DNA of 64,000 bases from Protonemura montana (Eukaryota > Arthropoda > Insecta > Plecoptera > Nemouridae). The DNA is taken from NCBI GenBank assembly GCA_947568835.1, contig OX387607.1, positions 16,791,701 to 16,855,700 on the forward strand, in the 5' to 3' direction. A model generated the notes under the pieces. It worked only from the letters and a program-made list of their open reading frames with translations. It searched no databases and had not been told where the DNA came from. This document shows, piece by piece, positions 1-64,000 of the stretch (position 1 is the stretch's first letter; every line of letters begins with the position of its first letter). The translations under genes were made by a program, and so were the position numbers.

Positions 1-70
1 TTTAAGCTCCTCCCTTCTAGGCTAGGTTAGGTTTATAATCACCCAGCCATGTACCGACGACCAAAGAGAG
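1..70 (+). repeat. Fragment resembling the 3' part of the 5S-derived SINE
   Basis: The first 70 bases resemble the segment that follows the central domain in the better 5S-SINE copies: a cctcc block, a ctaggctaggttaggtt block, then a degraded accgacg stretch. Only this tail part is visible because the window starts here. The match is short and partly low-complexity. Confidence 0.3.
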
Positions 71-490
71 AATGTCCACAAACCATTATAATATTTTGTT
101 TTTTTTTAATGTTTTCCCACCAAAGGTTAACTGACGCTTTTAGAGCCTAAAATAACAAAACTTAATTACATTTTAAAATATTTTCTATTTTGGAAACAAA
201 TTATGAATGTAGGACGGTTATTCGCGAGAGCAAATACTCGTGTTAAAAAATCTTTTGAACAGCGCGACCTTTTTAAAAAATAAATACATTAAAAATTAAA
301 TAAAAAATAAAATATTTTTTATTGCTATCTGGAGGCTTTAAGACAGTAATTGCCTGACAATATCTCACTTAAAATCTTACGTCAGAGAATTACAAGGACC
401 AACAAACTCTAGCTTCATTGTAAACCAATCATTTTTTCCATATTTTCGAAACAACTTTCGGGATTTATTCTTTGATAATTAATTCAAAGA
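71..490. other. AT-rich DNA, no feature seen
   Basis: I see no gene, RNA or repeat in this AT-rich stretch between the SINE tail fragment and the first minisatellite. Confidence 0.5.
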
Positions 491-491
491 T

Positions 492-1276
492 GGAACCAGA
501 TATAAGACCAGATATAACCAGATATAAGACCAGATAAAACCAGATATAACCAGATATAACCAGATATAAGACCAGATATAACCAGATATAAGACCAGATA
601 TAACCAGATATAACCAGATATAACCAGATATAACCAGATATAACCAGATAGACGACCAGATAGACGACCAGATAGAACCAGATAGAACCAGATATAAGAC
701 CAGATATAACCAGATAGACGACCAGATAGAACCAGATAGAAGACCAGATAAAACCAGATAAAACCAGATATAAGACCAGATATAACCAGATATAACCAGA
801 TAGACGACCAGATAGACGACCAGATAGAACCAGATAGAAGACCAGATAAAACCAGATAAAACCAGATATAAGACCAGATATAACCAGATATAAGACCAGA
901 TATAACCAGATATAAGACCAGATATAACCAGATATAACCAGATATAACCAGATAGACGACCAGATAGACGACCAGATAGAACCAGATAGAACCAGATATA
1001 AGACCAGATATAACCAGATAGACGACCAGATAGAACCAGATAGAAGACCAGATAAAACCAGATAAAACCAGATATAAGACCAGATATAACCAGATATAAC
1101 CAGATAGACGACCAGATAGACGACCAGATAGAACCAGATAGAAGACCAGATAAAACCAGATAAAACCAGATATAAGACCAGATATAACCAGATATAACCA
1201 GATATAAGACCAGATATAAGACCAGATATAACCAGATAGACGACCAGATAAAACCAGATATAACCAGTTAGAAGAT
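492..1276. repeat. Compound minisatellite of 10-bp and 12-bp units (accagata core)
   Basis: About 785 bp of accagata-based units. Ten-base forms (accagatata, accagataaa, accagataga) are mixed with twelve-base forms that carry an extra ag or cg (accagatataag, accagatagacg). Blocks of about 65-120 bp recur in the same order, for example at 700-780, 800-870 and 1020-1080, so units have also been amplified as longer higher-order blocks. It is non-coding. Confidence 0.95.
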
Positions 1277-1279
1277 GGA

Positions 1280-1630
1280 AACCTAACCTAGCAACGCCAG
1301 GTCGTATCCATTATAATCTCATTGCATTATAAACTCCCCATTTCACCTTTCAAATACAGAAACTGCAGGGCATTTTTTCCCCAAGAATACATTTTCTAAA
1401 CCGAACATCTCGTCGCTCGTTTCAGAATTGCAGACAACGCATTGCAATCCAATTCAATTGCTTTTTTGTTACTTCCTTACCTCGTACAGCAGGTAATATT
1501 GGAAAGCAATTTCCACGAGAAATTTAACAAATGTAACGACACACTTTGATAAATTAAATCCACTTGTAATTTGCAAGCAATTTCATTAAATATTAAGTAA
1601 AACCATCGAGTTTATAGATACGGTAAGAGG
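1280..1630. other. Unique-looking DNA, no feature seen
   Basis: I find no gene or repeat between the first minisatellite and the 5S SINE copy. Confidence 0.5.
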
Positions 1631-1635
1631 GCCAG

Positions 1636-1722
1636 TGTTAGTGATAAACTTTCTGCTGAGCAAACGAGGCCGGCAACACGTGGTAACGGTATGTGCCACC
1701 CGATGGCGCTTGCGGTCGTCTT
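1636..1722 (+). repeat. Short dispersed repeat (gaggccggcaacacgtg box)
   Basis: This segment matches 7396-7475 over about 75 bases, including ctgctgagcaaacgaggccg, the next bases caacacgtg, and a later gcgcttgc-gtcgtc stretch. In both places it abuts a 5S-SINE copy, but in opposite relative orientation. It is therefore probably a separate repeat rather than part of the SINE. Confidence 0.6.
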
Positions 1723-1724
1723 TT

Positions 1725-2262
1725 TTAAAAAATCTCAGGTCAGGTATTGGATGGGTGACCATCATACACATGACCATCATATACATGACCATCATACACA
1801 TGACCAACATACACATGACCATCATATACATGACCATCATACACATGACCATCATACACATGACCATCATACACATGACCATCATACACATGACCATCAT
1901 ACACATGACCAACATACACATGACCATCATACACATGACCATCATACACATGACCATCATACACCTGACCATCATACACATGACCATCATACACCTGACC
2001 ATCATACACATGACCATCATATACATGACCATCATACACATGACCATCATACACATGACCATCATACACATGACCATCCTACACATGACCATCTTAACCC
2101 GATGCCGGCTACGTGCCGGCACTGGGTTTCCCCTCCTCATTTCTAGGCTAGGTTAGGTTCATCATCATCTTCATCGTCATCCACTCATTCACCGACGCCA
2201 TTAGACCCGTGCCGCATGGCCAGATGTTAAAACAGTGCGTCGTTAAACACCACTAATGAATA
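1725..2262 (+). mobile_element. 5S rRNA-derived SINE copy with an internal 15-bp expansion
   Basis: It starts with the 5S box-C-like stretch tcaggtattggatgggtgac, then a 15-bp array (1748-2096), then the SINE 3' part: gtgccggcactgggtttccc, ctaggctaggttaggttcat, a gacgccattagac block, and the end aaaacagtgcgtcgttaaac. The rRNA head and the central gtccttcggaaggg domain seen in the other copies are missing, so this copy is internally deleted. Compare 6506-7360, 16205-17670, 27925-28775 and 36850-37515. Confidence 0.85.
1748..2096. repeat. 15-bp minisatellite inside the 5S SINE
   Basis: About 23 copies of tgaccatcatacaca with a few substitutions (aacata, atatac, cacctg). The unit is identical to the bases that follow the 5S box C in every other copy of this SINE, so it grew from a short internal piece of the element. 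Since 15 is a multiple of 3, all frames without a stop stay open. The histidine-rich and methionine-rich open frames here are therefore artefacts. Confidence 0.95.
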
Positions 2263-2420
2263 AATAAAGGTTAATTGAGCGTATAATCCATCTCAAATGC
2301 GAGAAATCGGCGAGAAATATCTGCGAGACTCCATCTTGTAGAATCCACCATTTTTTCGCTATAAAGAAGTAAAATGGCGGCTATTTTGCACAAAGATCGT
2401 TCACCAGTAGCGCAACGGCA
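2255..2420. repeat. Weak dispersed repeat (taattgag...caaatgcgag)
   Basis: The stretch aaggttaattgagcgtataa, then ccatctcaaatgcgagaa, recurs in diverged form at 3475-3560, 7545-7600 and 19527-19600. The copies are short and diverged, and I cannot assign the family. Confidence 0.45.
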
Positions 2421-2944
2421 ATAAACAACAACAACTTGTAGCTTGATACGTGTTTTATTTTAACAATCAATTAAGAAGGTGTTAAAATGCGTTTGGTATC
2501 GACTTGGAATGTTGATTGAGTCAACGCCCACGTGTCAAGCGGCATCAAAGCAGGAATTGTTGAGTGAAATAACTAAGGTATGTCCCGTGTTATTACAAAG
2601 GATTGAACTTGAGATGAGATCTCCCATAAGAATCTTGAATCCCAATGACTCAGCATTTTCTAGTGACAGAAACAGGTTTAGACCAAATTATAGCCATGTT
2701 TTGTTAAACAGTCTTTAGTTCTCTTTAGTGCTTGGAATCTAACAATAAATATCTAAAAAAATATATACTCATTACTTCAATGAGGTCCAATTGAAAGTCA
2801 AGTAGAATTGCTTTCCAACAAAGCAAATAAATAAAGAAAAAAAAAATCTATAATAGCGTAGTTACATATTTCTTTAGATTCACTTGATTTCAAAATGAAA
2901 TTACTACAATTGAGTCAAAAATACAAAATTAAAATCTTTTTTTT
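2421..2944. other. AT-rich DNA, no supported gene
   Basis: A 79-codon open frame lies at 2479-2718, but it shows no recognisable domain and I do not call it a gene. Confidence 0.4.
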
Positions 2945-2945
2945 T

Positions 2946-3100
2946 AGAAAAACTATTTGAAATGGGTTTTGAATGCTAAGTAAAGGGCTACTAAATTTCG
3001 GAAATTTAGTAGCCCTTTACTTAGCTTTCAAAACCCATTTCAAATAGTTTTTCTAAAAACTTGTGCTAAGGATAAATCAAGTAGACATGAGTCTAAAAAC
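2946..3100. repeat. Family-B element rearranged into a near-perfect hairpin
   Basis: Bases 2946-2998 and 3003-3055 are inverted copies of about 53 bp, differing at one position and separated by four bases. Each arm is the aaaactatttgaaatgggtt / gaatgctaagtaaagg end of dispersed family B. The right arm is followed by the family-B flank (gtgctaaggataaatcaagt, then agacatgagtctaaaaacc). A similar hairpin is at 42260-42382. Confidence 0.9.
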
Positions 3101-3474
3101 CATCATAAAATTAAAATCGTTCGCTTTTTAGCATTTTATAAAATAGCATCCCCTTAACTTAGCTTTGAGCGCTGACACCATCTTGCGGTAAGCTTTGCGT
3201 GGGTTTTTTTTTAGCTTTTTTTTTAGCAGCTTTTTAAAGTGAAACGTTGCTGGTGACAGCTGGCTTTTGTGACGTCACTGTGACGTATATTTGAGCGGGA
3301 AGCGAAGTGAAAATGCGGTAAGAAATGCAAGGAGTGAAGTTGAGACGAGATGAGTTAAACGATGATAAATTATCTGACTTTTTGTTTCAAGTATCGCAGC
3401 TTTAATTCTAAACTGTGGTCGTCATTTTTAACAAAACTCTGTTAAAATGTCGGTGAATGTTTATTAATTGTTGA

Positions 3475-3560
3475 GGTTAGCAGAAATAAAGATTAATTGA
3501 GTGTAAACCAGTTTCAAATGCGAGTAATTTGCGAGAAAAAGCGAAAAAAAAAATTATGGT
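3475..3560. repeat. Weak dispersed repeat (taattgag...caaatgcgag)
   Basis: Second, better-preserved copy of the repeat at 2255: aaagattaattgagtgtaaa, then ccagtttcaaatgcgagtaa. Confidence 0.4.
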
Positions 3561-3611
3561 TCAAAGAGCGATCGCTATTTTGTCACTAAATTAGTGGGTC
3601 TGATGGTAAAC

Positions 3612-3812
3612 TTATGTAAACTTAGCACTAGTTTTAACAAAAACTATTTCAACTGGGTTTTGAATGCTAAGTGAAGAACAACTAAATTTCCCAACGTTTC
3701 GTAACTTGTACCTGTTACTTTATCAAGGGTAAGAGCAGTCCTGACAATTTTCCAATAACAAAGTTAGTTGTCCTTTACTTAGCATTCAAAACCCATTTCA
3801 AATAATTTTTTT
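3612..3812. mobile_element. Family-B element with inverted ends, MITE-like
   Basis: The left end aaaaactatttcaactgggt / tttgaatgctaagtgaagaa is inverted at the right end as ctttacttagcattcaaaac / ccatttcaaataatttt. The arms are about 45 bp around a core containing caacgtttcgtaacttgtac and ttatcaagggtaagagcagt. It has no coding capacity. Relatives lie at 9612-9877, 18648-18895 and 35708-35940. Confidence 0.75.
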
Positions 3813-4196
3813 TTTTTTTTAAATGAGTCGGTTGTTCGGCGATTTCCTCAAAGACAGTTAAACCGTGTGATAAAGAAGTTGGCGATTTTTTATAATGAAA
3901 TGAAATTGCTTACAAATGACGGAAGTTGTTTTCTTCGATATGTGGCCGCCATTTTGTTAGTTGTGTAAAGCAGCTTACACTAATAAATGCGAGCGTAAAT
4001 TCTCTAGCGAGGAAAATAAAACATTAACTGAGTTTCAGTGGTGAGCATCTAAAGGATGTGATTGTCGGGAAAAATATAAATTTATGTTTTCCTCTCGATT
4101 CTTCATTGAAATGCTAAAAATTGCATAAAGTTGCAAATAAAATCCCAACCCCAACGAATCAGCGATACTTTTTCATGGTTTAAAAAGCTCAAATCA
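3813..4196. other. AT-rich DNA, no feature seen
   Basis: No gene or clear repeat was found between the family-B element and the C-rich array. Confidence 0.45.
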
Positions 4197-4200
4197 CAAT

Positions 4201-4392
4201 CCTATCCCCACCCTCCATCACCCCTCACTCCTGTCTCTCCCGATAATCCTATCCCCACCCTCCATCACCCCTCACTCCTGTCTCTCCCGATAATCCTATC
4301 CCCACCCTCCATCACCCCTCACTCCTGTCTCTCCCGATAATCCTATCCCCACCCTCCATCACCCCTCACTCCTGTCTCTCCCGATAATCCTA
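4201..4392. repeat. 47-bp C-rich minisatellite, four copies
   Basis: Four virtually identical 47-bp units start at 4201, 4248, 4295 and 4342 (cctatccccaccctccatca, then cccctcactcctgtctctcc, cgataat). The plus strand is strongly C-rich with many CCC runs. Two long pure-C runs follow near 4473-4490 and 4540-4558. The proline-rich open frame is a repeat artefact. Confidence 0.95.
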
Positions 4393-4704
4393 TCAATTCA
4401 TGGCCCGCTATAATCTCGGTACTTCTATCACTGTACCGGATATATTGTCGAACTCCCTGACGTCCCGTGCCAACCCCCCCCCCCCCCCCCTTCCAGCCCC
4501 CACCCACCCCCCTTCCAGACAACACGGGTCACAGCGGAACTTCCCCCCCCCCCCCCCCTCCTGCTTCGTTGGTCACCTCTGACCCAGCGCCGATCACGTG
4601 CCATTTAAGAAATCACTGTACTTTACTGTAGTGAGCTTTGAAGCTAGTTTTAAAGGTCGTTGCTTGCCACTTTATTGGTTTTTTGAGTGTCTCGATTTCT
4701 TGAT

Positions 4705-5710
4705 TTAGGTTAGGTTAGGTTAGGTTAGGTTAGGTTAGGTTAGGTTAGGTTAGGTTAGGTTAGGTTAGGTTAGGTTAGGTTAGGTTAGGTTAGGTTGGGT
4801 TGGGTTGGGTTGGGTTGGGTTGGGTCGGGATGGGTCGGGTTGGGTCGGGTTGGGTCGGGTCGGGTCGGGTCGGATCGGGTTGGGTCGGGTTTGGTCGGGT
4901 TGGGTCGGGTTGGGTCGGATCAGGTCGGGTCGGTTTGGGTCGGGTCGGGTCGGGTCGGGTCGGGTCGGGTAGGGTCGGGTCGGTCGGGTCGGGTCGGGTC
5001 GGGTCGGGTCGGGTCGGGTCGGGTCGGGTCGGGTCGGGTCGGGTCGGGTCGGGTCGGGTCGGGTCGGGTCGGATCGGGTCGGGTCGGGTCGGGTCGGGTT
5101 GGGTCGGGTTGGGTTGGGTTGGGTTGGGTTGGGTTGGGTTGGGTGTGGTTGGGTTGGGTTGGGTTGGGTTGGGTTGGGTTGGGTTGGGTTGGGTTGGGTG
5201 TGGTTGGGTGTGGTGTGGTTGGGTTGGGGTGGGTTGGGTTGGGTTGGGTTGGGTTGGGTTGGGTTGGGTTGGGTTGGGTTGGGTTGGGTTGGGTTGGGTG
5301 GGTTGAGTTAGGTTAGGTTAGGTTTGGGTAGGTTAGGTTAGGTTAGGATAGGTATGGTATGGTTAGGTTAGGTTGGGTTAGGTTAGGTATGGTATGGTTC
5401 GGTTAGATTAGGTTAGGTTAGGTTAGGTTAGGTTAGGTATGGTTAGGTATGGTCAGGTATGGTTAGGTTAGGTTTGGATAGGTTAGGTTAGTTTATGTAA
5501 GGTTAGGTTAGGTTCGGTTAGGTTTGGTTAGGTTAGGTTCGGTTAGGTTAGGTTAGGTTTGGTAAGGTTAGGTTAGGTTAGGTTAGGTTTGGTTAGGTTA
5601 GGTTAGGTTAGTTTAGGTTAGGTTAGGTTAGGTTTGGTTAGGTTAGGTTAGGTTAGGTTAGGTTATGTAAGGTTAGGTTAGGTTCGGTTAGGTTAGGTTA
5701 GGTATGGCTG
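4705..5710 (+). repeat. Interstitial arthropod telomere array (TTAGG) with nested variants
   Basis: Pure TTAGG runs from 4705 to about 4795. It is followed by TTGGG, then mixed TTGGG/TCGGG, then almost pure TCGGG (about 4855-5100). The series then returns through TTGGG (about 5100-5300) to degenerate TTAGG (about 5305-5710, with ttcgg, tatgg and tttgg variants). All units are G-rich on the plus strand. TTAGG is the ancestral arthropod telomere repeat. With about 58 kb of other DNA downstream this is an internal block, unless the scaffold is close to a chromosome end. The Gly/Val/Trp-rich open frames are artefacts. Confidence 0.95.
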
Positions 5711-5712
5711 TT

Positions 5713-6500
5713 TTTTATCCAGAGAGGTAAGTGCATAAAGTGCTTAAAATAAGTGAAATAGCATGTACCGCATGAATCTATATTTAAAAATGAAATTCCA
5801 CGGATTATTTCTTCAAATTAACTGGCAAACAAAAGAATTCAGCTGCAAGGCGAAACTGATGTTGCACCAATTTTCGTTCCGATTATTTCTAATATTTTCC
5901 CCGAATTTCACCCGAAAAGAAAACTGCTCTGATTGTATTTTCGCTGACCGGAAAAGCCGTTACGAGAACAAATCTCTCTTCTACATTTAACATATGGTTT
6001 CCTTATCGAATAAAAAGCAACAAATCAAAAGATAAGCTACATTAACCCCGAGTGCTGGGAAAATTATGCCAACAGGATTTCACGTTTTATAGTTGATCTA
6101 AATCGAGTCATTTCATTGAACGCAATCGGTTTTCCTAATGACACACATAAATTACTTCGACCAGAAATTCATATTAAAAATAAACACAATTTTACCACGT
6201 CCAGTTCCGTTTGGCGTTGATTTAACAATTGCTTATCGAAGTTAACCGACATCGAGAACTGCGGCTCGATTCCAGGATAACAACGATCTAATTTATGAAA
6301 TGAACTTGGTTACATAATGTGACGTCATCAAGTGGTTTCAAGAATCTGCTTGGTGGTCCAACTTTCAAGCAGACGAAGCGTTGCAGCTCTTTGGGCCAAA
6401 GAAAATCTTTGTCTCCCAAATTCACTGACGATGACATAATTAATCGGGAAAGATTTTTCAGCGTTTCCCTTTCTTTATTTGTGGTGTTTAACTTAGCACT
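5713..6500. other. AT-rich DNA, no supported gene
   Basis: Several short open frames under 80 codons, none with recognisable features. Confidence 0.4.
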
Positions 6501-6505
6501 GTTTT

Positions 6506-7360
6506 GACATCTAGCCATGCGGCACTGATCTAATGGCGTCGGTGAATGTGTGGATGATGATGAACCTAACCTAGACTAGAAGGGAGGAGGGGAAACCCGG
6601 TGCCGGCACGTAGCCTACTCCTGTCGAAGACCAAGGGGACCACCGGCTTAAAGTCCCTTCCGAAGGACGGTACAATGCGAACAACAGGATTCCTCCACAA
6701 ATCCATGCTGTCGAGAGGTTGATAAGCAAGGCGAGTGAAGTTGCTGTACTAACTTTCATCCCTCCAACCTCTCTCCCGAACAGAACTGGTCATGTGTATG
6801 ATGGTCACCCATCCAATACGGTGACTCAGCGCAGTGTTGCTTAACTTTCATCCCTCCAACCTCTCTCCCGAACAGAACTGGTCATGTGTATGATGGTCAC
6901 CCATACAATACCTGACCCAGCGCAGTGTTGCTTAACTTTCATCCCTCCAACCTCTCTCCCGAACAGAACTGGTCATGTGTATGATGGTCACCCATACAAT
7001 ACCTGACCCAGCGCAGTGTTGCTTAACTTTCATCCCTCCAACCTCTCTCCCGAACAGAACTGGTCATGTGTATGATGGTCACCCATCCAATACCTGACCC
7101 AGCGCAGTGTTGCTTAACTTTCATCCCTCCAACCTCTCTCCCGAACAGAACTGGTCATGTGTATGATGGTCACCCATCCAATACCTGACCCAGCGCAGTG
7201 TTGCTTAACTTTCATCCCTCCAACCTCTCTCCCGAACAGAACTGGTCATGTGTATGATGGTCACCCATCTAATACCTGACCCAGCGCAGTGCTGCTTAAC
7301 TTCGGTGATCTCATGTGAACCAATGTTTCCAACACGACCAACTGTTTGGGGCGCTTCGCA
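6506..7360 (-). mobile_element. 5S rRNA-derived SINE with six tandem 5S-like units
   Basis: On the minus strand the head (about 7360-7296) reads like 5S rRNA up to gagatcaccgaag. It is followed by six 91-bp units (7295-6750), each carrying ttaagcaacactgcgctggg, then tcaggtattggatgggtgac. These correspond to 5S internal control boxes A, IE and C. Next come the central domain with gtccttcggaagggac, a gccggcaccgggtttcccct stretch, and the tail ending in agtgctaagttaaacaccac. It would be transcribed by Pol III from a type-1 internal promoter, and it does not code for protein. Confidence 0.92.
6750..7295 (-). repeat. Six 91-bp 5S-like units
   Basis: The unit borders (ttaactttc on the plus strand) fall at 6841, 6932, 7023, 7114 and 7205, exactly 91 bp apart. 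Units differ by only a few substitutions, for example tacaatacc versus tccaatacc. Confidence 0.95.
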
Positions 7361-7395
7361 TTGACTTTACAGATAGTCACGAGTCCCAGTGCTAA

Positions 7396-7475
7396 CGTGA
7401 AACTTACTGCTGAGCAAACGAGGCCGGCAACACGTGTTTACGGTCGTGAACACCAGATAGCGCTTGCAGCCGTCC
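7396..7475 (+). repeat. Short dispersed repeat (gaggccggcaacacgtg box)
   Basis: Second copy of the repeat at 1636-1722, sharing ctgctgagcaaacgaggccg, caacacgtg and the gcgcttgca-gccgtc end. It lies just beyond the 5' end of the minus-strand SINE. Confidence 0.6.
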
Positions 7476-7544
7476 ATTTGAAATAAACTTCGATAATGAA
7501 ATAATTACAACTGAAAATATCGATACATGTTTATTTCAAGTTGA

Positions 7545-7600
7545 GGTTAGCACTAATGAAGATTAATAATTTACTACAAACCAGACTCAATCGAAATCAA
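7545..7600. repeat. Weak dispersed repeat (gcactaatgaagattaat)
   Basis: A diverged copy of the repeat at 2255 and 3475: gttgaggttagcactaatga, then agattaat and caaaccagactcaa. Confidence 0.35.
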
Positions 7601-9610
7601 AGATCTTGAAACTTAATCTTTGATCGAGCACAGTTTTTGTCGGTATTTTCATAGAAATCGGTCGGTAATTTTCAAGAATATTCAAGTTCGCCATCGGTAG
7701 GGGACCCCGACTTAACCTATAAACCCAAGGCTTGACGGGATCGGAGACAAAGTCAAAACATTATCTAACCAACATTTGTATAAACACAACATAACCTCAC
7801 TAATAATTATTTAAGTAACATTAAAATTCAAAACATAAACTGCTCTGAAGCAATAAATATAAAATTTCACGTGGACGTGCGACATGGATTCGGTAGTTTT
7901 TGTTCACAAACTGCATAAGAAACTATCGACCGATTGACCTGTAAAAACTTAACAAGATTCAGTAAAAACGAGGCCCACTGCGAGCTTGAACTAAGAATCA
8001 CCTGCTGGCATATTTTATTTCCTGAATCACGCACACTTTGAGTGTCTCACGCACTATTTGAGTGACTCACGCGTCACGCATTTCGTTGGAGATGACATGA
8101 GACGATCATTAGTGAAAGGTCACGGAATCAGTTTGAATAGCCGAGCTAAAAATAGCCTCCATAAGAAAGTGGTAATTTAATTTCGGTTCATTTCGCGTAG
8201 GTTTCGCGTTGGTTGTGCAATTTAAGGGTGAATGGGGGAACAAATGACAGTTGATTAGCAAAGCAGTGGGGAGATCACTTTTAATTTCAAGTTCATGTAG
8301 TGGATTCAACTAACGTATCTTTTTACTCTCACTTGTTGATATATTTTCAATTTAATCTTATTTATTCGAAATGAAGGTTGTAGCTCATCTTCAGCCAGGA
8401 CAAATGCATATTTTGAAACAATAGAAAAGAACCATTTGCAGTTACAGAAAGCAAATCTCCTCATTGTTAAGAAAGTACCTTCATATGCAGGCTGGTTATT
8501 TTACAATGTACTGACATTAGAACTGAAAGATAAGAATGAATGTGATTTTAAACCAAGACTAAAGAATTATCTCATTGAACTTTGTTTTTACAAAATTGAC
8601 AGGTTTTAAATCTTCCATACAAATGTAAAATGACAATTCCTTGTCGCACAATGTGTTTCTGTGGGAAAAAAAATAAGTATTTATATTTCTTGGTATCTAA
8701 TTTATCAAATTAATTAGCTTAGATCTTTCCTTCAGGAAATCAGGTGAAAAAAAATGTTAAAGCAACTTTTATGCAATTGTTCATTAATTTCCAGTGCCAT
8801 GGTTTGATGATTTAATGTGTTCCAATGTTTTGACATAAGAGATTTGCGGCTGTAAAAAAGGGTCTAAAATTTCAAAAGATTTTAAAACTTTCATAGGTTC
8901 TAAAACCTCTTCTTTTCGGAACGAAACCGTAGAAAACGCCAAATTAATTGCCCGTTAATTTATTTTTAAAAACCTTGACAAATATAAGTCATAAATATCA
9001 TTTATCTGGCAGCAATTCATCGATTTTATTGATGCATCATCTCCATGACACATTCCAGGATAATCCAGAGTTCAGATCTCCTGTCACAGGACATAAAAAC
9101 AGGACTCTCATCCCATTTGCTCGCTGCCCAAATTAGATTCACTTGCACCAAAACTAATTGGCACCAACTACGATGAATCGATCTAATTTATTACAAATGC
9201 AAACACCGTGAAACAGCACGAACAGCACAAACAGCACAAACAGCTTTTCAAAGTGACAACAAGCTCAGCTAATCGAGTGTTAAATATCTGAGCTCAAAGG
9301 ATGCCACACTTAAAATGCATGAGCTGTGTATATGGTGTACCAGGATGATATTAAATGAGATGTTGTCATTGTTTGGTTGTCACATATGTTAATTGTTCAT
9401 GTTAATCAGGTGCTGGTATTCTGAACAGGGATAATAGATGGGGATGTGGAACACAAAGGACCTCTGTTAATCGGTCCCGCAGGAGGGATTTTCAAAATTG
9501 ACATCAAATCTGTCAGGCATTTCAGGGATTATATCGGGTTATGCACTAAACGTACGCAGAATTGGGCAGAATTGACGCTCTGAATATTTTCGAAAATACA
9601 AAATACGTTC
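7601..9610. other. AT-rich DNA, no supported gene
   Basis: No coding exon is recognised. A short acagcacaaacagcacaaac run occurs near 9215-9245, and a gactcacgcg-type imperfect repeat near 8040-8080. Open frames are under 70 codons and featureless. Confidence 0.4.
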
Positions 9611-9611
9611 G

Positions 9612-9877
9612 TTTTTAAGTTATTGACACTGATTATTTTACTAAGATGCATTTAGGAAGCTTGAACTTGGTAATTGTTATAATTTTTTGTGGTTCTTTTG
9701 TTATCGGAAAATTGTCAGGACTGCTTTTACCCTTGATAAAGTAACAGGTACAAGTTACAAAACGTTGGGAAATTAAGTTGTTCTTCACTTAGCATTGAAA
9801 ACCCAGTTGAAATAGTTTTTGTTAAAACTAGTGCTAAGTTTAGATCAAGTAGACATGAGTCTAAAAACTATTTTAAC
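9612..9877 (-). mobile_element. Dispersed family-B element, long form
   Basis: Matches 18648-18895 and 35708-35940 in reverse orientation. Shared blocks are ttaagttattgacactgatt (with a diverged 5' edge), gatgcatttaggaagcttga, cttggtaattgttataattt, acccttgataaagtaacagg, cacttagcattgaaaaccca and the tagacatgagtctaaaaac end. Non-coding; superfamily unknown. Confidence 0.8.
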
Positions 9878-9879
9878 TA

Positions 9880-11524
9880 TTCTAACTATTTGTCGCAGTC
9901 CAAATAAAAAACACAAAAAAAACACAAGAAAATGAAAAGGTTGGGGCTTTGCTTTAATGTTTTCTAGCAGAACGCTTCTTTTTAGAAACATTTTCAGAAT
10001 AATTATGTCTTCTCTTATTGGAGATGTCACTCAACTGCTACTTTGCAAAACTCAAGACATTTTTACCATCCAGAAAATCTTATCGAAATTAAAATTAAAA
10101 AATCTTTCAGAGTAAGTATGAACGAAAAGAAGTAAAACAAAGCCGACAATCATTTCTTAAAATACACAAAAAGATAGTTTAATATTTTGAATCATCAGTT
10201 CTAAACATCGCAGATCTGGTCCACGACGGTCAAGTAATATTCTGATGAAATGCACATCTTGAGCGACCCAAGAAAGGGGGGGTTGGGGGGGGGGTCGTTA
10301 TTCATAGCAAAGCAGGGATCAAGTTCTTGCCAAGAGCAACAGCGTCAACTCAGGGAATCTTTGCTCTCTGTGGGGTCGAATCAACCAGCTTTGAGCGCCG
10401 ACCCAGCGGTTCTTTTCAAACCTTCGTGGGAAATATTCATTTACACATTCAAATACATTCAAAAGGGGGATCTTTTCTCGCGGTATAAGCGATAAAATAA
10501 ATGCTTAAATTATTACAATTACAACGATTGTAGCTAAGATTAATACAATGATTGAAATTATTATAATTTCTTATTCTAAACTAAGTTTAGTTCTTGTGAT
10601 TTGAATTCAAATATACTTTTAGACTATATAAGTTAACTACCCCAACAAACTGTCTGTTAGAACCGTGATAAACGAAGTCAGCATCTTTTAACAAACTTAC
10701 AAGAACGATTTTAAAAGAAATCTTGATATAAACAAAATGTCGAGTATTATTCATGTAAAAAATAAATACAAATTATAAAACGGTTTGTTTCTCTGATTGA
10801 TTAATGAGGTTTAACGACGCAATGTGCTAAAATAAAACCGCTAGACTCTAGCGAACGTTGTAGTAATTTGAGAAAAATCTTGGATTATACAAAAATCCTA
10901 CATCTTGGCTAATTTTTGCATCAAAATTATATTTCAAAAACGTTACAAAATTACGGACTCATTTTTTTTCCAGAACTCTGTTCGATCCCAGCTTTGCTAT
11001 ATCTAGGAAATAGCATTTTTCCGCTTCCCATTTTCAAAATCAAGACATTTTAAATGACATTTTATCATTCTCATGTTATCTTTATATCGGAGTTGTGTTC
11101 AAAAAAATCCCATTGCTGGCTTTTGAAATGAAAACAATGACCAGGATTTTGATCGAAAAGTTCCATCCAGCTCTGAACCACGACCTGCCCCAACCAAGGA
11201 ACCTGCCACGTGTTTCAGATAAAATCAACTTCCCATTCTCCCGACGCAAGCACTTGTCTAAAACGCATCTCACAAAAACAAATGGAAACATAAATAACAT
11301 CGTGACACAGGAAGATAATGTCATTGTTTTTAAATGCAGTTTCAAACTCGCTGTCCGGTCTGGAGTTATTTATCACTGCTCCCAAGATGGCGACAAATAA
11401 AACACCGTTCTCTTATAGAAACTGTTCTCTACGTCACATTTAGTCTTCCCTTTGTCTCTCAGGAATCCTGTAAGTTTAACTGAAACTGAACCGTTGGGAA
11501 AAGAACTTAAGAAGTGCCGTTCTA
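9880..11524. other. AT-rich DNA, no supported gene
   Basis: A 101-codon open frame on the plus strand (11095-11400) and an 87-codon one on the minus strand overlap each other. Neither has a recognisable domain, and I regard both as chance. A G-run lies at 10277-10292. Confidence 0.35.
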
Positions 11525-11525
11525 G

Positions 11526-11948
11526 CGTTGAGTGTAGGTTCTAGGTAGAGAAACAACGTCAATGTTACAGTCTCTGCGTGAAAGATGGCCGCCAAATGAC
11601 TACCTTACCGACAAAAATGCAGAGTACCGGAACATCACGTTAAGTGGAGCCACTGTCGTATGAAATTTAATTTCGATATTTCTCGTAGGTTACTCGCTTT
11701 TTAATATCGTTACGTGTTTATCAATCGTTAAGGTAAACATTGATGGAGATCTTTTGAGCATGAAAAGTCACAAAAGCGAGTTAACCTACGAGAAATATCG
11801 AAATTAAATTTCATACGACAGTGGCTCCACTTAACGTGATGTTCCGGTACTCTGCATTTTTGTCGGTAAGGTAGTCATTTGGTGGCCATCTTTCACGCAG
11901 AGACTGTAACATTGACGTTCTGTCTCTACCTAGAACCTACACTCAACG
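11526..11948. mobile_element. Long-inverted-repeat MITE (foldback)
   Basis: About 423 bp made almost entirely of two inverted arms of roughly 190 bp around a short spacer. The arms start cgttgagtgtaggttctagg and run through gttacagtctctgcgtgaaa, cgttaagtggagccactgtc and atttctcgtaggtta. No convincing target duplication remains in this copy (gttctag versus gttatat). Relatives: 24702-25125, 29089-29492, 41320-41719, 57077-57495. A 95-codon open frame over its right arm is not credible. Confidence 0.93.
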
Positions 11949-11949
11949 G

Positions 11950-14075
11950 TTATATGATGATGTCTTTGTCTTGCATTCCAATACGTGGCAAGGAAAACAA
12001 GACGCTAGGACTTCAAACAAGTCTAAATATTTCACTCAAAATTAGTGCCAAGTGCAGATTCGAAGATAAGCTTGGTGAGGATTTCTGTAAAACTTGTCGG
12101 GAAATTCAGCCGCACGATTTCAATCGTTTCTACGAGACGCTCGGTTTAAGTCACAGAACTGGGTGAAGGTCAGCAGAAGAAGATGCTGCCAAAATAAACA
12201 TCAGTTTTAGAGAAATCAGTCAAACATCACTTTCATAAGAATTCACGTGACGTATGAGACGGGTTTGAGTCAGGATCTCGGCACCTCCACCAACCCGGCA
12301 CCTCCACTGAACCGGAAAAGTGATGCGTGAGTTTTTGACGTGACTACGTTTTAAAGCGCATTATAAAGGGAGGCATGTACGGATTTGCTCTACAAAATGG
12401 CACATGTTTAACAAGCCCTACAGCCTACAGGAAACAAAGGACAGAATGCGATTTATTATCATTCAATAGTTCAGATAATTCTCTAGAGGTACTTTTTTTA
12501 TTTTCGATAAGCTAAATATTGGAGGCGTTAGAGGAGGCGGCGTTTTTAGCACTCGTCATTAGACTAATGCAAAATAAAATATATATATCGCAAGATGACA
12601 CTTCCATCCCAATCTGTAAAGTCCTTCAGCTTGTAAATTAGATATGAAAACACAACCCAAATAAAGAGAGATGTAAAACTTGCATGTGAAGTGCGGTCAG
12701 TACGGTAGTTGACCTACGTGGCTACGCGGTAGTTGAACGTAGTCAAGCTTTAATATCGGCCGTATCAACAAGATACAGCTACACCCGGGTTTTAACAAAA
12801 AATTTTGATGCAATTAAAAACCTTCATTGCTTTGACAATATTATAATTAGAATAATCAAGTATGTTAACACATTAAAGAATTGTGAAAACAAAAAATCGT
12901 TAGCTTTTTTAACAGCTAACTCTGACAGATAACTGAATTAAAACGAATAAAGCTAAAAAGCAAGTGTTTGCGTGAAGGAATCAAGTTGAAGATTATTTGA
13001 GCAAGATTTGCCTTTAACTAGAGTTTAACTGTTGATAGAATTAGTTGCAATGCAATCAAGTTTATATCAGTTGAACGCACGCAGCTGGTGAATCGTGGAC
13101 TCGGACAACGCAACGACCGCGTTCTTACAATAAGTGGACGCAGCAAACACAAGGCATATCACATATAAACGTGACCCGCGCGGGGGTTCGAACCCCGGGG
13201 GCCAAACCACACTAAGTATAGAACAAAGTGTACTCAGACGTAAGCTTTTTATAGGCTCTAAAGAACACGTGGCCCTAAGGGCTAACGTTACGTCGAGTTA
13301 AATGAATCGCAACGACAAAGAATCGCCGTTCAGATTTTTGCAAGACAAAAGAAAATTAGATATTTGAGATCAGCTGTTTTAAAACAGATGAAATGCGCTT
13401 GCTGTTGTTTTTTTTTATCACCTTTTATTTGGTGAAAAACAGCATTTCGTAACTCGCCAGCGACGGTTTCGTGTTAAGCCACGCTAAAAAAAAATACGTC
13501 TATTTCACGCTTTTATTTATCTTCTTCTAGAAAATAAAGAGTCTCTTTAGCGGCTCCATTATCCACGACGTCGTCCCATTCTGCTTGGCGTTCTAACATC
13601 ATTCAACTATAAAAGCTGTGGCAAGATAAACCTGCTATAGGTTCAAACTAACAAACAGCGAGCTCCGACCTTTCTCAAGCCAAACCAACGCAGAGCAACC
13701 ATAGAACCCGTGGGATAGGAACGGGACGCGATGTGGGCCAGACATTTTTAGGGTTTTGGCTTTTTGGCGTTTTGGGTGTGTTCCTAGAAACGCAGGGGGG
13801 AAATATGTTGGCGCACGAATCGAATGAATGGGGGCTGGTTACCCATTCATCAACTCGGCGAGCACGCCACCGAGAAATTGTCTGGACCAAAACCAAAACA
13901 CTTAGATTTAATGAGACACTCAATCTAATTTCATTTGTGGTAACAACAAAATTTGATTCGGGCTTTCAAGCATTTTTGTGAACCAATTTTATGGAGACTT
14001 TGCGAATTTAATGTGAAATAACGCTCAGATTTTATAAAGATGATGTTCTATGTCAAAATAGTGCAGTGCAGTTTT
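11950..14075. other. Unrecognised DNA, no supported gene
   Basis: A palindromic gggttcgaacccc motif near 13190 resembles a tRNA B box, but no tRNA fold surrounds it. Two overlapping 82-codon frames on opposite strands (13675-13981) have no recognisable domain. Confidence 0.35.
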
Positions 14076-14079
14076 AACT

Positions 14080-15662
14080 GTAGCCATGACGACTTCCAAT
14101 CACATGCAGTGAAATTCAGATGTTTCTGTGAGCTAGAGATCCAACTTATAGCTGAACATTTTGTTGAAACTGTTGCCATGACGACTTCCAAACACATGCA
14201 GTGAAATTCAGATGTTTCTGTGAGCTAGAGATCCAACTTATAGTTGAACATTTTGTTGAAACTGTTGCCATGACGACTTCCAATCAAATGCAGTGAAATT
14301 CAGATGTTTCTGTGAGCTAGAGATCCAACTTATAGTTGAACATTTTGTTGAAACTGTTGCCATGACGACTTCCAAACACATGCAGTGAAATTCAGATATT
14401 TCTGTGAGCTAGAGATCCAACTTATAGTTGAACATTTTGTTGAAACTGTTGCCATGACGACTTCCAATCAAATGCAGTGAAATTCAGATGTTTCTGTGAG
14501 CTAGAGATCCAACTTATAGTTGAACATTTTGTTGAAACTGTTGCCATGACGACTTCCAAACACATGCAGTGAAATTCAGATGTTTCTGTGAGCTAGAGAT
14601 CCAACTTATAGTTGAACATTTTGTTGAAACTGTTGCCATGACGACTTCCAATCACATGCAGTGAAATTCAGATGTTTCTGTGAGCTAGAGATCCAACTTA
14701 TAGTTGAACATTTTGTTGATACTGTTGCCATGACGACTTCCAATCACATGCAGTGAAATTCAGATGTTTCTGTGAGCTAGAGATCCAACTTATAGTTGAA
14801 CATTTTGTTGAAACTGTTGCCATGACGACTTCCAATCACATGCAGTGAAATTCAGATGTTTCTGTGAGCTAGAGATCCAACTTACAGTTGAACATTTTGT
14901 TGAAACTGTTGCCATGACGACTTCCAATCACATGCAGTGAAATTCAGATGTTTCTGTGAGCTAGAGATCCAACTTATAGTTGAACATTTTGTTGAAACTG
15001 TTGCCATGACGACTTCCAAACACATGCAGTGAAATTCAGATGTTTCTGTGAGCTAGAGATCCAACTTATAGTTGAACATTTTGTTGAAACTGTTGCCATG
15101 ACGACTTCCAAACACATGCAGTGAAATTCAGATGTTTCTGTGAGCTAGAGATCCAACTTATAGTTGAACATTTTGTTGAAACTGTTGCCATGACGACTTT
15201 CAATCACATGCAGTGAAATTCAGATGTTTCTGTGAGCTAGAGATCCAACTTATAGTTGAACATTTTGTTGAAACTGTTGCCATGACGACTTCCAATCACA
15301 TGCAGTGAAATTCAGATGTTTCTGTGAGCTAGAGATCCAACTTATAGTTGAACATTTTGTTAAAACTATTGCCATGACGACTTCCAATCACATGCAGTGA
15401 AATTCAGATGTTTCTGTGAGCTAGAGATTCAACTTATAGTTGAACATTTTGTTGAAACTGTTACCATGACGACGTCCAATCACATGCAGTGAAATTCAGA
15501 TGTTTCTGTGTGTTAGAGATCCAACTTATAGTTCAACATTTTGTTGAAACTGTTGCCATGACGACTTCCAATCACATGCAGTGAAATTCAGATGTTTCTG
15601 TGAGCTAGAGATCCAACTTATAGTTGAACATTTTGTTGAAACTGTTGCCATGACGACTTCCA
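14080..15662. repeat. 92-bp satellite array, 17 units
   Basis: The unit starts gttgccatgacgacttccaa, continues tcacatgcagtgaaattcag and atgtttctgtgagctagaga, and ends attttgttgaaact. Borders at 14080, 14172 and 15644 give exactly 92 bp and 17 full units plus a partial one. The main variation is tcacatg / acacatg / tcaaatg. The outermost units are the most diverged, as expected for unequal exchange. The array ends abruptly at a family-B fragment. Confidence 0.96.
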
Positions 15663-15722
15663 CTAGTTTTTGTTAAAACTAGTGCTAAGTTTACATCAAG
15701 TAGACATGAGTCTAAAAACAAT
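15663..15722. repeat. Family-B end fragment
   Basis: Contains actagtttttgttaaaacta, gtgctaagtttacatcaagt and the agacatgagtctaaaaac end. It is joined directly to the truncated last unit of the 92-bp satellite. Confidence 0.75.
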
Positions 15723-15724
15723 CA

Positions 15725-16200
15725 ACTATGAAACTATTTTCTAAAATCCCGCCAACCCATTAATTTGTTTTGTTCTTTTTTAACCAAAATCATTCGATTA
15801 CACGGCTACTTTCAGGTTAAGCAGCCGTGAAATTAGAAGTCTATTATTTCATCACTCCAATGATACGCGATAACACCAGGTTCAGTTTAACGACGCTGGA
15901 TCTAAGCGATTCATCAGCTTCAACAAATTGGCTACACCCTGTTGACGTCGCGACGCCGTGACGTCGTTGAAGATACCGCGTTTCACGCGAAATCGTTTCC
16001 AGTAGCAGAACAATTTACGAGCTAAGAAGCTAAAAGTCTTGCGGTAGAAAACATATTCCGCACAAAACAGCACTGAAAGTTAATGGGTTATAAATTATCT
16101 CCGTCTTTTTAAAATATGAACAATGATATTTTATGTTTATGATGAAATGAAGATTAACCCCGATTACCATAGGAACATAAAACAACCACTACTTTCAGTT
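15725..16200. other. No feature seen
   Basis: AT-rich DNA. A 63-codon minus-strand frame is not supported by any motif. Confidence 0.4.
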
Positions 16201-16204
16201 TGAT

Positions 16205-17670
16205 GTGATGGTAACACTGCTTCTCATGAGATTACCGAGGTTAAGCAACACTGCGCTGGGTCAGGTATTGGATGGGTGACCATCATACACGTGACCAGTT
16301 CGGTTCGGGAGAGAGGTTGGAGGGATGAAAGTTAAGCAACACTGCGCTGGGTCAGGTATTGGATGGGTGACTATCATACACATGACCAGTTCTGTTCGGG
16401 AGAGAGGTTGGAGGGATGCAAGTTAAGCAACACTGCGCTGAGTCAGGTATTGGATGGGTGACCATCATACACGTGACCAGTTCGGTTCGGGAGAGAGGTT
16501 GGAGGGATGAAAGTTAAGCAACACTGCGCTGGGTCAGGTATTGGATGGGTGACCATCATACACATGACCAGTTCTGTTCGGGAGAAAGGTTGGAGGGATG
16601 CAAGTTAAGCAACACTGCGCTGAGTCAGGTATTGGATGGGTGACCATCATACACGTGACCAGTTCGGTTCGGGAGAGAGGTTGGAGGGATGAAAGTTAAG
16701 CAACACTGCGCTGGGTCAGGTATTGGATGGGTGACCATCATACACATGACCAGTTCTGTTCGGGAGAGAGGTTGGAGGGATGAAAGTTAAGCAACACTGC
16801 GCTGGGTCAGGTATTGGATGGGTGACCATCATACACATGACCAGTTCTATTCGGGAGAGAGGTTGGAGGGATGAAAGTTAAGCAACAGTGCGCTGGGTCA
16901 GGTATTAGATGGATGACCATCATACACATGACCAGTTCTGTTTGGGAGAGAGGTTGGAGGGATGAAAGTTAAGCAACACTGCGCTGAGTCAGGTATTTGA
17001 TGGGTGACTATCATACACATGACCAGTTCTGTTCGGGAGAGAGGTTGGAGGGATGAAAGTTAAGCAACACTGCGCTGAGTCAGGTATTGGATGGGTGACC
17101 ATCATACACATGACCAGTTCTGTTCGGGAGAGAGGTTGGAGGGATGAAAGTTAAGCAACACTGCGCTGGGTCAGGTATTGGATGGGTGACCATCATACAC
17201 ATGACCAGTTCTGTTCGGGAGAGAGGCTGGAGGGATGAAAGTTAAGCAACACTGCGCTGGGTCAGGTATTGGATGGGTGACCATCATACACATGACCAGT
17301 TCTGTTCGGGAGAGAGGTTGGAGGGATGAAAGTTAAGCAATACTGCTCTGGGTCAGGTATTGGATGGATGACCATCATACACATGACCAGTTCTGTTCAG
17401 GAGAGAGGTTGGAGGGATGAAAGTTAGTACAGAAACTTCACTTGCCTTGCTTATCAACCTCTCGACAGCATGGATTTGTAAAGGAATCCTGTTGTTCGCG
17501 TTGTACAGTCCTTCGGAAGGGACGTTAAGCCGGTGGTCCCCTTGGTCTTCGACAGGAGTAGGCTCCGTGCCGGCACCGGGTTTCTCTTCTAGGTTAGGTT
17601 CATCATCATCCACTCATTCTCTGACGCCATTAGACCAGTGCCACATGGCCAGATGTCAAAACAGTGCTGA
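16205..17670 (+). mobile_element. 5S rRNA-derived SINE with thirteen tandem 5S-like units
   Basis: The head gatggtaacactgcttctca, then tgagattaccgagg, corresponds to the 5S region just before box A. It is followed by 13 units of 91 bp (16241-17423), each with box A, IE and box C equivalents. The body has agaaacttcacttgccttgc, cagcatggatttg, the hairpin-forming gtccttcggaagggacgtta and gccggcaccgggttt. The tail has ctaggttaggttcatcatca, tgacgccattagaccagtgc and gatgtcaaaacagtgctga. It is the longest copy in the window. It is non-coding, and the 95-codon frame over its body is not a gene. Confidence 0.94.
16241..17423 (+). repeat. Thirteen 91-bp 5S-like units with a dimeric start
   Basis: Starts at 16241, 16332 ... 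17333 are spaced 91 bp. Units 1, 3 and 5 carry acgtgaccagttcggttcgg. Units 2, 4 and 6 carry acatgaccagttctgttcgg. The first six are therefore three 182-bp dimers, while later units are of the second kind. Confidence 0.95.
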
Positions 17671-17689
17671 ATCAGACAATTTAACTTTT

Positions 17690-18380
17690 AGGTGTTTTCA
17701 CTAAAAATAACTATCACCGCAAGTTCTTACAAAAAAAAAAATGTTCTTTAAACTCATAGAAATGGCGGTGGCAAATTTTCCTTCGTCATCGAGGATTTTA
17801 AAATCCTTAAATCCCACTTTTAGTGTTTATATTTCACCATCGAGGACATCCCTCACAATCTTCTCACCCCCTTCTTTTACTCTTCATTTACTTTGAGAAC
17901 CAATTTCCCGAAAAGCTAAATTCCCATTCGTATTTCAGACCAGCGCATAAATATTGCAGCAAAACAAAAGCTTGGCTATGTGCGCTCTTGGGGGCTGTAA
18001 GGTTGGAGGGTGGTGCGGTATGTAGGGGGGGGGGGGATGGAAGGGAGATGACAAATCACTAACCGTTCATCAATCTAAGACTTAAAGCGAGATGGGAATA
18101 TTTTTATAAAATACGAGCCGCTTTCCAGCTTCGGGCGATTGTCTTGATTTATTATTTCAACTGAAAGTTTTTCAAACATGAACTGCTATTGTTTTAACAA
18201 AAAAAAAAGGTGATGTGCTTCTAAAAAAGTGGTTAGTTTTGTTGTTGAAGGTAAATAAAGGAAGTGTAAGTTAATCTTGTATCTTAATCTTAGTTAATCT
18301 AAGTTATCTTGTAAGTTGAGTTGCGTGCGGTCTCCGATGCAAGATCTGTTGGAGTTCATTTGAAAGTAGTTTAAACGAGG
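17690..18380. other. No feature seen
   Basis: AT-rich DNA with a G-run at about 18025-18037. No gene or repeat recognised. Confidence 0.4.
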
Positions 18381-18384
18381 TTTT

Positions 18385-18535
18385 ATTTGAAATCTGATTT
18401 AAATTGCAAACGCTTGCAATGCGCGGGGTATTTTATTAATTTCAACACTAAAACCATCTCAAGAATCGCTGTACCTATAATGTGCCCCGTTAGGACATCA
18501 ATTTTTGAGACGGTTTTAGTGTTAATAATAAAAAA
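18385..18535. mobile_element. tRNA-derived SINE copy in foldback form
   Basis: The left part, gaaatctgatttaaattgca / aacgcttgcaatgcgcgggg / tattttatt, is the SINE tail on the minus strand. The right part, catcaatttttgagacggtt / ttagtgttaataataaaa, is the same body on the plus strand. The central part is degraded. Compare the full copy at 30147-30315. Confidence 0.75.
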
Positions 18536-18647
18536 TGGGGTTTTATTTGTTGAAATTTGTGTCTATCTTTATTGCCAAACGTATCGAACTTGACTTCAAT
18601 TTCCACCTAAATTTCAATTTATTCGCACGTCTATGAGCCAAGTTGAT

Positions 18648-18895
18648 TGTTTTTAGACTCATGTCTACTTGATGTAAACTTAGCACTAGTTTTAACAAAA
18701 ACTATTTCAACTGGGTTGTGAATGCTAAGTGAAGAACAACTAAATTTCCCAACGTTTTGTAACTTGTACCTGTTACTTTATCAAGGGTAAAAGCAGCCCT
18801 GACAATTTTCTGATAACAAAAGAACCACATAAAATTATAACAATTACCAAGTTCAAGCTTCCTAAATGCATCTAAATAAAATAATATTTGTAAAA
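18648..18895 (+). mobile_element. Dispersed family-B element, long form
   Basis: Starts tttttagactcatgtctact and continues through caacgttttgtaacttgtac, ttatcaagggtaaaagcagc, accaagttcaagcttcctaa and atgcatctaaataaaataat. It is nearly collinear with 35708-35940 and with the reverse of 9612-9877. Confidence 0.85.
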
Positions 18896-18899
18896 ATGT

Positions 18900-21135
18900 T
18901 TGCTGTCTTTGTAAAAGATATTCACTATGATTTTTCTTTTCAAGAGCAACACTTTTCCCATCCCAAGGCCTCGTATTTACTTCAGAATTCAAACATGAAG
19001 CTTGCCTTGTGATTTGCTTCTTTAGTTCAATGTCTCATCATGTTTTTGATGAAGTAGGCGTCCAGTTTTTCCATGAAATTGTTGTTCAAGTTTCCAACCG
19101 ATTGAACCACGAGCATATCACCACTTTATTTTCTAGTTCCAAGAAATGCTTGACAAAAAATCTTACATCTTCGAACATATTCTTATTAAATCGTGTAATT
19201 TGTTAGTTTCTTCAGCTCGATCTGCGAGTTGTTATTAGAAAATAACTTCGGTCGTTTATAAAATTACGCCATCCATTACATCGCGATGGTTGATTAATTG
19301 ATCAACGTTTTGATTCGATGTAATTACGGATCTAATTCCTGTAATTAATCAATGTAATGATGGTTGGGATGAAAAACAAGGCGATGAAATATTGTGTCGG
19401 CTTCAATAATATGTTAGGTTATAGTTCGACCGAAATACAAGCAATTATTTATTGCATTTCATGCGTGTCATTTGATCAAATAGTAGCTTTTTTTTAAATA
19501 AAAGTTGATGATGTCAGAGCCTCAGTGCTAATGGCAAACTTTCTGCAAACCAGTCTCAAATGCAAGTAATCTTCCATAAATAGCGAATTTAATTTGAGTC
19601 GACGGTGGCTCCATCTCTTGGCGACCACTAAAGTAGTCATTGGTCACTATTTTTCACGAAAATTGTTTGATATTAGCGTTGAGCCTCTGAACTATTTGTA
19701 AACCCAATGATGATGATTGTTGTCAAATAAAAAAACTAGCTCAAGTTTTGTGAGGAACGCAATTTGTGATTTAAAAGCAAAGATTGATTTTTCCCATCAA
19801 ATCATCATCAATTTGAATACAGATCATTGACTGAGCAATCGATTTCTTAACGACGTAATCTTCTCAGATTCACAACGAAAAAACGGTTGGCAGAGAAAAA
19901 AAACTGAGTAAATGTTCTGAGATTTATTGACATAATTTGTAAGCTAATGTAAAGTTGACGCTGGAAGGAATTTCTCAAAATATTACTTGCTTTTCGATTA
20001 CATTATCGAAATATGAAATGGAAAAAACCAACCACATTTTCCTGGATAGAAAAACAACAATGATTGGGTTGCATCGAGGCTGGAAATCAACTTGTCAATG
20101 TAGATTATTAATTTTTCATTATTTCCGTGATATTTTGCAAAGACGAGACGTGATTCAGATTCAATCGCAGGTGAGAAACCTTTACAACAACAACTTGACA
20201 TTGAATTTACTTGCGGTTGACGCTTTTAGTTCAACGAGTCGTTTCTTGAATTTCAAAAGAAAGCTTTAATGAAAATAGAATAACCGTGGGAAGAATCTTT
20301 ACAAAACATAATGACTGTTGCAGTTTAGGTGAACTAAACTTGATTGCACAAGAAAAATCTTTCATAACAATTCTGAAGAATTGAAAAAAACTAAAACAAG
20401 CTTCAGTAGAAAACACGGCTGGTTATAGCTTGTTCCGATTCATAATATTGCTTAAAAACAGAAGCAAATCAAAGAAAAATAGAACTATTCTTAGCAAACA
20501 TTGAGTTTTTAAACAAGTTTCAGCTAAGAAAGTCTGCCTGTAAGTTCGTGCCTCAAGAAACAAAATATATTCCTGAAATATTCTGTCTTCTGATCTCATA
20601 GCAGCTTGAATCTCATGATTGGATATTTGCTCGCTGCATATTTATGAACACAAGTGTCGATATTTTGGCGGATGTTTTGACGTCTCAATCAATCACCTCG
20701 CCAAACCACCTCGAGTTTTTATAACAAGAAGATCAATTATAATTCGCACGAGTTGAGAAGCTTCGACTTCTACTCTAACCTAGTTCTGATATGTGACAGA
20801 TGAAAGAAGAAACCGCAGAAGCGAATCAAATGTCTTCTCTTGTAAGACATTTCTCATCTCACGAACCCGACGATAAGCTTCTTGTCATCGAGTAATGTAA
20901 AGTGGCGTCAGGGAATAGGAAAATCTAAGTGCGAATAACTCGAGTGAGGAGAGAAATTTTGCAATAAAAACATCAATCCTTTCCCGATATAGAAACGTGT
21001 TCACGATCCTTGCAAAAGATTGCATCTCCACTGGCAAGTAACTTAGCAAAGCAGAAATAGATCTGTGTTTATGTTATCAGAATAATATCAAATATGACGC
21101 CTCCATACTCAATTTCTAAGACGGTTATGTAAGTG
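18900..21135. other. AT-rich DNA, no supported gene
   Basis: Open frames reach 104 codons (19955-20269, plus) but lack recognisable domains. A weak repeat (gcaaaccagtctcaaatgca) lies near 19545. Nested short palindromes occur near 19270-19350 (ttgattaattgatcaac). Confidence 0.35.
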
Positions 21136-21141
21136 CATTAA

Positions 21142-22536
21142 CCTGCATTGCTACAGTCTAGCCCGTGAGAGAAGATACCAGCACAAGGACTGTCCCCTGC
21201 ATTGCTACAGTCTAGCCCGTGAGAGAAGATACCAGCTCAAGGACTGTCCCCTGCATTGCTACAGTCTAGCCCGTGAGAGAAGATACCAGCACAAGGACTG
21301 TCCCCTGCATTGCTACAGTCTAGCCCCTGAGAGAAGATACCAGCACAAGGACCGTCCCTGCATTGCTACAGTCTAGCCCCTGAGAGAAGATACCAGCACA
21401 AGGACTGTCCCCTGCATTGCTACAGTCTAGCCCGTGAGAGAAGATACCAGCACAAGGACTGTCCCCTGCATTGCTACAGTCTAGCCCGTGAGAGAAGATA
21501 CCAGCACAAGGACTGGCCCCTGCATTACTACAGTCTAGCCCGTGAGAGAAGATACCAGCACAAGGACTGTCCCCTGCATTGCTACAGTCTAGCCCCTGAG
21601 AGAAAATACCAGCACAAGGACTGTCCCCTGCATTGCTACAGTCTAGCCCCTGAGAGAAGATACCAGCACAAGGACTGTCCCCTGCATTGCTACAGTCTAG
21701 CCCGTGAGAGAAGATACCAGCACAAGGACTGGCCCCTGCATTGCTACAGTCTAGCCCGTGAGAGAAGATACCAGCACAAGGACTGTCCCCTGCATTGCTA
21801 CAGTCTAGCCCGTGAAAGAAGATACCAGCACAAGGACTGTCCCTGCATTGCTACAGTCTAGCCCCTGAGAGAAGATACCAGCACAAGGACTGTCCCCTGC
21901 ATTGCTATAGTCTAGCCCGTGAGAGAAGATACCAGCACAAGGACTGTCCCCTGCATTGCTACAGTCTAGCCCGTGAGAGAAGATACCAGCACAAGGACTG
22001 TCCCCTGCATTGCTACAGTCTAGCCCGTGAGAGAAGATACCAGCACAAGGACTGTCCCCTGCATTGCTACAGTCTAGCCCGTGAGAGAAGATACCAGCAC
22101 AATGACTGTTCCCTGCATTGCCACAGTCTAGCCCGTGAGAGAAGATACCAGCACAAGGACTGTCCCCTGCATTGCTACAGTCTAGCCCGTGAGAGAAGAT
22201 ACCAGCACAAGGACTGTCCCCTGCATTGCTACAGTCTAGCCCGTGAGAGAAGATACCAGCACAAGGACTGTCCCCTGCATTGCTACAGTCTAGCCCGTGA
22301 GAGAAGATACCAGCACAAGGACTGTCCCCTGCATTGCTACAGTCAAGCCCGTGAGAGAAGATACCAGCACAAGGACTGTCCCCTGCATTGCTACAGTCTA
22401 GCCCGTGAGAGAAGATACCAGCACAAGGACTGACCCCTGCATTGCTACAGTCTAGCCCGTGAGAGAAGATACCAGCACAAGGACTGTCCCCTGCATTGCT
22501 ACAGTCTAGCCCGTGAGAGAAGATACCAGCACAAGT
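21142..22536. repeat. 54-bp satellite array, about 26 units
   Basis: The unit reads cctgcattgctacagtctag, cccgtgagagaagataccag, cacaaggactgtcc, with starts at 21142 and 21196 (54 bp). Copies are very homogeneous. Recurrent variants are cccctgag for cccgtgag, tggc or tgac for tgtc, and occasional one-base deletions. Confidence 0.96.
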
Positions 22537-22539
22537 AAA

Positions 22540-24690
22540 GTATGTACTCTAGTTTAACTAAGTACTGTCAACGGGCTTCAATTGAATGATCAACTACATT
22601 CAATGTGCAAGCTTCTTGAAATAATCTTCTTTTTTTTTGGGACAATCTTTTGACTGAAGTTAACGAATGGTTAGCTCAACCCCCTGGAGACAGTTTTTGT
22701 CTGTTTTTGCAGCAGAAATATCTTTTAAGATCGCGGTCCAATCTAAAAGGAGACCGTCATGTCACATTTTCGCTGGTAGCAAGAGAATTATTAGCGCTTT
22801 CAAGATTAGAAGATAAATTGAGCCCATTTCAAGACGTTTACAGAAGAATAGACAGCGTCCCATTTTTTTTCTTGGGTCGCCGAAAGCGTTTCATTCTTTT
22901 TATCGATATCCAAGTTATTATTCTTTTGATATAAAAATAAATTTTGTCTAAATTTTAAGTCAACAACTCCGGGATATCAAAAGATAATATTGTTTTTTTT
23001 TTTTTTTTTTATACAACAAAGAATATTATTTTGCAATTTCTATCGCAACGAACTTACATATGGTGAGACCCTGTAACGTTACTTAAGCGTATGGAGCAAA
23101 CCAAAGCTTTGTTGAACCCTAAAGAATCAAATATTAGTGTCCGTAGGTATTTTATAAGATGCAAGATGTTTTAAATGACCAACCACAATAAAAAAATCGC
23201 AAAAAATCCACAAAATCCACACAAAAACTCAATTTCATCATTCACGAAAAACGTAACAAATTGAGAAAAGCAATCATGTGACACCTCTGCAGCAAAGGGA
23301 CCGTGACTCCAGCTAAACAACACGGGAAGCGTAGGCTGGATATCACCCCAACCCACCGTGCTAATAACAAGCGTCCCAGAGGCGTCGCTTTTACACGGCG
23401 TCGGTTTGAGACGGCGTCGGTGCGCGTCGTTTTGATTGGCGGGAAGATACGCGAGCGCCGAAGTGGGTCAACGCTATCAAAAACACGGGCAGCCCGAGTT
23501 TTCTATCATAGCAAATGTTATCAGGCAATATACATATGTATATAGATAGGGGGATGGTTGATAGGGGGTTGATAGATAGGGAGTTGGTTGAGGACCAAAT
23601 AAGGACATTAATTGAAGACAATTTTGAAAAAAATATTTAAAACAGGGATTTTTGATGATCAGTAAAACAATTATGAAAAATTCGTTTTTTTTCTTTGCAT
23701 AAAAAGTCAAGTTTTTAAACATGTTTTCTTTTTCAAGACTAAGGTTTCAATCATTGATTTTGTTTCGTCCACTTTTACTCATTTTCCATTGGAAATCATC
23801 TTCCTCGCCTGAGCCATCACATTTGCACGAACCATGAACCCGGCCCATGAACCCAACCCAACGTCCAGCATTTCATTCTCTTCCACACATTTGCATCCCG
23901 TCAATATAAACGAGTTCCCGAGGGAATAAGACTCAACATCCAGGATATGACAGAAACACCTGGAGATTTCACCTCCTTGATTGTTAAACTTGGATCCTCG
24001 AAGTGTGTTTTTATTTCTATGTTTCGTTCTCTTCTTTGGTTATGAGCCATCATTGTGTTTGCATGAATACCTTGCCTCGAAATGAGCGGCGAGTTACTTT
24101 CAAGTGCCTTTATTAAACTGCATATCGTAAAAATGCATGTTTTACTGGAGATAAGGATAATAATATCATGATAATATCATCTCCATGCAAGGATGTAGTT
24201 AGATATTATGTAAGTACTTACATCATTGCATAGAGATGACCCGTTTCAGTTAAAGCTTCCAGATATTAAAACTTGTCAAGGAACTAAATATCCATGTTGC
24301 AAAAAAATACATTTAAAAACTGTTTTTTACCTTAATGCAAAGTGAAACAACTTATTTTCCTAACTTTTTGCAACTTTCATCCGTTAGGTATTTCGCCAAG
24401 CAGTTGAAACATCTTCTACCACAAAATCTTAAATGCAAGGTGCAAAGTTCCTTCACAAGTTCTTTTGTTATCAGAGAAAAGTCACGGCTACTTTTACTTT
24501 AGATGAGGTTTCATTAGCGAAACATCTGGAAAATTCGTTATTTTACTTGGCATAAAAAAATCAGTTTTTAAACGGTATTTTTAAATGTAGAGCTACGATA
24601 ATTTAAAATAGACACGAGTCTAAAAAAAAACATGTAAATGTCCACGTATTTAATTAACTCAGAATCAAATTTTCATCAAAGAAAAAGAAG
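22540..24690. other. Unrecognised DNA, no supported gene
   Basis: A GC- and CpG-rich patch lies at about 23360-23480 (gacggcgtcgg-type motifs). A short gatagggg-type microsatellite lies near 23545-23590. Open frames of 94 codons or fewer show no domain. Confidence 0.35.
24440..24630. repeat. Old diverged family-B copy
   Basis: Contains cttttgttatcagagaaaag and actttagatgag, then a tagacacgagtctaaaaaaa end resembling family B. It is weak and identified only by block order. Confidence 0.3.
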
Positions 24691-24701
24691 AACACTTGTA
24701 T

Positions 24702-25125
24702 CGTTGTGTGCAGGTTCTAGGTAGAGAAACAACGTCAATTTTACTGTCTCTGCGTGAAAGATGGCCGCCAAATGACTACCTTACCGACAAAAATGCAGAG
24801 TACCGGAACATCACGTTAAGTGGAGCCACTGTCGTATGAAATTTAATTTCAATATTTCTCGTAGGTTAACTCGCTTTTTAATATCGTTACGCGTTTATCA
24901 ATCGTTGAGGTAAACATTGACGGAGATTTATTGAGCATGAAAAGTCACAAAAGCGAGTTAACCTACGAGAAATATCGAAATTAAATTTCATACGACAGTG
25001 GCTCCACTTAACGTGATGTTCCGGTACTCGGCATTTTTGTCGGTAAGGCAGTCATTTGGCGGCCATCTTTCATGCAGAGACTGTAACATTGACGTTGTTT
25101 CTCTACCTAGAACCTACACTCAATG
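24702..25125. mobile_element. Long-inverted-repeat MITE with 7-bp target duplication
   Basis: Inverted arms of about 190 bp start cgttgtgtgcaggttctagg on the left and end cctacactcaatg on the right. The bases cttgtat at 24695-24701 are repeated at 25126-25132, giving a 7-bp target-site duplication. The sequence is nearly identical to 11526-11948. Confidence 0.94.
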
Positions 25126-25134
25126 CTTGTATTC

Positions 25135-25795
25135 GTGTAAATGCGCTCGTTTCTTCGATCCAACTTTCCCGTCTTCACTCGATATTCCATCAAGTGTAAC
25201 AGATTCGTTGAGACGTTCGTAGCTTCCACATTCCACGTCTCACTTCCAGATCCCGGCTCAAGACAATCTTATCATCCCTTGGGGAATCCCAGTTCACAGT
25301 CAACCTACCTTTCAACGACTCGTGGGGAGACATCCGGGACATCCGGGCGCTTGCTGTTGTTCCAGGCGCTTTCTTGCCCCTCCAGACGTTTTGTTGTCCT
25401 AGGCGCTTTCTTTCCCAACCTCACTTTCTGGAACAAGGAAGAAAGCTTTGTGTTTTCTTGGTGTTTGACTTTCATCTGCGAGTGAACGACCCAGGCACAA
25501 AGCCGGCGACTAAACGTTCACACTTTCTATCCAGATCGATTTCTGGATTTCATTTAGAAAAAAAAAAGAGTAAAAAGCGATGAGCATTTTATCTTTTAAG
25601 ACTGAAAATGAGTTTAAAATTGAGTAAAGGCAAAGTTTCGCTCAGAAAAACTCTAGAAATGTTTACAGCTCGGGTTTACGTACACATTAATTGGTAAGTT
25701 AGTAAAATAAGTACATTTTTTAGGTCACTTTATATCATAAAAAGTTAATTATACAAGTATTTTGAACTATTAAACTTGGCCGTTTAATATAAAAG
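25135..25795. other. No supported gene
   Basis: Three overlapping plus-strand frames of 69-114 codons show no recognisable domain. I treat them as chance. Confidence 0.35.
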
Positions 25796-25796
25796 G

Positions 25797-25960
25797 TATT
25801 TTGTGGTCATTTTGTTATTGGAGAAATATCAGGACTTCTATCATCCTTGATGAAGTACCGGGCATAAGTTGCTTAACTTCGGGTAAATTAGTTCCAGTCT
25901 CTAAAAAATATTTTAAAACTTGTGCTAAGTTTAGATAAAGTTGACATGAAGTTCAAAACC
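25797..25960 (-). repeat. Diverged family-B copy
   Basis: The blocks ttttgttattggagaaatat, caggacttc, ccttgatgaagtaccgggca, aaacttgtgctaagtttaga and a tgacatgaagttcaaaacc end follow family-B order. The copy has many substitutions and is older than those at 9612, 18648 and 35708. Confidence 0.55.
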
Positions 25961-25964
25961 TTGC

Positions 25965-26665
25965 TCTGCGGGGGCTCATTTATTTATTTATCTGTTAGTT
26001 AGTACTTAACAATTAGTTAAATAACCTCGTCAAACATTCAGCGAATAGCAATAATAAATAAAATTAGATTTACAAGCATTGAGTAAACAACTCATCAACT
26101 TTAAAATGTATTTACATTTTCTTCGAAGCTTTCCCAAAGTCGCTTAGCTGAACTTTTCCAGGAGAGAAGACATTTGAAAAATTAAATTAAAATCTGACAG
26201 ATTTGACGGTGTTTATAAAGCATTTTAAATGCTATTTAAACTTTGATAACTCCCAATTAAAAAATTAATATAAATGCATCCACTGCGTATAGACTTTGGA
26301 ATGGAATAAAAATAATTATTTAATTTTAAATTATTTTTTTTACTTAGGGAAAATTAAATGTTTCTAAAAAAAATATTCAGAGCTTCAAGAAATTGTGTTT
26401 ATTTTTCTAAAACCGACAACTTGATGTACGAGCAAAGAGAAACGCATCATGAAATACTAACAAATACTAAATACAATTATTTCATATACCTGAGGTAAAT
26501 TTAGCTAAAACTCAATTCAAAAATTTGAAAAGCGCTAGACTTTGCTAGTTGTATGACGTAATTAACCTTCACCTAACGTAACTAGATTCACAGAGACCGT
26601 AATAAGACCGCAGGGAAATGAACCCAGGACTAACATTTCTTGCAGCTTCCTCCAGAAAGATGACC
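25965..26665. other. AT-rich DNA, no feature seen
   Basis: No gene or repeat recognised. Confidence 0.4.
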
Positions 26666-26670
26666 TCACA

Positions 26671-27606
26671 CCGCCTTGCTGATGATTCCTAGTTCAACAT
26701 TATATCTCACCGCCTTGCTGATGATTCCTAGTTCAACATTATATCTCACCGCCTTGCTGATGATTCCTGGTTCAACATTATATCTCACCGCCTTGCTGAT
26801 GATTCCAAGTTCAACATTATATCTCACCGCCTTGCTGATGATTCCAAGTTCAACATTATATCTCACCGCCTTGCTGATGATTCCTAGTTCAACATTATAT
26901 CTCACCGCCTTGCTGATGATTCCTAGTTCAACATTATATCTCACCGCCTTGCTGATGATTCCTGGTTCAACATTATATCTCACCGCCTTGCTGATGATTC
27001 CTAGTTCAACATTATATCTCACCGCCTTGCTGATGATTCCTAGTTCAACATTATATCTCACCGCCTTGCTGATGATTCCTAGTTCAACATTATATCTCAC
27101 CGCCTTGCTGATGATTCCAAGTGCAACATTATATCTCACCGCCTTGCTGATGATTCCTGGTTCAACATTATATCTCACCGCCTTGCTGATGATTCCTAGT
27201 TCAACATTATATCTCACCGCCTTGCTGATGATTCCTAGTTCAACATTATATCTCACCGCCTTGCTGATGATTCCTGGTTCAACATTATATCTCACCGCCT
27301 TGCTGATGATTCCTAGTTCAACATTATATCTCACCGCCTTGCTGATGATTCCAAGTGCAACATTATATCTCACCGCCTTGCTGATGATTCCTGGTGCAAC
27401 ATTATATCTCACCGCCTTGCTGATGATTCCTGGTTCAACATTATATCTCACCGCCTTGCTGATGATTCCAAGTGCAACATTATATCTCACCGCCTTGCTG
27501 ATGATTCCTAGTTCAACATTATATCTCACCGCCTTGCTGATGATTCCTAGTTCAACATTATATCTCACCGCCTTGCTGATAATTCCTGGTTCAACATTAC
27601 ACGTCA
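26671..27606. repeat. 39-bp satellite array, 24 units
   Basis: The unit reads ccgccttgctgatgattcct, agttcaacattatatctca. Borders at 26671, 26710 and 27568 give 39 bp and 24 copies. The variable site cctag / cctgg / ccaag is followed by ttcaac or tgcaac. Because 39 is 13 codons, open frames of 313 (minus) and 352 (plus) codons arise. They have no start context, domain or composition suggesting a protein, and I do not call them genes. Confidence 0.95.
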
Positions 27607-27609
27607 ACG

Positions 27610-27924
27610 AGAAGGAAATATCATTTTTATCGGTTTATTACACAACGAGGATCTCTCGAGAAAGATTTGCAATTTTTTTCCTTCTGAAAACTCATCAGAA
27701 AAGAAAATGGGATGAAACGAGTACCGCGGTCTGATTTCTGAAATCGCACAATCTTGGTCCATAATATTCTTCCACTGCATTAGAAGCAGTAGATTTCAAA
27801 CTCATTTCGTTATAAAGTCTCAGAAAACTTGTCAAGGAAATGAAAAACAAACAACGCCAACTTAAATAAGCCAGCAGATTTATTCAATCGACAAAAAAAA
27901 AAAAAAAAAAAAAAAAAACAAAAC
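27610..27924. other. No gene; poly-A run at the end
   Basis: A run of more than 20 A at about 27893-27918 lies directly before the 5' end of a 5S SINE. Confidence 0.5.
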
Positions 27925-28775
27925 GGTATGGCGTTTTGGAAACACCGCTTCTTATGAGATCACCGAAGTTAAGCAACACTGCGCTGGGTCAGGTATTGGA
28001 TAGGTGACCATCATACACATGACCAGTTCTGTTCGGTAGAGAGGTAGGAGGGATGAAAGTTAAGCAACACTGCGCTGGGTCAGGTATTGGATGGATGACC
28101 ATCATACACATGACCAGTTCTGTTCGGGAGAGAGGTTGGAGGGATGAAAGTTAAGCAACACTGCGCTGGGTCAGGCATTGGATGGGTGACCATCATACAC
28201 ATGACCAGTTCTGTTCGGGAGAGAGGTTGGAGGGATGAAAGTTAAGCAACACTGCGCTGGGTCGGGTATTGGATGGAAGACCATCATATACATGACTAGT
28301 TCTGTTCGGGAGAGAGGTTGTAGGGATGAAAGTTAAGCAACACTGCGCTGAGTTAGATATTGGATGGGTGACCATCATACACATGACCAGTTCTGTTCGG
28401 GAGAGAGGTTAGAGGGATGAAAGTTAAGCAACACTGCGCTGGGTCAGGCATTGGATGGGTGACCATCATACACATGACCAGATCTGTTCAGGAGAGAGGT
28501 TGGAGGGATACAAGTTAGTACAGCAACTTCACTCGCCTTGCTTATCAACCTCTCAACAGCATGGATTTGTGGAGGAATCCTGTTGTTCGCGTTGTACCGT
28601 CCTTCGGAAGGGACGTTAAGCCGGTGGTCCCCTTGGTCTTCGACAGGAGTAGGCTACGTGCCGGCACCGGGTTTCCTCTCCTCCATTCTAGTCTAGGTTA
28701 GGTTCATCATCATCCACTCATTCACCGACGCCATTAGACCAGCACCACATGGCCAGATGTCAAAACAGTGCTAAG
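27925..28775 (+). mobile_element. 5S rRNA-derived SINE with six tandem 5S-like units
   Basis: The head ggaaacaccgcttcttatga, then gatcaccgaagttaagcaac, is a good match to 5S rRNA around box A. Six 91-bp units start at 27969, 28060, 28151, 28242, 28333 and 28424. The body (gtccttcggaagggacgtta, gccggtggtcccc, gtgccggcaccgggtttcct) and tail (ctaggttaggttcatcatca, gatgtcaaaacagtgctaag) follow. Non-coding. Confidence 0.93.
27969..28514 (+). repeat. Six 91-bp 5S-like units
   Basis: Spacing is exactly 91 bp. Scattered substitutions (tcgggtattggatggaagac, gagttagatattgg) show this array is somewhat older or less homogenised than the one at 16241. Confidence 0.95.
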
Positions 28776-29085
28776 TTAAACACAATAACCAATAATTAAC
28801 TAAAGCAAACCCGTTTAAAAAAATCTATTAATCACGTGCTATTAACGAATTTACCGCCAATGCTTTTGTATTACAAATGAGCACCCCATCAGACAAGGCG
28901 TCGGTTCTGCTAAACTCTCAATAAAGTTTTCTCATTACTTGCTAGGCATTTAATAATTAGACAATGTTGATCCCGCTGGGCGAGATAATATAATGCGGTG
29001 CTAATGAGCGACGACCAATCAGGATCTGGCTCCTGACGAGTAACAGGTCGGTCATGCATTGGGTCGTGGGAATAGAAACAACTAA
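28776..29085. other. No feature seen
   Basis: Unique-looking AT-rich DNA. Confidence 0.4.
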
Positions 29086-29088
29086 ACC

Positions 29089-29492
29089 TAGAGACAGAAC
29101 GTCAATGTTACAGTCTCTGCGTGAAAGATGGCCGCCAAATGACTACCTTACCGACAAAAATGCAGAGTACCGGAACATCACGTTAAGTGGAGCCACTGTC
29201 GTATGAAATTTAATTTCGATATTTCTCGTAGGTTAACTCGCTTTTGTGACTTTTCATGCTCAATAAATCTTCATCAATGTTTACCTCAACGATTGATAAA
29301 CACGTGACGATATTAAAAAGCGAGTAACCTACGAAAAATATCGAAATTAAATTTCATACGACAGTGGCTCCACTTAACGTGATGTTCCGGTACTCTGCAT
29401 TTTTGTCGGTAAGGTAGTCATTTGGCGGCCATCTTTCACGCAGAGACTGTAACATTGACGTTGAAACTCTACCTACAACCTGTACACTCAAC
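29089..29492. mobile_element. Long-inverted-repeat MITE
   Basis: The same arms as 11526-11948 (gttacagtctctgcgtgaaa, cgttaagtggagccactgtc, atttctcgtaggttaactcg). The left outer 10-15 bases are lost or altered (acctagagacagaacg). The right end is cctgtacactcaac. No clear target duplication remains. Confidence 0.9.
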
Positions 29493-29647
29493 AACTCAAC
29501 TAAGTTGTCTGATCACAACTGTTGGTGTTTCTCAATATGAAATTAATTATAGAAGCTAACAAAAACTGATTTTAGGATTCCTGAAGAATCAGACATTGAT
29601 TTATTCAGAAAACAATTCAAAGCGAACGATATCTGCAATCTTCTTAT

Positions 29648-29798
29648 TATGAACCGTCTCAAAAATTGATGCCCAAGCGGGGATTTTGGATTCGAATCCC
29701 CGTTTGAGCATCAATTTTTGAGACGGTTATATTGTTGTTAATAATAAAATACCCCGCGCATTGCAAGCGTTTGAAATTTAAATAATATTTCATCTCCC
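29648..29798 (+). mobile_element. tRNA-derived SINE copy in foldback form
   Basis: Starts as ccgtctcaaaaattgatgcc (minus orientation), turns through a ggattcgaatcc B-box-like core, then reads gagcatcaatttttgagacg, gttatattgttgttaataat, aaaataccccgcgcattgca and ends aataatatttcat in plus orientation. The two halves around the B box are inverted repeats of about 30 bp. Confidence 0.8.
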
Positions 29799-29799
29799 T

Positions 29800-30140
29800 G
29801 ATTTCAGGGGCGATTAATTATTACTTATATTCCTATTGGCCGAGGGAATTTCAGGAAGAACAAAATCGGCAAATGACTTATCCTGAACTTACCATTGATG
29901 CTTGACTTTTGGAAGTCAGGTAAAGAAATCAAGTATCTTTGTTTATAAATGGGTTTATTTTGCTTTGCGCGCGCTGTCCTGAACATGGTTAAAAGTATTA
30001 TATCGAGGATTTATTTTGACAAGTGGAGAAAACAACATCGAAAAAATAAACTTGCTCGCAGTGAGTTGAAACCTTTTTTTACAACATTTTAGATTTCTAG
30101 AATGTTTACTTCGATGTCCAGCAAAAGTCTGAAATACACT
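29800..30140. other. No feature seen
   Basis: AT-rich DNA with no gene recognised. Confidence 0.4.
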
Positions 30141-30146
30141 TCTGGA

Positions 30147-30315
30147 TTAGGATGAAATCTGATTTAAATTGCAAACGCTTGCAATGCGCGGGGTATTTTA
30201 TTATTATCAACACTATATCCGTCTCAAAAATTGATGACCATAGGTGGACTCGAACCCCGATCTCCACCTGCCGCGGGTGTTGCTCTAACCAATTGAGCTT
30301 CTTGGACACTGGCTT
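30147..30315 (-). mobile_element. tRNA-derived SINE, most complete copy
   Basis: On the minus strand a tRNA-like head reads gctcaattggttagagc (D arm and A box), an anticodon-arm-like acaccCGCGGCAggtgg, then ggggttcgagtcc (T arm and B box). The body follows as atcaatttttgagacgg, and the tail as aataaaataccccgcgcatt / gcaagcgtttgcaatttaaa / tcagatttcat. Position 33 of the anticodon loop is G rather than U, and two T-stem pairs are mismatched. It is therefore a SINE head or tRNA pseudogene, not a working tRNA, and I do not assign an anticodon. Confidence 0.85.
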
Positions 30316-30319
30316 TCAG

Positions 30320-30930
30320 TGACGATTTTAGTGTATTTGATAAGATATTTTTTCGATCTTTCTCTTGAACATTTTTTTAATCATCATGACATAGCGGATC
30401 ACCAACAGGGACTGAAAAGAAAGAAACTTTTGAATCACAGACTCGCGTTCAAATTTTGACGGTACAAAAACGCCATCCATATTTCATCCCACCAATAACA
30501 ATGTAGCTCTAGATACCCTACGTCCAATTACCCATACACCGAACCCTACTCCACACAGCAAATAAAAAAGATTAAACTTTATTAAAACCAAATTGAAAAC
30601 AACTTCCCAGCCTCGACATCTAAAACTCCAGTAATTTGGGCAGCCGACCTCACGGCAACTTCTGGCGACCTCAATGACCGCGTGACTGCCCCAAACTGAG
30701 AGGTCGAGCGTCCGAACATGCGGTGCTTTCATTAAAAGTTTACAGTGCGTCGCCGGCGTCGGGACGCCTCGCGTCGCCTTCAATAACGACGCCCCTCGCT
30801 CGACGCCGAGGGAACTTGTGAAACAATCTCCCGACGCCTTCCACCAGCACCGAACATGTGTGTGTTCGCTGTTTTTCTAATGGTGAGAGTACGTACGCTC
30901 TAAAACCAGTGGCGTACAGGGGGGTCATTA
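30320..30930. other. No supported gene; CpG-rich patch
   Basis: A CpG-rich patch at about 30735-30830 (gtcgccggcgtcgggacgcc, then gacgcc repeats) stands out from the AT-rich surroundings. A 99-codon minus-strand frame (30484-30783) has no recognisable domain. Confidence 0.35.
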
Positions 30931-30933
30931 GTT

Positions 30934-31852
30934 ACCTGGATAGAGCATAGGATCCAGTCAGCTGATCTCAAATAATCTGGATAGAGCATAGGATCCAGTC
31001 AGCTGATCTCAAATAACATGGATAGAACATAGGATCCAGCCAGCTGATCTCAAATAACCTGGATAGAGCATAGGATCCAGCCAGCTGATCTCAAATAACC
31101 TGGATAGAGCATAGGATCCAGCCAGCTGATCTCAAATAACCTGGATAGAGCATAGGATCCAGCCAGCTGATCTCAAATAACCTGGATAGAGCATAGGATC
31201 CAGCCAGCTGATTTCAAATAACCTGGATAGAGCATAGGATCCAGCCAGCTGATCTCAAATAACCTGGATAGAGCATAGGATCCAGCCAGCTGATCTCAAA
31301 TAACCTGGATAGAGCATAGGATCCAGCCAGCTGATCTCAAATAACCTGAATAGAACATAGGATCCAGCCAGCTGATCTCAAATAACCTGGATAGAGCATA
31401 GGATCCAGCCAGCTGATCTCAAATAACCTAATAGAACATAGGATCCAGCCAGCTGATCTCAAATAACCTGGATAGAGCATAGGATCCAGCCAGCTGATCT
31501 CAAATAACCTGGATAGAGCATAGGATCCAGCCAGCTGATCTCAAATAACCTAGATAGAGCATAGGATCCAGCCAGCTGATCTCAAATAACCTGGATAGAG
31601 CATAGGATCCAGCCAGCTGATCTCAAATAACCTGGATAGAGCATAGGATCCAGCCAGCTGATTTCAAATAACCTGGACAGAGCATAGGATCCAGCCAGCT
31701 GATCTCAAATAACCTGGATAGAGCATAGGATCCAGTTAGCTGATCTCAAATAACCTGGATAGAGCATAGGATCCAGCCAGCTGATCTCAAATAACCTGGA
31801 TAGAGCATAGGATCCAGCCAGCTGATCTCAAATAACCTGGATAGAGCATTTG
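30934..31852. repeat. 41-bp satellite array, 22 units
   Basis: The unit reads acctggatagagcataggat, ccagccagctgatctcaaat, a. Borders lie at 30934 and 30975, and the last is at 31835. One unit near 31428 lacks a base (acctaatagaaca). Repeats are very homogeneous apart from the first three. Confidence 0.96.
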
Positions 31853-31854
31853 TG

Positions 31855-33300
31855 TAATACTGCTTTAAATCGTCGGCACCGGGTGCTGCCTTTCAGGTTA
31901 GGCAAGATCAAAGAAGACTGATTGTGAGATGTGGCTTTATCGTGTTGGAACAAACAATCAAGCTTAGCCTAGCCTAGCAGGCAGCTGAGGGTAATCGGGT
32001 ATAGACACGAGGCCCGGGTATAATTTCTGTATTTAACTGGTTTGAAAAATAATTAAATTTACAAATAATGTTCTACAAATGAGGTAATGTAGTTTGTTGT
32101 TGGTCAGAATCTATCACATCTTGGGGAAATCTTGAAGGCGGAAGGAGGCCGAGCAACTCAACTGGCAACAAAACAAACTAAACTCGATTTGTGTTATTAA
32201 ATCGTGACGCGTGCCGTGAAAACAAATGAAAATCCAGCGCCACGTGGATCCGTGTGACGTCACCGCGTGAAAAACTGGGCCAAGCGCGTGAAAATCAGAG
32301 ATAAACCGAGCGGAAAAACTCGGAAGAAAACGCTTAAAAACCAAAGACAGGAAGCGTTTGGTTGGAAAAAAAAGCAATTTAATTACATGTCTTGCAGGCA
32401 TCAAACTGGATGTAATTGCATTGTGTTGTTGTATTTTGCTGATATGAACCTTCTTGTAGGCTTCTGAGATGTTTCTTCCGGTTTGTTAGGTCTCTTAGAG
32501 AAGAGATTACAGGCTTATATGGTGAATGTGGTGTTCAATATATCCCGGCTATTTACTACAATAGTTTCCAAAGTGTTCTGGAGATATTCTCTGGATAAAC
32601 CAGGATGTTAATGCACTTGTCCCCCATCCCCTTGCAAGCGACCGGATGATATATGTGACCAACTTTGGGGAAATTCTAGGGCACATCCGTGTTATTGGAT
32701 TTGAATCTGGTTAGTGCGTCTTCCGGCGCGTGCGCTCTCTCGAAGCTTTCGGTTGAAAATTGCTGGCAAAGAAAGTAATAAAGTTTTGCAGAATTTTGAC
32801 TTTGAATAATTTATTGGCGAGATTCGATTGTTGGGAAGATTTTTGCTTCGTGGCTGTTGTTGGGATGTTGTGCTTTTTTCTGATTAGTTTACGACGTGAA
32901 CGCTGTGATTGCAGAATTGATTTTAAAAAGTCTGGCGCTCAGGAAAAAATATAATGGACATATTTTGTAAAACGGATTTTCCGCAATTTCTTTCAGTTTT
33001 TGTTACCAGGGGCAATTTTGTTTACCTGTTTGATTCTTGATATAATCTACGGGATTAAAATGCCAAAATTTAATTTTCAAGAAATTGTTTGTTCGCTATA
33101 TTAGGTAAGGGAATGCCCAGACAATATGGAATGCTAGCTATCTCGGCTCTAGCATCGTAAAGTAGCGCCATATCAAGCGGCAGCGGCAACCAGCAGAAGC
33201 TCTTGCAATCGGTTAGAAGTTTCTCACCTAGATGGCGCTAGTTGCCCGATTGCGTTCATTCAAAGGCACAGTCAAAGCCAAAGATGTCAAAGCTGTATTT
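31855..33300. other. Unrecognised DNA, no supported gene
   Basis: A short gtgccggcaccgg-like piece (about 31873-31890, cgtcggcaccgggtgctgcc) may be a scrap of the 5S SINE body. Overlapping frames at 32114-32467 have no recognisable domain. Confidence 0.35.
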
Positions 33301-33302
33301 TC

Positions 33303-33450
33303 TTTAGGATGAAATCTTATTTAAATTGCAAACGCTTGCAATGCGCGGGGTATTTTATTGTTATCAACTTTATAACCGTCTGAACATTTGAGTCCCCGTT
33401 TGGACATCAATTTTCGAGACGGTTATAGTGTTGTTAATAATAAAAAACTG
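33303..33450. mobile_element. tRNA-derived SINE copy in foldback form
   Basis: The left half, ggatgaaatcttatttaaat / tgcaaacgcttgcaatgcgc / ggggtattttattg, is the minus-strand tail. The right half, gacatcaattttcgagacgg / ttatagtgttgttaataata, is plus-strand body. Only a short agtccccgtttgg core remains of the tRNA head. Confidence 0.8.
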
Positions 33451-33454
33451 TATT

Positions 33455-33905
33455 TTCTATTTTAATTAACTCCTTGCACAACGCTGAAAATGTAGCCACA
33501 CCACTAAAACTAAATCTAAAACAACTTCAAGAAAATGCAGTCTTGCTTCCATATTCATTTTTAAGTCGATTCAGTTCCTTAGTTTGTAATAAAAGCTAAT
33601 AATACATGGCACTGCCCTCTCCCAACCACTCTTTGTCCCCAACGCAAACCACTCACTGGAGGCTTCCTTTACAAGAAGCAATTCACAAGTTTTAGGCTTT
33701 TAAATTTAGGAACAAAATCTCAAATCTAAACAAATATTTTGGGAATATGGAAAATGGCGCCAAAATCCCAGACAGCGCAAAGACAATTTGCGTGAACAAC
33801 CTATTCCACCGCCCACACGATGGTACCACATGCTACCATGGGGTACAATCGAGGTACTACAACTTAGCGTGGTATTATTGTATATGGTATCGCAGCACCA
33901 TGATA
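33455..33905. other. No feature seen
   Basis: No gene or repeat recognised ahead of the 11-bp array. Confidence 0.4.
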
Positions 33906-33906
33906 A

Positions 33907-34456
33907 TCTTGTAGCACCACCGTGGCACCACCGTAGCACCACCGTAGCACCACCGTAGCACCACCGTAGCACCACCGTAGCACCACCGTAGCACCACCGT
34001 AGCACCACCGTAGCACCACCGTAGCACCACCGTAGCACCACCGTAGCACCACCGTAGCACCACCGTGGCACCACTGTAGCACCACCGTAGCACCACCGTA
34101 GCACCACCGTAGCACCACCGTAGCACCACCGTAGCACCACCGTAGCACCACTGTAGCACCACCGTAGCACCACCGTAGCACCACCGTGGCACCACCGTAG
34201 CACCACCGTAGCACCATTGTAGCACCACCGTAGCACCACTGTAGCACCACTGTAGCACCACCGTAGCACCACCGTAGCACCACTGTAGCACCACCGTAGC
34301 ACCACCGTAGCACCACCGTAGCACCACCGTAGCACCACCGTAGCACCACTGTAGCACCACCGTAGCACCACCGTAGCACCACCGTAGCACCACCGTAACA
34401 CCACCGTAGCACCACCGTAACACCATTGTAGCACCACCGTAGCACCACCGTAGCAC
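33907..34456. repeat. 11-bp minisatellite (gtagcaccacc), about 50 copies
   Basis: Highly regular 11-bp units with rare gtggcaccacc, gtagcaccact, gtaacaccacc and gtagcaccatt variants. Since 11 is not a multiple of 3, every minus-strand frame reads the same 11-residue period (VVLRWCYGGAT type). This explains three overlapping 214-243-codon frames that are not genes. Confidence 0.96.
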
Positions 34457-34459
34457 CTT

Positions 34460-34720
34460 GATAATACTGTAGCACTGGAGCGATTTCTTCTGCCGCAAAC
34501 AGCTGCAAAAATGCTTCAAGGTGCAGATGATATTACATTTACAAATTGTCTGGTCCAACGATTATGATACTTAGTAGTAACTTGGTGAATGCCAATCACG
34601 TTCAATTACCGATTTTGTTTTTGCTCAATTCCTCGAAGCAAGGGCATAACAAATTGTCTGTTGCATGCTTGTGTTTATAAATCGAGCGTTGTCAAGGGAA
34701 CGCATTTTAAGGAACCTAAC
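34460..34720. other. No feature seen
   Basis: Short spacer between two unrelated arrays. Confidence 0.4.
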
Positions 34721-35619
34721 CTTGGTCGTCGAGGAGCTCGTACCGTGAGCTGGTATAGAGTTTCATATTTTTATACTTTGGTCGTCGAGGAGCTCGTACC
34801 GTGAACTGGTATTGAGTTTCATATTTTTATACCTTGGTCGTCGAGGAGCTCGTACCGTGAGCTGGTATTGAGTTTCATATTTTTATACTTTGGTCGTCGA
34901 GGAGCTCGTACCGTGAACTGGTATTGAGTTTCATATTTTTATACTTTGGTCGTCGAGGAGCTCGTACCGTGAGCTGGTATTGAGTTTCATATTTTTATAC
35001 CTTGGTCGTCGAGGAGCTCGTACCGTGAGCTGGTATAGAGTTTCATATTTTTATACCTTGGTCGTCGAGGAGCTCGTACCGTGAGCTGGTATTGAGTTTC
35101 ATATTTTTATACCTTGGTCGGCTAGGAGCTCGTACCGTGAGCTGGTATTGAGTTTCATATTTTTATACTTTGGTCGTCGAGGAGCTCGTACCGTGAGCTG
35201 GTATTGAGTTTCATATTTTTATACTTTGGTCGTCGAGGAGCTCGTACCGTGAGCTGGTATAGAGTTTCATATTTTTATACTTTGGTCGTCGAGGAGCTCG
35301 TACCGTGAACTGGTATTGAGTTTCATAATTTTATACCTTGGTCGTCGAGGAGCTCGTACCGTGAGCTGGTATTGAGTTTCATATTTTTATACCTTGGTCG
35401 TCGAGGAGCTCGTATCGTGAACTGGTATTGAGTTTCATATTTTTATACCTTGGTCGGCTAGGAGCTCGTACCGTGAGCTGGTATTGAGTTTCATATTTTT
35501 ATACTTTGGTCGTCGAGGAGCTCGTACCGTGAGCTGGTATTGAGTTTCATATTTTTATACCTTGGTCGTCGGGGAGCTCGTACCGTGAACTGGTATTGAG
35601 TTTCATATTTTTATACTTT
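34721..35619. repeat. 56-bp satellite array, 16 units
   Basis: The unit reads cttggtcgtcgaggagctcg, taccgtgagctggtattgag, tttcatatttttatac. Units begin at 34721 and 34777, and so on. Recurring variants are ctttgg/ccttgg, gtgagc/gtgaac, tattgag/tatagag and cggctagg for cgtcgagg (near 35118 and 35454). Confidence 0.96.
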
Positions 35620-35707
35620 GCTCAAAGTCATCGAAGTTATTTCTTATTTTTTAAGACAAAATTCATATTCGATAGTTTTCAATGATTTTCCTTCGCCAAA
35701 ACCCAAC

Positions 35708-35940
35708 TATTTTCAAACTTAACAAAAACTATTTCAACTGGGTTTTGAATGCTAAGTGAAGAACAACTGAATTTCCCAACGTTTCGTAACTTGTACCTGT
35801 TACTTTATCAAGGGTAAGAGCAGTCCTGACAATTTGCCGATAACAAAATAATCACAAAAAAATTATAACAATTACCAAGTTCAAGCTTCCTAAATGCATC
35901 TAAATAAAATAATCAGGGTCAATAACTTAAAAACTAATGT
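35708..35940 (+). mobile_element. Dispersed family-B element, long form
   Basis: Begins ttttcaaacttaacaaaaac and continues tatttcaactgggttttgaa, cccaacgtttcgtaacttgt, ttatcaagggtaagagcagt, caattaccaagttcaagctt, and ends atcagggtcaataacttaaa. It is collinear with 18648-18895. Confidence 0.85.
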
Positions 35941-36009
35941 ATTATGTATTTTCTAAAAGAAAATCCCGAACAAATTAGCGTTTTTTTACCAACTAACCAA
36001 TTATGTGTA

Positions 36010-36092
36010 TAGAAAACCCAGTTGAAATAGTTTTTGTTAAAACTAGTGCTAAGTTTACATCAAGTAGACATGAGTCTAAAAACAATCATCTT
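36010..36092 (-). repeat. Family-B end fragment
   Basis: Reads aaaacccagttgaaatagtt, tttgttaaaactagtgctaa, gtttacatcaagtagacatg, agtctaaaaacaatc. This is the outer end of family B in the orientation opposite to the neighbouring copy at 35708. The two could be ends of one rearranged element. Confidence 0.75.
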
Positions 36093-36099
36093 TTAAAGA

Positions 36100-36845
36100 T
36101 CTTTTTTCGTCCAACTTTCTTCCTTTCATCCCATTTTCCTCCACTAATTCCTCCACATCCTTGTATCCATCTCATGGTCTTCTTCTTCCCATCTTGGCAA
36201 TCTTTCTTCGTTCATCTACATACATACATATATTTATTTCTATATTTTTTTTATTTTAATTGACTTAACTTTATAAATGACAGATGGCAATGCTTCCATG
36301 CGAACCTAACCTTTAATTTAAAAAGCATATTACACTGTTTAGAAATATTTTGCAAGAATCTTTGCTTTTTGCACATTAAATTCGGCTGGCATTGCAACTT
36401 TATCTACTTAATCGTTTCCATTGCACAGACGGATGGAAAAAAATATTTCCACCTTTCAAAAAAAAAATAGCCAAGTGCATTATTACTTAATTGCACATTG
36501 CGCTCGTTGCATTATTAAATTGCTACAACTGCCAACTCAATTTATTCAAGATCAAACTTTCAAATAAATAACAACAATAGCTCCGACAAAACCAGCTGGT
36601 GGTAATCAACATAACTGACATGCGCTTCCTTATTACACTGTCCGAGTGGATTGGTCAAATCAAACGAGTGCTCTCGATCAAATTGATTTGATTAAAATGT
36701 CCAATCAAATCCTGGCTAACATCGTTTAGATGACAGGAGCGGAGATTGCCAGCTCGGGAGTCGCGAAAACAATCGTTCTGACATCGTTTTCACAAGCACG
36801 GGTTTGAAAGTCAAATCAATTGATCATTGATTTGTGGTTTTTAAC
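36100..36845. other. AT-rich DNA, no supported gene
   Basis: Pyrimidine-rich near 36100-36200. An 86-codon frame spanning the family-B fragment is not a gene. Confidence 0.4.
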
Positions 36846-36849
36846 GACG

Positions 36850-37515
36850 CACTATTTTGACAACTGGCCATGCGGCACTGGTCTAATGGCGTCGTTGAAT
36901 GAGTGGATGATGATGAACCTAACGTAGCCTAGAAGCGAGGAGGGGAAGCCCGGTGCCCGCACGTAGCCTACTCCTGTCGAAGACCAAGGGGACCACCGGT
37001 TTAACGTCCCTTCCGAAGGACGGTACAACGCGAACAACAGGATTCCTCCACAAATCCATGCTGTCGAGAGGTTGATAAGCAAGGCGAGTGAAGTTGCTGT
37101 ACTAACTTTCATCCCTCCAACCTCTCTCCCGAACAGAACTGGTCATGTGTATGATGGTCACACATCCAATACCTGACCCAGCGCAGTGTTGCTTAACTTT
37201 CATCCCTCCAACCTCTTTCCCGAACAGAACTGGTCATGTGTATGATGGTCACCCATCCAATACCTGACCCAGCGCAGTGTTGCTTAACTTTCATCCCTCC
37301 AACCTATCTCCCCAACAGAACTGGTCATGTGTATGATGGTCTTCCATCCAATACCTGACCCAGCGCAGTGTTGCTTAACTTACATCCCTCCAACCTCTCT
37401 CCCGAACAGAACTGGTCATGTGTATGATGGACACCCATCCAATACCTGACCCAGCGCAGTGTTGCTTAACTTCGGTGATCTAACGAGAACCGATGTTTCC
37501 AACACGCCAAACCGT
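36850..37515 (-). mobile_element. 5S rRNA-derived SINE with four tandem 5S-like units
   Basis: On the minus strand the head (about 37515-37466) contains cgtgttggaaacatcggttc, then tcgttagatcaccgaag, the clearest 5S rRNA match of all copies. Four 91-bp units follow, with plus-strand borders at 37193, 37284, 37375 and 37466. The body has gtccttcggaagggacgtta and the tail ends in tagtgcgtcgttaaaaacc. Non-coding. The 86-codon frame over its body is shared with the copy at 6571-6759 because it is the same repeat. Confidence 0.93.
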
Positions 37516-38710
37516 TCGGTGCAAGATTTTGAGGAAATTTGAAGGAATATTTTAGCATTTTAAGGATCTTAAGAGATTTTGAGGTGAAAGATACGGCTAA
37601 ATGAACAGGAGCTTGGAAAATTAATATCCCGAAAGTTGCACGATGAAGCTGTTTGAAGAACAACACTTTAAAAAAACCATCCCAGCGCCTTCTCAAAACA
37701 AAAACTGACAAAAACAAAATAAATCAATAAAAACAGGTTAATTTTACAAGACATTTAGCTATGTTTGACACGTGTTGATTTGTAAATAGAACTAAGTTGT
37801 GACCAACGAGTTTCCAGGCGTCCAAACGTTCATTGTTTGGTGGTAATTACCTACTGGCAATTCTTTGTCTCTTAGTCAATGACTCAATCGAAAACTGGTT
37901 TCAAGCGGCCAAATTGAAAGAGCAACACACACATTCCTGTCACTGCGATATATTGTTTTATGCATTTTTACTGGTTGTAAATTAGCAGTCATCGAAATAG
38001 TGGGAGAGAATTGGTTTTTAAGTTTGAAAAACATTGCTTTTGTGTTAAAAACGATGTTTGCTATCATTTTCTGGCTTTAGACAATTTGTGAAAACACAAT
38101 TTAGACTTCAGTTGACAGAATTGAGGTAATTGTTCATGGATTTCTTAGCCATGGAAATAATCACAATGAATTTTAACTAAACAATATGTAAGTACCATTT
38201 TCGATGATGTGAAAATTTTCTAAAATTTTAATTACTAACTCCCAGTTTTTCCAAAGTCTGGTTAAAAATATAACGGCCTGTTAAAGTTATTTACATGGTC
38301 ACAGCCAATCAGATACTTCTCGTTTCATCGTAACTTACGATTGCCTGTTTTTCTGTAAATGTTTTCAATTTGAAAAGATTTAAAAATTAAAAATACGGTT
38401 GAACACAATAATTTGAGTCTAGAAATTGTATTTAAAAAACTGAAACAGCTTTACAGTGGTACAACGCGAACAAATTCACACAACAAAATAAATAAATGAA
38501 TGTAATGCATTTTGAGAAATGAAATAGTTTAGTGTCGAATGAAAATAAAACTGATTGGAAAAGGTTAGACCTATTTAGGAGTTACGTTATATATAATGAC
38601 CTATTTCACTAACATCAGCCCAGACTTGGCTTGAACTCAATATAAACGCAAGATAAAATATTCTCTTAATCAATCAAGATCAAACAGAAAAGGTAAAATC
38701 AAGTTCCACG
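37516..38710. other. AT-rich DNA, no supported gene
   Basis: Minus-strand frames of 83 and 63 codons show no recognisable domain. Confidence 0.35.
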
Positions 38711-38715
38711 ATGAA

Positions 38716-39041
38716 ATTATAGTTTCTACAGCACAGAGTTGAAATGTTTCATGACATAGAACTGTAGTTTCTAAAGCACAGAGTTGAAATGTTTCATGTC
38801 ATAGAACTGTAGTTTCTATAGCACAGAGTTGAAATGTTTCATGTCATAGAACTGTAGTTTCTAAAGCACAGAGTTGAAATGTTTCATGACATAGAACTGT
38901 AGTTTCTAAAGCACAGAGTTGAAATGTTTCATGACATAGAACTGTAGTTTCTAAAGCACAGAGTTGAAATGTTTCATGTCATAGAACTGTAGTTTCTACA
39001 GCACAGAGTTGAAATGTTTCATGACATAGAACTGTAGTTTC
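38716..39041. repeat. 45-bp satellite array, about 7 units
   Basis: The unit reads atagaactgtagtttctaaa, gcacagagttgaaatgtttc, atgac. Two alternating variants exist: ctaaag/ctacag/ctatag, and atgac/atgtc. Confidence 0.95.
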
Positions 39042-39428
39042 GGTCTTGTTTTACACTATTTTCTTTAAACTCGAAGAATGGCTTAAAATTTTAAACGGAA
39101 ATTCGCACGAAGAGAAAATATTGACAGGTAAAAAATTAATTTTGTTCAGCGTTACAAAGCAGAGCCTTCTTGAAAATTTAATAGAAAACATTTCGAAATC
39201 TCCATCTATTTTGAAATAATTTTGAAATACACTTCTGTAAAACGTTTCAAAATGTCGGGAAAATTAAGCTGGGTTTCTACTTAAATTAGAAACTGTATTT
39301 ATGTTTTTTCAGGCTGAATTACTTGTTTGCTCGTTGTATCTTTCCACGTTTGTCACAAACACACGGAACAATTGTTACTTCTTTAAAAGAAAGCTGTTCT
39401 TTAGCTTGGAAACCACAAAGTTGTAATC
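39042..39428. other. No feature seen
   Basis: AT-rich spacer without recognised feature. Confidence 0.4.
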
Positions 39429-39430
39429 CA

Positions 39431-39985
39431 GGATTCCTGACAAGGATTCCTGACAAGGATTCCTGACAAGGATTCCTGACAAGTATTCCTGACAAGGGTT
39501 CCTGACAAGGATTCCTGACAAGGATTCCTGACAAGGATTCCTGACAAGGATTCCTGACAAGGATTCCTGACAAGGATTCCTGACAAGGATTCCTTACAAG
39601 GATTCCTGACAAGGATTCCTGTCAAGGATTCCTCACAAGGATTCCTGACAAGGATTCCTTACAAGGATTCCTGACAAGGATTCCTGACAAGTATTCCTGA
39701 CAAGGATTCCTGACAAGGATTCCTGACAAGGATTCCTGACAAGGATTCCTGACAAGTATTCCTGACAAGAATTCCTGACAAGAATTCCTGACAAGGATTC
39801 CTTACAAGGATTCCTGACAAGGATTCCTGACAAGGATTCCTGACAAGGATTCCTGACAAGGATTCCTGACAAGGATTCCTGACAAGGATTCCTGACAAGG
39901 ATGCCTGACAAGGATTCCTGACAAGGATTCCTGACAAGGATTCCTGACAAGGATTCCTGACAAGGATTCCTGACAAGGATTCCTG
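39431..39985. repeat. 13-bp minisatellite (aaggattcctgac), about 42 copies
   Basis: Units are nearly identical, with rare ccttac, agtattcc, agaattcc and cctgtc variants. Thirteen bases give the same 13-residue period in all three minus-strand frames, which accounts for the several overlapping open frames. None is a gene. Confidence 0.96.
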
Positions 39986-39989
39986 TCAG

Positions 39990-41245
39990 CCTCTTGTAAT
40001 TCTAATTCTAATTGTAACAATTGCTTCTATTCCAGAAATGTGCAGCTCCCACTCCAGCTTCCCTTTATATTTATTATGCTGTTTTATATGCGATTGAAAA
40101 TAACTTCATAGAATAGAAAAGAACCAGTAACTACAAGTCCTTAGTTTATCAAAAAAAAAACCCAATGTTCAATTGTTTACAACTTTTCAATGAATTTAGG
40201 GAACAATTTTAAGACTAACTTGAAAAAGTGTTCACTAAAGAAATGTTACTTTCTAATATTAAAGAATTTTTAGGGACTGACTATCGACAGCTAATGTTCT
40301 ACTCTGTTAATATTGGTTTATATTTTCACTCGATATTTTAGAGTAATTCATGATTATCATATTGACTGTCTGCATTTAATTTTCTCTGATCAATATTTCT
40401 CAATTAACATATAATTACTATCACTGAAAGCTTGTAAGTTCCATGACATTGAAAAGTTGGGGGAGAACGGGTAATCTTCCAAGGTGTTTCTCTAGAACGC
40501 AGCATTATATTTTTACAGGAAATGTTGGAAAATGCTGGTGGACATTCAACACACTAACAAGCTGTCAAATCGAAGGTGATATACGAGTGATAAAACGAGT
40601 GATAGCATCAATCGCCTTGATCGCTCCAATTTTCACGAGCGCACGTTCGCAGAGAAGAATTTTCATTGAAGAAAAAAAATTCAATTTTTTTTCTTTTTTT
40701 TTTTGAATTTTAAATAAAAACTCGTTATAATCTTGCAATGCCGGAACTCGTTATAATTGGAGGTTGTGCTTTAGTTTTTTTTTTTCAACGTATCTAATGC
40801 CGTGAAAATCACACAATTATCCCGCGCTAATTATTGTTATGCATTCAATACACGCGTTAAGACAGTGCATTTAATTCGCTGGTTATCTTTTTGAAGAGTT
40901 ACCAATAAATCAATAACGATAACTTAACGCTATCATTAGATGCAAATCTTGGTAAGCGGTAAGAAATAATAATTTCTAACAATAATTTTAACATCTCAAT
41001 TGAAGATTGGGCAAGAAACTATTTTAAATTAATAAAATACGAGGGAAATGACAATCATTGGGTTTATAGGTTAAGTCTGTCCCAGCGCTTTTTATGAAAA
41101 AACAGTATATTTTTAAATTATATTTACTTTATTTATATTTGTTGTTTTACTGATTATTCTCAATATAACAATTGTAAAAGCCAATTAATAAAAGTATATC
41201 GACTTTGAATAAAACAGATAAAACTTTTAAAAATAATCCAAACTT
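39990..41245. other. AT-rich DNA, no supported gene
   Basis: An 87-codon plus-strand frame (40443-40706) has no recognisable domain. T-runs lie near 40684-40705 and 40775-40790. Confidence 0.35.
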
Positions 41246-41248
41246 ATT

Positions 41249-41746
41249 TAGATGAAATCTGATTTAAATTGCAAACGCTTGCAATGCGCAGAGTATTTTA
41301 TTATTATCAACAATATAACCGTTGAGTGTAGGTTTTAGGTAGAGTTTCAACGTCAATGTTACAGTCTCTGCGTGAAAAATGACTACCTTACCGACAAAAA
41401 TGCAGAGTACCGGAAGTTCACGTTAAGTGGAGCCACTGTCGTATGAATTTTAATTTCGATATTTCTCGTAGGTTAACTCACTTTTGAAACTTTTCATGCT
41501 CAAAAAATCTTCATCAATGTTTACCTCAACGATCGATATACACGTAACAATATTAAGAAGCGAGTAAATACGATAAATATCGAAATTAAATTTCATACGA
41601 CAGTGTCTCCACTTAACGTGAACTTCCGGTACTCTACATTTTTGTCGGTAAGGTAGTCATTTTTCACGCAGAGACTGTAACATTGACGTTGAAACTCTAC
41701 CTATAACCTACACTCAACGATATAACCGTCTCAAAATTTTCTCAGC
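41249..41746 (-). mobile_element. tRNA-derived SINE copy split by a MITE
   Basis: Bases 41249-41319 (gatgaaatctgatttaaatt, gcaaacgcttgcaatgcgca, ttattatcaacaatataac) and 41720-41746 (atataaccgtctcaaaattt) are consecutive pieces of one SINE copy. The MITE at 41320-41719 separates them. The duplicated atataac marks the insertion site. Confidence 0.88.
41320..41719. mobile_element. Long-inverted-repeat MITE nested in a SINE, 7-bp target duplication
   Basis: The element starts cgttgagtgtaggttttagg and ends cctacactcaacg. It is flanked by atataac at 41313-41319 and 41720-41726. Both arms lack the gatggccgccaa part present in other copies (aaaatgactacc / gtagtcatttttcacg). The same deletion in both arms suggests arm-to-arm correction or a subfamily. 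Confidence 0.94.
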
Positions 41747-41749
41747 TTT

Positions 41750-42255
41750 CTATTGATTTTTTAATTTTTCGTTATCTTTAACGGGTCGTTAGCTAGAAGC
41801 CCAAACGTCTTGGAAGGCGAACCAAAACACTGAAAAGTGTTAAAGTTTGGACTGCTACTGCGCATGAATGATGCGAGACAAAATTTAGAAAAAATTACTG
41901 AAAGTCTGTTCTAAGTCTACTTTATGCCTAAGCATACTTTTGTTTCACATAAAAGTTGGTCAGGTTTAATGATGTGTTGATTTTGTGTGAACTTTCCCAT
42001 ATGCACGTAAACACATGTAAAAACATGCGATTTTTTACATATGGCGATACTTTTTAATTTTTATCTCAAAATTCCCTCGATGTCCCACTCTGAAACTTTC
42101 AGAAAATGGAGTTTATACTTATAGCTATTAAATAGAATTTTTTTAAGAAAATAAAAATACCACTTTAAAAGATTATAGGGGTAGAATAAATAAAAAGGGG
42201 AAAGGGGAGTAATTTTTTTTTTAAACAAAATTTATGTTTTATGAAACAACATTTC
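41750..42255. other. No feature seen
   Basis: AT-rich DNA without recognised gene or repeat. Confidence 0.4.
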
Positions 42256-42256
42256 A

Positions 42257-42445
42257 ATACAAGAAAAACTATTTGAACTGGGTTTTGAATGCTAAGTAAA
42301 GGGCTACTAAATTTTTTTTAATTTTTTAAATTACTAAAATTTAGTAGCCCTTTACTTAGCATTCAAAACCCAGTTGAAATAGTTTTTGTTAAAACTAGTG
42401 CTAAGGATAAATCAAGTAGACATGAGTCTAAAAACCATCATAACA
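42257..42445. repeat. Family-B element rearranged into a hairpin
   Basis: The arm at about 42263-42312 (aaaaactatttgaactgggt, gctaagtaaagggctactaa) is inverted at 42337-42388. They are separated by an AT-rich spacer of about 25 bases. The right arm continues into gttaaaactagtgctaagga, taaatcaagtagacatgagt, ctaaaaacc. It has the same architecture as 2946-3100, with a different spacer. Confidence 0.9.
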
Positions 42446-42449
42446 TTTC

Positions 42450-44695
42450 ATTACCTTTTAAGAAAAATGTCTTTCATTAATCTATCTTATCTACAGTTGA
42501 CGCAATTTGAGAAATAAAAGCGGCCCAAAATTCAGTGCCGTCCCGCAGTTTCGGGGCCGTACCGGGCTAATTATTTCACTCAGAGGCAAACAAAAAAACG
42601 AATCAACAAGAGAAATGATGTAACTATCATGGTCACCATGGTTTGATTGGTTTCTAAAAGGTGACGGTTTAATGGTCTGTTGATTTGACATGGAATGACC
42701 CAGTTATAATAATTTCTTCTTCAATTTCTTCCTTATTTTAGAAGAATATTCTGTGCATACCCAACCACCCCCACACGTCTACATGAAATGAAGGCTAAAT
42801 CCGCTTGCCACTCACATGTTTCAGAAACTATCACTTGTACGTTCATTTTATAACGTGAAATTACTCATTGAATTCTGATTATTATGCTAATTCCCCTGTC
42901 AACAGGTGAAATGATATACGAGATTAATTAACAACAGCAACCCTATATACATTACAAAACACAACGCTTATTTCCAATCTGATAGACAATCATTTTAGAC
43001 AGCTTATAGGTATTTTGTCCACGTGTTATTTTTAAATATTGAAGTAAACTGACTAGACTCTATTCTGTTTCTGTTTCAACCGAAATTTTGACATTTCCCT
43101 GTAAAAAAAGAACAAGGTTGTTTTGAAATTTCACCGCCTTGTAAGTTAAAATACAGCCAAATTTGGCGACTTGGCTGGGTCGACAAAGTTTCTAGAGTGG
43201 GTTTTTTTAACCCTAGTTTTCATAGAACAAAAGACAGTCACAACCACCTCATGTACAAGTTAGAAATAGTGCGTCTGACATTGCGTACACGCGTACAAAC
43301 ATAGATACATTTCTAATTAAACGAACGCCAGTTATTTGAGTAACATATTACTGACGCGTGACATTCTCTGTAACGAGACCTTTTTACATAAATTTCGCTC
43401 GCAAATATCAACGTGTAGTTCCATATGGTCAGGTATTTATTTATTTTTTAATGATCGTCCAGGGAAAAATGCAGATAAAATTACTGTACTCAATCAGAAC
43501 GTTGTCTGTCGCCGCGGCTTTATGGCAGCACCATAATGCCAAGTTCCCTGAAGAATTTATAATCAAGGATTCGAAAAGAAATCACGAACGGGAAAAATAT
43601 AGCAAGTATCCTTGAAAAAATATTTTTCCTTGTTTGAGTTCGATCGGATGTTGGTGTAAGAATAGTTTTCAAATAGTGGATAGTTGTTTCTTGACGAAAG
43701 CCAATCAGATTGGAGGAAATCAGAGTGGTCTGATGTTAACTCGGATGGATCGTCCCTCTTGCAGGTTTTTTCTTCTTCGGTGTTAATCCCATGCCCTAAA
43801 CGGTATTAATTCTAATACAAAGCAAACCTCTTCAGTGTGGAAGGGAAGGGGAAATAAAGCACCACCTCCTAGAAAATCAAGAAATTCTACGCATTCTCGT
43901 AGAATGCGTGCTGAATACGCATGTCGGTACGCACTCGACCCCAAATTCTTACAACAATTAAATCAAATGAAACTTGTTGATACGTGGTTTTGTTTTCATT
44001 GTTTACAAATGAACACGAAAGTCCTTGGATTAAAATGTTCATATTATTATTATTACTATTCTACAGAACGGTCAACTGAAAGTGCCGGGTTCTGATCCGT
44101 ATTAAAGTTGAAGGATACTGTGTCTGCAAGATGCAACGAATTTAAAATTACAAACTTTAAAAATATATATCAAAACATCAATGTGGTCGGTATCTTTGAT
44201 GATGGCTCTGTTTTGTATTGAGTTTTGATCTTAGACTGAGGTTATGTATTTTTGTATATTTGTATATTTATTTATTGTTGTCCGATTGATCAAACATTGA
44301 TATGGACATGTCATGTTACACATGAAAATACACTTAAAATATAAACAATTCAATAAATCAATCATCAATCATCCATCAGACCGTATCAATCATCCACTAA
44401 ATTACCATCAGATCGTGGCTCGGAACCAATTCGCTATTCCAAAATCAATTACATTATCAAAATGCATCCCAAAAATGAGCCCAAAATTCCCCTCCCCCAT
44501 CACCGCCACCCTGGAAGAAGTCAAAATCGAAGATATGATTTAAAAAAAAGCGTCAAACACAGGAAAGTCCCTAAGTTTGAAAAAAGATGGAATGAAACTT
44601 TAAAATTCAGTTCGTGGATTTCCTTAAAGAAACTAGAAAAACAACGGACTGTGAATACGAGGCAAACTGCCAAACAAGGCAACTTGCCGAAGAAG
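42450..44695. other. AT-rich DNA, no supported gene
   Basis: Open frames of 60-86 codons (for example 43336-43615 and 43835-44095, plus) have no recognisable domains. A short tattat microsatellite lies near 44040-44058. Confidence 0.35.
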
Positions 44696-44701
44696 CAACA
44701 T

Positions 44702-44922
44702 CCCGATCTGGGATTACCGATCTGGGAATACCGATCTGGGAATACCGATCTGGGAATACCGATCTGGGAATACCGATCTGGGAATACCGATCTGGGAGTA
44801 CCGATCTGGGAATACCGATCTGGGAATACCGATCTGGGAATACCGATCTGGGAGTACCGATCTGGGAATACCGATCTGGGAATACCGATCTGGGAATACC
44901 GATCTGGGAATACCGATCTGGT
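44702..44922. repeat. 14-bp minisatellite (ccgatctgggaata), about 16 copies
   Basis: Very homogeneous 14-bp units with two ggagta variants. The 14-residue period appears in every frame. It produces open frames of 143-169 codons on both strands that run into the flanks; these are artefacts. Confidence 0.95.
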
Positions 44923-44924
44923 AA

Positions 44925-45978
44925 TACTCTTGGTAATCGCGGCCGTTATCAATATTCAATATCAGGGGTAAGTAATCGACGATATTACTTTCATTTTTCT
45001 AATCCATGTCTCGCAAAACTTCCCAATTTTAGAGCTGATTTACGATTTATGATATATTTAGGCGACAACACTTGATTTAAACCACTGCGGTCACTGATTT
45101 GACAAATGTACATTTAATATATTATATTACGTGTAAATGTACACCAGATACCTTTAATAAATTACACGTGTCATATTCCCAATGACCTCTCCTTAAAAAA
45201 ACCCCACCCATTTGATGAGCTTCTATGAAAGTCTTGAAGCAATAAGTGGTGGACCTTTCTGACCAGAATTTAAATATTTTAGCAGGCAAACGAGAGAATC
45301 GAAGTTTTTATATACTTTTAAACGTCACGCTTGAAACAGAAGATTTTTTTAAGAGAATCCAAACTTAAAAAAAACCAAAACCATTCAGTGAACGTCTCGA
45401 TTTGCAAGCAAAGTTGGACTTAAAAACTGCTAATCGAGTTCTCCACATGTGACCAAACTAAAACATACCAAAATATGTCAGTCAAGTTCAGGGATAGCCC
45501 ACAGGACCAGTGTACACGACCGGCACCTGGCGTCGTCCACCTCGCAAGTTCACGGTCAGCGAGAAAAAAATACAGGTTTCTTCTGTTGAGAGTCGTCGTC
45601 GAATTACACGGTTTTTATCCTCAAAGAATTCAGTAGCCAAGTTATTGATAAGGAAACTTGAAGATTATTTCCCAGCAGCGACCGGAAGTTGGATTCGTGA
45701 TAACTACAGAAGATTCCCGTGACGTATTGACGGTCAGGCGAGCCCACGATTGCAAGCTTCTTAGAAATACAAGGAAAACAGACAAAGTCAAGGTCGGTCA
45801 ACAGCAAAATCTTAAAACCAGCTCACAAATCAAGAATGCGATTCAACAGAAATAATACGCTTTTTTTGGCATTTATGTAAATTTTAGTAGCTAAAAAAAT
45901 CTAATTAAAATACTTGCCTAACTTAAACTACACCCTAAACACTCCTTTTAGGTTGGGCTGCGTTCAAAACACCTTCTT
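44925..45978. other. No supported gene
   Basis: Small overlapping frames at 45510-45855 on both strands lack recognisable domains. Confidence 0.35.
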
Positions 45979-45984
45979 AAATTT

Positions 45985-46135
45985 GCTTTATTATTATCAA
46001 CACTAAAACCGTCTCAAAAATTGATACCCAAACGCGGACATGTTTGGGCATCAATTTTTGAGACGGTTATATTGTTGTTAATAATAAAATACCCCGCGCA
46101 TTGCAAGCGTTTGCAATTTAAATAAGATTTCACAT
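45985..46135 (+). mobile_element. tRNA-derived SINE copy in foldback form
   Basis: Reads attattatcaacactaaaac, cgtctcaaaaattgataccc, then a short core, then gggcatcaatttttgagacg, gttatattgttgttaataat, aaaataccccgcgcattgca and the tail aaataagatttcac. The inverted halves match for about 40 bp. The plus-strand half is the better-preserved SINE body and tail. Confidence 0.82.
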
Positions 46136-46316
46136 AAAAACCAATTGTTACAAATGCTTTCAGTCATTTGCTTTTCAATAAAAGCCTGCTCTGCTGTAAA
46201 AACTAATTAATTTGACGATTTAATGAGCATGTATGTCTTAATTTAGATTGTTTTTCGATTGTTTCTTAGCATAAGTAACAAGCGGTTACAAAAGATTGTG
46301 AATTACCCAACTACCC
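46136..46316. other. No feature seen
   Basis: Short spacer before the 12-bp array. Confidence 0.4.
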
Positions 46317-46317
46317 G

Positions 46318-46744
46318 CGTGGTTGTACGCATGTTTGTACGCATGTTTGTACGCATGTTTGTACGCATGTTTGTACGCATGTTTGTACGCATGTTTGTAC
46401 GCATGTTTGTACGCATGTTTGTACGCACGTTTGTACGCATGTTTGTACGCATGTTTGTACGCACGTTTGTACGCACGTTTGTACGCACGTTTGTACGCAT
46501 GTTTGTACGCATGTTTGTACGCACGTTTGTACGCATGTTTGTACGCATGTTTGTACGCACGTTTGTACGCACGTTTGTACGCACGTTTGTACGCACGTTT
46601 GTACGCATGTTTGTACGCACGTGGTTGTACGCGTGTTTGTACGCATGTTTGTACGCATGTTTTTACGCATGTTTGTACGCATGTTTGTACGCACGTGGTT
46701 GTACGCGTGTTTGTACGCATGTTTGTACGCATGTTTGTACGCAT
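46318..46744. repeat. 12-bp minisatellite (gtacgcaygttt), about 35 copies
   Basis: Twelve-base units in which one site alternates between gcatg and gcacg. A few ggttgtacgcg units occur near 46622 and 46696. Ten of the twelve bases (gtacgcatgt) alternate purine and pyrimidine. Since 12 is four codons, all frames stay open on both strands, giving frames up to 225 codons that are not genes. Confidence 0.96.
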
Positions 46745-46745
46745 G

Positions 46746-48640
46746 ATCAAGACTCTACCAGAGGATGTCGAGAGTTTACTTTTCATAGAATAACTTTGCA
46801 ATTCCTGGAAACTCTGGGAAAGTTTGTGTCTCGTCACTTGTTCTTCATTTGATAGGAAAAGTGACAGAAAATTGAAATCTTTTAACAAATGTTGTGTTGA
46901 CTCGAAGATAAATTGAGTTGCAAATGAGAAGATTGGAATTAATTTATTAATTTTCTCTCTCATTTTTTGAGTCTCTTTTGACCGCTCACTAATTTCCTTA
47001 ATTTATCGAATATCAACAATTTCTTTAATTTCGTACTTTGTAAACAAAAACTAATGCTAGAATATATTCAATCATGTGACGGTTTTACTTCTGTTCGGAC
47101 TGAATTTTGATTCTATGACCGCCATTTAACAACTTTAACCACTTCGACACTCAACATTTATAATTTAAATAATAATTATCAAAACAAACAAATAACTGCT
47201 ATTTAAACCTAAAAATGAATCAGCTTTCGCTTAAATTTTAGAGAATTTCAAATTTCTGTTAATTTGATTTCCTTGTCAAACTTTCAGACCGATTTTGTTG
47301 AAGTAATGTCCAATGTGTCATGAAAAAAACACATTGGACACAAACAAAGCAAACACTCGGACTTTTTTTGCGGTTGGTAATAATATTGAAGATTTCACTT
47401 CATTCGCTACGCTCTAAACTTACGACTGGTCATATTATTTTTTTTTTTTTAACTTTTTTATATTTGCGCTTATAAAACGCATTTTACAACGGGATTGCGA
47501 TGAGTAATTAACATTTACCTCTCGTCAATCGTCTCTAAAGAACGTACTGTTTATTATAATATCAGATAATTGATAGCAATATTTCTGTAAGTATTTAAAA
47601 GTCCAAGCTTAGAACCAACACGTCTGGCAATTGCAGCACATGGTAAGTTATTTATCACAAGTCAAAGTTTTCATTCTATAAAGACATTCAAATAACTAGT
47701 AATATTAATATAAGCCAAGCAATTAACACCGGTACCTATATATGATTTGTAATGCAAAATCTGTCAGATTTCTACCATATATTGACCGAACATTTTTCCA
47801 CCCAAGTCGTTATTTTATCTTAGATCAGAAAGAGCAGAAGTTGCGCTGGGATTTCAAACTAGTTTCACGTTTCATTCGGGTTTATTATTAATGTGACTCA
47901 AGAAGCTGGCCTTGCTTTTCGGCCTGGATGCAAAGACAGCAGATAAACTCTAGATGCAAAATTATTTAAAGTGGGGACACATTTTGGTGTTTTTTTCCCC
48001 AATTTTACTGAGATTTTCGTGTGAATTTCGCACAAAATGTAGTCTACGTTCTATGAAAGCGTTCAGCTGTAAAATCCTTGCACTACTAACAATTTAGCAT
48101 TCAGACGAATTGGTTAAAATATTATTATTAAGAAGAAGAATAATTAAATACTTTGACCATTGCAAGAATTTGCAATTTAAATCAGCTTTTACTGGTTTAA
48201 TTTTGTTAGTGAGAATTGGACAATAATTTATGATAGTTTTCTCAATTTTATATTATTTAGCCATTATTACATAAATATTGTAAGTATTTTATTTATGCTA
48301 TATTTATGTTAGCTTATTTAAAAACAACAAAATACGAGCAAATAAAATTGATCAAAATATTTACATTTCACATACCTTTCAGATTTGAAACTACGACTTA
48401 AAATCAGTTTTTTCCGCATAATCATTCCACTCAAGTCTGTAATTGTACACATTTCAATGGCAAAACACAACAATGAAGAGAAGAAATAATAGAGAATAAT
48501 AAAATATCATCATACACAAAAGATGTTTCAAAAATAAAAGATTCCATTAAGCAAGGCTAACTTTAGAATTATCATTTTAAAAAAATAACGCTAAGGGAAC
48601 TTCAATGAGAAGTTATTAAAAAAAACGAACAGCACGTTTT
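46746..48640. other. AT-rich DNA, no supported gene
   Basis: A 12-bp stem and 10-base loop lies at 47307-47340 (tgtccaatgtgt ... acacattggaca). No coding exon recognised. Confidence 0.4.
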
Positions 48641-48837
48641 AATTCATAAATGATTTGAAGTCATCGCTTAATTCGCCTGTGGAGGGGATTTGGTTGATCA
48701 AGTTGGGTTGGTTGGGGTGGGGGGTCGAATAGGGAAGTAAGTTAGTGATTGAATCTGCATGTTAAACGGTCTAGTAGTCAACCAACTCCTCGCTCGCCAG
48801 TCCCCCATAACCTCGAATGCCAACCAACCGATACGTC

Positions 48838-48844
48838 TATAAAA
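48838..48844 (+). promoter_or_regulatory. Candidate TATA box
   Basis: TATAAAA, followed about 30 bases later by tcaaac (possible start site near 48868), and then by a strong splice donor at 48987/48988. The arrangement fits a TATA promoter with a short non-coding first exon, but AT-rich DNA yields such matches by chance. Confidence 0.25.
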
Positions 48845-48867
48845 CAAACCTATTCACCTTCTTGTCA

Positions 48868-48987
48868 AACATTTCTCTTTCATCGACAGAACGTTGTTAA
48901 AATATTGTCTGAAAATCCAGCTCGACGCTAGAAGAAGCGACTTCTTCATTCTTGTTTAGATCTTGTACTCGGCTCATCATTTGACAG
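48868..48987 (+). other. Candidate non-coding first exon
   Basis: The segment from the presumed start site to CAG|GTAAGAG at 48987/48988. Insect ebony genes commonly have a non-coding first exon. This could be that exon for the gene at 63162, about 14 kb downstream on the same strand, or belong to something else, or be chance. Confidence 0.18.
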
Positions 48988-48989
48988 GT

Positions 48990-50236
48990 AAGAGAAAAAC
49001 ACAACCGATATATTTCACTGCCACTCGATGCTAATGTCAAAATATTTATATTTTGTCTCCAGAGTTAAAAACCTGGCTGCGTTTGTACAGAGTTTGATGA
49101 ATTTAAAGCTAAATAATTTGCCATTTTACCAGTAAATGTCGTTATATATTTCAAATATTTTAGAGCAATTTTACAAACCGTTTTCTACTAAAATTTAGAG
49201 TCATTCACCCGTTTAAAAACCTATAAATATCGTCACCGAATACAAGTTCAATTTACCTGTCATATAATTGCAATTAAGAGCGTACTAATTAGCTCGGTTT
49301 TCCCTAATTACAAGCTAATCGAAATCTATAGGCGCGCTACCAAAATATTAGAGTTGACCACGAAATTCTTTCAAAACAAACTCGAGATTTCGTCAGCTAG
49401 ACACCCTGACACACTTGCCAAAAAAAAAAAAGCTAAACTAGAGATTTTAATCAATTTCGCCAGAAGCAATCGAACCACGAAACCCGCAGCGAGAATCACA
49501 TATCTGCGTAGTTATTATAAAAAAAATACACAATTCGATCAAACTCTGTACAGGAAATTAATTTTCCGATTAATTAAAATACTATAAAAGTATCTAAATC
49601 TCGTTGAACGTGATTGTATCTGGTGAGAACGAATTGCTCTTTACAGGTTATCAGTGAATAAAATCGGTCATTAAACCACTTGTTATAAAAATGACCACCA
49701 GCACAGTAAAAATATGCAACACAATAAATCGCTTCAGATTAATTCGTGCATCAAACCAAACAATCACAGAGCAAAACCGAAAAAACACATCATAAAATCG
49801 AACCACGGCTCTGAAAACCACCACAGAACGAACCAAAATTCGAAAAACACTGGCAAAAACCCACCCGAGTGAACTGGGCATTGTTACCATTTGACCAACA
49901 TTTCTAATCGTCGAAATTGTGCAATTGCAGTGAAAGTCACGCCAACTTCTCGAGACGCTAATCGTAAAATCATTTTCTAGACGTGGATACAAACTCGGGT
50001 AATAACCTCTTCGGTAATCGTTGAAATATTCCAGACAACAACAGCGTTAAGCAGGGACATTGCGACCTTCGTTTAGAATATAATAACAATGTTTTGCAAC
50101 CCAAGCCATCGGAAGGTGCGAACTGCAAGAATCATATATGTGCGAAATTACATGTAACACTTGCTTTGCAAAGATTCTGCAAATTGATTCCGAACGCCAT
50201 TTGATTAATTAGCGTTGCAGAAATAAGCCAGCAAGT
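48990..50236. other. No supported gene
   Basis: A 113-codon minus-strand frame (49651-49992) is hydrophobic but has no recognisable domain or family resemblance. Confidence 0.35.
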
Positions 50237-50237
50237 T

Positions 50238-50262
50238 GTTGTTTGTTTGTTTGTTTATTGTT
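50238..50262 (-). repeat. LINE 3' terminal microsatellite tail
   Basis: Read on the minus strand: caataaacaaacaaacaaac, then aac. Short microsatellite tails mark the 3' end of CR1-like elements and probably guide target-primed reverse transcription. Confidence 0.75.
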
Positions 50263-50367
50263 TATTTTCCATTGTAAAAAATGATTACATGCCATGATCG
50301 TTGTCACATAAAACAGTAAAAACAGGCTTTGGAAATTGTCAATTGCTAATTAAAATTTGTACATTGA

Positions 50368-53265
50368 TCATTTTTGTTCTTTCACACAATATTTACAATC
50401 GCAACCATTCAGACTAGTATATTCTAAGATAGTGTAAAACGAATGTTGAATTAAAAAATCTTTGACCATTCCTTTAAAGCTTTCCATGCTAATTGTTTTT
50501 TCCTTTATCTTGCGGGGTAATTTATTGTATAAAATTGGTCCCATAAATGTTACATTCTTTCTCCCTATTTCTAACAAGCTTTTTTTTTGTCGTATATCGT
50601 CTTTTTTTCTAGTATTTTTATTGTGAATATTTTTGTTTTCTTGAAACATGGTCGGGTTGTCTCTAACATATAAAATTGTCTCTAGTATATAAAGGGAAGG
50701 TAATGTCAGTATGTTAAGGTCTTTGAACGCTTTTCTGCATGTGCCTCTTTTCATGATTTTTCCAAGTATTCTTATTGCCCTTTTTTGTTTAATGAATATT
50801 TTGTTGGACTCGGCTGATATTCCCCATACCATTATCCCATAATTTAATTTCGACTGTATATATGCGTGATACATTAATTTTAGTGTATTTTTGCTAACTT
50901 GATGAGATAGTCTTTGTAACATGAAGGATGCTGTGGCTAACTTTTTGCTTAGGATGTTGATGTGTGCCTTCCATTTTAAATTACCATCTATTTGTATTCC
51001 AAGGAAAGGGCTTTGGTACACTACTTTTGCATTTAATTTCTTGCTTGACGAAACTGTCATTTTTCCTTTGTTTTTGAACACTATGATGTTTGTTTTTTGA
51101 CAGTTTAGTTTCAGCTTGTTTGGTACGAACCATTCGTTCAAGTCTATAAGTGTGCTGTTTACGTTTTTTATTAATGTGTTATCATCGTCAGCGGTCAATA
51201 AAATGCTTGTGTCGTCTGCGAATAGAATTGCTTTCCGGTTGTCATCTCTGATATAATTGGGGAGGTCATTTACGTATAAACTAAAGAGAATTGCCGCTAG
51301 TGGGGCGCCTTGCGGGACTCCGGTTTTAATATCCTCTAAATCCGATAGCACACAGCCATTATTAGAGTTTATCGACACTCGTTGCTTTCGCCCCGTCAGG
51401 TATGACTCGATCCATTCCCCTGTCGTGCCTACTATGCCGTATCCTTTTAATTTTTCTAGAAGTATCTTGTGATTTATTGAATCAAAGGCTTTCGATAGAT
51501 CGCACATGATTGTTGCGATTGCTTTTTTATTTTCTAGTGCATCAGTGATTTGCCTTATCATACTGACAATTGCTGTATTTGTTGAGCGTCCCTTCCTGAA
51601 TCCGTGTTGTACTTCGTCTATAATTCTATTATTTTCTACATACTCATTTAGTCTGACAAGAAAAGCTTTCTCAAAAATTTTTGCAAAATTTGTTATGAGT
51701 GCTATTGGCCGGTAGTTCTGCATCTCTGAGGTAGCCCCTTTTTTCAGAATCGGTTTGATTATAGTAAGCTTCGCTAACGATGGGAATTCACCTGATCTAA
51801 ACGAGAAGTTGCAAATTTCTGACAGTGGGTAGGCTATTTCGTTACATACTCTCTTTATTACTTGGATCGGGACTTCATCCCACCCGGTTGATTTCTTATT
51901 TTTCAATTTTGTTATTATTTCTATAATTTCGGCCCTGTTCGTGTTCCTTAAAGTCATCGTTGTTTCGATTCTTGACATTCCCGTCTTCATTTTGGTGAGG
52001 CATTCATCCAGGGTATCTTCCATGTCATCTGTTGTTTTTTTTGCTATTGTCGCAAAAAAATTATTGAAGTGGTTTGCCACCTCTTTTGCGTCTTTGATTT
52101 CTTTTTCCTTGATTTCTAGGACGATGTTCTTTGTTCGATTTTTCTTGAATTTTCCAGTGTGTGCGTGTATTATTGTCCAAGCCGCCTTCATCTTCTTGTT
52201 TGCTTTATTGATAAAGCTGTCATTGCTTTTCTTTTTTGCTCGACGTGTTTGCTTGGTGACCATTTTCTGTGCTGCTTTAAGATCTTTTTTAAATCTTGCG
52301 CCGCCCTTTCTCCTAGTGAGTATCAATAATCTCCGTTTTAATTCGCATGTCAATTTTATTTCGGCTGTTATCCAGTCATTATTCTTCTTTCGTTGTCTGA
52401 CTTGACATCGTTTCTTCGGAAAGTGTTTGTTAAAGGTGTCTAGAAAGATTTCCAGGAAATTTCGGAACTTTTCATCTGTGGTGGTTCTCGCTAAGACACC
52501 TTCCCAATGTTTCCCTCCAATATCTTTTGCAAAGTTTTCCAGGTTTACATCGCTTATATTTCTAGTGTAGGTTAACTCTCGTTTTTTAATTATCGGTGAG
52601 ATTGTGATGTTTACCAGTAGTCCCACGTGGTCAGATAGCCCAGCTTCAATGGGGTGTGGCTCTTCGTCTAGTGTGAAGTTGGTAATAATGTTATCTATCG
52701 TTGTTCTTGTCCCTTCCGTAATTCTGGTGGGAAAATTGACATTGGCCCACATATTAATGTCTGCGAGGAGGTCTTCAAACTTCTCTCTGGAGTAGCTGTT
52801 TGTGTTTCCTAGCAGGTCAATGTTTATGTCACCTATGAGCACTATTCTTTTATCTTCTTTTTTGAGTTGCTTTATTAGTCGTTTTATTTTAATAATGAAG
52901 GCGTTGATATTTTTACTATCGGGTGTCCGGTACACCACAATAATAATTATCGGGTTGCTTTCTTTCAATTCGATGCTACATACTTCGAATACCCTTTCTT
53001 TTGCTAATTGGTCTATGTCAGGTCGGTTTATCCACTTTAATGTGGTGTCGCGGATGTATATAGCAGTCCCGCCACCTTTTGCCTTGTTTCGCGCATAGCA
53101 TGCGGCGAGTTCATAATCTCCAATTATTACTGCGTTCTCGCGTCCTCGTGCCAGCCAGTGTTCAGAGAGACATAAAATATCAATTTCCTTTTCTGGTGTT
53201 TGTGAGTCAATGAAAACTTCTAGCTCCTCTACCTTGTTTTGGACACTACATATGTTTAGGTGCAT
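50368..53265 (-). CDS. LINE ORF2: endonuclease and reverse transcriptase
   Basis: The ORF2 protein nicks target DNA and reverse-transcribes its own RNA at the nick. Counting from the ATG at 53265 (965 residues), the endonuclease/exonuclease/phosphatase domain spans about 1-220, with LNICS (3-7), SEHW (35-38), GDIN (145-148), DNIITN (191-196) and SDH (211-213). The reverse transcriptase spans about 445-760, with NYRPIAL (515-521), HGFRKGRST, the CDLSKAFD block, TGVPQGAPL and the FADD catalytic box near 680. The C-terminal part has an NTR motif and GPILYNKLP near 907-916, as in CR1/Jockey-type ORF2, and ends CDCKYC. All key acidic residues are present. The frame stays open for 96 codons upstream of this ATG up to the ORF1 UAG, and the first endonuclease strand probably begins there. 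The true protein may therefore be an ORF1-ORF2 readthrough product. Confidence 0.95.
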   Translation of the reverse strand: MHLNICSVQNKVEELEVFIDSQTPEKEIDILCLSEHWLARGRENAVIIGDYELAACYARNKAKGGGTAIYIRDTTLKWINRPDIDQLAKERVFEVCSIELKESNPIIIIVVYRTPDSKNINAFIIKIKRLIKQLKKEDKRIVLIGDINIDLLGNTNSYSREKFEDLLADINMWANVNFPTRITEGTRTTIDNIITNFTLDEEPHPIEAGLSDHVGLLVNITISPIIKKRELTYTRNISDVNLENFAKDIGGKHWEGVLARTTTDEKFRNFLEIFLDTFNKHFPKKRCQVRQRKKNNDWITAEIKLTCELKRRLLILTRRKGGARFKKDLKAAQKMVTKQTRRAKKKSNDSFINKANKKMKAAWTIIHAHTGKFKKNRTKNIVLEIKEKEIKDAKEVANHFNNFFATIAKKTTDDMEDTLDECLTKMKTGMSRIETTMTLRNTNRAEIIEIITKLKNKKSTGWDEVPIQVIKRVCNEIAYPLSEICNFSFRSGEFPSLAKLTIIKPILKKGATSEMQNYRPIALITNFAKIFEKAFLVRLNEYVENNRIIDEVQHGFRKGRSTNTAIVSMIRQITDALENKKAIATIMCDLSKAFDSINHKILLEKLKGYGIVGTTGEWIESYLTGRKQRVSINSNNGCVLSDLEDIKTGVPQGAPLAAILFSLYVNDLPNYIRDDNRKAILFADDTSILLTADDDNTLIKNVNSTLIDLNEWFVPNKLKLNCQKTNIIVFKNKGKMTVSSSKKLNAKVVYQSPFLGIQIDGNLKWKAHINILSKKLATASFMLQRLSHQVSKNTLKLMYHAYIQSKLNYGIMVWGISAESNKIFIKQKRAIRILGKIMKRGTCRKAFKDLNILTLPSLYILETILYVRDNPTMFQENKNIHNKNTRKKDDIRQKKSLLEIGRKNVTFMGPILYNKLPRKIKEKTISMESFKGMVKDFLIQHSFYTILEYTSLNGCDCKYCVKEQK

Positions 53266-53609
53266 TATAGTAATGTTTGTTGACTTACGTGTATCAGTCT
53301 TCTTTTCTTTATTCTTATTCTTATATCGATCAGTCTTCTTCTTATCAGTCTTACTTGAATCAGTCTTCTTTTTGTTTTTGTCAGTCTCTTCAGTTTCTTC
53401 AGTCTCTTCAGTTTCTTCAGTCTTTTTTGTCTCTTCAGTCTCTTCTTTGTCTTTCTCCTGCTTTTCAGTAGTTTTTTCATATGTATATGGTAACGTTGTT
53501 TCACTAACGTGTGTGACTGTGCTAATCTTGCGTGGCCTATTAATAAGTAATTGCTATATTTCCGACTCGCTGTTGTCTTCGTTTTCGTTTTCTTCTTCCA
53601 GTGCTTCAT
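53265..53609 (-). CDS. Small overlapping basic frame between ORF1 and ORF2 (doubtful gene)
   Basis: An ATG at 53609, inside the end of ORF1 and shifted +1 from it, opens 114 codons. It ends at TAA overlapping the ORF2 start as TAATG (53267-53263). The product would be extremely Lys/Arg/Leu-rich, because the same act-gaa-gag repeats are read in another frame. It may be an artefact of the low-complexity tract. Alternatively it could bring ribosomes to the ORF2 ATG by termination-reinitiation, as the UAAUG overlap does in the silkworm SART1 LINE. Confidence 0.25.
   Translation of the reverse strand: MKHWKKKTKTKTTASRKYSNYLLIGHARLAQSHTLVKQRYHIHMKKLLKSRRKTKKRLKRQKRLKKLKRLKKLKRLTKTKRRLIQVRLIRRRLIDIRIRIKKRRLIHVSQQTLL
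53266..53553 (-). other. In-frame linker between ORF1 and ORF2 (96 sense codons)
   Basis: I checked every codon from the UAG (53556-53554) to the ORF2 ATG (53265): all 96 are sense codons. The start is CAA TTA CTT ATT AAT AGG. The middle encodes a Glu/Thr/Lys-rich stretch (TEETEETEETE type, from act-gaa-gag repeats), followed by Lys/Asp/Thr repeats. The end encodes NITI immediately before MHLNICS. Such a low-complexity, charged linker would suit a flexible joint in a fusion protein. It has no ATG in this frame, so it can be translated only by readthrough, frameshifting or a non-AUG start. Confidence 0.85.
53546..53556 (-). promoter_or_regulatory. Leaky stop signal UAG CAA UUA
   Basis: On the minus strand the ORF1 stop codon and its 3' context read TAG CAA TTA (53556-53548). 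This exactly fits the UAG CAR YYA readthrough consensus first defined for tobacco mosaic virus. ORF2 lies downstream in the same frame with no further stop, so readthrough would produce a fusion of about 1475 residues (413 + 1 + 96 + 965). Confidence 0.7.
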
Positions 53610-54795
53610 CCACTTTCTCTAATATAAGTTGGCTAAGGTAGAACCCACCTCTGCGGTTTAGATGCAGTCCATCTTTTGCTCTTTCGTGTGCTGTGACTCT
53701 CGTGTTCGGATTATAGAATATTGCACCTCTTTCTTCACATAGCCACTGTAGGCCGTCGTTGAGCTTGTCAATGGTCGAGTCGAATACATTGCGCCTATAC
53801 ACCAGTCCCCCAATGACCCACTTTGCGTTTTTCCACTTCCTGGACACTGTTTCGACGAGATCGTCGAACTCGGTCACCAGATGAACCTTGGATCTGGATT
53901 TTATGTTATTGGTACCTGTATGTACGACGATAACCTTTGGTTCACTTTCACTTTCTTGTTTCAAGCATAGTTGCTTCTTTAGATCTTTCACCCGAATGCC
54001 AGGAAACACAGCTACTTCGCACCCTTCTCTAGTGCATATTTCGCCTGCGCCCCTTATAATGGAGTCACCCACTAGCATCGCTGTGCTTGACGCGTATTTT
54101 GGAGCTTGATGTGTTTCCACTACTGCTTCTGCCTGGGAAGTTTTTTGTTGAATTAACCTTCTGTACTTGTTGTCTCTTATAATTTTGATCTCATCAGGCG
54201 TGAATTTGTTGTCTGTGCCTTGCAATTGCCTCGGTTCATCGCTTTCGTGGTCTTTTATGGACATTTGCTTGTCATTTACTTGATTGTTTGTTTTTGAGTT
54301 TCTTTTCGGCGGGGGGGTTTCAAATCGCTCCACCATTTTGTGCACTCGCGATTGTTCTGCCTCCTGTAGTCGTTTGACAGGACTACATTTTTCTTCTATA
54401 GCTGGTGATTTATCAGCGAGTGGCTTATCACTGAAAATGTCTACGTTTTTTGAAAGCTCATCTACTTTAAATCTAAGTAGCTCGTTTATTTCTTCTAGGT
54501 TTTGTATTCTTTTCTCTTTTTCGTTAATCAGTCTGTCATTGTATCTTTGATTGTTTTGGTTTCGTCCTACCTCATCAGCTGTTTCTATGTTTCCGTTTGC
54601 TCTGACATGCTCTTCCAGTAGATCGAATCTTGCTGCCTTCATTCGTTCTACTAATTCTTCCTTTCTTCCACCTTTGGAGAGGCCAAGTTTCTCCAGCTCC
54701 TTCTGAAGTTCGCACTTGTTTAATTTCACTAAAATCTCGGTAAAACCGCAAATATCACGGAGCACACACAAAGCTGCACCACTCTCGTCGGCCAT
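53554..54795 (-). CDS. LINE ORF1: SAP-like and SGNH-esterase protein
   Basis: I start at the ATG at 54795 (context aagATGG), because the 12 upstream in-frame codons contain no ATG. The product is 413 residues. Residues 22-54 (LVKLNKCELQKELEKLGLSK and following) resemble a SAP/LEM-type helix-loop-helix nucleic-acid-binding motif. Residues 88-118 form a probable coiled coil, followed by a charged linker. An SGNH/GDSL hydrolase domain spans about 236-400, with GDS (243-245, nucleophile Ser245), GTNN (294-297) and D375-x-x-H378. ORF1 esterases are known in CR1-type LINEs; their role is unclear, and binding of RNA or lipid has been proposed. There is no zinc knuckle. ORF1 ends with an acidic tail and a UAG in leaky context. 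Confidence 0.9.
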   Translation of the reverse strand: MADESGAALCVLRDICGFTEILVKLNKCELQKELEKLGLSKGGRKEELVERMKAARFDLLEEHVRANGNIETADEVGRNQNNQRYNDRLINEKEKRIQNLEEINELLRFKVDELSKNVDIFSDKPLADKSPAIEEKCSPVKRLQEAEQSRVHKMVERFETPPPKRNSKTNNQVNDKQMSIKDHESDEPRQLQGTDNKFTPDEIKIIRDNKYRRLIQQKTSQAEAVVETHQAPKYASSTAMLVGDSIIRGAGEICTREGCEVAVFPGIRVKDLKKQLCLKQESESEPKVIVVHTGTNNIKSRSKVHLVTEFDDLVETVSRKWKNAKWVIGGLVYRRNVFDSTIDKLNDGLQWLCEERGAIFYNPNTRVTAHERAKDGLHLNRRGGFYLSQLILEKVDEALEEENENEDNSESEI

Positions 54796-54850
54796 CTTGT
54801 CACTCCTATGTTTAATACGTAGGCATGGCAACGTATGTTTAATAATAACT

Positions 54851-54966
54851 TATGTCTGAAAGTTGCGAGGTATTCATTTGTAATTGAGGTAAAAGCGAAT
54901 CACTTAATTTCATTACAAACGGAACCACTGGGAAGGTGTGGTTGACCACAAACCTCTGGGGCAACG
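54851..54966. other. Flank of the LINE 5' end
   Basis: Unique-looking DNA between the LINE 5' region and the 10-bp array. No target duplication could be matched with the 3' flank. Confidence 0.4.
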
Positions 54967-55597
54967 TCTATCCACTGTTTATCCACGTCTATCCACTGTT
55001 TATCCACGTTTATACACGTTTATCCACTGTTTATCCACGTTTATACACGTCTATCCACGTTTATCCACGTTTATCCACGTTTATCCACGTTTATCCACGT
55101 TTATCCACGTTTATCCACGTTTATCCACGTCTATCCACTGTTTATCCACGTTTATACACGTCTATCCACTGTTTATCCACGTTTATCCACGTCTATCCAC
55201 TGTTTATCCACGTTTATCCACGTCTATCCACGTCTATCCACTGTTTATCCACGTTTATCCACGTTTATCCACTGTTTATCCACGTTTATCCACGTTTATC
55301 CACTGTTTATCCACGTTTATCCACGTTTATTCACTGTTTATCCACGTTTATCCATGTTTGTCCACGTTTATCCACGTTTATCCACGTTTATCCACGTCTA
55401 TCCACTGTTTATCCACGTTTATTCACTTTTTATCCACGTTTATCCACGTTTATCCACGTTGATCCACTGTTTATCCACGTTTATTCACTGTTTATCCACG
55501 TTTATCCACGTTTATCCACGTTTATCCACGTTTATCCACGTTTATCCACGTTTGTCCACGTTTATCCACGTTTATCCACTGTTTATCCACGTTTATC
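54967..55597. repeat. 10-bp minisatellite (tttatccacg) with 13-bp variants
   Basis: About 60 units of tttatccacg or ctatccacg, interspersed with cactgtttatcca insertions. The basic 10-bp period equals about one helical turn. Several overlapping open frames (HVYPRLST type) are artefacts. Confidence 0.95.
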
Positions 55598-55599
55598 CA

Positions 55600-57070
55600 T
55601 TCCGAACTGACTCCAAAAGACAAATTGGCAACAAGAAATATAAAATAGGTGTCAAATTGAGATGATTTTAGTGTAATTTATGAGAATGACAGATCTCCAA
55701 GGAGTAGAACCAAGAGACTGTGAATACTCACAGTCTAAGAAATATTTCAAGAAATCATACACGAAAATCTTTTGACAGCCAACGTCGTTTGTTTTCGAAA
55801 TTGTCATCGTGGTCACTTTGGAATTCACAGAGTTTCCACAATGCAGTGACCCCGAGTGACATAAGCTGCAAATTTCAAATAAAATAAATGGGTTTCAAGA
55901 ACTGAAATGGTCAATACTATTTTGTTTATGTTTATGTATTATGTTTAAACCAAAATGCCCACTGCCTCAAAATCTAAAGCGGCCGTTAGGCAGCGGGTAC
56001 TGCTAGTTTCTTAAATAATTGCCAACGCATTTGCTTGTCGCAAGCTTTAGAACGTGTTCTCTGTCCAACGACGCCGCTTTGTTTATCGCTTTGCAAGAGA
56101 AGAATCCAGAAGAGAAGTTTGTCGGAACGAACGAGAACATTAGAACATGTTAAGCACTTAACATGATAATCCTTGAAGAGAACTTTGCTTGCAAAGATTG
56201 AGATATCAAAAGATAGACTTGGTTATTTTCTCTGATTAAATTTATATCAACTTGCAGCCGGTGTTGTGTTCCCTGACTTTATGATTGTGTTATAAGAGAT
56301 AATAATCTGCAAGTGCCGAGCCGCCAAACGATGGACATTGTCGGTAAGTTGTAATAGTAACCAACAGACCGCTTTTCAATATCGTATTCAATCTCAACTG
56401 GTTCAATTCTAATTCAATATACGTTTCGTTATTAGCTATTTTAATTTTCAGTCGCTTTTTATTTTGTGAAGTGTAGTAGTCGAAGGATTGAATAACTTTG
56501 CTCGTTGAACTTCAATGCAAAGACATGCAAATGAGACTAATATTAAACAAGTGCTATGTCCTGCCAGAGGTTCTAAGATTTAAAATTAGAACCTATTTAT
56601 TTTATAATCAAACACATTTTTAGTTTTGACGATATTTTGCCCCAAAAATGCTCATCGATAAGTTTATTTCATATCAAGGCAATGCCAGGAACGGGTTTAG
56701 GAAGAAAGATTTAGAAGGAAGAAAGGAATACCACACGGATTGTCAAAAGGAAACCACTAGATTGATACAAACCACTAGATTAGTGTAAACTATATCGAGA
56801 TCAGAATCACAACTCATTGCCAGCGGTCGGTAAGCGACCGGAAACAGCAAAATGTTTGCAAACCTCAATCTACGATCAATAAATCGTATTCTCAGCAAAG
56901 TTGAACGTAAATCACTGTAACATCAAGATTTCATATTGAAATATTAACCGAGCTAATCGCACCGAAGTATTTAAATTATAATCTAATTTTATAACTGATA
57001 TATTACCGCTTGCAGCCTGACATGATAAGTGTTCATCTGCATAAAACTGCAAAACATATGAAGCTGGGAC
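55600..57070. other. No supported gene
   Basis: A possible start with splice donor, ATGGACATTGTCG|GTAAGT, lies at 56331-56349. It has no supporting reading frame downstream in view, and splicing to 63162 would not keep the ebony frame from its ATG. No repeat is recognised. Confidence 0.35.
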
Positions 57071-57076
57071 TTGAAA

Positions 57077-57495
57077 CGTTGAGTGCAGGTTCTAGGTAGA
57101 GACAGAACGTTGATGTTAAACCGTTGTGTGTGCAGGTTCTAGGTAGAGACAGAACGTTGATGTTAAACCGTTGTGTGTGCAGGTTCTAGGTAGAGACAGA
57201 ACGTTGATGTTAAACCGTTGAGTGTGCAGGTTCTAGGTAGAGGCAGAACGTTGATGTTAAACCGTTGATTGTGCAGGTTCTAGGTAGAGTTTCAACGTCA
57301 ATGTTACAGTCTCTGCGTGAAAAATGGCCGCCAAATGACTACCTTACCGACAAAAATGCAGAGTACCGGAACATCACGTTAAGTGGAGCCACTGTCGTAT
57401 GAAATTTAATTTCGACATTTCTCGTAGGTTAACTCGCTTTTTAATATCGTTACGTGTTTATCAATCGTTGAGGTAAACATTGATAAACATAAAAA
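57077..57495. mobile_element. Single-arm MITE with its outer end amplified five times
   Basis: The arm (gttacagtctctgcgtgaaa, cgttaagtggagccactgtc, atttctcgtaggttaactcg) matches the long-inverted-repeat MITEs. It stops after aatcgttgaggtaaacattg, so the second arm is missing. Its outermost 47 bp (cgttgagtgcaggttctagg, tagagacagaacgttgatgt, taaac) is tandemly repeated, with borders at 57087, 57134, 57181, 57228 and 57275. Confidence 0.9.
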
Positions 57496-57499
57496 GTCT

Positions 57500-58970
57500 G
57501 AGCTGATTGTGGAGACTACGGATAATTGTGCAAGTCAGGTGACAGAAAGAGCGGCGTCCATTGTTTTAAAATGTACCACATGAACAGGTGGATGACATTG
57601 AATTAAACAGGACATTCTTGGTCGATGTGCATCGTGATTTATAGGACCTCACATCAATTCTCTTACGGAACTTTAGCTTCAAAGATGTTTAGAAACCAAA
57701 TGGAGTTTGCTCTTCAAGTTTTCAGAAGAACTTTGTTTCCCAAAGTTTTCCTAGGCTCATAGAAAAAACCTTTGTCAAATTTTTACTCTCAAATATAATT
57801 TATGTTTCACATTTCTGAATTGAAATTGTTCTACAGATCCATGTTTTGTGATTTGAGCCCAGTGTTTTAGACATCTTTCCTCTCTCCGATGTAACATTGT
57901 TTACCAATTAGAGGAGAGTCATTTGTGAGACGCTAACGATGCGGTCGTGATGCTCTGGTCGTGGAACTATCCTATCTCATGCCTGAAAACACTGACTAAA
58001 ACAATGGGTAATCAAGGTCAATCATGCGATTGCGAGCGAATGGGCCGCCAGAATGCAAGGCCAATAACCCTACGCCATCGAAAAGAAAAATCTAATTCTA
58101 TTTAGATCGTATATTTTTTTTCTGATGCTCAATTAAAATGGGAATTTTAATTAGGTTTCATTAAGTTTCATTGGAACCTTCAAGATCAATGAAATTCGTG
58201 AAATATTGATACGTATTGATAGATTTTAAATCTTAAAAACATGCTAGCGAAGGCATCGGCTCGGAAATATGACATTTAAAACGAGCAATACCTTTGTTAA
58301 AAACATTTCGGCTGTCAACTTTATGCAAAAGCTAAACGGCTGATTACCAAAAGAAGCCAATCTGAAAAATTGTTCAATCCAGCAACGTCGTCCACTTAAA
58401 ACCAAAGCAATTGCAATTGCAATTCACGATCGACATCAACTTGTCTCGCATGGCAAAAAAGAAAAAGCACTTCGTAGTTCGATCACAGATCCTAGTTAGC
58501 AACCTCAACCCCAATCATCACGTCCTTCGCCTTGATCGACGTTCATCAATCTCTCTTCCACCTTTCATCTTCAATTACAGCCACAGTCACGATATAAAAG
58601 ATTTATTTGTAGACACGAACCGTACAGACTTCCAGATGCACTTCCAGCAAGAGATGAAATACAAACCGATCGAAAATTTCACTTCCCTTGATTTTGATTG
58701 CAGAGACTTTTAATTGATTTATAAACTCTATACACTTAGTACACAAGTGCAATCGTCTCTCAAATCAGTAGGGAAATTTATTTGTTAAATGAAGAAGTAG
58801 TTTAGAGCTACGATCCGATGGTGATGAGGCGAACGATTTGCTTCTTTTGGAATTGATTTGTGGTACTTCCAAGGATTTGGGTCTGCGCGTCGATCCAGGT
58901 CCTAATTAGGACCAAAAATAAATTCAAATCGAGCGAAACCGTCCACTGCGTCACCATTTGAAAAGTAGTC
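57500..58970. other. No supported gene
   Basis: A 100-codon plus-strand frame (58411-58713) begins within an AT-rich stretch. It shows no recognisable domain and no supporting splice sites, so I do not call it. Confidence 0.35.
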
Positions 58971-58975
58971 AACCC

Positions 58976-60791
58976 ATGTAGATGCTGAGATCTCCTGACA
59001 GAGCTTTTCAATTCTGCTATCTTATGTTACCACGGGTATATCATGGCCTAGCATAGGAGGTTCAATGGTAGATTCAACGTTTGGTAGCCATGGAGATGCT
59101 GAGATTGCCTGACAGAGCTTCTCAATTCTGCTATCTTATGTTACCACGGGTATATCATGGTCTAGCATAGGAGGTTCAATGGTAGATTCAACGTTTGGTA
59201 GCCATGGAGATGCTGAGATCGCCTGACAGAGCTTCTCAATTCTGCTATCTTATGTTACCACGGGTATATCATGGTCTAGCATAGGAGGTTCAATGGTAGA
59301 TTCAACGTTTGGTAGCCATGGAGATGATGAGATTGCCTGACAGAACTTCTCAATTCTGCTATCTTATGTTACCACGGGTATATCATGGCCTAGCATAGGA
59401 GGTTCAATGGTAGATTCAACGTTTGGTAGCCATGGAGATGCTGAGATCGCCTGACAGAGCTTCTCAATTCTGCTATCTTATGTTACCACGGGTATATCAT
59501 GGCCTAGCATAGGAGGTTCAATGGTAGATTCAACGTTTGGTAGCCATGAAGATGCTGAGATCACCTGACAGAGCTTCTCAATTCTGCTATCTTATGTTAT
59601 CACAGGTATATCATGGCCTAGCATAGGAGGTTCAATGGTAGATTCAACGTTTGGTAGCCATGGAGATGCTGAGATCGCCTTACAGAGCTTCTCAATTCTG
59701 CTATCTTATGTTACCACGGGTATATCATGGTCTAGCATAGGAGGTTCAATGGTAGATTCAACGTTTGGTAGCCATGGAGATGCTGAGATCGCCTGACAGA
59801 GCTTCTCAATTCTGCTATCTTATGTTACCACGGGTATATCATGGCCTAGCATAGGAGGTTCAATGGTAGATTCAACGTTTGGTAGCCATGGAGATGCTGA
59901 GATCGCCTGACAGAGCTTCTCAATTCTGCTATCTTATGTTACCACGGGTATATCATGGCCTAGCATAGGAGGTTCAATGGTAGATTCAACGTTTGGTAGC
60001 CATGAAGATGCTGAGATCACCTGACAGAGCTTCTCAATTCTGCTATCTTATGTTATCACAGGTATATCATGGCCTAGCATAGGAGGTTCAATGGTAGATT
60101 CAACGTTTGGTAGCCATGGAGATGCTGAGATCGCCTTACAGAGCTTCTCAATTCTGCTATCTTATGTTACCACGGGTATATCATGGTCTAGCATAGGAGG
60201 TTCAATGGTAGATTCAACGTTTGGTAGCCATGGAGATGCTGAGATCGCCTGACAGAGCTTCTCAATTCTGCTATCTTATGTTACCACGGGTATATCATGG
60301 CCTAGCATAGGAGGTTCAATGGTAGATTCAACGTTTGGTAGCCATGGAGATGCTGAGATCGCCTGACAGAGCTTCTCAATTCTGCTATCTTATGTTACCA
60401 CGGGTATATCATGGCCTAGCATAGGAGGTTCAATGGTAGATTCAACGTTTGGTAGCCATGGAGATGCTGAGATCGCCTAACAGAGCTTCTCAATTCTGCT
60501 ATCTTATGTTACCACGGGTATATCATGGCCTAGCATAGGAGGTTCAATGGTAGATTCAACGTTTGGTAGCCATGGAGATGCTGAGATCGCCTAACAGAGC
60601 TTCTCAATTCTGCTATCTTATGTTACCACGGGTATATCATGGCCTAGCATAGGAGGTTCAATGGTAGATTCAACGTTTGGTAGCCATGGAGATGCTGAGA
60701 TCGCCTGACAGAGCTTCTCAATTCTGCTATCTTATGTTACCACGGGTATATCATGGCCCAGCATAGGAGGTTCAATGGTAGATTCAACGTT
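58976..60791. repeat. 114-bp satellite array, about 16 units
   Basis: The unit reads gcataggaggttcaatggta, gattcaacgtttggtagcca, tggagatgctgagatcgcct, gacagagcttctcaattctg, ctatcttatgttaccacggg, tatatcatggccta. Borders at 59051, 59165 and 60761 give exactly 114 bp. Rare variants (gaagatgctgagatcacctg with ttatcacagg) recur 456 bp apart, showing that a four-unit block was duplicated. Confidence 0.96.
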
Positions 60792-61109
60792 TTGCGTTCC
60801 ACCCTAGCCACGAATGAGGCTCTCTTACACAAACGTTCAATTTAAAATAAGAACTTAATTCTTGCAATGAAATAAACGTTGGTAAACAAATCTTACCTTA
60901 GATAGAATGTATCCCCGTGAAAATCCCTGATCCACAAACTACGGCTATTATGAAAGTTTGGTCCTTCGATGCAGAATAGATCAACTTATAGGAAGCAATT
61001 ACTGTTCGCTATTCGGCCTTTAAAACGAGCAATCATCCGATACGAAACAGAGGTGTGACTAACTCAATTCGATGCACGGAATCAGCGAACAAAAAAAACG
61101 TTGACATTT

Positions 61110-61208
61110 AATCAAAACCGACTGAAATGCAACCGGCCGATAACAGATATTTAATTATCGCACGTGACCAAGAAATATTTTTTCATATTTCTTGCAATAC
61201 CGAGCCGT
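61110..61208 (+). promoter_or_regulatory. Duplicated element, copy 1 (cgataaca...ttatcgcacgtg)
   Basis: Contains aatcaaaaccgactgaaatg, aaccggccgataacag, aattatcgcacgtgacc and tttcttgcaatacc. The same blocks in the same order occur at 62704-62795. Palindromic CACGTG is a basic helix-loop-helix site, and gataa is a GATA-type site. It lies 2 kb upstream of the ebony exon. It could be a duplicated regulatory module or a short dispersed repeat. Confidence 0.4.
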
Positions 61209-62703
61209 TGTCGAGAACTTCGAAGCGGTCACGAGCACAGCGTGTTTAACCTTTGCATCGACGACATTGCCCGGGTAAAAAGAAGCGAGTTCTTCCATTC
61301 TCTTCTCAAATGTTCACGATCGTTTTGAAAGTGATAGCCAGACTAAATAACTTAACATTAAATCCAAAAGCGCTCGCAAAAAATCGAAATTGCTCATTGC
61401 CCACCTGTTCATGGCTACGAATCCGTTCGATTAGCAATTTTTTTTTGTACAACCCGCTCAATAAAATGATGCAAAAATGGCCAGCAAGTACCTGATCGGC
61501 CAGCCGTATATATCAAAGACGGCGACTTTTGATTGAAACTGGTGCGAACCGGTTGGTCGAAATAGCGCGCGCTGAAGTCCTACTTCTGGTTTGGTCAGGT
61601 GCTATGCTAATTTAGATGAAACCAGACCTGAGCTTGTGCTAAACGCATCTGCAGAGGAATGCAGCCAACAATGCGCTTGCTGCAGCCAAATGTTAGACAC
61701 CTCTCTCGTTAACTTTGCTCATTTTTCCAAGTAATTAACTTAATTGGATGCCATTTAACACCGTCATTTTGAATTATCATTGAAAAGTACCGAGCTTTAG
61801 ATGGTGTTTACCACATATTCTTGCCTATTCTTGACACATTTTTATAATAAATGTAAATCTAATTCACAGTAGCATAGCTTGTATTTAAATATTTCTAATT
61901 TACTCTTTCATGTATGGAGTAAATTTGACCTCTATGCTTGTATTTCATTGTAAATACAGGCTAGTTTCGCTGAATTATAAGATTACAAAATCAATACTAG
62001 GCTCATCGTACAAATTCTTACAATTTTCCAGTATTTTCAAATATTATCTCAAATAAATCCAGTGATTTTACTATGAGCGCAGTCCATCCTAAATCTTCCT
62101 CCAAAACTAACATCAATCATTGATTATAAGGTTCTATTCAAATTTCTGTGTTACATTTTTATAAAGATTTATCTAAAAAGATTCATCTTATTTCCTCGTT
62201 TGTCCTCCAATATTTCATGAAACAAGCAACAAATCTTAATCTCATCTAATAAAATGCTCAGATGTTTGGTTTTATCTTTGTTAAGATTTTAAACATTCAA
62301 GTTACTGGTTTAATTACCATCTTTCGCCACCGCATGGTCTTCAGCCGTATATCTATACAAAAGTATGCGTTGATAATTTCGTACGATCTCATGCCAGTTA
62401 TTTAGGTACTTTACCTCTCAGCTTTGTGGTTGACTCCTCAAGTCTTGTCTTTCCGACTCTGATTAGATGAGTACCGTCGCGACCCATTAGTTATCTTTTA
62501 GTCTATAAGATATTAGTTTCCTAACTAAAATAAAATGACACTTGCATCAGGTTCAGTAAAGTTTAGATCACTGACATTTGACATCCGTGTTATGTTATCA
62601 ATAATTAATTATATTAAATTTATTAATGACAGAGACGAACTAAAGATCAGCTGCTATAATTTCCTCGCTTGAATTGCTATCAATATGAATTGTACCAACA
62701 GCC

Positions 62704-62795
62704 GATCAAAACCATTTGAAAGAACCGGCCGATAACAGTCCTACAATTATCGCACGTGGCCGAGAAATATATATTTTAATTTTATTGCAATGCCG
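62704..62795 (+). promoter_or_regulatory. Duplicated element, copy 2 (cgataaca...ttatcgcacgtg)
   Basis: Contains gatcaaaaccatttgaaaga, accggccgataacag, aattatcgcacgtggcc and attttattgcaatgcc. It is 1.6 kb from copy 1 in the same orientation and about 370 bp before the ebony exon's splice acceptor. Confidence 0.4.
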
Positions 62796-62796
62796 T

Positions 62797-62852
62797 GTTA
62801 CGATGTTAATGTTATGATGTTAATGTTATGATGTTAATGTTATGATGTTAAT
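62797..62852. repeat. 14-bp microsatellite (gatgttaatgttat), about 4 copies
   Basis: Four consecutive gatgttaatgttat units follow the second copy of the duplicated element. Confidence 0.85.
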
Positions 62853-63149
62853 GTCACGATTATTCGATGTCGTTGTTTAAATGCAATCAAATCTTCCAGC
62901 CCCCATAACCCAAGTTGGTGGGAAATCACCGTACCTACCACTGAGATTAGACACCTAACATAACATAGATGTAAGGGAAGAAACATGTTAGCTACAGGAA
63001 GATGTAAAAAAAGAGTTGCAGGACGAATATGTAACCAGGATTTGAACCCAGGACTCCAGTTCTTGACCCAATCAAACAAGTTTCCAGCAAATTAAGTCTC
63101 GTCCAGCGCTTCTCTCCACGTCACATCAAAACTAACATCGGATCCATTT

Positions 63150-63161
63150 TTATTTTTCCAG
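63150..63161 (+). other. Splice acceptor of the ebony coding exon
   Basis: A pyrimidine-rich tatttttccag ends with AG at 63160-63161, nine bases before the ebony ATG. This fits a 5' UTR intron ahead of the first coding exon. Confidence 0.6.
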
Positions 63162-63396
63162 CTCGAGGTCATGGGTTCGATCCCCAAACTGTCGATTCTG
63201 CGCGGAGATTCGCACGCTCTGCCTCACCCTGAAGAAGAACCTCATCTGTTGCATCGTCTTTTCGAGCAAGGGCTGTCCAAAACAGACCGCGGAGCGACGG
63301 CAATCCTTGCAAAGGAAGGCAATCTGACATATAACCAGTTGGACAGCCTGGCATCTAGCTTGGCTAGAAGCATCTTGAGAAGATCTCACTCTATTG
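63162..63396 (+). CDS. ebony: Ebony first coding exon (5' end only; ATG at 63171)
   Basis: Ebony couples beta-alanine to dopamine (cuticle colour) and to histamine (neurotransmitter recycling) in the cytosol, using an NRPS-type adenylation domain. The ATG at 63171 opens MGSIPKLSILRG, which matches the conserved start of insect ebony proteins (MGS-P-LSI-G) as I know it. It is followed by LLHRLFEQGLSKTDRGATAI and a LTYNQLDSLASSLARSILRR segment, the standard beginning of an adenylation domain. The exon ends at ATTG|GTAAGA (63396/63397), and the rest of the gene lies beyond the window. About 75 of roughly 880 residues are visible. The start is chosen by homology and by the splice acceptor nine bases before it. 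The exon end and donor are tandemly duplicated (63361-63610). Another adenylation-domain enzyme is possible but less likely. Confidence 0.75.
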
Positions 63397-63610
63397 GTAA
63401 GACTTTGTTAACAAACTTGGCTAGAAGCATCTTGAGAAGATCTCACTCTATTGGTAAGACTTTGTTAACAAGCTTGGCTAGAAGCATCTTGAGAAGATCT
63501 CACTCTATTGGTAAGACTTTGTTAACAAGCTTGGCTAGAAGCATCTTGAGAAGATCTCACTCTATTGGTAAGACTTTGTTAACAAACTTGGCTGGAAGCT
63601 TTTCTAGAAG
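63361..63610 (+). repeat. 57-bp tandem duplication of the ebony exon end and splice donor
   Basis: Borders at 63361, 63418, 63475, 63532 and 63589 give four units of exactly 57 bp plus a partial, diverged fifth. Each unit contains tggctagaagcatcttgaga, agatctcactctattg and a candidate donor GTAAGA, then ctttgttaac. The copies are in frame (19 codons), so the open frame continues to 63719 with a repeated SLARSILRRSHSIGKTLLT block. Confidence 0.92.
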
Positions 63611-63611
63611 A

Positions 63612-64000
63612 TCTCACTCTATTGGTACCTGCTATTGGTATTGGTCTTTTGGTATTGCTATTGCTACTCTATTGGTCTTTGCTACCTGCTTTCGCTACGG
63701 AAATCAGTTTCCTAAATGAAGTTGTAGCAAATGAAAATTGAGTGGTCTGTAATGACAGACCGTGGGTTCCCGGTTTGCAGAATATTTGCAGAGTATTTGC
63801 AGAATATTTGCAAAATATTTGCAGAATATTTGCAGAATATCAGTTTCTCAGTCACAGAAGCGAAGACGAACAACGAAGTCTAGATACAGAAAAGTTGTTC
63901 TGCCATGTCATTAGGGGTTAAAGTTGTTCAGAATTTCAAAAGAAACTTTTGTTCCAGTTCTACTGCAGATGAGCTGGTTGAAATTTGGAAAACCGATTGA
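63612..64000. other. Probable ebony intron 1, with an 11-bp repeat
   Basis: At 63778-63841 about six copies of agaatatttgc occur in tandem, and a short tattggta/tattggtct run lies at 63622-63690. Otherwise no feature is seen. The next ebony exon is not in the window. Confidence 0.5.

Follow-up and report, generated by a model that had tools for sequence, protein, structure and literature searches.

A LINE of Protonemura montana with ORF1 and ORF2 in one frame across a putative readthrough UAG

The LINE described here has its two ORFs in a single reading frame, ORF1 ending in a TAG that is followed directly by CAR YYA, the type I readthrough signal. This arrangement is conserved over many LINE families of the genome of Protonemura montana (Plecoptera, Nemouridae) and is present in copies that have moved recently. 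The element lies within a window of 64,000 nucleotides, the whole stretch of DNA analysed (assembly GCA_947568835.1, contig OX387607.1, positions 16,791,701 to 16,855,700), and its features are listed in Table 1. COX1 of the host was translated with the invertebrate mitochondrial code and looked arthropod by eye. The element is very probably a CR1/L2-like LINE whose ORF2 product is made as an extension at the C-terminus of ORF1.

Table 1. Features of the LINE, in positions of the window
Feature	Position	Strand	Remarks
Whole LINE copy	50239..54805	minus	Outer ends accurate to a few bases
ORF1	53557..54795	minus	413 codons, ATG at 54795
SAP domain of ORF1	54643..54729	minus	Pfam PF02037, E 7.5e-7
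SGNH/GDSL esterase domain of ORF1	53647..54006	minus	Pfam PF13472, E 1.1e-7, at curated cut-off
Putative leaky TAG, stop of ORF1	53554..53556	minus	TAG in 21/21 family representatives
CAATTA, as CAR YYA type I readthrough signal	53548..53553	minus	Consensus over families
In-frame linker	53266..53553	minus	96 sense codons, Lys/Glu/Thr-rich, ATG-free
First in-frame ATG past the TAG	53263..53265	minus	Residue 4 of conserved endonuclease start
Endonuclease (EEP) domain of ORF2	52627..53274	minus	Pfam PF03372, E 2.6e-6, over 53196-52627
Reverse transcriptase domain of ORF2	51022..51750	minus	Pfam PF00078, E 1.8e-31
TGA stop of ORF2	50368..50370	minus	Frame uninterrupted from linker to here

A Pfam scan of ORF2 yielded an EEP endonuclease and a reverse transcriptase (RVT_1), as in CR1/L2-like LINEs of the Jockey superfamily, and the SGNH esterase of ORF1 is a further feature of that group. 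The same scan yielded no RNase H, protease or integrase in the window element. Five matches to ORF1 were obtained in the protein collection: one is partial, and the other four span 95-98% of its length at 40-60% identity. Comparison of the endonuclease by sequence with solved structures gave no match at an E value of 1, and none of 79 pattern matches from a scan of viral contigs was confirmed as a relative. The N-terminal start of the endonuclease in the window copy was placed using a purpose-made HMM. The 5' end of the element is GAGTGACAAG, immediately upstream of the ORF1 ATG, and the 3' end is an (ACAA)n tail, present in six of six copies. Copies on different contigs have sequence in common from approximately 10 nt upstream of the ATG in five of the six, and from approximately 7 nt in L030, as far as the ACAA tail in all six; the flanks differ between copies. 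A target-site duplication was visible by eye in one (C11) of the six copies inspected.

Re-reading of the minus strand confirmed that ORF1 ends with TAG followed by CAA TTA (53556-53548), as recorded in the first-pass annotation, and that 96 sense codons lacking an ATG (53553-53266) lead in the ORF1 frame from the TAG to the ORF2 ATG. Beyond the TAG the same frame runs on into the endonuclease and reverse transcriptase. The first two codons of the linker are the CAR YYA signal itself, and a 9-bp tandem repeat occurs within the linker at 53381-53445. As the +1 frame of this purine-rich linker is likewise open across the 96 codons, an open linker seen in one copy alone is weak evidence; openness was dropped as stand-alone evidence, since it is built in once the nearest stop is taken. 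Linkers of 16-124 codons each (887 in total) were found in 16 families, with a single stop separating the two frames. The chance of encountering no in-frame stop after mononucleotide shuffling, taken as a product over the 16 linkers with individual values floored at 1/2000, was 2.8e-24, which is not an independent test because openness of frame 0 helped to define the stop.

A total of 88 LINE loci of one genome were examined, 85 of them with an endonuclease match. Same-frame loci were defined without reference to the motif, as those in which a single stop separates ORF2 from 100 or more open codons of the same frame. This definition selected 31 of the 88 loci, representing 18 families, and TAG followed by CARYYA was present at the junction in 29 of the 31 loci and 16 of the 18 families, supporting the fusion of ORF1 to ORF2 through a leaky UAG that had been proposed for the window element. 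A non-leaky stop context had been named beforehand as counting against that proposal; among the same-frame loci, a context other than CARYYA was confined to L096 and L102, both with TAG GACATC; in these, and in the L096-related L089 with the same bases, the same-frame openness lies in a low-complexity region. Extra stops in the linker, likewise held to count against it, were found in L052, L056 and L078, alongside relatives of the readthrough type. The additional stop of L078 is a TAG, and this locus is 99.4% identical to L079.

Across 21 family representatives the junction reads TAG CA(A/G)(T/C)(T/C)A, with an information content at +1 to +9 of 2.0, 2.0, 2.0, 2.0, 2.0, 1.55, 1.0, 1.0 and 2.0 bits (n = 21, including L045 and L052, which had been located with the motif). 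The flanks are near random: none of the 43 positions measured there exceeds 0.53 bits in the same 21 sequences. The check suggested at the outset, that UAG CAR YYA should be conserved while its surroundings vary, is thus borne out across representatives of one genome. Residue 2 after the TAG is Leu, Ser or Pro across the representatives, and it is therefore the nucleotides that are conserved, not the peptide. Counted over all frames of the element strand, TAG occurs 443 times in the 16 motif-bearing representatives. CARYYA comes next in 19 cases, 16 of which are the junction sites. The view that the motif is a chance occurrence in one element is rejected on the conservation across families together with the frequency among same-frame loci. 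The families all come from one genome and are mutually related, and do not constitute independent trials. Their relatedness, and the clustering of the readthrough label on the ORF1 tree, would also be compatible with a single old junction inherited without selection. Shared ancestry alone is nevertheless extremely improbable, since the flanks have diverged to near randomness whereas changes within CARYYA are confined to R, Y and Y, the signal is found behind two types of ORF1 (SGNH and zinc knuckle), and the SGNH ORF1 tree requires at least three changes of label.

Alternatively, translation of ORF2 may begin within the linker, on an AUG or near-cognate codon, through reinitiation or internal entry, the stop context being incidental. 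In the excerpts consulted, LINE-1 and SART1 are described with termination-reinitiation (PMC5972666) and Zorro3 is stated to require its ORF2 ATG (PMC1965478). An in-frame ATG is located inside the linker in 7 of 16 families, and reinitiation is possible there. In the other nine families there is no in-frame ATG upstream of the endonuclease, and in six of these (L037, L047, L085, L097, L100 and L103) there is none in the first 17 endonuclease residues either, such that AUG initiation would lose a conserved Asn near the start of the domain, which we take to be catalytic. Reinitiation also leaves unexplained both the shared frame and the recurrence of TAG CARYYA at the same-frame junctions, and we consider it unlikely.

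The window element is one of six copies with 99.5-100% identity across 2.7 kb, indicating that the TAG-CAATTA arrangement has moved recently. Six families, that of the window and those of L035/36, L037/38, L039/40, L041-43 and L047/48, have copies of 99.5-100% identity at separate loci, and the signal is present in every one of these copies; signal-bearing elements have therefore transposed. Splicing of the element RNA might also remove the stop and join ORF1 to ORF2. Such a process would not conserve the UAG and the next six bases, and the progeny of a spliced RNA would be stop-free, but the six near-identical genomic copies all retain the stop. Splicing is therefore hardly to be expected, and readthrough of the UAG is the reading preferred here.

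ORF2 in a different frame, which the first-pass annotation had set against a leaky UAG, does occur, in 25 families, but a canonical -1 heptamer is present in 16 of the 25 by our own grouping; none was recognised in the remaining nine. A script identified 20 loci that combine a classical slippery heptamer X XXY YYZ in the ORF1 frame with an ORF2 at -1, and L060 and L061, both decayed, were added as heptamer families by eye. The junction heptamers include A_AAA_AAC, G_GGA_AAC and U_UUU_UUA. The heptamer is immediately upstream of the ORF1 stop in seven families, and U_UUU_UUA lies inside the overlap in nine. Within the FLDxW SGNH group, ORF2 lies at -1 in the nine families that carry U_UUU_UUA; this heptamer is missing from the two members with both ORFs in one frame, L074 and the decayed L093, which have TAG CAACTA and TAG CAATCA. 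L044 possesses both TAG CAGCTA and A_AAA_AAC, the heptamer being in the +1 frame. For folding 3' of the heptamer, z fell below -2 in two families, L072 and L069, of the 18 analysed with a model that leaves out pseudoknots, and no consistent folding was observed in the 90 nt past the readthrough signal (z -1.59 to 1.95 across 16 families, with a model that leaves out both pseudoknots and long-range pairing). Neither mode was fitted by script for 29 of the 85 endonuclease-matching loci, several of which are decayed or truncated copies or were assigned manually, L052 and L056 to the readthrough type and L060 and L061 to the heptamer type. The -1 heptamer may be an alternative way to the same ORF1-ORF2 fusion. 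Readthrough at the junction would be one recoding mode among two or more that the related LINEs of this genome use, the others resembling -1 frameshifting at X XXY YYZ sites.

We infer the occurrence of readthrough, its rate and its benefit from sequence. Most ribosomes would halt at the UAG and release ORF1p (SAP-SGNH), and a minority would insert an amino acid there because CAR YYA comes next, cross the charged linker and yield an ORF1p-linker-endonuclease-RT fusion. The likely benefit would be a fixed low dose of RT joining ORF1p-RNA particles by co-assembly.

The type I signal of tobamoviruses shares with the LINE the stop codon, all six 3' bases and an in-frame extension with a polymerase. 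The extension in the LINE is an endonuclease-RT, whereas the excerpt of PMC3542737, which describes type I as working through primary sequence, names plant viruses as its users. In an OPRL1 reporter CARYYA gave approximately 15% readthrough of UGA, with UAG similar to UGA and UAA much lower (PMC4132726, in part), in keeping with the TAG of all 21 representatives. Murine leukaemia virus Gag-Pol has RT as a minor extension beyond one in-frame UAG, as is predicted for the LINE; the viral signal is stated to require a 3' pseudoknot (PMC3542737, same excerpt), whereas the LINE, a non-LTR element, has a linear CARYYA. Other retroviruses employ -1 frameshifting (PMC5009743, in part). CR1/L2-like Jockey LINEs with an SGNH ORF1, such as ZfL2-1, have that ORF1, the EEP endonuclease and the RT in common with the present element, but no link between the ORFs by readthrough or frameshifting is mentioned in the excerpts of PMC4120745 and PMC3905857; the former already describes exchange of ORF1 between LINE lineages. 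A leaky stop upstream of pol has likewise been proposed for the LTR retrotransposons Tca2 and VdLTRE5. According to the portions consulted, their stops are UGA (PMC2194720, PMC3441728) as opposed to UAG in the LINE, both reportedly lack CARYYA (PMC3441728), and no readthrough was found when Tca2 was tested (PMC7175516). No description of readthrough in a LINE was found in searches of the PMC open-licence library.

We infer that recoding gives these LINEs an ORF1-ORF2 fusion, as it gives retroviruses Gag-Pol, and that readthrough and frameshifting have replaced each other among them. More broadly, it seems likely that the whole LINE assemblage depends on recoding and makes ORF2 protein solely in fusion with ORF1, that the signal travels with ORF1, and that lineages have repeatedly exchanged UAG-CARYYA readthrough for one or other of two kinds of -1 frameshifting, or the reverse; the logic of Gag-Pol would then have arisen in non-LTR elements too. 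The synthesis of ORF2 protein is unsettled for many LINE groups, the answers met in the excerpts consulted being reinitiation, an ORF2 ATG, 2A peptides or unknown. With a plain signal of nine bases the question becomes accessible to experiment, since the signal predicts how much ORF1 protein is made relative to fusion, the route by which RT enters the particle, and a dependence on release factors and near-cognate tRNAs. The families would also provide a genomic set where readthrough and frameshifting substitute for each other in related proteins, and the motif can be searched for in any LINE library.

Re-reading the sequence bore out the first-pass annotation, which had proposed a LINE with both ORFs in one frame, separated only by a leaky UAG. 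The description was exact: TAG CAA TTA is followed by 96 sense codons in the ORF1 frame, none of them ATG, up to the ORF2 ATG. ORF2 of this copy encodes an endonuclease of the EEP type together with a reverse transcriptase, and a Pfam scan yielded no RNase H match within it. In the purine-rich linker between the stop and the endonuclease the +1 frame is likewise open and, as such, a single copy proves little.

Features of the LINE copy and its upstream flank in the window
Feature	Position	Strand	Basis
Intact LINE copy	~54805 to 50239	minus	
Sequence ahead of the first ATG of the element	54796-54805		
ORF1, 413 codons, SAP and SGNH/GDSL esterase domains	54795-53557	minus	Pfam
ORF1 stop TAG, then CAA TTA	53556-53554	minus	
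First in-frame ATG after TAG, coding for the fourth residue at the conserved start of the endonuclease	53265-53263	minus	
10-bp minisatellite ACGTTTATCC, about 62 copies	54964-55599		

A query of 1001 bases spanning the junction yielded 17 matches in the host genome DNA (258 Mb, 34 contigs), of which six, including the window copy, spanned the whole query at 100%. These six exhibited 99.5-100% identity over 2.7 kb; four of the others differed from the window copy at one or two positions, and in the fifth (locus L027) an indel of about 9 bases was accompanied by a few substitutions. The sequence GAGTGACAAG before the ORF1 ATG forms the element start in five copies, the sixth (L030) having only about 7 bases of it in common with one mismatch, while (ACAA)n forms the 3' end of all six and the flanks are unlike one another. 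Near-identical copies with common ends and different flanks indicate that an element bearing the TAG CAATTA stop has moved recently. With only about 10 nt ahead of the first ATG of the full-length element, its promoter is presumably internal or provided by the flank. The minisatellite about 160 bases upstream lies outside the element, since the displayed flanks of the other five copies do not contain it.

The ORF1 query yielded 80 matches in the host genome and the endonuclease query at least 132, a partial sampling in which 131 of 499 candidates were scored. A total of 88 loci were examined (sets of 30, 18 and 40), with families defined by our own grouping from pairwise identity, all related and from one genome. 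Endonuclease starts were located by HMM, and for each locus the closest stop upstream of that start and in its frame was noted; three loci had no endonuclease match and two no upstream stop. The script assigned 34 of the remaining 83 loci to TAG plus CARYYA, the six bases following the stop in the tobamovirus-type readthrough signal, and 20 to a class with ORF2 at -1 and A_AAA_AAC, G_GGA_AAC or U_UUU_UUA in the overlap. The 29 loci of neither class include decayed, interrupted or truncated copies (e.g. L046, L052, L056, L078, L092, L099, L110 and L111) and two heptamer families missed by the script, L060 (a further stop in the linker) and L061 (decayed, the endonuclease now in another frame). 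G GAA AAC, intact or decayed, precedes the stop in L050/L063 and L054/L055/L058, and -1 overlaps with no recognised heptamer occur in L076, L080, L090, L101/L113, L104, L108 and L109. Also among the 29 are L089, L096 and L102, where TAG GAC ATC stands in the endonuclease frame; UAG followed by G is reminiscent of type III readthrough.

A motif-blind criterion (100 or more open codons preceding the nearest stop, in the same frame) selected 31 loci in 18 families. The leaky context is kept in these same-frame elements, TAG plus CARYYA being present in 29 loci and 16 families; the exceptions, L096 and L102, have TAG GACATC in a Gln/His-repeat region where the true ORF1 frame is uncertain. Across the 16 loci, CARYYA followed 19 of 443 TAG triplets, 16 of these 19 being junctions. 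A complete endonuclease is beyond the reach of AUG initiation in 6 of the 16 families, and AUG initiation from within the linker is possible in seven. Five decayed or partial loci (L032, L045, L049, L052 and L093) brought the number of family representatives to 21, two of the five (L045 and L052) having been found by way of the motif itself. The stop is TAG in all 21, and TAGCARYYA is conspicuous across its nine positions, the flanks carrying at most 0.53 bits per position. Variation within the motif was confined to R (A in 19, G in 2) and the two Y positions (T or C about equally), such that the second residue encoded after TAG is Leu, Ser or Pro. Conservation of CARYYA amid variable flanks looks like selection on an RNA signal.

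The signal follows both SGNH and zinc-knuckle ORF1s. SAP-SGNH ORF1s precede it in the window family, L032, L035, L037, L039, L041, L044, L045, L047, L049 and L052, the domains being identified by Pfam in the window copy only and the other families assigned by similarity. L074 and L093, placed by the ORF1 tree, have SGNH ORF1s in which an FLDxW-like tail lies downstream; L074 ORF1 had no Pfam match. The zinc-knuckle ORF1s (L079, L085, L097, L098, L100, L103, L105 and L106) all contain CX2CX4HX4C by eye; Pfam zf-CCHC fell just below cut-off for L085 and L098 and was not matched in the other six. At least three changes of readthrough label are needed on the ORF1 tree (31 SGNH rows), in which L093, a readthrough member, and L094, a U_UUU_UUA member filling just 31% of columns, are sisters (support 95/89).

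In sister families with ORF2 at -1, A_AAA_AAC lies immediately 5' of the ORF1 stop in L033, L060 and L067, and G_GGA_AAC in L061, L062, L066 and L072; one or other also adjoins the stop at L034, L057, L064 and L068. Nine SGNH families with ORF2 at -1 (L069-L071, L081, L083, L086, L088, L091, L094, L095 and L107) have T_TTT_TTA in common, the slippery site of HIV type. The FLDxW-group frameshift families have ACT TTT TTA GA in eight of nine cases and ATT TTT TTA GA in one; the corresponding site is ACA CTT ATA GAC in L074 and ACA CTG GAC in L093, so the slippery site is absent from these two members, which carry the readthrough signal. Folding of the 90 nt downstream in 18 frameshift families gave z = -3.35 for L072 and -2.29 for L069, the other 16 ranging between -1.79 and 1.94. 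Frameshifting at these heptamers is a set of predictions only, drawn from sequence. A run of five G in the -1 families L033, L050, L054, L060 and L061 is perhaps part of a stimulatory structure; it starts at nucleotide 11-13, counting from the ORF1 stop's first base.

L067, L068 and L106 are chimeric LINEs. L067 and L068 show 100% identity across a 633-nt stretch of ORF1 and junction sequence, beyond which their ORF2s differ; L068 and L106 share 149 nt of linker and ORF2 at 99.3% identity. The ORF1 of L106 is of the zinc-knuckle type and is followed by TAG CAACCA, and L068 has an SGNH ORF1 and A_AAA_AAC; a common ORF2 behind unlike ORF1s and junctions would thus be served by two putative recoding modes, the signal going with ORF1. 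Exchange of ORF1 has already been described for this superfamily (PMC4120745). Among other rearrangements, L082 and L044 have two endonuclease N-termini in tandem and in one frame, a pattern that a template switch duplicating the ORF2 start would produce. An SGNH LINE is repeated near the contig end on C15 (14-58 kb, spacings 11.4, 11.4 and 19.9 kb) and C23 (26-41 kb, 14.5 kb), an arrangement that resembles a repeated unit containing the LINE; L064 belongs to this set of copies, and L062 is a related copy on C1. Mitochondrial COX1 copies lie on C4 at 5.39-5.78 Mb (L114), one scoring equal to the copy on C34, possibly the mitochondrial contig itself. Judged by eye, the COX1 sequence points to a host that is probably an arthropod.

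In published accounts, LINEs reach ORF2 by reinitiation in L1 and SART1 (PMC5972666), Zorro3 needs its ORF2 ATG (PMC1965478), L1Tc has a 2A, HeT-A requires a frameshift for its gag gene, and leaky stops have been proposed for LTR elements. The open-licence literature searched showed no readthrough LINE, nor any LINE whose ORFs are linked through X XXY YYZ; on this scope priority is not proven. In an OPRL1 reporter, CARYYA with UGA is reported to give about 15% readthrough, UAG behaving like UGA and UAA giving much less (PMC4132726). By the proposed mechanism, a near-cognate tRNA would compete with release factors at the UAG, where termination would be weakened by CARYYA; the majority of ribosomes would release ORF1p and a minority would yield an ORF1-ORF2 fusion. 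By analogy with retroviruses, we infer that the benefit of such a fusion may be a fixed ratio of the two products and their co-assembly.
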